From Desulfobacteraceae bacterium (GTDB lineage Bacteria; Desulfobacterota; Desulfobacteria; Desulfobacterales; Desulfosarcinaceae), in the NCBI GenBank assembly GCA_024230435.1, contig JAAERL010001226.1, positions 1 through 37,730 of the forward strand: 37,730 nucleotides of DNA. Direction: 5' to 3'. Positions 1 through 37,730 of this stretch are shown in pieces. Made by a program: the position numbers and the translations under genes. The notes under the pieces were generated by a model, which did no database searches, was not told the origin of the DNA, and saw only the letters and a program-made list of their open reading frames with translations. How positions within the stretch are numbered: the stretch's first letter is position 1; every line of letters starts with the position of its first letter.

Positions 1-100
1 AGTGTGCCCAAAATTCAGGTTTTGCTCCTGGTTTTTGTTCTCATGAAGAGAGATGTCGATTTGGTACGTTTGATTTCTGACTAATAGCAATCTTTGCTAA

Positions 101-1615
101 TTATCTTTCTGCAAAATCCTCAATTTCTGGATGGACACTATTTAGGGTCTTAGCCGGTATGAGTTCATGGGGGCTATGGAGCTGTTTATCAGCCTTTGCT
201 TCAGGTAAAAGCGCTTCGAGCTTGGAGATCATCTCCTGATCAAGAATATGCTCAATTTCATCTGCCGCCCAATCCACCTGCCCTGCTGCGATATCTGCAT
301 GGCTTATAAGATAAGCTTCCCAGAGCCGATGCTTGCGAACGGCGTGTGTTGCCTGCACAAGACCGGTCTGAGTGAACTGATATTCACCGGATGGCGTTTG
401 ATTCAGCAGACCTGTTTTGCACAATCGGCCCAATGCCCTCTTTAACTGCCCCGGGCGCCAGGATCTGCGGGCCAGAAGATCTTTAAACCTCGGTCCGGGG
501 CAAGATGTTCTCAACAGATCCAGCCCTTGTATCCCGCTTGTTTCCAGCCATTCGTAAAGCTCCCTGAGCAGATTTTCACGAATAATTTTTGTGCGTAACT
601 GCAGCCGCTCGACAACCAGGCGCAGCAACCCGCGTTGAGTTCCAAACGCCAGGCTCAATAAAAAAAGCGCGGATGCCGTCAACACTATTACCGCACCGGC
701 GGGCAAATTGGCCATCAAGGCCGAAATACCGGCTCCTATCATACCGCTCAAGGTTCCAAACAGCCCTGACAGCCAAAGCATCGCTGATAGGCGGTGAGTC
801 CAAAAACGCGCAGCCGCGGCAGGTATGATCAACAATGCAACCACCAGGATCAATCCCACGGCCTGCAACCCGACAACGGTAACCACAACCACCAGGGTCA
901 TCATGAAAAAATCCAAACGGGCCACCGGCCACCCCTGGGTAAAAGCATATGCCGAATCGAAACAAACCAAAGTGAATTCCTTAAAAAACAACATACAAAA
1001 CAACGCCGCCACCAGAGCCGTAACAGCAATCAAAAGAGAATCTAAAAAAAGCATGGAAGCGGTTTTACCGTAAATAAAAGACATAAGCCCCGCTGAATTT
1101 CCAGAAGCCATGCGCGTGGCCAGCCCCATTATGGCAATACCCAACCCAAAAAATACGCTCAATACAATTCCCAATGCCGCATCATCTTTTAATCTTGAAT
1201 AGCGCTCAATAACGAGAACCGCAACCGTTGCGATAATAGAAAAAAACGCGGCCCCTATAATCAGGCCTATTAAATGCTTTCCCTCTCCCAGGATATAAGA
1301 CATCAGCATAAAGGCTAAAGCAATACCCGGTAGCGTGGCATGACTCAACGTGTCGCTTAAAAGCGCACGTTTTCGGAGAAGTAAAAACGTCCCGGCCAAT
1401 CCCGCCGCCAATCCCAGCAGGCCAGTACCAATGATGACGACTCGCGTATTGTAGTCCTGCAAGCTAAAAACTCTCAGCAAATCAGAAAGTACCGCCCATT
1501 GAAAGCCTTGATCCGTCAATCCGTTCGCCCAGGCATGGGATTTTAAAAAAACCGCGGATAATAAAACAGCCCCGGCCAGCCAAGGCCAATTCATTTTAAA
1601 TGACAGCCGCATCAT
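101..1615 (-). CDS. Metal ABC transporter permease fused to a DtxR/MntR-type metalloregulator
   Basis: 504 aa. Residues ~55-325 are a multi-pass ABC-3 family permease (TroC/MntB/ZnuB type) in the inner membrane, with a typical RxxLLSDxLSH stretch at ~81-91. Residues ~343-425 look like a winged helix, and 425-470 match the DtxR/MntR dimerisation and metal-binding segment (KHRLWE at 428-433, DEIEH at 452-456). Aligned by eye to B. subtilis MntR, His429, Glu433, Asp452, Glu455 and His456 fall on metal ligands; the Cys used by DtxR is absent, which hints at Mn(II) rather than Fe(II). The layout is like chlamydial YtgCR, where a regulator is released from a permease fusion. The ATG at 1613-1615 has AAGGG 8 nt upstream. 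It is the last gene of the operon, separated from the ATPase gene by a hairpin element. The fold calls are firm; release of the regulator is inference. Confidence 0.93.
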   Translation of the reverse strand: MMRLSFKMNWPWLAGAVLLSAVFLKSHAWANGLTDQGFQWAVLSDLLRVFSLQDYNTRVVIIGTGLLGLAAGLAGTFLLLRKRALLSDTLSHATLPGIALAFMLMSYILGEGKHLIGLIIGAAFFSIIATVAVLVIERYSRLKDDAALGIVLSVFFGLGIAIMGLATRMASGNSAGLMSFIYGKTASMLFLDSLLIAVTALVAALFCMLFFKEFTLVCFDSAYAFTQGWPVARLDFFMMTLVVVVTVVGLQAVGLILVVALLIIPAAAARFWTHRLSAMLWLSGLFGTLSGMIGAGISALMANLPAGAVIVLTASALFLLSLAFGTQRGLLRLVVERLQLRTKIIRENLLRELYEWLETSGIQGLDLLRTSCPGPRFKDLLARRSWRPGQLKRALGRLCKTGLLNQTPSGEYQFTQTGLVQATHAVRKHRLWEAYLISHADIAAGQVDWAADEIEHILDQEMISKLEALLPEAKADKQLHSPHELIPAKTLNSVHPEIEDFAER

Positions 1616-1630
1616 TTAACCGCCCTTTGT

Positions 1631-1809
1631 TTAGGCGATTGGCGGAAAAGAATATACCAGATTGAGCTTCGATTTTTTTTCGTATTCAAGGCGCGCCAAG
1701 GTTTTGCTGATCAGTTTGCATACTTAACGTATTCGCACCTTTGGCATAACGCACAAGACGGGAAAAAAGACATACAAGATGGTATATTCTTTAACTGCAA
1801 ATCGCCTTA
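1631..1809 (+). repeat. Family A terminal-inverted-repeat element, copy 1
   Basis: A ~179 bp non-coding element. The left end (TTAGGCGATTGGCGG..., then AATATACCA) is mirrored at the right end (TGGTATATT..., then AATCGCCTTA), giving imperfect terminal inverted repeats of ~30 bp. Internal pairs such as TGCCAAAG-like/CTTTGGCA let most of the element fold into one long hairpin. Related copies lie at 14181-14360, 23948-24110 and 35168-35275. It occupies nearly all of the gap between the ATPase and permease genes. I see no clear target duplication. It is MITE-like; no related transposase is in the window. Confidence 0.85.
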
Positions 1810-1854
1810 GAGTCTTTGAAAATATCTGGCAAATTGCCCATTTACAGATGAGCG

Positions 1855-2670
1855 CTATTTAGGCAGACCCGGCCCTTGTGAGTATTCATGAAGCGCCTGG
1901 CTCAATAGAGTCAACTTGCCGCCATAAGTCTTTTTCAGATTTTTTTCATGAAACACTTCCGCCGTTGGCCCTTGGGCTACTACGCGCATATTTAACAAGA
2001 CCACATGATCATAGTAAACCGGAACGGTCTGAAGATCATGGTGCACCACGATACATGTTTTCCCATCCGATTTAAGAGTTCTAAGCAAGGCAACAATAGC
2101 CTTTTCCGTTGCCGCATCAACACCGGCAAAAGGCTCATCCATAAAATAAATCCGGGCGTTCTGGGCAAGCGCGCGAGCTAAAAAAACCCTTTGCTGCTGG
2201 CCCCCGGAAAGTTGACTGATTTGGCGGCCCGCATAGTCCGCCATGCCCACCTTTTCAAGTTCGGCAACCGCCTTTTGTTTGTGTTTGCGGGAAACCGGCT
2301 TGAACCAGCCAATTTTTCGATAAAGCCCCATGGCCACAACATCAGAGGCGCTGACCGGAAAATCCCAATCCACACTTTCACGCTGGGGCACATAACCGGC
2401 CAACCGGCGCTGCTGCTCATAGGGTTTGCCATAAATGTAAACAGCCCCGGAAACCTTTGGCACAAGGTTCAGAACAGCTTTGAGCAGCGTACTTTTGCCC
2501 GCGCCGTTAGGCCCCACAACAGCAATGAGTTTTCCTTCCGGCAAAGCCAGATCCACATCCCAAAGAACCGGTTTGCGATGATAGGCAACCGTCAGATCAT
2601 TCACCCAAAGCGGAAAAGACTCTGGCGCATGCATTTGTCCCTGACGATGTGGCGATGATTTAGCAGTCAT
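1855..2670 (-). CDS. Metal ABC transporter ATP-binding protein (TroB/ZnuC/MntA type)
   Basis: 271 aa cytoplasmic ATPase that energises the metal permease. Motifs: Walker A GPNGAGKST at 53-61, Q-loop Gln96 in YVPQRE, signature LSGGQQQ at 154-160, Walker B IYFMDEP at 174-180 and H-loop His in VVHHD at ~210-211. The length is normal for the family. I chose the ATG at 2668-2670 rather than the one at 2677-2679 because AAGGA lies a good distance upstream of the former and almost abuts the latter. The gene starts 45 bp after the binding-protein stop, so they are probably co-transcribed. Zn, Mn and Fe importers of this family cannot be told apart from the ATPase alone. Confidence 0.96.
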   Translation of the reverse strand: MTAKSSPHRQGQMHAPESFPLWVNDLTVAYHRKPVLWDVDLALPEGKLIAVVGPNGAGKSTLLKAVLNLVPKVSGAVYIYGKPYEQQRRLAGYVPQRESVDWDFPVSASDVVAMGLYRKIGWFKPVSRKHKQKAVAELEKVGMADYAGRQISQLSGGQQQRVFLARALAQNARIYFMDEPFAGVDAATEKAIVALLRTLKSDGKTCIVVHHDLQTVPVYYDHVVLLNMRVVAQGPTAEVFHEKNLKKTYGGKLTLLSQALHEYSQGPGLPK

Positions 2671-2715
2671 GAAATTCATCCTTTCGAAACAATGCGCTTT
2701 CTAAAAATCAAAGCG

Positions 2716-3714
2716 CTAACGAATTAATTTGCCCTGCATCCCGCCTCTAACCGCCTTGCCTCCGAGCGCCCTGGTAATGGTGGTAATATTGTGATCAATC
2801 ATGCCAACATAGGTACCCTCATAGGTTCCGTCCGGTCCCATGGCGTCAGAAAAAAGCTCTCCGCCGATAAATACTTTATGCCCCCGGAACCTGGCGCCCT
2901 CAATAAGGGCCCTGACGTTCTTATCTGAAACACTGCTTTCTACAAATACCGCCGGGATCTTGCGCCGCACCAGAGTACCTACAATACGGTTGATATCTCT
3001 CAAACCGGCTTCAGACTCGGTAGAAATACCCTGAATTCCCAAAACCTCTATGCCATAGGCCCGGCTCATGTAATTAAAGGCATCATGGGCGGTTATCAAA
3101 AGCCGCTGCCGGACGGGAATTGAGCTTATGCACTTGCGGGCATACTCATTTAACGTTTTTAGCAATTGCCGGTAAGTGGAAGCGTTGCTGCGATATTCTT
3201 GCGAATGCGCCGGATCAAAGGCCGCCAAGGCACTGGTCACCACATCCACGGCCTTGATCCACCCGCCCACATCCATCCACACGTGGGGATCATGATGGCT
3301 GGTTAAAGGATCTTGAATCAAATAATCCTTTTTCAAAAGCTCGGTAACGGCAAAAACCGGGAGCCTTTCCGATACCTTGACTAAAATGTTAGCCATCTGC
3401 CCTTCAAGAAGAAGCCCGGCATAAAAAATAATATCCGAACGTACCAAAACAGCCACATCACTCCTGGCCGGATTGTAAATATGGGGATCAACACCAGTTC
3501 CGATAATGTGTGTCACTTTGGCTTTATCCCCGGCTACCTCCCGAACGATATCGGCTACCATACCAACGGTAGCGCCAACTTTATAAGGATATGAACCTTT
3601 ATATCCGGCAACAGCGCTTCGTGATAAAAAAAACACGGTAAGAACCGCAAACACCGGTATCAGCCATTTTAAGCAAAAAAATCGCCACGGATAAGACCAT
3701 TTTTCAACCGCCAT
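2716..3714 (-). CDS. Metal ABC transporter substrate-binding protein (TroA/ZnuA cluster A-I)
   Basis: 332 aa periplasmic metal-binding protein. A basic N-terminus and hydrophobic stretch (~17-32) ending in SAVA at 33-36 look like a Sec signal peptide, mature from ~37. Likely ligands are His78 (DPHIY), His144 (HDPHVW), His210 (TAHDAF) and Asp290 (FSDAMG), the His3-Asp pattern of T. pallidum TroA rather than the His-His-Glu-Asp of PsaA/MntC. There is no long His-rich loop as in many ZnuA proteins. The start is the ATG at 3712-3714, which has GGAGGG 4-5 nt upstream; an in-frame ATG 16 codons earlier lacks this. It is the first gene of the operon, read from the palindrome-bearing promoter at 3749-3798. 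Confidence 0.95.
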   Translation of the reverse strand: MAVEKWSYPWRFFCLKWLIPVFAVLTVFFLSRSAVAGYKGSYPYKVGATVGMVADIVREVAGDKAKVTHIIGTGVDPHIYNPARSDVAVLVRSDIIFYAGLLLEGQMANILVKVSERLPVFAVTELLKKDYLIQDPLTSHHDPHVWMDVGGWIKAVDVVTSALAAFDPAHSQEYRSNASTYRQLLKTLNEYARKCISSIPVRQRLLITAHDAFNYMSRAYGIEVLGIQGISTESEAGLRDINRIVGTLVRRKIPAVFVESSVSDKNVRALIEGARFRGHKVFIGGELFSDAMGPDGTYEGTYVGMIDHNITTITRALGGKAVRGGMQGKLIR

Positions 3715-3748
3715 ATTACCCTCCAATGCAAATATTTTTATAAATAAA

Positions 3749-3798
3749 AAAATACTAAGCATCCCGAAATTTTGGCAACCAAAATATATATTTTGGCA
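3749..3798 (-). promoter_or_regulatory. Candidate promoter with overlapping palindromic operator of the metal-uptake operon
   Basis: TTTTGGCAACCAAAA (3770-3784) and the perfect 18-bp palindrome CCAAAATATATATTTTGG (3779-3796) share a half-site. Seen another way, ATTTTGGCA occurs at 3769-3777 and again at 3790-3798, exactly 21 bp apart, two helical turns. On the minus strand TTGCCA (3773-3778) lies inside the first palindrome and is followed after 18 bp by TATTTT (3749-3754), a plausible -35/-10 pair. A metal-loaded DtxR/MntR-type repressor bound here would block the promoter, and the operon encodes such a domain. The palindromes are directly visible; binding is inference. Confidence 0.6.
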
Positions 3799-4070
3799 TT
3801 AAGAGCTCTGGAATATACCAGTATCTTTAACGCCATTAACGCCTGAAAAAAACCGTCCGGTTGTTCAATTAAAATCAGCTCGAAAGATGGTCTGATCAAT
3901 AGTCTTTTCACAGTCTTTCCTATTTTCCGGCTTAAGTCAAAGCTTGCTAAAACATTTCACAATAAAGACAAACCCTAATTGTGAATTAAGCAGCGCTGAT
4001 CGGATTGAAATCTTCACCCATCCGGGAAAGGGGACTATGGCAGGACAGGGAGCAGGAAAAAAGGGGGGGA

Positions 4071-4101
4071 ACATCCATGATAAGTATTGTCAAGTAAAAA
4101 A
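4071..4101 (-). repeat. 31-bp dispersed repeat, copy 1
   Basis: Read on the minus strand this stretch is identical over 31 bp to 28912-28942 on the plus strand. It holds TTGACAATACTTATCATGG and ends in GGATGT. It lies in a 680-bp intergenic region between the metal operon and the first TPR gene, where I see no credible coding region. Confidence 0.75.
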
Positions 4102-4183
4102 CAATAGCTCTCCCGCCCAACCACGACCGTACGTCTCCCTGGTGGTAAAATATGGGAAGCGGGCAGGTTGATTACGCTTTACT

Positions 4184-4295
4184 CAACGGTGTCCCTGTTC
4201 TTGTAATTCGTATTAAGGACCAGTCCCAAGTTCCTTGTCCCCGAGTTCGCCGGTCCCAAATTGTGTCCTTGGACACCGTTGCCGTCCACGAGTTC
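4184..4295 (+). repeat. Intergenic repeat: inverted 11-mers and a 47-bp segment duplicated at 9405-9451
   Basis: CAACGGTGTCC at 4184-4194 is answered by its reverse complement at 4271-4281. Positions 4249-4295 are identical over 47 bp to 9405-9451, and GTGTCCCTGTTC at 4189-4200 recurs at 9381-9392. So the sequence 3' of each giant repeat-protein gene carries the same element, with a different internal spacing. No reading frame is evident. It may be a decayed mobile-element end or a unit co-duplicated with the TPR genes. Confidence 0.75.
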
Positions 4296-4347
4296 GTCAC
4301 CCCCGAGTTCGTCATCGATATCTGAAAACGGTTGCACAATTTCCAGA

Positions 4348-4370
4348 CGCCGGAAATAACACTTCCGGCG
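4348..4370 (-). terminator. Possible terminator hairpin after the 1530-aa TPR gene
   Basis: Perfect 8-bp arms CGCCGGAA/TTCCGGCG with a 7-nt loop, 24 bp beyond the TPR stop codon on the minus strand. The G+C-rich stem stands out in an A/T-rich area. There is no clean U-tract after it on either strand, so intrinsic termination is only possible; it could instead be an mRNA-stabilising hairpin. Confidence 0.4.
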
Positions 4371-4394
4371 GCTGCGAAATTTAGACTTTTCAAA

Positions 4395-7300
4395 TTACTT
4401 GCGAAACGTCGAAAACCAGTTCAATTGCGATATGCTCTGGTATAAACTAGTGAATGCGGATAAGGGGCCGCTTTTATCGGGCTTGACGCTCTCACGCTCG
4501 ATAGCTTCAGTTAATCTTGGATTTATTTTTTCAGCAAATTTTGAATTAAAGTCGATTGCTTTTTTTAAATTGGTGATTGCGCCAGGGTAGTCTTTGTTTT
4601 CGAACATGGCGTTCCCAAGATTAAAGTATGCGTCAGCGTCGGTTGGATTTAATTCGATTGCCATTTTATAATCAGCCTTTGCGCCTTCGTAGTCGTTTGT
4701 ATAATCCTTGGCGGTGCCACGGTTGTTGTATGCGTCAGCATATTTTGAATCTAATTTGATTGCCTCATCAAAATCACGGATTGCGCCAGGGTAGTCTTTG
4801 TTATCGAGCTTGAGTTTCCCACGGTTGTTGTATGCGTCAGCATATTTTGAATCTAATTTGATTGCCTTAGTAAAATCTTCGATTGCTTCTTTGTGGTTGC
4901 CTTTACTGACCTTGGCCAACCCCAATTTGTTATATGCTACAGCTAATCTTGGATTTAATTCATCAGCTAATTTTGGATCTAATTCGGTTGCCGTTTTAAA
5001 AGCCTTGATTGCGTTTTCGTAGTTGCCTTTACGTAACTCGGCCAACCCCAATTTGTTATATGCTTCAGTTAATCTTGGATTTATTAATTTAGCTAATTTT
5101 TGATCTAATTCTTTTGCTTTTTCTAAATTGGTGATTGCGCCAGCGAAGTCGCTTGATTCATACTTGGCGTTCCCAAGATTGTAGTGTGCGTCAGCGTATT
5201 CTGGATTTAATTGGATTGCCTTAGTAAAATCTTCGATTGCTTCTTTGTGGTTGCCTTTACTGACCTTGTCCAACCCCAATTTGTTATATGCTACAGCTAA
5301 TCTTGGATTTAATTCATCAGCTAATTTTGGATCTATATTTTTTGCTTCTTCTAAATCGGCGATTGCACCATCGTAGTTGCCGTCATCGAACTTGAGGCTT
5401 TCACGATTATGGTATGCGTTTGCATCTTTTTTATCTAATTTTATTGCTTCATCTAAATCTTTAATTGTTTTATCGATGCGGACGGCAGAAAAATTAGCAA
5501 GTGCGCGTTTTTTGTATGCTTGAGCTAATTTTGGATTTATGTCATCTAATTTTGAATTTAAATATTTTGCCCTTTTAAAATCACGGATTGCGCCATCGTA
5601 GTCTTCCTTTATGAACCTGTCGCTCCCACGCTCGATATATGCTACAGCTAATCTTGGATTTAATTCATCAACTAATTTTTGATCTTTTTTTTCTTCAGCT
5701 ATTTTTTTTGCTTCTCTAAAATTGGTGATTGCGCCAGGGTAGTCTTTTTTTTCGAGCATGACGACCCCAAGATTAAAGTGTGCGTTAGCGTTATCTGGAT
5801 TTAATTTGATTGCTTTTTCTAAATTGGTGATTGCGCCAGGGTAGTTTTTGTCTTTGATCATGGCGGCCCCAAGATCGTTGTATGCTTCAGCGAATTGTGG
5901 TTTTAAATATATCACCCTTTTAAAATCACGGATTGCGCCAGGGTAGTTTTTATCGTTGAACCTGTCGCTCCCACGCTTGTTTAAAGCTTCAGCTAGTTTT
6001 TGTTTTACTTTATCAGCAAACTTTTGTTTTATTGATACATCTAAGTTTAAATTTAACTCTTTAGCCAACTGCAAATCATAGATTGCGCCCTTTAAGTTGT
6101 TCTTTTCGTACCTGAGGGCCCCACGTTTGTAGTATGCGTCAGCTAATTCTGGTTTTATTGTTTCAGCTAATTTTGAATTTGATTTGATTGCCTCTTTAAA
6201 ATCACGGATTGCACCATCGTAGTCTTTTGTACGATAATTGGCGATTGCACGACCGTGGTATACATTAGCGCCTTTTTTCTTTAATTCGATTTCCTTATCA
6301 AATTCTTTTTTTGCGGAAACGTTTTTTTCATTTAATACGATTGCCTTATCAAAATCTTTTTTTGCGCCATCGTTGTCGCCTGTTTTCAGCATGGCATATC
6401 CACGATTGTAGTATGCGGAAACGTTTTTTTCATTTAATTCGATTGCCCTATCAAAATCTTTTTTTGCGTCATCGTTGTAGCTTTTTTTCAGCCGGCCCAG
6501 TCCAACTCTGTTATATGCTCTTGATAGTGCCGCATCATTCCTTTTACTCTTGGCGCCTTCAAGATTTTTTTTGGCATCAGTGTTTGTTGGATCTAATTTG
6601 AATGCCTTTGCATACTCATCGACTGCACTATCGTAGTTGCCTTTATCGAGCTCGGCCTGTCCTCTTATGTTATATGCTCCTAATAATAGTAGTGTCTCAT
6701 TATTTCCTTTAGACTTTTTGGTCTCAAAATTTGTTACTGGACCAGCTAATATTGAAATTATTGATTCAGCTAATTCTGAATCTAATTTGATTGCCGTATT
6801 TAAATCAACGATTGCGTCTGGGTAATTTTCAAGATCGAGATTGACGCGCCCAAGATAGTAGTGTGCTTTAGCTAATTTTTGATCTATTTCTTTAGCTAAT
6901 TTTGGATCTATTTCTTTAGCTATTTTTTTTGCATTTTTAAAATCTTTGATTGCATCATTGTAGAGTTCGTTCTGGAGCTTGAGTTTCCCATGATTATAGT
7001 AAGCCTCAGCTAATTTTTGATCTATTTCTTTAGCTAATTTTGGATCTATTTCATTAGCTAATTTTTTTGCATTTTTAAAATCTTTGATTGCATTTTCTAA
7101 ATTGGTGATTGCGCCTTCGTAGTCGCCTGCCGTTTTTTTGTCAAGCCCACGGTTATAGTCTGCATATGCCTTTTTTATAAGTTCACGATTGGCGAGCTTA
7201 AGATTATTTTTTACGTCAGCTAATTTTGGATTTAATTCATCAGCTAAATTTTGATTTAATTTGATTGCATCATTAAAAAGCTTGAATGTTTCTTCAAAAA

Positions 7301-8987
7301 TCCTGATTGCGCCTTCGGAGTTGCCCTTACGGACTTCGGACCGCCCACTTTCGTAGTATGCGTCAGCTAATTTTGGAGTTACTTCTTGTTCTAATTCTTT
7401 ATTTGATCTGATTGCCTCAATAAAATTGGTGATTGCGCCAGCGAAGTCGCCTGATTCATACTTGGCGACCCCAAGATTGTGGTGTGCTTCAGCGTATTTT
7501 GGATTTGATTTGATTGCCCATTCCAAAGCCTTGATTGCGCCAGGGTAGTTTTTGTCTTTGATCATGGCGACCCCAAGATTGTGGTGTTCTTCAGCGTATT
7601 TTGGATTTTCTAATTCAGCTAATTTTTGTTTTATTGATTCAACTAATTTTTGATCTTTTTTTCCAGCTATTTCTTTTGCATTTTCAAAATTGGTGATTGC
7701 GCCAAGGTAGTTTTTGCCTCCGAACATGGCGCACCCACGATAGTAGCATGCTTCTGCTTTTACTTCTTGTGATACTGAATCTGATACGATTGCCTCATCT
7801 AAATCATCGATTGCTTCTGAGTAGTTTTTTGCATAATACTTGGCGCACCCACGATAGTAGAACGCTTCTGTTTTTACTTCTTGTGATACTGAATATGATT
7901 TGATTCCCTCATCTAAATCATCGATTGCTTTTGAGTAGTTTTTTGTATGATACTCGGCGGCCCCACGACAGCAGTATGCTTCTGCTATTACTTCTCGTGA
8001 TTCTAAATCTGATTCTAAATTGATTACATCAGTAAAACGTTCAATCGCAGTATGGTAGTCGCCCTCACGGGCCTTGAGCATCCCACTATTGTAGAATGCA
8101 ATGGCTGCCTTGTCAGAAGCAACCTTTGCGCCTTTGGGGTCGTTTGATTTTTCCTTGATAATCTCTAAATAGACGATCCCAAGATTGTTTTGTGCGGCAG
8201 CGTTGTTTGGATTTAATTTGATTACCTCTTTAAAAGCTGCCATTGCGCGAGCGTAATCGCCTGATTCATAGATGGCGAGATACCCAAGATTGTTGTGTGC
8301 GTCAGCATATTTTGAATCTAATTTGATTGCCTTTTCATAACATCTCATTGCGATAGAAGTTTTGTCATTACCATCTGAGCCTAATTTTTCCAGTTGGAGC
8401 CCATACTTATTGTATGCTTTTGCTACTGCTTGATCTACTGCTTGATCTATTGATTCAGCTAATTTTGGATCTATTTTTACAGCTAATTCTTTTAATTCTT
8501 TTAATTCTTTAAATACTTCTAATTTTTCTAGATCTTCTAATTCTTTTAATTTTTCTGATTTTTTTGAATTGGTGATTGCGTCATTGTAGTCTATGTTTTC
8601 AACCAAGGTATTCCCACACTTTTTGAATTTTTCAGCTAAACTTTTTTGTATTTCTGCTTTTTGTTTTTCATCTGAAGATAAATTTTTTAACTCTTCATAA
8701 TGCTTGACTGCAATTTTTAACTGATCTTTTGCGCTGTGGAACCATTTGAAGTCTCTACGATAAATTTCGCTATCCGCCACAATAATGCAGTCTTTAATCT
8801 TATTTTTTAAACTCTGGAGTTTTTTCACGTTATTTCCGTTATTATTCGGGGGAGGGATTTTAGCTCTTGATTTTCCTCCGTTTGACGGAACCAAAAGTTG
8901 TACCAGTTCTTTCCGGTCTAAAACCTCTTCATTATTCTTAAAATTCGGCTCATTTTTTCCATGTACTGATACTGATGCACTATCCAT
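4395..8987 (-). CDS. Giant tetratricopeptide-repeat protein (1530 aa)
   Basis: After a polar, low-complexity N-terminus (~1-60) nearly the whole protein is TPR units: repeated Y(N/H)xxGxAxxxxxxYxxAIxxFxxAIxLxP patterns such as KNYPGAITNLEKAIKLNP, often joined by helical linkers of the DPKLADELNPRLA type. By eye there are some 35-40 units. No signal peptide, membrane segment or enzymatic domain is seen. TPR solenoids bind proteins or peptides; the partner is unknown. The start ATG is supported by GAGAGGAAC ~7 nt upstream, within a leader that is homologous to that of the gene at 9839-13675. The composition is A/T-rich. Some units are almost identical at DNA level (4861-5334), a sign of recent repeat turnover. 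Expression of so large a uniform frame is likely, as it has no internal stop. Confidence 0.9.
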   Translation of the reverse strand: MDSASVSVHGKNEPNFKNNEEVLDRKELVQLLVPSNGGKSRAKIPPPNNNGNNVKKLQSLKNKIKDCIIVADSEIYRRDFKWFHSAKDQLKIAVKHYEELKNLSSDEKQKAEIQKSLAEKFKKCGNTLVENIDYNDAITNSKKSEKLKELEDLEKLEVFKELKELKELAVKIDPKLAESIDQAVDQAVAKAYNKYGLQLEKLGSDGNDKTSIAMRCYEKAIKLDSKYADAHNNLGYLAIYESGDYARAMAAFKEVIKLNPNNAAAQNNLGIVYLEIIKEKSNDPKGAKVASDKAAIAFYNSGMLKAREGDYHTAIERFTDVINLESDLESREVIAEAYCCRGAAEYHTKNYSKAIDDLDEGIKSYSVSQEVKTEAFYYRGCAKYYAKNYSEAIDDLDEAIVSDSVSQEVKAEACYYRGCAMFGGKNYLGAITNFENAKEIAGKKDQKLVESIKQKLAELENPKYAEEHHNLGVAMIKDKNYPGAIKALEWAIKSNPKYAEAHHNLGVAKYESGDFAGAITNFIEAIRSNKELEQEVTPKLADAYYESGRSEVRKGNSEGAIRIFEETFKLFNDAIKLNQNLADELNPKLADVKNNLKLANRELIKKAYADYNRGLDKKTAGDYEGAITNLENAIKDFKNAKKLANEIDPKLAKEIDQKLAEAYYNHGKLKLQNELYNDAIKDFKNAKKIAKEIDPKLAKEIDQKLAKAHYYLGRVNLDLENYPDAIVDLNTAIKLDSELAESIISILAGPVTNFETKKSKGNNETLLLLGAYNIRGQAELDKGNYDSAVDEYAKAFKLDPTNTDAKKNLEGAKSKRNDAALSRAYNRVGLGRLKKSYNDDAKKDFDRAIELNEKNVSAYYNRGYAMLKTGDNDGAKKDFDKAIVLNEKNVSAKKEFDKEIELKKKGANVYHGRAIANYRTKDYDGAIRDFKEAIKSNSKLAETIKPELADAYYKRGALRYEKNNLKGAIYDLQLAKELNLNLDVSIKQKFADKVKQKLAEALNKRGSDRFNDKNYPGAIRDFKRVIYLKPQFAEAYNDLGAAMIKDKNYPGAITNLEKAIKLNPDNANAHFNLGVVMLEKKDYPGAITNFREAKKIAEEKKDQKLVDELNPRLAVAYIERGSDRFIKEDYDGAIRDFKRAKYLNSKLDDINPKLAQAYKKRALANFSAVRIDKTIKDLDEAIKLDKKDANAYHNRESLKFDDGNYDGAIADLEEAKNIDPKLADELNPRLAVAYNKLGLDKVSKGNHKEAIEDFTKAIQLNPEYADAHYNLGNAKYESSDFAGAITNLEKAKELDQKLAKLINPRLTEAYNKLGLAELRKGNYENAIKAFKTATELDPKLADELNPRLAVAYNKLGLAKVSKGNHKEAIEDFTKAIKLDSKYADAYNNRGKLKLDNKDYPGAIRDFDEAIKLDSKYADAYNNRGTAKDYTNDYEGAKADYKMAIELNPTDADAYFNLGNAMFENKDYPGAITNLKKAIDFNSKFAEKINPRLTEAIERESVKPDKSGPLSAFTSLYQSISQLNWFSTFRK
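4861..5334 (-). repeat. Near-identical 120-bp duplicated TPR segments inside the giant gene
   Basis: Positions 4861-4980 and 5215-5334 differ at a single base (GGCC versus GTCC), 354 bp apart, while the sequence between them is far more diverged. Both encode the same run of TPR helix and linker (AYNKLGL.KVSKGNHKEAI). Similar close pairs occur near 6880-6960/7010-7092 and near 6311-6415. They indicate recent unequal exchange or gene conversion. Confidence 0.85.
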
Positions 8988-9094
8988 TATCTGTTCCTCT
9001 CGTGGTTCATTTATAATAGTTCAATTCAAATCTGTTCACTGCAAATCACGGTCAACACGCAATATAAATGCCTTATCATAAGACGATGAATTAG
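8988..9094 (-). promoter_or_regulatory. 5' leader/promoter region of the 1530-aa TPR gene
   Basis: This ~105-bp region aligns with 13676-13785 upstream of the other giant gene at roughly 80-85% identity. The best conserved part runs from the start codon through the ribosome-binding site (GAGAGGAAC), the block CCACGAG and an A/T-rich TATTATAA (9011-9018), a possible -10. I cannot fix a -35. The conservation outside the coding region suggests that both genes are controlled alike. Confidence 0.55.
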
Positions 9095-9380
9095 AGGAGG
9101 AGAACGAATTGGGACCAGACGAATTAGAACAGGTTCTTTATGTTTAGGTGAAACATTATATCTCTGGTGCATCCTTGCTACTCCTTTTGCCTAATTCCAC
9201 AAATGGAAAAACCATTTTAAAAAAAAATAACAAACCCAATTGTTGGTTTGATTAAAGCAAAAAATACGCCAATATTTTATAGTTGAAATAATTCAGATAG
9301 TTATTCGAATTCAGGATATCACTGCCGCCAACATAATTGCCAAACTGCCTATTTTATTGCCAACCAAATTGGAAGGTTTT

Positions 9381-9451
9381 GTGTCCCTGTTCCTGATTTG
9401 TGTTGCCGGTCCCAAATTGTGTCCTTGGACACCGTTGCCGTCCACGAGTTC
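9381..9451 (+). repeat. Second copy of the intergenic element (47-bp exact repeat)
   Basis: GTGTCCCTGTTC (9381-9392) followed by 9405-9451, which is identical to 4249-4295 and includes GGACACCGTTG at 9427-9437. Compared with the first copy, the stretch between the two blocks is 36 bp shorter. The copy lies downstream of the ankyrin/TPR gene in the 850-bp region 8988-9838, which holds no intact gene. Confidence 0.75.
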
Positions 9452-9477
9452 CCGTCTGCTTGTTAATTTTGGGTGTC

Positions 9478-9513
9478 ATCGGCTATCCTCTCTTTATTAC
9501 GAGGATAGCCGAT
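9478..9513. terminator. Strong hairpin, 13-bp perfect arms
   Basis: ATCGGCTATCCTC (9478-9490) and GAGGATAGCCGAT (9501-9513) are exact reverse complements around a 10-nt loop. Neither side has a clear T-tract, so it may be a terminator, an RNA-processing hairpin or the remnant of a mobile-element end. Confidence 0.45.
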
Positions 9514-9674
9514 CCTAACATTTTTGATAACCCAAAACATGCAGACTTACCGGAAGGACACACTACAGCCCTTATACTAAGAGCCAATTTAATTCGATGA
9601 TACCGGCTGATTTGTCAAATTATTCTAAAAATAACGGCGGAGTATTACATATTTTAAATTAATTTTCTACAATT

Positions 9675-9737
9675 CTATGTATACGCTTTCCCTAAAGCTT
9701 TGATTGCGCCATCGTATTCACCTTCATCAAAACCAGC
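9675..9737 (-). pseudogene. TPR-unit remnant downstream of the ankyrin/TPR gene
   Basis: Read on the minus strand, this codes for AGFDEGEYDGAIKALGKAYT and a stop, a clear half TPR unit like those in the upstream gene. That gene itself ends abruptly in NDFDEGNYF about 100 bp earlier. The two halves are separated by stops and two hairpins (near 9740-9762 and at 9801-9830). The simplest reading is that the gene once ran on through this unit and has been truncated. Confidence 0.5.
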
Positions 9738-9800
9738 AACCCTCACTTTTTCAAGTGGGGTGTCAGATTAAATCGGGACTATCTCATTTAAGAAGTGAAT

Positions 9801-9830
9801 AATGACCTCTTTTTACAAAAAGAGGCCATT
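9801..9830 (-). terminator. Hairpin just after the ankyrin/TPR gene
   Basis: CCTCTTTTT and AAAAAGAGG pair around a 2-nt centre, extended by AATG/CATT with one mismatch, 8 bp beyond the stop codon. The A/T half of the stem and the following ATTATTC on the minus strand make a plausible, not canonical, terminator. Confidence 0.5.
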
Positions 9831-9838
9831 TAATTTAA

Positions 9839-12800
9839 CTAAAAATAATTCCCTTCATCGAAATCATTTTGTGCCTGCTTATATACGTCTGTTTTATTAT
9901 TAGTTTTGTAACTAAGCCCTTCTATTAGTTGCGGCTTGTTAGCCTCAATAGCTTTAGTGTACAAATACTCGTAGACCTTTTTGGAACATCCATTTAATAC
10001 AATCTCTTGAATGGAATCCATATCATCGTTTTGTACCAATTTATCTAAATGTTCACGAGCTTCTTTTATATCAATTTTAGGATGCGATAGCAGCAATTTT
10101 ACAACATCGGTGTGGCCAAAGCGTGCTGCCCCAAATAACGGTGTTTGGTCTTCTCTATTAGTCTTATTCACCTTAATATCAGGATGCTCTATCAGCAATT
10201 TTACAATATTAACGAGGCCATATGTTGCTGCCCGATCTATCAGTGTCACGCCATTTTTATCAACCATATTCACATCACCACCGGCATCTGAAAACTTCTT
10301 TAACCATTTAGCATCCACTTTATAAATTTGTTTAGAAAAGTTGACGGCATCTTCCTTCTTTTTACGCTTGGCGAGCTTAAGATTTTTTAATGCGTCAGCA
10401 GATTCTGAATCTAATTCGATTGCCTTTTCAAAAAACTTGAGTGCGTTTTCGTAGTTGCCTTTACGTAACTCGGCCAGTCCACTACTGTTGTATGCTTTTG
10501 CTTTTGCTTTTGCTTGAACCTCATTCTTTTTACGCTTGGCGAGCTCAAGATTTTTTAATGCGTCCGCAGATTCTGAATCTAATTTGATTGCCTTATCAAA
10601 AAACTTGATTGCGACTTCGTAGTTGCCTTTATGGAACTCGGATAGTCCTCTATCGTTGCATGTTCTTGCTTGAACCTCATTCTTTTTACGCTTGGCGAGC
10701 TCAAGATATTTTAATGCTTCAGCGTATTTTGGATTTAACCGAATTGCATTGGTATAATAATCGATTGCCTCATCGTAGTTCTTTTTATCGAATTGGGTAT
10801 TTCCAAGGTTGCAGCATGCTCTTGCTTGAACCTCATTGTTTTTACGCTTGGCGAGATCAAGATTTTTTAATGCGTCCGCAGATTCTGAATCTAATTTGAT
10901 TGCCTTTTCAAAAAACTTGATTGCGACTTCGTAGTAGCCTTTATAGAACTCGGATAGTCCACTATTGTTGTATGCTTTTGCTTGAACCACATTCTCTTTA
11001 TGCTTGGCGAGCCCACGGTCGAAGAATTCGTCAGCGAGGTTTGGATTTATTGATTCAGCTAATTTTGGATTTAATCTGATTGCCTCTGTATAATTGGTGA
11101 TTGCGTCCTTGCGATTGCCTAATTTTTCCTTGGCGCTCCCAAGATTGTAGTATGCGAAAGCTATTTCTGGATTTATTGTTTCACTTAATTCTGGATTTAA
11201 TTCGATTGCAAATTCATAATATTTGATTGCGTCATTATAGTTGAATATATGACACATGAATTTTCCTCGTTCTTTCACGTAATGCGCTATAGTTTGACCA
11301 TATTTTTCCTCATAGCCGTTCGGACGGTGTGTTCTTTTAAGTTCAACGAATGTTTTAAGAGATGTTTCGTCATTTTCAATCAAAGCTTTATCTAATGCTA
11401 ATTGAAGAGGGGTTTGTCCATATTTGTTTTTTATACTATCGGACCACAGGTATTTGTCGAATTTATCCATCCGGACCGTCATGATTTCCCGGATCATCGT
11501 TTCATTTGCGGTCATAGCGGCGACATGCAACGGCCGGTTGCCATTTTTATCCTTAGTATTTTTTTTGGAAAGCTGTACGACAATTTCGTACATTTTGTCA
11601 TGGTGTTCGGTTGGATTTATTTTACTCAAATTGGATTCCAAACTTTTCAGGATACGTTTCGGCTTAAAATCTAAATCCATCTTGTCTTTCATATCCCTGA
11701 CCAATTGATCTGCGGCATCTCTTCTCCGAGTGGTATGTACTACTTGCAGATTATTGCATACATTTTTTACACCTTTTATTTCATCATCGGTCATTGGTTC
11801 GGGAAAAGTTCTCAACAAATCAACCACCGTCATGGCCTGTTGCTGGTCCAAGTTTACCTCAGCCTTTAAGGTATCGACCAATTTATCTGCTTTTTCGTTG
11901 CCATGTTCTGCTGAGTTTAACCGGTTCCAAAATTTCCTGGTCATTTTTCCATTTTCAAAAATCACAGTAGGCACGTATGTTTTATTTTTGCGGAAAATAT
12001 CCAATTTTTTGCTTGATTTGTGAAGAAAAGTCCATATTTTGACTGAATTTTCTTTGCTGATTAAAGAGTTTTGGGTATCGTCTGTGGTCCATTCATGGAA
12101 CATGTATTTATTCACAGCACAAATATTGTTTTCCCGGCAAAATGATAAAATAATCGTTTCATTAACATTAAATGTTTTAGCAAGGTCTTTGGGGGTAGCG
12201 TTGAATTTGGCCATACGCTTGACTAAAGGTTTATATCTTTGCAGACAGTTAATTGCATGCGAAGGCTCCATTGCAGTGCTTGCCATTGTACTTGGCATTT
12301 TAGACCATACTGTTGGAGCCCTTTGAATGTTTTCTGAATTATTTGGCATCCTGACATTTTCGAGGTCGCTCCTGTTTTTTAGCGCTTTATTTTTCTTGCC
12401 TACATCAAAGGCCGTTTGTGCTGCAGATGTTCCAATTTTTATTACCGCCGATTCTGGTGATGACGATTCAAAAGCCAATGTGCAAGCATGGTATAAAAGA
12501 GTAGTTGCATCCACGCCAATATTTCTGTAGTGGGTGCCTTTAAAGGGATTCCTATTGCCCTTTACCGTTTTGGACAGCTTTTTCTTAATCTCCTCACGCC
12601 TGTGATTGAGTGTTTCTGTAATTTTTTCTACTGATTCGCCGCTAAGGATAAATTTTTTACTCTCAATAAGCCTATTTGCCTTGGCTACGATATGCCTTCC
12701 CCGGGCTTTATCCAGTTCATTGGATTGGCTTCTATCGTCTTTATAAACATCTTCTTTGCATTCTTCTTCGTTATTTTTTTGTTCAGGTTCAATTTTCGCA

Positions 12801-13675
12801 TCAAATAAATTATCTGGTTTATTTTCAAATAATTTATTCACCGTTTTCTGGTCGCACTTATTATTATTTAGCAATTCGTTTTTCAAATCTTCGGCATTTT
12901 TGCGTTCCTCATCCGACTCTAAAAACATTTGGGAATAATACTTATAATAAAAATTGTTATTCGGATCATTGGGGTCGAGCATTGTCAAATCCTTGTCCAA
13001 CAAGAGATCGGCCACGTTGCTCATATGTTGATTCGTTTTATTAATCTTGGATTTTAAATTAACTCCGGTTACCGCTTGGTCAGTGACCTTGTATGCGGTC
13101 ATGCCGACAAGAAGAATAATTCCTACAGTACCAAAACCCGTAAGCCCTAAAGCCACGACACCTGCTGACGTACCAACAACCTTCAAAGCCGTATCTTTTT
13201 TAAACTGATCAAGATCTGTTTGTTCATAATTATATATGGAGGTAAGCGCCTCCACAATATAAGTCCCCAATTTTTCGTTTTCTTGTTTAAATATATTGAC
13301 TGCTTCTTCGTTACGCTCGGCAGTGTATTGGTAACGACCTATCTTTTTCAGATCTTTATAATTTGGACCATCGCTAAAACAACCATTTTCACTGCCTGCA
13401 GTACTATCGGCTGAGGAATGTGTTTCACTCGGGTCAGTATCGGGTTCGGTCCAGCGCCAGTTTTTGTTACTAAAAACAAGCCGGGAATTCTTGTTAAGTT
13501 TATTTATGTTATCTAAAGTCAATTCCTGTTCCTGGGAGCTGGCTTTTGGTTTTTCGTTGCTTTGCCTACCTCTGCGCAAATTCTTGAGGTGATTAACCTC
13601 GTTTGAATCCCGGTGCGAAATCGTAAGGGCCCTGAAACTCGATTCATAGCTGCGATCTTCTTCTATCGTTTTCAT
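9839..13675 (-). CDS. Ankyrin-TPR-ankyrin repeat protein with a hydrophobic N-terminal segment (1278 aa)
   Basis: The order is: a polar charged N-terminus; a Gly/Val-rich hydrophobic stretch at ~163-196 that could be a membrane hairpin; a ~450-residue region I do not recognise; ankyrin repeats from ~705 (NGNRPLHVAAM, YGQTPLQLAL); TPR units ~810-1110 separated by near-identical KNLELAKRKKNEVQA linkers; then two clear ankyrin repeats at ~1138-1205 (NGVTLIDRAATYG, QTPLFGAARFGHTDVVKLLL). Such proteins bind other proteins, and ankyrin/TPR combinations are common among secreted effectors, but I see no export signal. The start is supported by GAGAGGAAC before the ATG. The end looks truncated within a TPR unit (NDFDEGNYF then stop), with a remnant of the next unit at 9675-9737. 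Its leader matches that of the other giant gene. Confidence 0.85.
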   Translation of the reverse strand: MKTIEEDRSYESSFRALTISHRDSNEVNHLKNLRRGRQSNEKPKASSQEQELTLDNINKLNKNSRLVFSNKNWRWTEPDTDPSETHSSADSTAGSENGCFSDGPNYKDLKKIGRYQYTAERNEEAVNIFKQENEKLGTYIVEALTSIYNYEQTDLDQFKKDTALKVVGTSAGVVALGLTGFGTVGIILLVGMTAYKVTDQAVTGVNLKSKINKTNQHMSNVADLLLDKDLTMLDPNDPNNNFYYKYYSQMFLESDEERKNAEDLKNELLNNNKCDQKTVNKLFENKPDNLFDAKIEPEQKNNEEECKEDVYKDDRSQSNELDKARGRHIVAKANRLIESKKFILSGESVEKITETLNHRREEIKKKLSKTVKGNRNPFKGTHYRNIGVDATTLLYHACTLAFESSSPESAVIKIGTSAAQTAFDVGKKNKALKNRSDLENVRMPNNSENIQRAPTVWSKMPSTMASTAMEPSHAINCLQRYKPLVKRMAKFNATPKDLAKTFNVNETIILSFCRENNICAVNKYMFHEWTTDDTQNSLISKENSVKIWTFLHKSSKKLDIFRKNKTYVPTVIFENGKMTRKFWNRLNSAEHGNEKADKLVDTLKAEVNLDQQQAMTVVDLLRTFPEPMTDDEIKGVKNVCNNLQVVHTTRRRDAADQLVRDMKDKMDLDFKPKRILKSLESNLSKINPTEHHDKMYEIVVQLSKKNTKDKNGNRPLHVAAMTANETMIREIMTVRMDKFDKYLWSDSIKNKYGQTPLQLALDKALIENDETSLKTFVELKRTHRPNGYEEKYGQTIAHYVKERGKFMCHIFNYNDAIKYYEFAIELNPELSETINPEIAFAYYNLGSAKEKLGNRKDAITNYTEAIRLNPKLAESINPNLADEFFDRGLAKHKENVVQAKAYNNSGLSEFYKGYYEVAIKFFEKAIKLDSESADALKNLDLAKRKNNEVQARACCNLGNTQFDKKNYDEAIDYYTNAIRLNPKYAEALKYLELAKRKKNEVQARTCNDRGLSEFHKGNYEVAIKFFDKAIKLDSESADALKNLELAKRKKNEVQAKAKAKAYNSSGLAELRKGNYENALKFFEKAIELDSESADALKNLKLAKRKKKEDAVNFSKQIYKVDAKWLKKFSDAGGDVNMVDKNGVTLIDRAATYGLVNIVKLLIEHPDIKVNKTNREDQTPLFGAARFGHTDVVKLLLSHPKIDIKEAREHLDKLVQNDDMDSIQEIVLNGCSKKVYEYLYTKAIEANKPQLIEGLSYKTNNKTDVYKQAQNDFDEGNYF

Positions 13676-13785
13676 TTTCTGTTCCTCTCGTGGTCCATTT
13701 ATAATAATTCAATTCAAATCTGTTTATTGCAAATCATGGTCTACCAGCAATATATATGCCATTTCATAACATATTGAATTTAAAG
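13676..13785 (-). promoter_or_regulatory. 5' leader/promoter region of the ankyrin/TPR gene
   Basis: Homologous to 8988-9094: same ribosome-binding site, CCACGAG block and TATTATAA at 13699-13706. Similarity fades near 13785, setting the outer limit of the duplicated unit on this side. Confidence 0.55.
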
Positions 13786-13895
13786 ACAGGCGAGGGAAAG
13801 GGCTGAAAATTTTGTTGGCATAAAAAAGGCGTAATCAAAAAAACCGCCAACACTGTTGGCATGGAACAGATCAAAGAGAAATTGGGACAAAATAT

Positions 13896-13926
13896 CAACG
13901 GTGTCCAAAATTTTTGGACACCGTTG
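13896..13926. repeat. 31-bp perfect palindrome with CAACGGTGTCC arms
   Basis: Two 15-bp arms (CAACGGTGTCCAAAA and its exact reverse complement) flank a single central T. The outer 11-mer is the motif found at 4184, 4271, 9427 and 24983. It lies at the edge of a transposase fragment and could be a recombination site, the fused ends of a mobile element, or a bidirectional terminator. Confidence 0.75.
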
Positions 13927-14099
13927 GCCCTGAAAATCCACTGAAAGCCCCTAAAGACCAAACATTTCTTGAAAAGCGCATGTATACCAAAAAGACAGTT
14001 CTGGAAGCCTCTCCGGTTTTTTTTAAGAAAGAGAAGCGAATCGAAGCCATGCTCTTTCTTTATTTTGCCGCCCTAATGATAGTATCGCTTATCGATTGA
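13914..14099 (+). pseudogene. IS1634-type transposase fragment
   Basis: The frame encodes ...FLEKRMYTKKTVLEASPVFF and then KKEKRIEAMLFLYFAALM, closely resembling the conserved C-terminal part of IS1634-family (DDE) transposases, where a KxPxRIEAxxFLYFxALxVxxLIE stretch is typical. It breaks off at LID-stop, where intact proteins continue with a further basic helix. There is no catalytic core and the only in-frame start is a TTG inside the palindrome, so it is a relic. The family name rests on remembered motifs. Confidence 0.55.
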
Positions 14100-14180
14100 A
14101 AAATTCGTTTCAATCAATTTGAAATTTTTTCCTCAAAAAATCTGTCAAGTTTTTTTACTTTTTCTTATTTTTTTCAAAGA

Positions 14181-14360
14181 GGTTGTCAGCAGTTACAAAT
14201 AATATACCATCTTGCATGTCTTTTTTCCCGTCTTGTGTGTTATGCCAAAGGTGCGAATTCGTTAAGCATGCTAACTTTGATATCCCTTGAAGACCAAAAA
14301 AAATCTAAGCCCGATATGGTATCTGTTAAGATGCTAATTTTTTTTTCGCCAATCGCCTTA
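14181..14360 (-). repeat. Family A element, copy 2 (inverted)
   Basis: Opposite orientation to copies 1, 3 and 4. The right end CGCCAATCGCCTTA and the internal blocks (TTATGCCAAAGGTGCGAATTC, AATATACCATCTTGCATGTC) match; the left terminus has diverged (CAGTTACAAATAATATACCA). It shares with copy 4 an extra segment (ACATCTTAA-like, followed by a second ATACCATAT) near the conserved terminus, so the family has at least two subtypes. It lies in the 1.3-kb gene-free region 13676-15011. Confidence 0.75.
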
Positions 14361-14513
14361 GTTTGATTTAAATATGAAAAAACTTGATCAGCGAGTGTAA
14401 TTTTTCCTTATTTATATGGGGAAATGAAAAATCACAATTGAATAGACAGGAACTTGCTCGCGTAAAAAGCAAGCTGCTATCTATCAAAACTATAGCCTGA
14501 CGCTAGGGTTACC

Positions 14514-14622
14514 ATAACCTAATTTATTCGCTAATGACCGGTTTTCCGGCAATAATTTTTTACATTAATGTTTCAGGAGCTTATAAAATTCTGCGCGGGG
14601 CGGATAAATGGACCGCAGCCTG
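14514..14622 (+). repeat. Left arm of the direct repeat bracketing the sensory cassette
   Basis: This ~109-bp stretch (ACCTAATTTATTCGCTAATG... TCCGGCAATAATT... TTCTGCGCGGGGCGGAT... GGACCGCAGCC) aligns in the same orientation with 23661-23793 immediately after the last cassette gene. Its minus strand shows a degenerate frame ending KKLLPENRSLANKLGYG, the same peptide as the sulfotransferase-like tail in the right arm. The 390 bp between this repeat and the first cassette gene hold nothing I can name. Confidence 0.75.
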
Positions 14623-15011
14623 ATTAGCCAAAGATTTGATCGTTGGTCAACTTGCACTATTTACACTGAATGGTTAATTTGCCATCATATACTTGATTAA
14701 AACGGTAGAATTAACTTTTCCTCCTATCCCTTACTTCGAAAGAACGAGGCAAGGAGGCAAGGATCGGCTCCGTCAACAAAACTCAAAGCGATTAAGCTCG
14801 GGGCCGAAAAGGAGGTCATGAGCTAACATGATCTGATTTATCATATTGCTGTCGCCGCTTTTCACCGTATCACCACTGCTGCTCTAAAAGTTTCTATTTG
14901 CCCCGCCACATTCGTTTTGCCAAGGAACCTGAACAACGGTCATCTTACTGCCCAATGCTCACAGCGTTGAAACCGATCACGTTTCCGGTAATTTTAGATG
15001 GATGGACTTAG

Positions 15012-16088
15012 ATGAACAAAGTCACCCAAATCATGCGTATTTGTGTTCAGGTCTTTGTTATTATTGTTTTGTCTGCCATGTGGACTTTTATGATCGCCGG
15101 ATGCCTGGAGGCTGAAAAAAACAACACATCGGCTTTTACCAAGGCTGCGGCAGTCCGGGCATCCAAGCCTCTTGAGCCGGACAAGGAAGATACCGCGGTT
15201 TTATATACGGATATGGTCCGAAGCCTGGGGCCTACGCCAGAGCCGCGCAAACGTTACCGGCTGGGAGTCATACTTAAATACCTGGGCAACCCCTATTATC
15301 AGCTCATGGCCGACGGTATGTACGACAAAGCGGCTGAGTTGGAAGTGTTTATCGAATTTCAGGCCGGGTTGACAGAGTCGGATCAGGAAGGGCAGTTAGC
15401 CGTGATGGAAACTGCTCTGGCAAAAGAGCACGATGTGCTTTTAGTGACTCCGCAGACTGACAACAACCTCAAGGCGGCCGTTTCCATCGCACGGGAAAAG
15501 GGCGTATTGCTGATCAATGTCGGCGCCGCGCTGCTGGATGTGGCTGATTTTTACATCGGCCCCAACCATCGCCAAAGCGGTGCTCTGGCAGCCGGTTTTT
15601 TTGTTGAGCATTTCGGACAAGGCGCTGAGCTGGCTGTAATCAACGGATTGTCAGAGGATTTCGGCGCCAACCGGCGGTTGCTTGGGTTTGAACAGGCATT
15701 AAAATCTAAGGCCTTTAAGATCGTTGCGCGTCCCGTTTGCCTCTGGGATTTGCACATCGCCTTTGTAACCGTGCAGGATTTGTTGACGGAGCATAGCAAT
15801 TTGAGAGGCATTTTTTGTAATAATGACACCATGGCGCTGGGGGCGGCTATGGCTGTGGAACAATCAGACAGGCTGGGTCAGGTCCTGATCGTTGGCACAG
15901 ATGGTATTAAGCAGGCGTTTGAAGCGATCCTTGCCGGTAAAATGGCCGCGACCGTGGACACTTCGCCCTTTGAAGTGGGGCGGGCGGCAGTGGATATGGC
16001 GATCCGCGTCTTGGAAGGTCAGCCGGTGAATCGCGTTGTTTACACACAGCAAAATCTGGTTACTAAAAAACAGTTACCATTCGAATAA
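15012..16088 (+). CDS. RbsB-like periplasmic sugar-binding lipoprotein, probable sensory ligand-binding protein
   Basis: 358 aa. The N-terminus has a membrane stretch ending in the lipobox MIAGC, so Cys31 is the likely lipidated residue. Residues ~80-350 form a type I periplasmic-binding fold of the ribose/galactose-binding group (Peripl_BP_4): LGVILKYLGNPYYQLMADGM, an IxLINVG-like strand, ING near the hinge, FCNNDTMALGAAMA and IVGTDGIKQAFEAI are all in order. No ABC ATPase or permease lies nearby; the following genes are TRAP binding proteins and two kinases, so a TorT- or LuxP-like role in feeding a sensor kinase is more likely than transport. The ribosome-binding site is weak (GGATGG 6 nt before the ATG). 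Ligand unknown. Confidence 0.88.
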   Translation: MNKVTQIMRICVQVFVIIVLSAMWTFMIAGCLEAEKNNTSAFTKAAAVRASKPLEPDKEDTAVLYTDMVRSLGPTPEPRKRYRLGVILKYLGNPYYQLMADGMYDKAAELEVFIEFQAGLTESDQEGQLAVMETALAKEHDVLLVTPQTDNNLKAAVSIAREKGVLLINVGAALLDVADFYIGPNHRQSGALAAGFFVEHFGQGAELAVINGLSEDFGANRRLLGFEQALKSKAFKIVARPVCLWDLHIAFVTVQDLLTEHSNLRGIFCNNDTMALGAAMAVEQSDRLGQVLIVGTDGIKQAFEAILAGKMAATVDTSPFEVGRAAVDMAIRVLEGQPVNRVVYTQQNLVTKKQLPFE

Positions 16089-16181
16089 GTGCAATACATG
16101 CTATTGCGTTTATAAACGGATTAACATTTGGCTCAAAACAGCCGATTAGAACTACTGGAACCTCAAAAAAAGGGGGATATT

Positions 16182-17246
16182 ATGATTAAAGGGTTTCTAA
16201 ACCGTACTTTGACACGGAGGCGTTTTCTGGAAAAATCGGCCTGGGCCGGCGCGATGGTTGCGCTTACCGGGCTAAGACCCTTTGCTGCAAATCTTTTTGC
16301 CGATGTACGGACCTACCGGGGCAACTCTTTTTTGCCGCCGGCCTACCGGGCAATCCGTTTTGGTATTGACGGTTTTGTGGAAAACCTTAAACAGGTGGCC
16401 CCCGAAGGGATGGGAATTGAATTTTTCGATTCAGGCACACTGATGAAAGCCGATGCCCAGCTTCCCGGACTCAGGGTGGGTAATATCCAATTCATGTTCC
16501 ATTCCAGTACCTATATCGCTGATGCCTTACCTATTTTGGGGGTTATTGAGCTGCCCGGTATTTGCGAACATTTGTATGAGCACGGGGAGCGTATGGCCAT
16601 GGAGTCTTCCTTGTGGAACCTGATCAACGATCAGCTTGCCAAGGACAACTTGTTCATGCTGTCGTCCGGCGGCGGTATCATGGAACCGGAATACATCTGG
16701 AGCAGCAGCACCAAGGTTACCAGTTTATCCGACCTGAACGGCAAACGCTGCCGTATTGTCAGCCCTGTTGCCGATGAATTACTCAAGCGATTTGGGGTGA
16801 CCGGGATGCGTCTGCCTTCCTCTAAGATTTTACTTGCTTTGCAGCGCCGATCAATTGATGCCGTGCTGGCCCCGGTCAATACAATCGTAGCCCGCAATCT
16901 GCAAGAGCATTTGCGGTATTGTTACCAGTTGCCGGTCACTGGAGCCACGCATGCTGTTTTTCTGTTGAAGGATTACTGGGAACAAATGCCTGAAAGCCAC
17001 AAGGCAGCCTTTTGGCAGGCTGGCAAGTGGTATGATGAAAACCAAGCCATAATGGGTTACAAGAAAATTCCCATTGAGCAGTACTGGGCTACATTGGAAA
17101 AGGCCGGTATCCAGATTGTTCGTCCGACCTCCGAGGAACAGTCGGTTTTTGTAAAAAATGCAAAGCCCAATTGGCAGGCCTGGGAAAACCTGGTTGGTGA
17201 ATCAGTGGGCCGGCGCGCCATTGACCTGGCCCTGGGAAAGGCTTGA
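16182..17246 (+). CDS. Tat-exported TRAP-type (DctP family) solute-binding protein 1
   Basis: 354 aa. The N-terminus carries the twin-arginine motif TRRRFLE at 11-17 before a hydrophobic stretch, so it should be exported folded through Tat. The rest is a DctP/TRAP binding protein: FFDSGTLMKADAQLPGL, LINDQLAKDN, then the DLNGKRCRIV segment whose Arg191 aligns with the carboxylate-binding Arg of TRAP proteins such as SiaP, and LALQRRSIDAV. I chose the ATG at 16182, with AGGGGG 5 nt upstream. No DctQ or DctM membrane subunit is in the window. It is paralogous to the next gene, about half identical. Together these suggest an organic-acid sensor component or a scavenger feeding a remote transporter. 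Confidence 0.9.
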   Translation: MIKGFLNRTLTRRRFLEKSAWAGAMVALTGLRPFAANLFADVRTYRGNSFLPPAYRAIRFGIDGFVENLKQVAPEGMGIEFFDSGTLMKADAQLPGLRVGNIQFMFHSSTYIADALPILGVIELPGICEHLYEHGERMAMESSLWNLINDQLAKDNLFMLSSGGGIMEPEYIWSSSTKVTSLSDLNGKRCRIVSPVADELLKRFGVTGMRLPSSKILLALQRRSIDAVLAPVNTIVARNLQEHLRYCYQLPVTGATHAVFLLKDYWEQMPESHKAAFWQAGKWYDENQAIMGYKKIPIEQYWATLEKAGIQIVRPTSEEQSVFVKNAKPNWQAWENLVGESVGRRAIDLALGKA

Positions 17247-17299
17247 TACATTATTAAAACCGGAATCAAACAGGTTTAATCATTATCTGGAGGTTGATT

Positions 17300-18340
17300 A
17301 TGTACAATCCCGCCAGAAGACAACTTCTAAAGGCCGCCTGCCTGGGAGGCGCATCGATTTTGTTTGCCGGGCTTTACCCTCATAAGGCTTCGGCGTCGGC
17401 TATGGACATATATAAAGGTGTGACTTACCTGCCACCGGCTTACCGTGGCCTGCGTTATGGTATTGATGGTTTCATCGATACGCTTAAACAAAACATATTC
17501 GACGGCACGGAAATTCAGTTTTTCGACTCAGGCTCTTTGATGAAGGCCGATGCCCAGCTTCCCGCGCTTATGGAAGGCAACATTCAGTTCATGTTTCATG
17601 CCACCACCTATATCACCCGGAGTGTACCCATTGTTGGGGTCACAGGGCTGCCGGAAATCTGCGATCAGTTGTACAAACACGGTAACCGCCTGGCCATAAA
17701 ATCCCCCCTGTGGAGACTGATCAACGATCAACTCGCCAAAGACAATCTTTTTATGCTGACCGTGGGCGCCGGTCTGACCGAGTCCGAGTATATCTGGAGC
17801 CGTTACAAACAAATCAAAGAGTTAACCGATCTGAAAGGGATGCGTTGCCGGGTGGTCGGGTCTGAGGTGTCTCGATTGATTGAAAAGTTTGGGGGCAAGA
17901 CAACCCGGATTCCTTCGTCCCAGACCTACCTGGCCCTTCAACGCGGCACTGTGGATGCGGCTGTCCTGGCCATTAACACTGTTATTGCCCGCAATTTGCA
18001 GGAGCAGTTGCGTTTCTGCCTGAAACTGCCCGTCACCGGCGTGGGGGTGGCCGTATTTTTTAAAAAGGACTACTGGGACAGTATGCCTGCTTCCATCAAA
18101 GAGGCTTTTTGGAAGGCCGGTAAATGGTACGATACGCATATGTCGCGCACCGGTTATCAGCAGATCCCCCGCGAACAATATTGGCCGTTAATACAAAAGG
18201 CCGGTATCACAATTACAATTCCTACGGATCGGCAAAAGGCTGATTTTTTGCGCCAGGTCAAACCGATCTGGAACTGGTGGAAAGGCCAGGTCGGCGAAAC
18301 TTTGGGGGCAAAGGCCATTGCCCTGGCAAGAGGAATGTAA
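17300..18340 (+). CDS. Tat-exported TRAP-type (DctP family) solute-binding protein 2
   Basis: 346 aa, tandem paralog of the preceding gene with the same landmarks: a twin-arginine signal (ARRQLLK at 5-11), FFDSGSLMKADAQLPAL, LINDQLAKDNLFML, the LKGMRCRVV segment with the conserved Arg, LALQRGTVDA and a KKDYWDSMP stretch near the end. The start is the ATG at 17300, with TGGAGG 6 nt before it; a TTG two codons earlier is less likely. The gene begins 53 bp after its paralog and its stop overlaps the next start by one base (TAATG), so it is translationally coupled to the sensor kinase. This coupling is the best evidence that the binding protein works with the kinase. Confidence 0.9.
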   Translation: MYNPARRQLLKAACLGGASILFAGLYPHKASASAMDIYKGVTYLPPAYRGLRYGIDGFIDTLKQNIFDGTEIQFFDSGSLMKADAQLPALMEGNIQFMFHATTYITRSVPIVGVTGLPEICDQLYKHGNRLAIKSPLWRLINDQLAKDNLFMLTVGAGLTESEYIWSRYKQIKELTDLKGMRCRVVGSEVSRLIEKFGGKTTRIPSSQTYLALQRGTVDAAVLAINTVIARNLQEQLRFCLKLPVTGVGVAVFFKKDYWDSMPASIKEAFWKAGKWYDTHMSRTGYQQIPREQYWPLIQKAGITITIPTDRQKADFLRQVKPIWNWWKGQVGETLGAKAIALARGM

Positions 18341-21300
18341 TGACGATTTCGGGACAACGCTTTTTCAAAAGGTTTACGGCAAGCATACGAAATCGTTTGC
18401 TGATCGCTTTCGTGTCTCTCGTGGTTTTGTCTTCTGCGGTGATTACATTCAGCTCTATTGTTGTGGGCATGAAAAACGGGCGCGAACACGCTCTTGAGCA
18501 ATTCAGTGGCGTGGCCGCGCTTAAGGCGGCTCAACTCAGAATATGGTTGCGCAGCCTTCAGACCGATCTGCTGGCCCTGGCTAACGAGCAACACTACCGG
18601 CAACTGGCCCTTGCGCTGACGGTGAGTGCGGAGCCGTTGCAATTACAGCAAGAGTCCCGCTCACTGCTTGAGCGATTTTTGCAGGTTAAGGCGTTGTCCA
18701 ATCGTTTTGAAGAACTGTTTCTGATCACAGCCACCGGTAATGTGATCGTTTCCACCGATCCGGTGAAAGTCGGTGAACACCGCAGCCTGCAATCCTACTT
18801 TAAAGGCGGTTTGAAGCAAGCCGGAGTCTACATCCAATCCATCTCGTTTTCCTCAGCCTCGGAAAAGCTGAACAACGTAATCGCAGTGCACCCTGTGAAA
18901 GACAATATAGGCCGGTCTGCTGGCGTGATTTGCGGACAGGCCAATTTAGGCATGGTCAACAATATTATGGGGCAGCGTTCCGGGCTGGGCCACACAGGCG
19001 AAACCTACCTGGTCGGTAAAAACCACGTGCTCATGACCATTACACGATTTGCCGGCTATACACCCAATATGACGGCTATCTACGCGCCCGGCATCGTTGA
19101 GTCCTTTAAGCAGCGGGCAGATGTCCAGGGGTTGTACACCGATTACCGTGACGTACCGGTAATAGGGATCTATCATTGGATTCCGGAACTTGAATTGGTG
19201 CTGGCAAGCGAACAGGACCGCTCAGAGGCCTTTGCCCCCATATATTATGCACTGAAGCACAATATTAGTGCGGCCCTGTTCGCGGTTTTTCTTTCAGCGG
19301 CGGCGGCCCTGATGTTTACCCGAAGCATCAGCCGGCCGGTGGCTAATCTGTCCTTGACCGCCGACCGCATTGCCAAGGGGAACCTGAGCCTGAGAGCCGC
19401 TTCACGCGGACCCGAAGAGATTGCTTCATTGGCGCTGTCTTTCAATGCCATGACGGCAAACCTGGCGGACCGCCTGGAAACCGAACGATGGATTGCGCGC
19501 CTTTCGCGCAGATTCATCGGTCTGCCGGTCGCCGGGACAGGACCGGCCATTGAGCAGGCGCTTGACCAATTAGGTCAGTTCCGCCAGGTGGATCATTGTT
19601 ATGTGGTTTTGTTTTCACCGGATGGCGCCTCCATCACCGATATCCACAGGTGGCGCCGCAGCGGTGTTCCAGCCAGCGATGAAGTTTTCAGGCAGTTGCC
19701 GCTAAACGATTATCCCTGGTTTGCCGGCATGATTCAAAAAGGCGAGGTAGTACGCATAGACAGCATCACGGATCTGCCGCCCGAAGCAGAAAGCGACAGC
19801 CTTTTATGGAGCCGGGCTGCATTTCGTTCCTTTCTGTGTGTTCCCAAGGTTTATGATCAAAGCCTGAAAGGTTTCGTAGGCTTTGACACAGTAATTAAGC
19901 AAAGAACCTGGAGCGATGAAGAAGTCCACCTGTTGAGCCAGATAGGCGAGATTGTTTTTAATGCCCTGGCCAAACAGCGCACTGAAAATTACCTGCGCGA
20001 AAGTGAAAAACGTTTCCGCACAGTGGTTAACGCCAGCCAGGATGCCATGATCGTGCTTAACTGTGCAGGCGCCATCACCTTATTTAATCCCGCTGCCGAA
20101 AAAATTTTTCTTTCCACCCAGGACGCTATGCAGGGGCGGGCGGTCAGTGGCCTGTTTCCCGGAGAACACCGTAAGCTACTTAGTTGCTACCTGGAAGATT
20201 TCAAATCTGCCAAAGCAGCGCCGTCTTCGGGTCAAACCATCGAGCTGCAGGCCAAACGCGGTGACAACAGTTTATTTCCCGCCGAACTGAGCCTTTCCAC
20301 CGGCCGGCTTGGCGGCGAACCATTTTTTCTGGCCGTTCTGCGCGACATCACCGAGCGCAAGAATTCCGAGGAGAATATGCGCCGGCTGCAAAACCTGCTG
20401 CACAATATCATCAACTCTATGCCGTCGGTACTGGTTGGCGTTGATGAAGACTGCAAAGTCACCCAGTGGAATCGCCAGGCCGAAGATTTCACCGGTATAG
20501 CCGCAGCTATGGCTCACGGACGGCGTCTGGAACAAGTTCTTCCCCAACTGAGTTTAGAGATGGACAATGTGCGTGAGGCTATTGTGCAAAACCAGGTCAA
20601 GAAAAATACGAAAGTTTCTCTTCATTTTAACGAAAAGCGCGGCATTGCGGATATAACCATCTATCCACTCGCGGGCGACAGCGGCCGGGGTGCGGTAATC
20701 CGGGTAGATGATGTGACCGAGAACGTTTATATGGAAGAGTTGATGATCCAGTCGGAAAAAATGATGTCCATAGGTGGACTGGCCGCCGGAATGGCCCATG
20801 AAATCAACAACCCATTGGCCGGAATTATGCAGAGCGTCCAGGTGGTGAACCAAAGGCTCACCCAAAACCTGCCAGCTAATCTGCGAGTGGCCGAAGCCTG
20901 CGGTGTTACACTCGAAGCCCTCTCCGATTATATGAATAAGCGAAAGATACCGGATTTGATGAACTCGATAAGAACTTCAGGGCAAAGGGCGGCCAAGATC
21001 GTTTCAAACATGCTCAGTTTCGCACGCAAAAGCGATTCTTGCTTTGAAGATCATAACCTTGCTGAACTGGTGGATAATACCGTGGAGCTGGCGAGCAGTG
21101 ACTACGATCTGAAGAAAAAGCACGACTTTCGCCAAATACGGATCGAGCGCGATTATGATCCGGAATTGCCAAAGGTGCCCTGCGAAGGAACAAAAATCCA
21201 GCAGGTGATCTTCAATCTGCTTAAAAATGCAGCCGAAGCAATGGCGGTTACGCCCGGCTCCGTCATAGAACCGTGCATCCGTTTACGCATCAGCAGCCAG

Positions 21301-21588
21301 GCAGCAATGGCCTGCATTCAGGTCGAAGACAACGGTCCCGGTATGGAAGAAGCCGTGCGCAAGCGAGTGTTTGAACCGTTTTTTACCACTAAGTCCCTTG
21401 ACAAAGGCACCGGACTGGGTTTGTCGGTCTCATATTTTATCATCTGCGAAAATCATGGAGGCAAAATGACCGTGGAGCCCGCGCCTAACAGAGGAACGCG
21501 CTTTATTATCCATCTTCCCATGAAAAGGCCGCAAAAAGGCCACAATGACAGCAGCGCAGGTCACAAGAACCTTGGCGTTGATATGTAA
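18340..21588 (+). CDS. Membrane sensor histidine kinase: Cache-HAMP-GAF-PAS-PAS-HisKA-HATPase
   Basis: 1082 aa. TM1 is ~18-43, a periplasmic double-Cache-like sensor ~45-305 (including SGLGHTGETYLVGKN), TM2 ~308-327 and HAMP ~328-380. A GAF domain follows at ~385-545, then PAS domains at ~555-675 and ~685-800. The HisKA has phosphoacceptor His820 in GMAHEINNPLAG. The ATPase domain has its N box at LLKNAAEAM (~961-968), G1 at DNGPGM and G2 at TGLGLSV. It autophosphorylates and should pass phosphate to a receiver, most simply in the hybrid protein encoded 35 bp downstream. The ATG at 18340 is preceded by GAGGA and overlaps the stop of the TRAP protein gene. Its Cache domain could sense a ligand itself or contact the binding proteins. 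Confidence 0.93.
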   Translation: MTISGQRFFKRFTASIRNRLLIAFVSLVVLSSAVITFSSIVVGMKNGREHALEQFSGVAALKAAQLRIWLRSLQTDLLALANEQHYRQLALALTVSAEPLQLQQESRSLLERFLQVKALSNRFEELFLITATGNVIVSTDPVKVGEHRSLQSYFKGGLKQAGVYIQSISFSSASEKLNNVIAVHPVKDNIGRSAGVICGQANLGMVNNIMGQRSGLGHTGETYLVGKNHVLMTITRFAGYTPNMTAIYAPGIVESFKQRADVQGLYTDYRDVPVIGIYHWIPELELVLASEQDRSEAFAPIYYALKHNISAALFAVFLSAAAALMFTRSISRPVANLSLTADRIAKGNLSLRAASRGPEEIASLALSFNAMTANLADRLETERWIARLSRRFIGLPVAGTGPAIEQALDQLGQFRQVDHCYVVLFSPDGASITDIHRWRRSGVPASDEVFRQLPLNDYPWFAGMIQKGEVVRIDSITDLPPEAESDSLLWSRAAFRSFLCVPKVYDQSLKGFVGFDTVIKQRTWSDEEVHLLSQIGEIVFNALAKQRTENYLRESEKRFRTVVNASQDAMIVLNCAGAITLFNPAAEKIFLSTQDAMQGRAVSGLFPGEHRKLLSCYLEDFKSAKAAPSSGQTIELQAKRGDNSLFPAELSLSTGRLGGEPFFLAVLRDITERKNSEENMRRLQNLLHNIINSMPSVLVGVDEDCKVTQWNRQAEDFTGIAAAMAHGRRLEQVLPQLSLEMDNVREAIVQNQVKKNTKVSLHFNEKRGIADITIYPLAGDSGRGAVIRVDDVTENVYMEELMIQSEKMMSIGGLAAGMAHEINNPLAGIMQSVQVVNQRLTQNLPANLRVAEACGVTLEALSDYMNKRKIPDLMNSIRTSGQRAAKIVSNMLSFARKSDSCFEDHNLAELVDNTVELASSDYDLKKKHDFRQIRIERDYDPELPKVPCEGTKIQQVIFNLLKNAAEAMAVTPGSVIEPCIRLRISSQAAMACIQVEDNGPGMEEAVRKRVFEPFFTTKSLDKGTGLGLSVSYFIICENHGGKMTVEPAPNRGTRFIIHLPMKRPQKGHNDSSAGHKNLGVDM

Positions 21589-21623
21589 AGCGACTGTAAC
21601 AAGACTGTAAAGAGAGAATTACA

Positions 21624-23657
21624 ATGATACAGGACCCTTCCCAATACACTATTTTGATTGTTGAAGACGAAGAGCCCGTCCGGTTGAGCTTATCCTCATT
21701 TCTCCAGGATTATGAATTTCGCATCTTCGAAGCGGAAAACGGCATCGCGGGATTGGAGTTGTTTCGGAAGCAACAGCCCGATCTGGTCATGCTGGATCTG
21801 CGCATGCCCGGTATGGACGGCCTGAAACTGCTGTCGATCCTGAAGGCAGAGGCGCCTGACATGCCCGCCATCGTCGTATCCGGAACAGGCAAGATCGACG
21901 ATGCCATTGAAGCTTTGCGTCTGGGGGCATGGGACTATGTGCTTAAGCCTATCAGCGATCTGAAGATATTGCTGCACGCCATCGAAAAAGCTCTGGAACG
22001 GGCCAAGCTGCTGCAGGAGAACCGCAGTTACCAGGATAATCTTGAGCAACTTGTGCACAAGCGTACCATCGAACTTGAGAACCAGATCAATGAGCGTCTT
22101 ATGGCGGAAAAGGACTTGCAAAAGAGCGAGCAACGTTATCGCATCCTGATCGATACGGCCCGGGAAGGAGTTTGGGTGATCGATGAACAGGCATGCACTA
22201 CCTTTGTCAACAAACAGATGGCCGATATGCTGGGTTATCAAGTGGACCAGATGCTCGACAGGACCATATTGGATTTTGTTGATGAAACCAACAAGGTCCT
22301 GCTGCAGTCCAAACTTGCCCGTAGAAAAGAGGGGCACGGCGAGCAGTACGATATCGTGTTTCGCCATAAAAACGGGTCTGAGATCTATTGTATTGTCAAC
22401 GCCAACCCTCTTTTTGACGGCTCGGGCCATGTTGTGGGATCGTTCGGTATGATCACCAATGTTACCGAAAGAATGCGCCTGCAAAACCGGTTGCAGGAAT
22501 CCCAAAGAATTGAATCCATCGGTACCCTGGCCGGCGGCATCGCACACGACTTCAATAATATTCTTAGTAGCATTTTCGGCTATACCCGGCTTATGCAGTT
22601 TGATCTGCCTGAGGATTCCCCGTGCATTGAGTATTTGGAAAACATCTGGGCGGCAGCGGAAAGGGCCAAGAACCTGGTACATCAGATTTTGACTTTCAGC
22701 CGCCAAGCCGAAGAGGAGCGTATTTGCTTGTTGCTGGGCCCCATTGTCAAGGAAACGATAAAATTTCTCAGAGCCTCTATTCCCTCCACCATAGAGATCA
22801 GGGAGTCCATTAAGGAGTCTTCACTTAAGGTTCTGGCAGATTCCACCCAGATACACCAGGTGGTTATGAACCTGTGTACCAATGCAGCCCAGTCCATGGA
22901 GAACAAAGGCGGGGTTTTGGAAATCACATTAACTGACGCGGATACAAATGACTGCGGCAAGGACGCGGCCCTGGAAACCCTGACCGGGCCACATCTGCGC
23001 CTAACCGTTAATGATTCCGGCTGCGGCATTCCCCTCAAGATTATAGATCGGATTTTCGATCCTTTTTTTACCACCAAGAAGCCGGGCAAGGGCACAGGCA
23101 TGGGGCTTTCCGTGGTTCATGGTATCGTTAAAAGCCACGGCGGAATTATACGGGTTGAAAGTTCCGAGGGTAAAGGCAGCAAGTTTGAAGTCCTGCTGCC
23201 TGCCCACAATGTGGAGACGGTTGAACGCCAGGCCATGCAGGAACCCGTTCTGCCGAGCGGCAACGAAACCGTGCTGGTGGTGGATGATGAGACGGATATT
23301 GTGAATATCCTAATAAAGATACTCACTTACCTCGGTTACCAGGTTGAGGGCAAAACGGATAGCCGCGAAGCATTGGAACTGTTCCGCTCCCGGCCTTCGG
23401 ATTTCGACCTGGTGATTACCGATTTAACCATGCCGGATCTGACAGGCATACAGTTTGCGCAAAAATTATTGGAAATAAGGGCTGATCTCCCGGTTATTCT
23501 CTGCACGGGATACGACGATGGGATCACCCGGCAGCAAGCGCAGTCTACCGGCATCCGGGCCTTGCTGCTCAAACCGATGGATGCTGTCAGCCTTGCCCAA
23601 ACGGTGCGTACAACGCTTGATGCGGTACGGATGAAATTTGCTGACCGACAAGCTTAA
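21624..23657 (+). CDS. Hybrid cytoplasmic kinase: REC-PAS-HisKA-HATPase-REC
   Basis: 677 aa with no membrane segment. The N-terminal receiver (~8-125) has phosphoacceptor Asp58 in MLDLRMPGMDG and Lys108 in LKP. A coiled coil (~125-170) leads to a PAS domain (~170-285). The kinase core has His308 in GGIAHDFNN, NLCTNAAQSM, DSGCGIP and GTGMGLSV. The C-terminal receiver (~548-668) has Asp600 in ITDLTMPDLTG and Lys650. The layout suits a relay: the membrane kinase phosphorylates REC1, which tunes this kinase, which phosphorylates REC2. No HPt, DNA-binding or other output domain is present here, so the relay must end in a protein encoded elsewhere. GAGAG precedes the ATG. Confidence 0.93.
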   Translation: MIQDPSQYTILIVEDEEPVRLSLSSFLQDYEFRIFEAENGIAGLELFRKQQPDLVMLDLRMPGMDGLKLLSILKAEAPDMPAIVVSGTGKIDDAIEALRLGAWDYVLKPISDLKILLHAIEKALERAKLLQENRSYQDNLEQLVHKRTIELENQINERLMAEKDLQKSEQRYRILIDTAREGVWVIDEQACTTFVNKQMADMLGYQVDQMLDRTILDFVDETNKVLLQSKLARRKEGHGEQYDIVFRHKNGSEIYCIVNANPLFDGSGHVVGSFGMITNVTERMRLQNRLQESQRIESIGTLAGGIAHDFNNILSSIFGYTRLMQFDLPEDSPCIEYLENIWAAAERAKNLVHQILTFSRQAEEERICLLLGPIVKETIKFLRASIPSTIEIRESIKESSLKVLADSTQIHQVVMNLCTNAAQSMENKGGVLEITLTDADTNDCGKDAALETLTGPHLRLTVNDSGCGIPLKIIDRIFDPFFTTKKPGKGTGMGLSVVHGIVKSHGGIIRVESSEGKGSKFEVLLPAHNVETVERQAMQEPVLPSGNETVLVVDDETDIVNILIKILTYLGYQVEGKTDSREALELFRSRPSDFDLVITDLTMPDLTGIQFAQKLLEIRADLPVILCTGYDDGITRQQAQSTGIRALLLKPMDAVSLAQTVRTTLDAVRMKFADRQA

Positions 23658-23940
23658 ACGTAGCCTAATTCATTCGCCAATGCCCGAATTTCCGGCAATA
23701 ATTCTTTCCAATGATGTTCCAGATTGATGTTCCAGATTGATGTTCCAGGCTCTTATAAGATTCTGCGCGGGACGGATTGATGGACCGCAGCCGGCTTGAA
23801 GACCATATCTGGCAGGGGTCGATGACTTCCATTTTCATTTTCAATACTCAGCACTGAACAGATCTGTGTTAATTGTTGCTCGGGCGATTTGACTAGGTTT
23901 TGATAACTTGCCGGGCAAACCTGGCTTTCAGGCGCTTGTT
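23654..23940 (-). pseudogene. Sulfotransferase C-terminal remnant
   Basis: On the minus strand one frame reads YQNLVKSPEQQLTQICSVL, matching the YEDLVxDPExxLxxICxFL motif of sulfotransferases, and runs to ...VHQSVPRRIL-stop. A second frame then continues with RAWNINLEHHWKELLPEIRA and ends in LANELGYV-stop, like the usual sulfotransferase tail ending in LGY. The switch of frame, the missing 5'-PSB half and the 13-bp tandem repeats at 23713-23749 show it is broken. Its stop overlaps that of the convergent hybrid kinase gene. The family call rests on motifs only. Confidence 0.5.
23661..23793 (+). repeat. Right arm of the direct repeat, with a 13-bp tandem repeat
   Basis: Aligned in direct orientation with 14514-14622. 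Shared blocks include CCTAATT.ATTCGC.AATG, TTCCGGCAATAATT, CTTATAA.ATTCTGCGCGG and TGGACCGCAGCC. This arm is longer because GATGTTCCAGATT is repeated in tandem (2.8 copies, 23713-23749). The pair encloses the whole five-gene sensory cassette. Confidence 0.78.
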
Positions 23941-23947
23941 TTTTGAT

Positions 23948-24110
23948 TAAGGCGATTGGCGGAAAAGAATATACCATATTGGGCAGAATTTTTTTTCGTC
24001 TTCAAGGCATGCCAAAGTTTGCATACTTTACGTATTCGGGCTTTGGCATAACACAGAAGACGGGAAAAAAGACATGCAAGATGGTATATTATTTAACTGT
24101 AAATCGCCTA
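23948..24110 (+). repeat. Family A element, copy 3
   Basis: A complete copy of ~163 bp. TAAGGCGATTGGCGG...AATATACCATATTGGGC at the left is mirrored by ATGGTATATTATTTAACTG...AAATCGCCTA at the right; CGTCTTC.../...GAAGACGG and TGCCAAAG/CTTTGGCA pair inside. It lies between the sulfotransferase relic and the acetyltransferase gene and is the cleanest copy for defining the ends. Confidence 0.85.
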
Positions 24111-24227
24111 AAAGGTAACTGCTCCCCCTCTTTCGCGAAGGGCAGAAAGCAGTCACGCCATTTTCATAGGTTAATGGCAGTTCCGGCTGTTTCAGATCGC
24201 TGTCGTTATGCTACAAACCGAAAGGCT

Positions 24228-24674
24228 ATGAACAAAATACTATTTGAAATCCGAAGTACTAAAATAAGTGATGCCTCAGATATATCTGAATTATCAAAAC
24301 AGCTCGGTTATTCCACTTCCGAACTTGAAATTCAGAGACGTCTCAGTTTTATGCTAAAATCAACGGATCATGCTATTTATGTAGCCTTTGTACCAAATAG
24401 AAAGGTAGTTGGGTGGATTCACGTGCATGAATCTCAAACAGTCGAATCAGGATCATTTGCTGAAATAGGTGGGTTTGTGGTCTCAGAAAAATTCCGCAAA
24501 AATGGTATTGGTAAAAAACTCTTACATTCAGCAGAACAATGGACTATAAAAAATAACCTTATCAAGTTGAGAGTACGCAGCAAAATCGAAAGGGAAGATG
24601 CAAAAATTTTCTACTCAAACATGGGTTTCTCTGTATCAAAAAAACAAAGAGTATTTGACAAAATAATGAGTTAA
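24228..24674 (+). CDS. GNAT family N-acetyltransferase
   Basis: 148 aa. GNAT fold with motif A at ~79-102 (IGGFVVSEKFRKNGIGKKLL); the RKNGIGK loop binds the acetyl-CoA pyrophosphate. Motif B follows (LRVRS..REDAKIFYSNMGF), ending in a typical GF strand. It transfers an acetyl group from acetyl-CoA to an amine; the substrate cannot be told. The frame is open further upstream into the family A element, but the GNAT homology begins at the Met at 24228, so I start there; AAAGG is only 2 nt away and the ribosome-binding site is weak. It stands alone and is more A/T-rich than the cassette before it. Confidence 0.85.
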   Translation: MNKILFEIRSTKISDASDISELSKQLGYSTSELEIQRRLSFMLKSTDHAIYVAFVPNRKVVGWIHVHESQTVESGSFAEIGGFVVSEKFRKNGIGKKLLHSAEQWTIKNNLIKLRVRSKIEREDAKIFYSNMGFSVSKKQRVFDKIMS

Positions 24675-25296
24675 AAGCATAAACACGGTTTGCACTGGAT
24701 CGCTGATAGCCCGCCGCGTCCAAACAAGGCATCTTGTGCTAACTTTATGAATTTATATATAATATATTTTTAAAAAGATTACTTGATAATCAAATTATAG
24801 AATGTCCCTGAGTTCTTTATCCGAAACCTGCCTCCGGGCATAGTAATGAACCACTTTTCAAGACCTGCCGGCCGCTAAAGTCTCTTCCCAATAGGTATCA
24901 TTTGTTTTTTTGTAAGACGGACACCTTTTCGATAGTTTTTTTGATCAGTAACAAAATTGAGACAAACTCTTTATGATGTATTCAACGGTGTCCTCCTGAC
25001 TCCGGTACCACTAAACACTAGGCAGTTCGGCCCATTTCATATCAAACTGCTCATTAAAGAAGCAAAAAAGAGACAAAAAAGGGGGAGGCAAAAAGAAAAA
25101 GGGATAGGAGCGGGAAAAGGCAAACGCAATTTACTTTCGACCGGGTTTCTTCCTCTGCCATTTTTTGTTTAAAGACGGGTTTGATATTATGCAGGCTGAG
25201 GGTTACCTGCTTAAAATTTGGATGTTTTTGGTTAGTGTCTTCATCAAAATCAGTAATCCTTCACTTTACTATCTTATATAAGTTCTATTGGGCTGA
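24675..25296. other. Intergenic region without a recognisable gene
   Basis: About 620 bp. It contains CAACGGTGTCC at 24983-24993 (see the palindrome at 13896), TGTCCCTGAGTT at 24803-24814 (also at 28941-28952) and a purine-rich tract at about 25055-25125. Short open frames here look like nothing I know. It reads as decayed mobile DNA. Confidence 0.5.
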
Positions 25297-28101
25297 CTAT
25301 TTGGCCCCATAAACTACCTTGCCCGGAATTGAAGGATTTGATTCTGTGTTTTTATATAATTTGCCAATAGTTGTTAAATCGCCATTTTTTTCGAAAAAAT
25401 TCCCGTTACCGCCAAATGGTTGGAAATATGAATAACGCTCTACATAATTTAAGGATTCCATGTAAGGTATTGCTAATTCCAAAAACTTTTTATGCACATG
25501 ATAGTTCCTGTATTTATTGGCGTTAAACTCTGTTATCCATAATGGTAACTTATAGGTTTTGTATTTATCGGATAAGTAACTTTTGAATCGTTCAAAAACC
25601 TTTGTTGCATCAGCATTCGGATTTTTGTAAGAAGACCAGCCTCCCCAATCGTACCAGTGCAGGCAAATGTAATCTACTCTATAATTTTTTTCTGCTGCTT
25701 TATTCAAAAAATTTTTCAACCATGTGTTGTGTGCAAATGTTCCTTCCATAGGCGCAGGAGATCCCAAACGGGCGCCTGTTTCAAGCAATCTGGGCCAGGC
25801 TTGTATAGCTTTATCAACAGTAATATCTCCTTGATTTTCTCCTGTTGGTTCATTAAAACCCAATAAGTGTGTTATGGCTTCCCTAAAAGGTTCATTGCCC
25901 ACATAAAGATACTGGTCCCACACGGAATTTTGCTTAACCTGTTCTTTGCTTTTAACCATAGGTACATATTGCGGATAACGTTGCTCATTGTATTGCCACA
26001 GCCATGAATACCACCAGCTGCCATTTAATTCAGATACGCTTTTGTTATAAGATTTTGTGCAAGTACCCTTTTTACTAATCCAATGCCAGGGCTTAACTAC
26101 AATATGGTTTACTTTTCCGGCAAGCTCTTTTTCCAGATTTACCCAGAAGTTTTTTTCCGAAGCAATATAATTGCGGCTATAAGCAATATTCCAATATGGT
26201 ATGCATCCTTTTGCAAAAGTATTATCTGCGCCGGATTGTTTATCTGTACGTACGGCGGTAGCCAGCGAAACCATAAACCCTTTTTTTAAATAAAATGACT
26301 TCATTTTCGAGCCATTTTCTAAAATTGCCTCTTGGCCGCGATGAAAACCTATTTTAAAATTGGTTTCTCCACCGGTAAAATCCTTACCTGACCAGGCAAC
26401 CAAAGCCGCTTGGTTATCGGCATAACGATAAGGTGTTATTATCGAACCGGAATAATATTGGCGCAACATAGCGTTTGAAAACGGCATTTGAGCGCCTTGA
26501 TCCTCAGCCATTTTTTCCTCTGCAAAATCAAATACTTTTATTTTTTGATCGGCTATAGCAAAACTTAAAAGTACGTTTGTGGTTAAGTCCTGAGGCCTTA
26601 TATTTTGCAAATAAACGTTGGAAGAATCAGAATCAATAGTTATAAAGCAACCAGCCATTTTCGAAATTCCACGAGAAAAATAAAGCTTTGAGTTACCAGT
26701 TAAACTTATATTTTTACCAACCAATGAGTTTAATGTATCGGTTTTATTAACCCACACATCCTTTTCATAAACTCCGGAAAGTATCAGGTTGTATTCTTTG
26801 GTTTGTTTATCTGGAGCCGTTACAACCAATTTCATTTCCTCTGTTATGTCCTCATGCGCATCAATTGTTTCGCCATCTGCGGTTGCCACATAAAATGTTG
26901 CGAGATCGGAAACTTTTATACTAGTTAACAATTGTATAACTTTTACGCCTTCTCGCAGGGTTAGGGTTTGTTTGCTTTCATCCAATTGCGCCAGCAAACT
27001 TTTCAAAATATAATTTTCCCCATCAATTACTTCAGTTTGAATGTTGTATTCGGTAAAATCGGTTCCACTTGCCACCAACACCACCATATCACTGGCAATG
27101 TGAGTATTTGCCTGATTTAAAACTACATCCCCACCCGGTTGATCCAATATCTCAATACTGACTCCTTCCACAGCTATTAAACCATTTTTGAACTCAGAAA
27201 CAGTTAAGGTTGAAGGAACATTTGATACTTCTAAATTAATACCATCAATGACTCCAAATTGTGTTGAAAAAAACGTATTATCCGAAAACTCAAGATAATA
27301 ATCTTTAAAGGCTCCATTTTCTGCGAACACCCGCACATATGTATCTTTTGTCAAAATTTTATTTTCACCAGCAATAGCCAGCGAGGTATCACTGAACATA
27401 TGAGCAGTGGCCAACTTACTTATTTTTAAACTATTTAAAAGATCGGCGACTGTACTTTGACCGGTTACAAGATTTGTTATTTTATTATTCCCGGAATCTA
27501 ATTCTCCAATATCGCAGGATAAAATACTGTTTGTATCCCTGTACTCATTTGCATCTATTTCAATCAATTTCCAGTTATCAGACCATAAACTACCGGATTT
27601 CGAATCTTTCCAAATACTACATCTCCAAATATTCACATTATTGCTGGGGGTGAATATTATGGAGTACTGCGTCCAGCTGGTATTGCCCAATTGTAATTTT
27701 CTGAACGTTTTCCATTTGCTTTCGCCATTAACCCGCTGTTGAATTCGTAAAAATGCATTTATATTGGTTTTTTCGGTTTTGATATAACAAGTAAATTTAT
27801 AGTGCTTTCCAGTTTCTACGGTTATATTGCGAGCAATTCCTGCGGCTCCGGTAGATGTAGTTTGAGTTTCGGCTGCATAATCACCTTCATACACATCGGA
27901 TAACGTTATTTTCCAATTCCAGCCATACCAATCATCGCCTCGTTCTCCGGTTTCAAATCCACCGTTGTTCAATACATCAGCATTATCAACAGGTATATTT
28001 TCCTGTTTACTTGAGTCATCAGAACACCCGCATAACAACAATATAACTACTATAACTATACAGACAGAAAAACCTTTTATTTTAATACCATAAGATATCA
28101 T
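25297..28101 (-). CDS. Surface lipoprotein glycoside hydrolase, GH128-like, with N-terminal carbohydrate-binding module
   Basis: 934 aa. The signal peptide ends in LLCGC with Cys26 as lipidation site; the following SDD is like the Bacteroidota surface-export signal. Residues ~40-183 look like a CBM4/9-type jelly roll (NGGFETG...W). About 210-445 holds three weakly repeated Ig-like modules (VADLLNSLKISKLATAHMF and KVIQLLTSIKVSDLATFYV are clear copies). The C-terminal ~640-915 matches the Glyco_hydro_cc/GH128 core: LLGFNEP with Glu751 as probable acid/base, LHWYDWGG, and WITEFNA with Glu858 as probable nucleophile. GH128 enzymes cleave beta-1,3-glucans. The A/T-rich composition and domain style suggest acquisition from Bacteroidota; that is inference. 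GAGGG lies upstream of the ATG. Confidence 0.85.
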   Translation of the reverse strand: MISYGIKIKGFSVCIVIVVILLLCGCSDDSSKQENIPVDNADVLNNGGFETGERGDDWYGWNWKITLSDVYEGDYAAETQTTSTGAAGIARNITVETGKHYKFTCYIKTEKTNINAFLRIQQRVNGESKWKTFRKLQLGNTSWTQYSIIFTPSNNVNIWRCSIWKDSKSGSLWSDNWKLIEIDANEYRDTNSILSCDIGELDSGNNKITNLVTGQSTVADLLNSLKISKLATAHMFSDTSLAIAGENKILTKDTYVRVFAENGAFKDYYLEFSDNTFFSTQFGVIDGINLEVSNVPSTLTVSEFKNGLIAVEGVSIEILDQPGGDVVLNQANTHIASDMVVLVASGTDFTEYNIQTEVIDGENYILKSLLAQLDESKQTLTLREGVKVIQLLTSIKVSDLATFYVATADGETIDAHEDITEEMKLVVTAPDKQTKEYNLILSGVYEKDVWVNKTDTLNSLVGKNISLTGNSKLYFSRGISKMAGCFITIDSDSSNVYLQNIRPQDLTTNVLLSFAIADQKIKVFDFAEEKMAEDQGAQMPFSNAMLRQYYSGSIITPYRYADNQAALVAWSGKDFTGGETNFKIGFHRGQEAILENGSKMKSFYLKKGFMVSLATAVRTDKQSGADNTFAKGCIPYWNIAYSRNYIASEKNFWVNLEKELAGKVNHIVVKPWHWISKKGTCTKSYNKSVSELNGSWWYSWLWQYNEQRYPQYVPMVKSKEQVKQNSVWDQYLYVGNEPFREAITHLLGFNEPTGENQGDITVDKAIQAWPRLLETGARLGSPAPMEGTFAHNTWLKNFLNKAAEKNYRVDYICLHWYDWGGWSSYKNPNADATKVFERFKSYLSDKYKTYKLPLWITEFNANKYRNYHVHKKFLELAIPYMESLNYVERYSYFQPFGGNGNFFEKNGDLTTIGKLYKNTESNPSIPGKVVYGAK

Positions 28102-28246
28102 AGTAATTATTTCCCTCGCTCTTTTTCATGAATTAACCTGCTCAAATTACCATTAATAAGTTTATCAAGTAAGTTTTAATGTCTTGTGTTTTGGGGGATT
28201 CACTCATATTTAGCCGTTTTCACATCCTATATCGTTACTCAAATTG

Positions 28247-28381
28247 GGGCTTGGTTTTAATATCGGCCACACAAGAATATGAAACGTTCACTCAAATTTT
28301 TGTTAACATGTAGAGTTGATACGTTTTTTATTTCAACTCTACGGGCGCTAAATCAAGGTGGCCGAAGTTATGACCGGGCCC
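28247..28381 (+). repeat. Family B terminal-inverted-repeat element, copy 1, with target duplication
   Basis: It begins GGGCTTGGTTTTAATATCGG and ends with the near reverse complement (GGCCGAAGTTATGACCGGGCC). The element is flanked by CTCAAATTG at 28238-28246 and again at 28381-28389, a 9-bp perfect direct repeat (8 bp if the last C belongs to the element). That is what transposition leaves behind. Inside, AGAGTTGAT.../...TCAACTCT adds to the hairpin. A second copy lies at 29904-30036, in the same orientation, on the far side of the methyltransferase gene. Confidence 0.85.
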
Positions 28382-28566
28382 TCAAATTGAATAGTTGTGA
28401 ATCTAAGTGCAAACCGCTTACGATTTTCTTATTATCTAACCATCCCGGAACTTTGTAGACTGGGTGAATATATTTCTATGTTTTTGCCTTTTACCGCCAG
28501 GAAAAATACTCCTCCAATCACAGTTTTTCTTCGGCTGAGTTTCTCCCAATACATTTGAGATTAGGT

Positions 28567-28612
28567 TATGGTCAGATAGTATTTAAAGGTATTTAAATAC
28601 TATCTGACCATA
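28567..28612. repeat. 46-bp hairpin with perfect 21-bp arms
   Basis: The left arm 28567-28587 (TATGGTCAGATAGTATTTAAA, a 21-mer, at its outer end TATGGTCAG) is the exact reverse complement of 28592-28612, around a GGTA loop. It lies in the gene-free stretch 28382-28957. The arms are too A/T-rich and the flanks lack a T-run for a standard terminator. It may be a mobile-element end or a structured RNA. Confidence 0.75.
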
Positions 28613-28911
28613 TTATATATCGAACTGTCAATATAAGACCTATTAAAATTGGGCTATAAATTGGGACACACCTGTCTTTTCGTCACACAGGTGAGTTGTT
28701 GACTGGGGTGATGGAAATTTGGGTAAAATTTATTAAAAAATTCATTCGGGAAATGATCCCTAAAAAGCCGTTAATTTTTAATTTCAAAGCAGTACAAAAT
28801 GATAAATCGATTCAATTCCATGTATATATTTAGATTTTTGATTAATTTTAACAAGATTATGCCATGCATGAATTTGAAACCAATTTGAAACAACCAAAAT
28901 TTAAAAAACGT

Positions 28912-28942
28912 TTTTTTACTTGACAATACTTATCATGGATGT
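28912..28942 (+). repeat. 31-bp dispersed repeat, copy 2
   Basis: Identical to the reverse complement of 4071-4101 and followed here by CCCTGAGTTT, the phrase also found near 24803. It ends 15 bp before the methyltransferase stop codon. It includes TTGACA and resembles the conserved termini of REP/IS200-like elements, though no transposase is nearby. Confidence 0.7.
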
Positions 28943-28957
28943 CCCTGAGTTTCTACT

Positions 28958-29677
28958 CTAACGCGGAACCGTTTCTTTTTGCGCCTTTACGATGAACTGT
29001 ACGGTCGAGAGTTCAAGGGCCTCGGCTTTCGATACGTTTTTTATCGTCATTTTGGGCATATCTATGTTTATTTGTCCGCCAATTTTTTCGAAATCGAAAA
29101 GTTTATGAAAGTCCCGCCTAATTTCCACCAACCTGAAACCGCAGCCTTTCATCATCTTTCGAATTTCATTCAGTGTAAAAAATCTTATATGCGTGGAATC
29201 CAATATTCCTTCTTTCAAGTACGTCCAGTTTCCGCTCATAAGGGACTGGATGATTCCCAGATTTCTGATATTCGGTATACTTGCCACAATGTGGCCGCCG
29301 TCCTTAAGATATTTGCCGTGGTTAAAAAGAACGGTCCAGGGATCATACAGATGTTCCAATACATCGCCGTATAGAATAAAATCGAAATATTTTTCTGGAA
29401 TCCCGTGATCAATTAAATCCGTCTTTTCGGCATTGCCGATAATTACGCGGTCGATTCTTTTTTCCGCTTTTTGCGCGGCCTCCCGTTCGATTTCAATACC
29501 GACGTATTCACACTCGTATTTCTTTTTAACCGCTTCCCCCAATACTCCCTCGGCGCATCCTACATCCAGTATTTTCCGGGGTTCGCCGTCGATCAGACCA
29601 AGAATGTCTGAATTTGCACACGAATAATAAAATTCGCTTTTTTTGTACAACGCCGGACTGATAAATGTATCGGTCAT
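28958..29677 (-). CDS. Class I SAM-dependent methyltransferase (Methyltransf_23 type)
   Basis: 239 aa. Motif I ILDVGCAEG at 36-44 binds SAM; the acidic Glu62 in GIEIE ends strand 2; FDFILYGDVLEHLYDP at ~98-113 is motif IV with its usual DVLEH; LKDGGHIVASIPNIRN follows. This subfamily often modifies sugars or lipids in cell-surface pathways, but no such genes are adjacent and the substrate is unknown. I see no strong ribosome-binding site before the ATG. It stands alone between two direct copies of the family B element, so it may have moved as a unit. Confidence 0.88.
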   Translation of the reverse strand: MTDTFISPALYKKSEFYYSCANSDILGLIDGEPRKILDVGCAEGVLGEAVKKKYECEYVGIEIEREAAQKAEKRIDRVIIGNAEKTDLIDHGIPEKYFDFILYGDVLEHLYDPWTVLFNHGKYLKDGGHIVASIPNIRNLGIIQSLMSGNWTYLKEGILDSTHIRFFTLNEIRKMMKGCGFRLVEIRRDFHKLFDFEKIGGQINIDMPKMTIKNVSKAEALELSTVQFIVKAQKETVPR

Positions 29678-29903
29678 TTTATTGATTCAATTCTTCATTC
29701 GAATTATTTTACACATAACTCGATTTTAATTGCATTGGATTTATTGTGTCAATAATTTATTACTGGTTCCCAGCAATTCCCGCTAACCGGATTCATGGTG
29801 CATATCGGGCAAGACATTGGAGTTCATACCTTGTGCTATGTACGAGAAATGGAATAGCAGAAGATAAAGAATAGGGACAAAAAATAAAAGAAGAATAGAG
29901 GCA

Positions 29904-30036
29904 GGGCTTGGTTTTAATATCGGCCACAGAAGATGAAACGTTCACTCAAGTTTTAGTTAACATCTTGAATTGATTCATTTTTTTATTACAACCTTACAGT
30001 CGCCAAATCAAGGCGGCCGAAGTTATGACCAAGCCC
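29904..30036 (+). repeat. Family B element, copy 2
   Basis: ~133 bp, the same orientation as 28247-28381 and similar throughout: GGGCTTGGTTTTAATATCGG at the left, GGCCGAAGTTATGACCAAGC then CC at the right, with the common core GAAACGTTCACTCAA. No target duplication is visible. The rest of 29678-30360 contains a purine-rich tract before the element and no credible gene. Confidence 0.8.
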
Positions 30037-30360
30037 GGTAAATAACGCTTGTCTAGGGCAAAAGTGAAACACACCCATTTATTTAGTGGGGGGGGAATAC
30101 TTTTCATAACAAGGATATTTTGAAGACATCCTTAGTCTATTTAGTGTTGTTATTATGATTTCTGAAAATTAAACTTCACCATCTGAAAATAGCCGGAAAA
30201 CTATTTCTGTACTGTATGTTATCGGGTATTAGATAATGGTTCTGCGTACACTATTCTGAGTGCTCAGCCGAAAACTATCGCATTAATAATTTTGTCCGGA
30301 ATGTCATAATAAATATGGATAGAGTGAAAGGTTTAAATGGCGATACTCCCCCAAAGTCAG

Positions 30361-31026
30361 TTATTCTATCACCATTTTTTCATATAAGCTTTTGACCATA
30401 ACCCCGCGCCAAGTACCTTTTCCTGATACTGTCGGATAATCTTTGGAAGCCACAATTCGAGCTATATTTTCCCAGCTATTTCCAGCTTCCCGCATTCTTA
30501 CTGCCAGGCTGTAGATTGACTGACGGTCTCTATTGGATAATTTTTTAGCTATTTTTATTGCTTTGCGGTGAGATTCAATCCGCGGCTTGGGAGCTAATTC
30601 GTCCATATCGGTTTCACAGTCGCCGTTTTCGTCACTTTCATCTGCTGAGAATAAGTCGCGTTGTTCAGGTTTTACTGCTGATTGTTTGGATGAAGAAAAA
30701 AGATTGTCCAAATTTATGGCGCTTGGATTAATTATGCTGCATATGTTTTTAGCCAAAACTTCCAAGGCTGTTGCCTTCCGTTCTTCTGCCTTAATGAGTC
30801 CCTCATAAGAAACCGTCATCTTTTTCTGAGTTTGCGCCAGGGATTCCAAAGCTTCTTTAATGGCGCTCAAATGTTCTAAAGTGTCTTTGTTATCAGGTTC
30901 TTGCCTCTTGCGTTGATTCATCGTGTTTCGCCGCTGCGCTTTGTACTGTGAATCGTTATACTGCCTGTTGCCTCTATCGGACTGTTTTAATTTTCCGCTT
31001 CGTAAATTGTGTAAAAAGTCGTCCAT
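30361..31026 (-). CDS. Unrecognised protein with a coiled coil and an HTH-like C-terminus (221 aa)
   Basis: Not assignable to a named family. The N-terminus is very polar and basic (MDDFLHNLRSGK, then many Arg, Gln and Asn). Residues ~45-100 form a probable coiled coil (LEHLSAIKEALESLAQTQKK). An acidic linker (ESDENGDCETDMDE) follows. The C-terminal ~60 residues (RQSIYSLAVRMREAGNSWEN, IARIVASK, GTWRGVMVKSLYEKM) resemble the part of large serine recombinases that chooses when and where to act (AxxLxxxGxSxxxIAxxL), so DNA binding is possible. The ATG at 31024-31026 has GAGAGG 5 nt upstream and is preferred over one nine codons earlier. It stands alone. Confidence 0.75.
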   Translation of the reverse strand: MDDFLHNLRSGKLKQSDRGNRQYNDSQYKAQRRNTMNQRKRQEPDNKDTLEHLSAIKEALESLAQTQKKMTVSYEGLIKAEERKATALEVLAKNICSIINPSAINLDNLFSSSKQSAVKPEQRDLFSADESDENGDCETDMDELAPKPRIESHRKAIKIAKKLSNRDRQSIYSLAVRMREAGNSWENIARIVASKDYPTVSGKGTWRGVMVKSLYEKMVIE

Positions 31027-31667
31027 TGGTACCTCTCTTAAAAGGTGGATCATAAAATCATTATGTAAACCAAACAGATTCCATTCGAATACCTTATTCC
31101 GCTCAACATATTGCTGTTCCTTGGGGAAAAGCTGCTGGCTGGAACCGGCCCTCGTGTGAGCCGCACAAATAAGGAGGGGATGCTGCTTTAAGCAGGCTTA
31201 TTTATCCGCCTTATATATAATCGGTTCAAAAATGAGAAACATTAGTGTTTGGCGCATCAGCCAAAGATAATGTGATTTTCGTACTCACCCCAATTATGCG
31301 ATGAAATCACACTATTGAAACCTAATCTTTTTTTTACAAAAGGTCAACTCTCTTCTGAAATCAATCCGCTGAATTTTTGTTGGAAATTGTTGTCTGCTTA
31401 TTACGGAAGCAACATAATCCGAAATTCAAATCATCCAAAATTAAGCTCTGTCCAGGGTGATTTTTAATCTTTAATAATCTGCTTATTATTGTTCGTCAAT
31501 AGAATTTGTTAATTATCATTACGGGCAATATCGGCGAAAAAATATTTGTTAAGGAGAGCAGATACTCACTTTTGTCTGACACAGGAACTCAGATGCATCT
31601 CTAACTGCTGTATTTATTGTGTTTTGCAGTATATAACAAGCATGCTGCAATTGCTTCCGAACAAGGT
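31027..31667. other. Gene-free region between the 221-aa protein gene and lysA
   Basis: About 640 bp with no frame I trust. Minor structures are AAATAAG...CTTATTT (31166-31204 region) enclosing CTGCTTTAAGCAG, and TTTGGCGCATCAGCCAAA near 31238. They could belong to the leader of the gene at 30361-31026, which is read leftward from here. No clear promoter pair was found. Confidence 0.4.
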
Positions 31668-32936
31668 TTATTTTAAATGGGGGGTAATGGCTTGGGGCTC
31701 AAAATTTAATGTCCTAAAATAATCTTCAACGGTCTCGGCCCTGCGGATAAGCTCTATAGTGCCGTCTGTTTGGAATAGAAGCTCCTTGGGTCTGAGTTTT
31801 CCGTTATAGTTGAATCCCATAGCATGGCCGTGAGCACCGGTATCTTGAATAACTATCAAATCGCCGTCTTGAATTGGGGGCAAGGGCCTTTCGATGGCGA
31901 ATTTATCATTGTTTTCACATAATGAACCCACGACATCTACTTTTTCCAGGTTTTTATCTTCAGATTTTCCAAAAACTTCAATATGATGGTAGGCTCCGTA
32001 CATGGCCGGGCGCATAAGCGCCGGCATGCTTGCGTCCACACCAATGTAGGTTCGGTAAATATCTTTTCGATTTATTGCTTTTACAACTAAAACACCATGT
32101 GGGCCGGTGATGTATCTGCCGCTTTCCATATAAAGTTTTGGAGCATAGCCCTGCCGATGTTCAAATTCCTTAAATCGCTTTACAACCTCGCTGCCAAGCG
32201 ATTCTATGTCAAAAACTGATTCCGAAGGATGGTAGGGAATACCCAACCCTCCGCCGATATTGATAAAGTCAAATCGGATGTCAAGTTGGCCTTGAATCCA
32301 TTGTGCTAAATCCAGCAGCATTTGGGTTGTTTGGAGCATGTAGGTGTAATTAAGCTCATTGGAAGCGAGCATGGTATGCAGGCCAAATCGGCTGGCGCCC
32401 TTTTCGCGGGCTTTTTTGTAAGCGTCCAGAATTTGGTTGTGAGCAACCCCATATTTTGATTCTATCGGATTGCCAATAATACTATTGCCTGTACGCCGTG
32501 GTCCCGGATTATAGCGAAAACTAACCAAATCCGGCATTTTTGCGACTTTATCCGCCATTGAAATATCATCGAAATTTAAAATACTGCCGCCTTGTTGAGC
32601 TGCTACCTCGAATTCTTCATAACTTGTATTATTTGATGTAAACATCAGCTCTTGTGCTGTTGCGCCTGCCTGTCTGGATAAAATCAACTCGGGAATAGAG
32701 CTGCAATCAAAGCCGAATCCCTCATCTTTCATAATTTTCAGGATGTGCGGATTAGGCAGCGCCTTAACAGCGTAAAATTCTTTAAAACAATCCAAGCCTG
32801 CAAAAGCTTGTTTGAGCTTCTTGCATGTTTTACGTATGCCAAGTTCATCGTAAATATGAAACGGCGTTCCAAAATGATCTGCTATTTCACCAAGTCCTGG
32901 GTAAAGGCGGTCTCGATAATCTTTATGTATTGGCAT
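31668..32936 (-). CDS. lysA: Diaminopimelate decarboxylase
   Basis: 422 aa, fold type III PLP enzyme that makes L-lysine from meso-diaminopimelate in the cytoplasm. Lys58 in FYAVKALPNP is the PLP lysine; GGGLG at 228-232 and ESGRY at 271-275 bind the PLP phosphate and substrate; Cys340-Glu341 in GSLCENNDKF is the pair donated across the dimer; GAHGHAMGFNYNG is the usual C-terminal Tyr loop. The length is normal. AGGAG lies 8-9 nt before the ATG. It is 26 bp after dapL, which makes its substrate precursor, and is last in the lrp-like/dapL/lysA operon. Carboxynorspermidine decarboxylase is a related alternative that the context makes unlikely. Confidence 0.93.
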   Translation of the reverse strand: MPIHKDYRDRLYPGLGEIADHFGTPFHIYDELGIRKTCKKLKQAFAGLDCFKEFYAVKALPNPHILKIMKDEGFGFDCSSIPELILSRQAGATAQELMFTSNNTSYEEFEVAAQQGGSILNFDDISMADKVAKMPDLVSFRYNPGPRRTGNSIIGNPIESKYGVAHNQILDAYKKAREKGASRFGLHTMLASNELNYTYMLQTTQMLLDLAQWIQGQLDIRFDFINIGGGLGIPYHPSESVFDIESLGSEVVKRFKEFEHRQGYAPKLYMESGRYITGPHGVLVVKAINRKDIYRTYIGVDASMPALMRPAMYGAYHHIEVFGKSEDKNLEKVDVVGSLCENNDKFAIERPLPPIQDGDLIVIQDTGAHGHAMGFNYNGKLRPKELLFQTDGTIELIRRAETVEDYFRTLNFEPQAITPHLK

Positions 32937-32962
32937 TTTAAAATCTCCTAACTTTAACCGAA

Positions 32963-34183
32963 CTAAAGCGCTTTTTTCAATTGCTCCATTGCTTTTTGAA
33001 CATTTTCATAACTGTTAAATGAACTGATGCGGATGTAACCTTGACCGCATTTTCCGAAACCAGCGCCCGGCGTACAAACAACACCTGCTTTTTGGAGCAG
33101 TATGTCGAAAAATTCCCAGGAATCGCGTTGACCATCTACCCATATGTAAGGGGAGTTTTCACCGCCGGCACATTTAAAGCCCAAAGCTGTGATCACTTTG
33201 CGAATATAGTCCGCATTTCTCATGTAATAATCAACAAGTTGGCGGACCTGGGCCTGACCTTGATCACTATAAATCGCTTCCGCGGCTTTTTGCACCGGAT
33301 ATGAGACACTATTGAATTTTGTGGTATGCCTTCGATTCCACAGGTCATATACCGCTATCCGATCACCTGAAGCTGTATAGGCGGAGCATTGTTTGGGAAC
33401 AACGGTATATGCGCATCGTGTTCCGGTAAAACCCGCTGTTTTTGAGAAACTGCGGAATTCAATTGCAACCTCACGAGCGCCGTCGATTTCATAAATGCTG
33501 CGTGGAATACTTTCATCACGGATAAAGGCTTCATAGGCTGCATCATATAAAATTAGCGCCTTGTTTTGGCGGGCATAGTCGACCCATTTTTGCAATTGCC
33601 CTTTAGTGATGGTTGCGCCTGTGGGATTGTTAGGATAGCACAAGTAGATAAGATCGACTGGTTTATCAGGCAGATCCGGGATATAATTGTTTTCACGCGT
33701 ACAATCCAGATACACCAGTTCGCCGTAACGGCCGTCTTTGAAGGCGCCAGTACGCCCGGCCATAACATTTGTGTCGACATAAACAGGATAAACCGGGTCA
33801 GGAACGGCGACCTTTGCCTGGATTGACAAAATTTCCTGAAAGTTGCCCGTGTCGCATTTAGCGCCATCGCTGATGAAAATTTCATCATCGGCAATTTGGG
33901 CTCCATGTTTTTGAAAATCATGCAGGGCAATTTTTGATCTTAAAAAATCATATCCCTGCTCGGGGCCATATCCTCGAAAAGTAGCGTCATTTGCCATTTC
34001 ATCAACAGCCTTATGCATTGCTGCAATGCATGCCGCGGGCAAGGCGCGGGTAACATCTCCGATTCCAAGCCGTATGATTTGTTTATCGGGATTAGCTTTT
34101 TGAAAAGCTTCCAAGCGTTTGGCTATGTTTGAAAATAAATAGCTGGATTGAAGCTTTAAATAATGTTCGTTAATTTTAATCAT
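32963..34183 (-). CDS. dapL: LL-diaminopimelate aminotransferase
   Basis: 406 aa class I/II PLP aminotransferase that converts tetrahydrodipicolinate and glutamate straight to LL-diaminopimelate, bypassing the succinyl or acetyl route. It has [11 protein letters not shown] near the N-terminus, the DapL hallmark SDGAKCD at 105-111, YPNNPTGA at 183-190, Asp214 in LYDAAYEAF and PLP-Lys248 in [12 protein letters not shown]. The GAGGA ribosome-binding site lies just before the ATG. It is the middle gene of a regulator-dapL-lysA operon. DapL occurs in plants, Chlamydiae, cyanobacteria and many anaerobes including Desulfobacterota, in line with the suggested host. Confidence 0.97.
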
Positions 34184-34246
34184 TTTTTCCTCTAAATACT
34201 TTTTTTTTACCGGATAAACTATTTATTTGCCCAAAAGTCTGGGCAG

Positions 34247-34711
34247 CTATATTCCTAAATCATCAATGGGAATTTGTGCTGTTTCTTTTATGGTGGAGGT
34301 TACAATTAATGTCCGGGTACTACGAACTCCCTGAACCGAGCCGATATTTTTTCTAAGTAATTTATCCAGTTCAGAAGAATCTGACACCCTGACTTTTATT
34401 AAATAACCATCTTGTCCGGCCACAAAATGAACTTCCTGAACTTCAACCATGGCAGCCAGTGTTTGGGCGAGTTTTTCGCCATTTGCACCAGCATCGGTAA
34501 CGATATGGATAAAACCCACAAGGCTTCGATTAAAGCATTCAGGGTTCAAGCGCACTTCGTACCCATCAATAAAGCCGTGTTTTTCTAATTTGCGAATTCT
34601 TTCCAATACTGCCGAAGGAGCTAGCCCGACTTGTCTGGCCACTTCAACATTTGGGATTCTGGCCTTTTTTTGTAATATTTTCAGTATTTGTATGCTTATA
34701 TTGTCTAACAT
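34247..34711 (-). CDS. Lrp/AsnC family transcriptional regulator
   Basis: 154 aa. An N-terminal winged HTH (LDNISIQILKILQKKARIPN, VARQVGLAPSAVLERIRKLE, GFIDGYEVRLNP) leads to a RAM/ACT-type ligand domain (~65-142) with VGFIHIV, VQEVHFVAGQDGYLIKVR and GVRSTRTLIVTSTIKE. Members bind amino acids and form octamers. It is the first gene of the operon, 63 bp before dapL, so it probably controls the operon and itself in response to lysine or another amino acid. AAGGA lies about 8 nt before the ATG. The effector is inferred only from context. Confidence 0.93.
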   Translation of the reverse strand: MLDNISIQILKILQKKARIPNVEVARQVGLAPSAVLERIRKLEKHGFIDGYEVRLNPECFNRSLVGFIHIVTDAGANGEKLAQTLAAMVEVQEVHFVAGQDGYLIKVRVSDSSELDKLLRKNIGSVQGVRSTRTLIVTSTIKETAQIPIDDLGI

Positions 34712-34733
34712 TCATTAAAATCCTTAATTAGCC

Positions 34734-34764
34734 ATTATATATTCATGATTTTTCTAAAAGTCAA
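34734..34764 (-). promoter_or_regulatory. Sigma70-type promoter of the lrp-dapL-lysA operon
   Basis: On the minus strand TTGACT (34759-34764) is followed after 17 bp by TATATA (34736-34741); TATAAT at 34734-34739 offers an alternative with a 19-bp spacer. It lies 25-50 bp before the regulator's start codon, in an A/T-rich stretch. This is the best -35/-10 pair in the window. I saw no definite Lrp site. Confidence 0.6.
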
Positions 34765-34802
34765 GAATAATATTCGCCCTACAAAGTTCCGTCAATGAGA
34801 AT

Positions 34803-35039
34803 TCATTTTTGGCCGCATTTTGGCTTTCGGTACAATCCTATCAAACGCCATAAAAATCCAAAGCTTAGTGTGGCGCTTATTAATATGATGAAATTTGAAG
34901 AGAAAAACATCATAATAAAGGAGAAGGGGTCGTTAAGTTTGTAAGCCGAAATGAGAAGACGGATTCCGAAAAAGGTAAAAAATATTCCGATAAAAATTAA
35001 AATAGTCAATTTTAAGGTTTGGAAGAATTTAGAATTCAA
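34803..35039 (-). CDS. Small membrane protein with two TM helices (78 aa)
   Basis: Not recognised. Two hydrophobic segments, ~9-31 (LTILIFIGIFFTFFGIRLLI) and ~42-65 (IMMFFSSNFIILISATLSFG), end in a basic tail RKPKCGQK. No ATG is available at the front of the frame; TTG at 35037-35039 has a good AGGTGA ribosome-binding site 6 nt upstream, which is the reason for accepting the gene. It lies 91 bp upstream of the Lrp-family gene on the same strand, so the operon promoter is in the gap and they are probably separate units. Confidence 0.55.
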   Translation of the reverse strand: MNSKFFQTLKLTILIFIGIFFTFFGIRLLISAYKLNDPFSFIMMFFSSNFIILISATLSFGFLWRLIGLYRKPKCGQK

Positions 35040-35167
35040 ATGGAGTCACCTGTAACTATATGAATTTATTTTTTTGGTTCTGGTAATTTTCATGACCCTG
35101 ACCATGCTTTTTTTATAATCTTCTCAGCCTGTTTGTATAAGCACAAACGTGATCATATGCAAGGCGT

Positions 35168-35275
35168 TTAGACGATTGGCGGAAAAAACATAACATCTTA
35201 AAAAATACCATATTGGGCAAAAATTTTTTTCATCTTCAAGGCATTTCAAAGTTTGCATACGTGGCATATCCTCAG
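35168..35275 (+). repeat. Family A element, copy 4 (truncated)
   Basis: The left half only: TTTAGACGATTGGCGGAAA, ATACCATATTGGGC and TTCAAGGCATTTCAAAGTTT match copies 1 and 3, and ACATCTTAA before ATACCATAT is shared with copy 2. Similarity stops near GGCATATCC, so the right terminus is lost. It is ~220 bp before the GAF-PAS-LuxR gene. Confidence 0.7.
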
Positions 35276-35497
35276 CATCCAAGAGCCTAAATGAGCAAGG
35301 ACAACAGATAATGAAAATTTATTAACCTGTTGACAATACAGCTATGTTCTTGCATCTTCGAAAAATACCTTTACCTGCGCAACTGGAAATTACAACATTT
35401 TAGAGATATTGTTTAACTGATCAACTAATCGGCCATAAAGAATACCAGGATCCTCCAATCAATATTATCATTATTGTGTCATAAAGGGTTGTTGGTT

Positions 35498-37516
35498 ATG
35501 GATTTGAAAACCGAAGAGCTCATCAAAAGCACTCGCCGGGCCATTCCGTTTTTAGAGAAAAACAAGCAAATAAAAGATGAATTGTTATCAAAGCTCAGCG
35601 AGTTTTTCAGGCTATTCGATTGCAGCCGCCCTTGGGCGGCTAACCGGATTCTTTCATCATGTTTAGAAATAATTAAGGGCGAATTCGTCTTGTACAATAA
35701 ATTCGTTTTGGACAAAGGGCGAATTATTACCTTTAATGGAGTCAATCTTCCCCCGGATTTTAGATCCAATGGGCGGCTGCCCGGAAGATTGTGTTACGAA
35801 GAACTTATTGTCAAAAGACAATTCAGTTTTTTTTCCAATTTCCTGCATTTGAGTCATTATTGGCGCTCTGATCCGGATCTAAAGAGGCACGGTTTAAAAT
35901 CCTATGCCGGTGCTTGTGTGGTAGTTGCAGGTATCCCAATCGGTTCTCTGGCGGTTTATCATGAAAACGATAGCGCGTTTAGTCAGGAACATGCCCATAT
36001 ATTGGAGATTTTGGCTTCTGCCTTTGCATTTGTCCATGAGCGCCAAAATATAGTTAAAGATCTTAACGAAAGATCAGTTCATGAAAAAATGGTTTCAGAA
36101 ATATCCGGGCAAACATCGAAAAACATGGAACTGGGTGTTTTTTTTGATTACTGTCTGCAAACCATTGGGCAATCCTTGCACGTAGATGCTGTAACCATTT
36201 ACTGGCGCGAGTTTGAGCAAGAAGGCTTAAAGAAACTTTCACATTGGCAACAAGATTGCCGCGAACAGTACGAGGTCAATGATGATATTGATCGTCTGGC
36301 GGGTTTGCCCTTTGTCGCGTCGTCTCTTAAGCGCAGTAAATACTATGCTTGCGATAATATAGATATTTTGCCGGCATGTCCGGTTTTGCGATGTTTTCAG
36401 TCAAGTAAGTTAAAATCAATTTTGCTTATCCAGTTATCCGATCATACCCGGCAAGGGGGTCTGTGTGTGCTCAAAATGTACAGCGCCAAACGAAAATGGC
36501 GCAATGAGGAATTGGCTGTTTTAAAGATCACTGTGCGAATGATCGAGCAGTGGGTCAAGGGGCGCAATGTCATCCGGCGCTTGAAAGAAACACAAGCTTT
36601 AAATTTACAAATGAAAAAAATATCACCGCCAATTGTCTTTCGGGTTGATATGGTCAATAATCGTTTTGTAGATGTTAATGACCATTTTATTCAGGCAATG
36701 GGGTATACCAGGGAAGAAATTTTAAATATGAATCCGGAAACGCTGTTAGCGCCGGACAGCCGTAAAATTTTCCAAAAACGCAGAATGGCCATGACCTCCG
36801 GCAAAACCGTTTCAAATGAAATTGATTACAAGCTTTTGACCAAAAGCGGCAATGTGGAATGGGGCCGTTTTTATATACAACATGCCTACAAAGAAGGAAG
36901 GGTTACAAGTGCAACTGTAATAACTCATAACATTACCGAACAGAAGAAAAATTTGGAGCAACTGCATAATTATCATCACAAACTCAAGGAACTAGTCAAT
37001 GATCGCACCAGGGAGCTTTGTCGTTCTAATCATCAGTTGCGCAAGGAAATAGAGCGGCATACCCTTACTGCCAAGGAGCTCAGATTGAATTCCGAACGGC
37101 TTGAGGATTTAAATACCGCCATGCGTGTATTGCTAAATAAGCGCAATGAGGAAAAAAAACGGTCTGAAGAGCATATTCGCATGAATCTTAAAGAGTTGAT
37201 TGAACCCTATCTGGACCGGCTGGAACTTAGCGGATTATCAAAAACTCAGGAGCAGCTTATTGATCTAATCCGCGTAAACCTCGATGAAATGTTTGATTTG
37301 TCAGTTCCGGAGTTTTCATCGTCTTTTCTTTATTTTACTCCAAATGAATTACAGGTTGTCAATTTGATACGGCAGGGAAGAACTACAAAAGATATTGCTA
37401 ATCTGCTGAACATTTCCATTCGAACCGTTGAAGCATACCGTAACAATATCCGTAAAAAGCTCGGATTGAAGAATAAGAAAGTTAATTTAAAAACTTTCTT
37501 GTTATCAAAAAAATGA
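35498..37516 (+). CDS. GAF-GAF-PAS sensor with C-terminal LuxR-type HTH
   Basis: 672 aa, cytoplasmic. Two GAF-like domains (~35-185, with GIPIGSLAVYH; ~205-355, with KSILLIQLSDHTRQGGLCVL), a PAS domain (~375-485, with VDVNDHFIQAMGYTREEIL and the ITEQKKNLEQL exit) and a charged coiled coil (~485-560) lead to a GerE/LuxR HTH at ~612-670 (FTPNELQVVNLIRQGRTTKD, IANLLNISIRTVEAYRNNIR). It probably binds DNA in response to a small molecule or redox signal. It has neither a receiver nor a kinase domain, so it is not the obvious output of the upstream relay. The ATG at 35498 is chosen over an earlier in-frame TTG; AAAGGG lies 9-10 nt before it. It is transcribed alone and followed by an intron edge. 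Confidence 0.88.
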   Translation: MDLKTEELIKSTRRAIPFLEKNKQIKDELLSKLSEFFRLFDCSRPWAANRILSSCLEIIKGEFVLYNKFVLDKGRIITFNGVNLPPDFRSNGRLPGRLCYEELIVKRQFSFFSNFLHLSHYWRSDPDLKRHGLKSYAGACVVVAGIPIGSLAVYHENDSAFSQEHAHILEILASAFAFVHERQNIVKDLNERSVHEKMVSEISGQTSKNMELGVFFDYCLQTIGQSLHVDAVTIYWREFEQEGLKKLSHWQQDCREQYEVNDDIDRLAGLPFVASSLKRSKYYACDNIDILPACPVLRCFQSSKLKSILLIQLSDHTRQGGLCVLKMYSAKRKWRNEELAVLKITVRMIEQWVKGRNVIRRLKETQALNLQMKKISPPIVFRVDMVNNRFVDVNDHFIQAMGYTREEILNMNPETLLAPDSRKIFQKRRMAMTSGKTVSNEIDYKLLTKSGNVEWGRFYIQHAYKEGRVTSATVITHNITEQKKNLEQLHNYHHKLKELVNDRTRELCRSNHQLRKEIERHTLTAKELRLNSERLEDLNTAMRVLLNKRNEEKKRSEEHIRMNLKELIEPYLDRLELSGLSKTQEQLIDLIRVNLDEMFDLSVPEFSSSFLYFTPNELQVVNLIRQGRTTKDIANLLNISIRTVEAYRNNIRKKLGLKNKKVNLKTFLLSKK

Positions 37517-37591
37517 GCAGTTTGTGACGTAACTGGCTGCCAGTTATAAAAAAAATGTAATTACTCACCCGTATCTATCTGCTGCTCAGGG

Positions 37592-37730
37592 GTGAGTAGG
37601 CCAAGGGAACTTCCCCCTTAGCCTCTCGCAGAACCGGACGTGAACCTCTCGACTCATCCGGCTCCCATCATTCAGCCGGGAGACATACTCCAATTTTCCA
37701 GTGTGCGAACAACCAAGGTTTGCTTTTTGC
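37592..37730 (-). mobile_element. 3' end of a group II intron (domains V and VI), cut by the window edge
   Basis: On the minus strand, 37631-37664 folds as a 34-nt domain V: it starts GAGCCGGA with the catalytic AGC triad, has a GAGA tetraloop on a 5-bp stem, and closes with TCCGGTTC. Domain VI follows: AGGCTAAGGG pairs with CCCTTGGCCT (one T-G wobble), then a bulged A at 37597, the presumed branch point, and GAG/CTC. The 3' splice site should be near 37592 (...CTACTCAC). The maturase tail at 37668-37730 lies just upstream as expected. The rest of the intron is beyond the right edge. TACTCACCC (37562-37570) and GGGTGAGTA (37590-37598) pair across the junction. Confidence 0.85.
37668..37730 (-). 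CDS. Group II intron-encoded reverse transcriptase/maturase, C-terminal end (partial)
   Basis: The last 20 codons, AKSKPWLFAHWKIGVCLPAE and a TGA, enter from the right edge. A (Y/W)xLFxHW stretch close to the C-terminus is usual for intron maturases, and the stop falls 4 bp before domain V. Only the tail is visible, so whether the enzyme is intact cannot be judged. Confidence 0.55.
   Translation of the reverse strand, partial: AKSKPWLFAHWKIGVCLPAE

Follow-up and report, generated by a model that had tools for sequence, protein, structure and literature searches.

A DtxR-like domain fused to a metal ABC permease keeps its metal site and lacks the DNA-binding signature of its family: a possible former repressor retained as an importer sensor

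What does a DtxR-like domain do when it is joined to the membrane subunit of a metal importer? The question is raised by a gene on contig JAAERL010001226.1 of a Desulfobacteraceae bacterium (GCA_024230435.1; the contig is labeled C1225 in our genome set), of which we analyzed a stretch of 37,730 nt, called the window here. The first-pass annotation of this DNA described the gene as a permease carrying its own regulator. A single permease-repressor fusion is already known, and two reports (PMC5599777, PMC7755916) describe Chlamydia YtgR as the C-terminal domain of YtgCR, which shows iron-dependent DNA binding at the ytg promoter and is freed from the permease by cleavage. According to a review, permease-repressor fusions occur in 11 phyla and YtgR-style regulation may exist throughout bacteria (PMC5599777). 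Our search of the open-access literature found no report of a double fusion, of such a domain without its DNA-binding signature, or of a function for it in transport.

The gene is a single unbroken 504-codon open reading frame (ORF), and Pfam analysis identified within it both an ABC-3 permease (E = 7.1e-61) and Fe_dep_repr_C (PF02742; E = 3.1e-11; score of 43.5 bits, with a cut-off of 27). The annotated fusion of a permease to a DtxR/MntR-like domain is therefore confirmed, and with it the likeness to Chlamydia YtgCR, also a metal permease ending in a DtxR-like domain. We refer to the protein as P1 (Table 1). A PDB sequence search aligned ScaR, SloR, and DtxR to P1 residues of about 390 to 475. 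By eye, residues 1 to 40 resemble a signal peptide ahead of the first membrane helix, and close relatives look the same. The window ends 100 bases past the gene, at the start of the contig, an edge position that could suggest an assembly artefact or an idiosyncrasy of one genome. That explanation has next to no chance of being right, since it is refuted by relatives: the same fusion is found at 58 to 64% identity in six Thermodesulfobacteriota loci (L045 to L049 and L051) and across the 80 named loci described below.

Table 1. Features of the P1 gene and of the importer operon, in window coordinates
Feature	Position	Strand	Basis
P1, permease plus DtxR-like domain, 504 aa	101..1615	-	ORF, Pfam, AlphaFold model
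ABC-3 permease part of P1, residues 56-324, PsaBC-like fold	644..1450	-	Pfam, structure match
30-residue helix, residues 330-359, includes helix 1 of the DtxR-like domain	539..628	-	AlphaFold model
Winged-helix part, residues 340-414, predicted fold kept, without PF01325	374..598	-	Pfam, alignment, model
Recognition helix, residues 388-400, within the winged-helix part of P1			Alignment, model
Metal-binding/dimerization domain PF02742, residues 415-475, with H429, E433, D452, E455, and H456	191..373	-	Pfam, alignment
ABC ATPase, 274 aa	1855..2679	-	ORF; best NCBIfam matches are Mn and Mn/Fe transporter ATPases, below cut-offs
TroA-like metal-binding protein (ZnuA family)	2716..3762	-	ORF, Pfam, structure-database sequence match
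Candidate operator ahead of the operon, made of palindromes 3769-3785 and 3779-3796, which overlap	3769..3796	.	Sequence

In 8 of 60 related genomes (G005, G012, G015, G016, G019, G022, G029, and G039), P1 is followed directly by a second DtxR-fused permease, which we call P2. The P2 of the organism itself lies near the end of another contig, C1041 (L034:13540-14844; PF00950, 3.3e-44; PF02742, 4.7e-18). From the synteny in the eight relatives, we infer that C1225 and C1041 join and that P1 sits next to P2. Past P2 on C1041 there is a convergent stand-alone DtxR (L034:12770-13267), followed by feoA-like and feoB-like ORFs (names by inspection). Within L034:10197-13267, this free DtxR is divergent from the feoA/feoB-like ORFs and, having a Cys where DtxR has C102, may regulate in response to iron. 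G047 and G055 have a lone fused permease with a longer tail. In two single-permease relatives (L043:66-1589 and L044:6092-7642), the DtxR-like domain is followed by a tail that resembles by eye the third (FeoA/SH3-like) domain of DtxR, and Pfam gave no FeoA match in these tails at an E value of ≤0.01.

We determined the spread of the fusion by a GTDB genome scan with domain alignment, using the single motif HRLWE[SA]YL. The scan confirmed 320 places, and the best 80 were taken. Both permeases were fused in 66 of these 80 loci, the first only in 14, and the second only in none, a ratio that describes the best 80 of 320 motif-chosen loci and not importers at large, 49 of the 80 being from Planctomycetota and most from draft metagenome-assembled genomes. 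The remainder of the 80 were distributed over Verrucomicrobiota (7), Thermodesulfobacteriota (6), Pseudomonadota (5), Bacteroidota (2), Bdellovibrionota (2), and one locus each in Hydrogenedentota, Kiritimatiellota, Lentisphaerota, Myxococcota, and Spirochaetota, with four loci lacking a phylum name. Among them, the double fusion occurred in eight named phyla (in Spirochaetota by way of odd ORF calls) and the single fusion in four, with Verrucomicrobiota showing both. The P1 alignment (A2) held 74 P1 sequences of the 80 loci plus that of the window, with L060, L068, L074, L086, and L112 omitted as truncated and L116 also omitted; the P2 alignment (A3) held 64 of the 65 available P2 sequences, with L112 omitted. 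L116 was kept out of every domain alignment because of its odd ORF calls but is counted among the 66. The sets of relatives overlap, with G005, G015, G016, and G022 being loci L048, L051, L046, and L045, respectively.

P1 is the third gene of a putative importer operon in which the binding protein, the ATPase, and the ABC-3 permease are encoded on the same strand. By inspection, the binding protein probably starts at 3714, behind a CCTCC at 3719-3723. Its closest solved relative is Treponema TroA (6.5e-71), and its ligand positions H94, H160, H226, and D306 (ORF numbering) give a His-His-His-Asp set, of which the last three (H, H, and D) were present in 74 of 74 aligned operons and the first H in 73, with one gap. 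Judged by its components, the importer appears to be of the TroABCD/YtgABCD type, with Mn, Fe, and Zn as candidate substrates. The stretch between the permease and ATPase genes holds, at 1630-1812, a dispersed repeat about 180 bases long, the ends of which are inverted (GGCGATT...AATCGCC, by inspection). It has at least 40 copies in the genome at 94 to 100% identity, including the window copy (40 of 552 candidates scored), and looks like a MITE-type element. Elsewhere in the window, inspection by eye showed two adjoining genes for very large proteins of 1530 and 1278 aa (4395-8987 and 9839-13675) built of tetratricopeptide-like repeats, to which the second adds ankyrin-like ones. It also showed, at 16128-18340, a pair of neighboring and similar proteins that resemble TRAP-type binding proteins, with a sensor kinase and a response-regulator kinase after them.

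The metal residues named in the first-pass annotation (His429, Glu433, Asp452, Glu455, and His456) were exact. They align to DtxR positions 79, 83, 102, 105, and 106, and we take the DtxR metal ligands to be H79, E83, C102, E105, and H106. Among 83 P1 sequences, H429 was kept in 83, E433 in 82, E455 in 82, and H456 in 81, and the equivalents of these four ligands were present in 69 of 69 P2 sequences. These residues indicate that the fused domain is still a metal site. The fifth position, 452 (DtxR C102/MntR E99), holds Asp in 74 of the 83 P1 sequences and Glu in the other 9, and in the 69 P2 sequences it is Glu in 33, His in 15, Met in 7, Asp in 6, and other residues in the remainder. The helix-1 ligands of MntR, presumably D8 and E11, are replaced in the P1 of the window by N348 and R351, a change that the first-pass annotation had overlooked. 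At the E11 position, Arg is found in 73 of 83 P1 sequences, and Gly (44 of 69) or Ala (20 of 69) is found in P2; at the D8 position, P1 has His (37) or Asn (33; n = 83) and P2 has Asp (64 of 69). His occupies the DtxR H98 position in 69 of 69 P2 sequences. Because distinct residues are found at the E11, D8, and C102 positions, the P1 and P2 domains appear to be specialized differently, and metal sensing could suffer from the loss of the two helix-1 ligands of MntR. An earlier assignment to manganese, made from the missing Cys ligand, was dropped because the Asp is typical of P1, the helix-1 ligands are replaced, and the binding protein is TroA-like with its His-His-His-Asp set.

The DNA-binding part gave a different result. 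When the fused proteins were scanned singly, PF02742 was found in 75 of 75 P1 and 64 of 64 P2 proteins, and PF01325, the DNA-binding signature, had no match in the window ORF and none at an E value of ≤0.01 in 75 P1 or 64 P2 proteins (0 of 139). Stand-alone DtxR proteins of the same loci served as controls and matched PF02742 in 32 of 32 cases and PF01325 in 31 of 32, although these controls were picked with a hidden Markov model of four whole DtxR proteins, which favors proteins that keep the DNA-binding part. Where a locus has a long-type free regulator, the pairwise identity was 0.65 for P1 (n = 20) versus 0.63 for the free proteins (n = 20) in the metal domain and 0.22 versus 0.49 in the recognition helix. 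The P2 domains of these loci (n = 13) gave 0.56 for the metal domain and 0.26 for the recognition helix, and all 35 free proteins together gave 0.46 and 0.38. At the position of DtxR Q43, which we take to be a DNA contact, 45 of 69 P2 sequences carry Leu, Val, Ile, or Ala, and 44 of 83 P1 sequences carry Arg or Lys. The recognition helix of P1 has a mean charge of +2.3 (+1.7 in the free regulators), and because of this positive charge, unspecific DNA binding by the P1 domain is possible. The claim of a working DNA-binding regulator is not supported, given the missing PF01325 in all 139 fused proteins and the unconserved recognition helix. Because PF01325, a defining feature, was tested for and did not appear, the fused domain is better not filed as a DtxR-family repressor; it may nonetheless work like the DtxR metal switch.

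The predicted structure kept the DtxR fold. The AlphaFold model of P1 (pLDDT 89.3, pTM 0.82) matched PsaBC with a Z score of 30.4 over 272 residues at 33% identity and DtxR with a Z score of 15.6 over 128 residues at 1.9 Å, and domains 1 and 2 of DtxR, MntR, and IdeR gave Z scores of about 14 to 16. The P2 fold matched DtxR with a Z score of 18.2. The description of the regulator domain as complete thus held for its fold and failed for its DNA-binding signature, PF01325 being unmatched in the ORF. In the P1 model, the last membrane helix (306-324) is followed by a joint of five residues (325-329) and then by the long helix of Table 1, whose second half forms domain helix 1. The pLDDT, averaged in blocks, was 94 to 97 over residues 321 to 360 and about 96 to 97 at the joint. 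The P2 model (L045, pLDDT 92.4) has helices at 270-288 and 294-324 with the same five-residue joint, so that in both models the last membrane helix and domain helix 1 are two helices with five residues between them. The domain should be cytoplasmic because positive loop residues lie on the side of the C terminus (by inspection). Helix 1 responds to metal in DtxR and MntR, and its close tie to a membrane helix in the models would be what a gate needs.

The models also bear on release of the domain from the membrane. The first-pass annotation had raised cleavage as in YtgCR, to which we found no pointer: the predicted joint is short, with no evident long linker for a protease and with high pLDDT throughout. 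Production of a free regulator from an internal start was rejected, since 16 of 83 P1 genes had, close to the joint, an internal start accompanied by a Shine-Dalgarno-like stretch, versus 12.9 expected, which is no clear excess; one of these was an ATG, and none was in the window.

We compared the fused domains with free ones in a tree of 28 of 83 P1, 26 of 69 P2, 2 of 2 single-permease, and 34 of 35 free domains. All 56 sampled fused domains and the 34 free domains fell on opposite sides of a 98% branch in this tree, which used few columns, a quick method, and a drawn root. P1 formed its own group (support of only 72), and P2 grouped in all but one row, consistent with P1 and P2 domain lineages that are largely separate.

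If the fused domain acted at DNA, an operator and the regulators around it would be informative. The annotation had proposed 3749-3798 as the target of the domain. Palindromes do exist there (Table 1), but in relatives, a related site mostly accompanies a free MntR-type regulator at the same locus. The sequence WTTTNGGTTNNCCNAAAW, at ≤1 mismatch, lies upstream of 6 of 74 binding-protein genes (10 single-base shuffles gave a mean of 0.1 and a maximum of 1), and five of the six carriers (L037, L041, L047, L048, L050, and L079) also encode a long-type free regulator at the locus. The exception is L037 (G019), where the site is perfect and the 15-kb stretch shows no free regulator. Within the best 80 of the 320 loci, WTTTNGGTTNNCCNAAAW at ≤1 mismatch occurred in four, all four with a long-type free regulator, versus 19 of 69 overall (Fisher P = 0.0045). 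The candidate site in the window has 2 mismatches to WTTTNGGTTNNCCNAAAW and a 3-base spacer versus 4 in the others (by inspection). A genome-wide search for a palindrome regulon with WTTTTGGTTNNCCWAAAW at 2 mismatches was uninformative, with 97 matches in the organism's own genome versus 146 in the reversed control.

Free regulators were common. A free DtxR ORF was present in the locus in 32 of the best 80 of 320 loci. We searched 46 of 47 further genomes, all but L110, for PF01325; 34 had a match elsewhere, these positives being taken without singling out each match and three of them lying in open frames of 384 to 820 aa, and 12 had none at an E value of ≤1e-6. A Fur match was present in 12 of these 12, several of which are Phycisphaerales or Thermoguttaceae, and in these genomes there could be no protein of DtxR type other than the fused domain. 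Among 10 fused relatives searched, nine had PF01325 at 60 bits or more; G016 had 28 bits only, no better than the false matches of the organism's own genome. That genome has one free DtxR (on C1041; PF01325, 1.2e-15) and two Fur matches, and two further DtxR candidates, on C397 (27.1 bits) and C1055 (25.6 bits), were rejected as LexA-like and Lrp/AsnC-like ORFs by inspection.

Three functions for the fused domain can be set against these results, and the one that we tentatively place foremost, ahead of a repressor and then of a structural role, is that of a cytoplasmic metal sensor, descended from a repressor, that controls or gates its own importer. High cytoplasmic metal would bind the domains of P1 and P2, which would associate at the cytoplasmic face in the manner of a DtxR dimer; a shift of helix 1 would be transmitted across the five-residue joint to the last membrane helix, so that import would be slowed or stopped (trans-inhibition). 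Transcription of the operon would be left to a free DtxR or Fur protein. We favor this function because PF02742 is kept and PF01325 is gone, with a recognition helix that has diverged at equal metal-domain identity; because the fusion is mostly double, with steady differences between P1 and P2, a 98% branch separating them from free domains, and a short joint leading into a long helix; and because free DtxR ORFs are frequent in the loci and PF01325 is found elsewhere in most of the further genomes. The 12 genomes without a DtxR match are its main weakness. The five residues that separate the last membrane helix from helix 1 also count against a gate, as does YtgR, which has the same general build and is reportedly DNA binding and cleaved (PMC5599777, PMC7755916).

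That Chlamydia precedent, with YtgR bound to the ytg promoter and freed from YtgC by cleavage (PMC5599777, PMC7755916), is an argument that the domain is a tethered or cleavable repressor, loaded by import and binding an operator of the operon from the membrane or after proteolysis. The complete DtxR fold, the palindromes upstream of the operon, the 12 of 46 genomes with no DtxR in the locus and no PF01325 match, and the perfect site of L037 (G019) all fit such a repressor. We nevertheless consider it rather unlikely, given the absence of PF01325 from every fused protein scanned, the unconserved recognition helix, the lack of a predicted long linker or of excess internal starts, the strong PF01325 matches in nine of 10 fused relatives, and the company that WTTTNGGTTNNCCNAAAW keeps with long-type free regulators. 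A structural or metal-handling part, which would hold the permeases together or take metal at the channel exit with no sensing or gating, agrees with the strong conservation of the metal/dimerization part in both subunits and with their largely separate, matched lineages. This role is improbable: the domain is on one permease only in 14 of the best 80 of 320 operons, pure assembly leaves the near-universal retention of metal ligands unexplained, and ABC-3 importers that lack a DtxR-like domain, PsaBC among them, are functional.

The system resembles several known ones and differs from each. Chlamydia trachomatis YtgCR (CT069, ytgABCD) is likewise a metal permease that bears a DtxR-like domain at its C terminus, and its operon encodes a binding protein, an ATPase, and two permeases (PMC5599777, PMC7755916); here P2 would be the fourth gene. 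Unlike YtgCR, whose YtgR domain reportedly shows iron-dependent DNA binding and cleavage, the present system has no DNA-binding signature, and its partner permease is fused too. It shares its gene set, and the nearest solved binding protein, with Treponema pallidum TroABCD; in troABCDR, however, TroR is a separate repressor gene according to the review (PMC5599777), whereas here a TroR-like domain sits on each permease. The permease fold is that of the PsaBC manganese importer of Streptococcus pneumoniae, but the PsaBC chain covers P1 residues 41 to 333 only, leaving the DtxR-like part without a counterpart in the match. The fold of domains 1 and 2 and the core metal ligands are those of DtxR, MntR, and IdeR, from which the fused domain differs in having no PF01325, in its replaced MntR helix-1 ligands, and in a helix 1 that lies inside a long helix from the membrane. 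The proposed role is like that of the trans-inhibition domains of MetNI and ModBC, as a cytoplasmic sensor that shuts an importer when substrate is plentiful. Those domains are on the ATPase and have other folds, and the domain here is on the membrane subunit.

None of the 139 fused proteins in our scans has maintained the DNA-reading signature, while the metal site is kept, mostly on both permeases, which bears on the view, expressed in the review (PMC5599777), that YtgR-style regulation may exist throughout bacteria. The result is also a warning to annotators not to call these fused domains transcription factors. A branch of importers may have turned a duplicated DtxR-type repressor into paired sensors, one per membrane subunit, with a heterodimer that closes the channel through the membrane-to-domain helix; we offer this history with some doubt. 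If true, it would give a metal importer a route to sense its own product and provide a concrete system for the control of transport by cytoplasmic metal, in which a gene-regulatory metal switch would have become a transporter gate.
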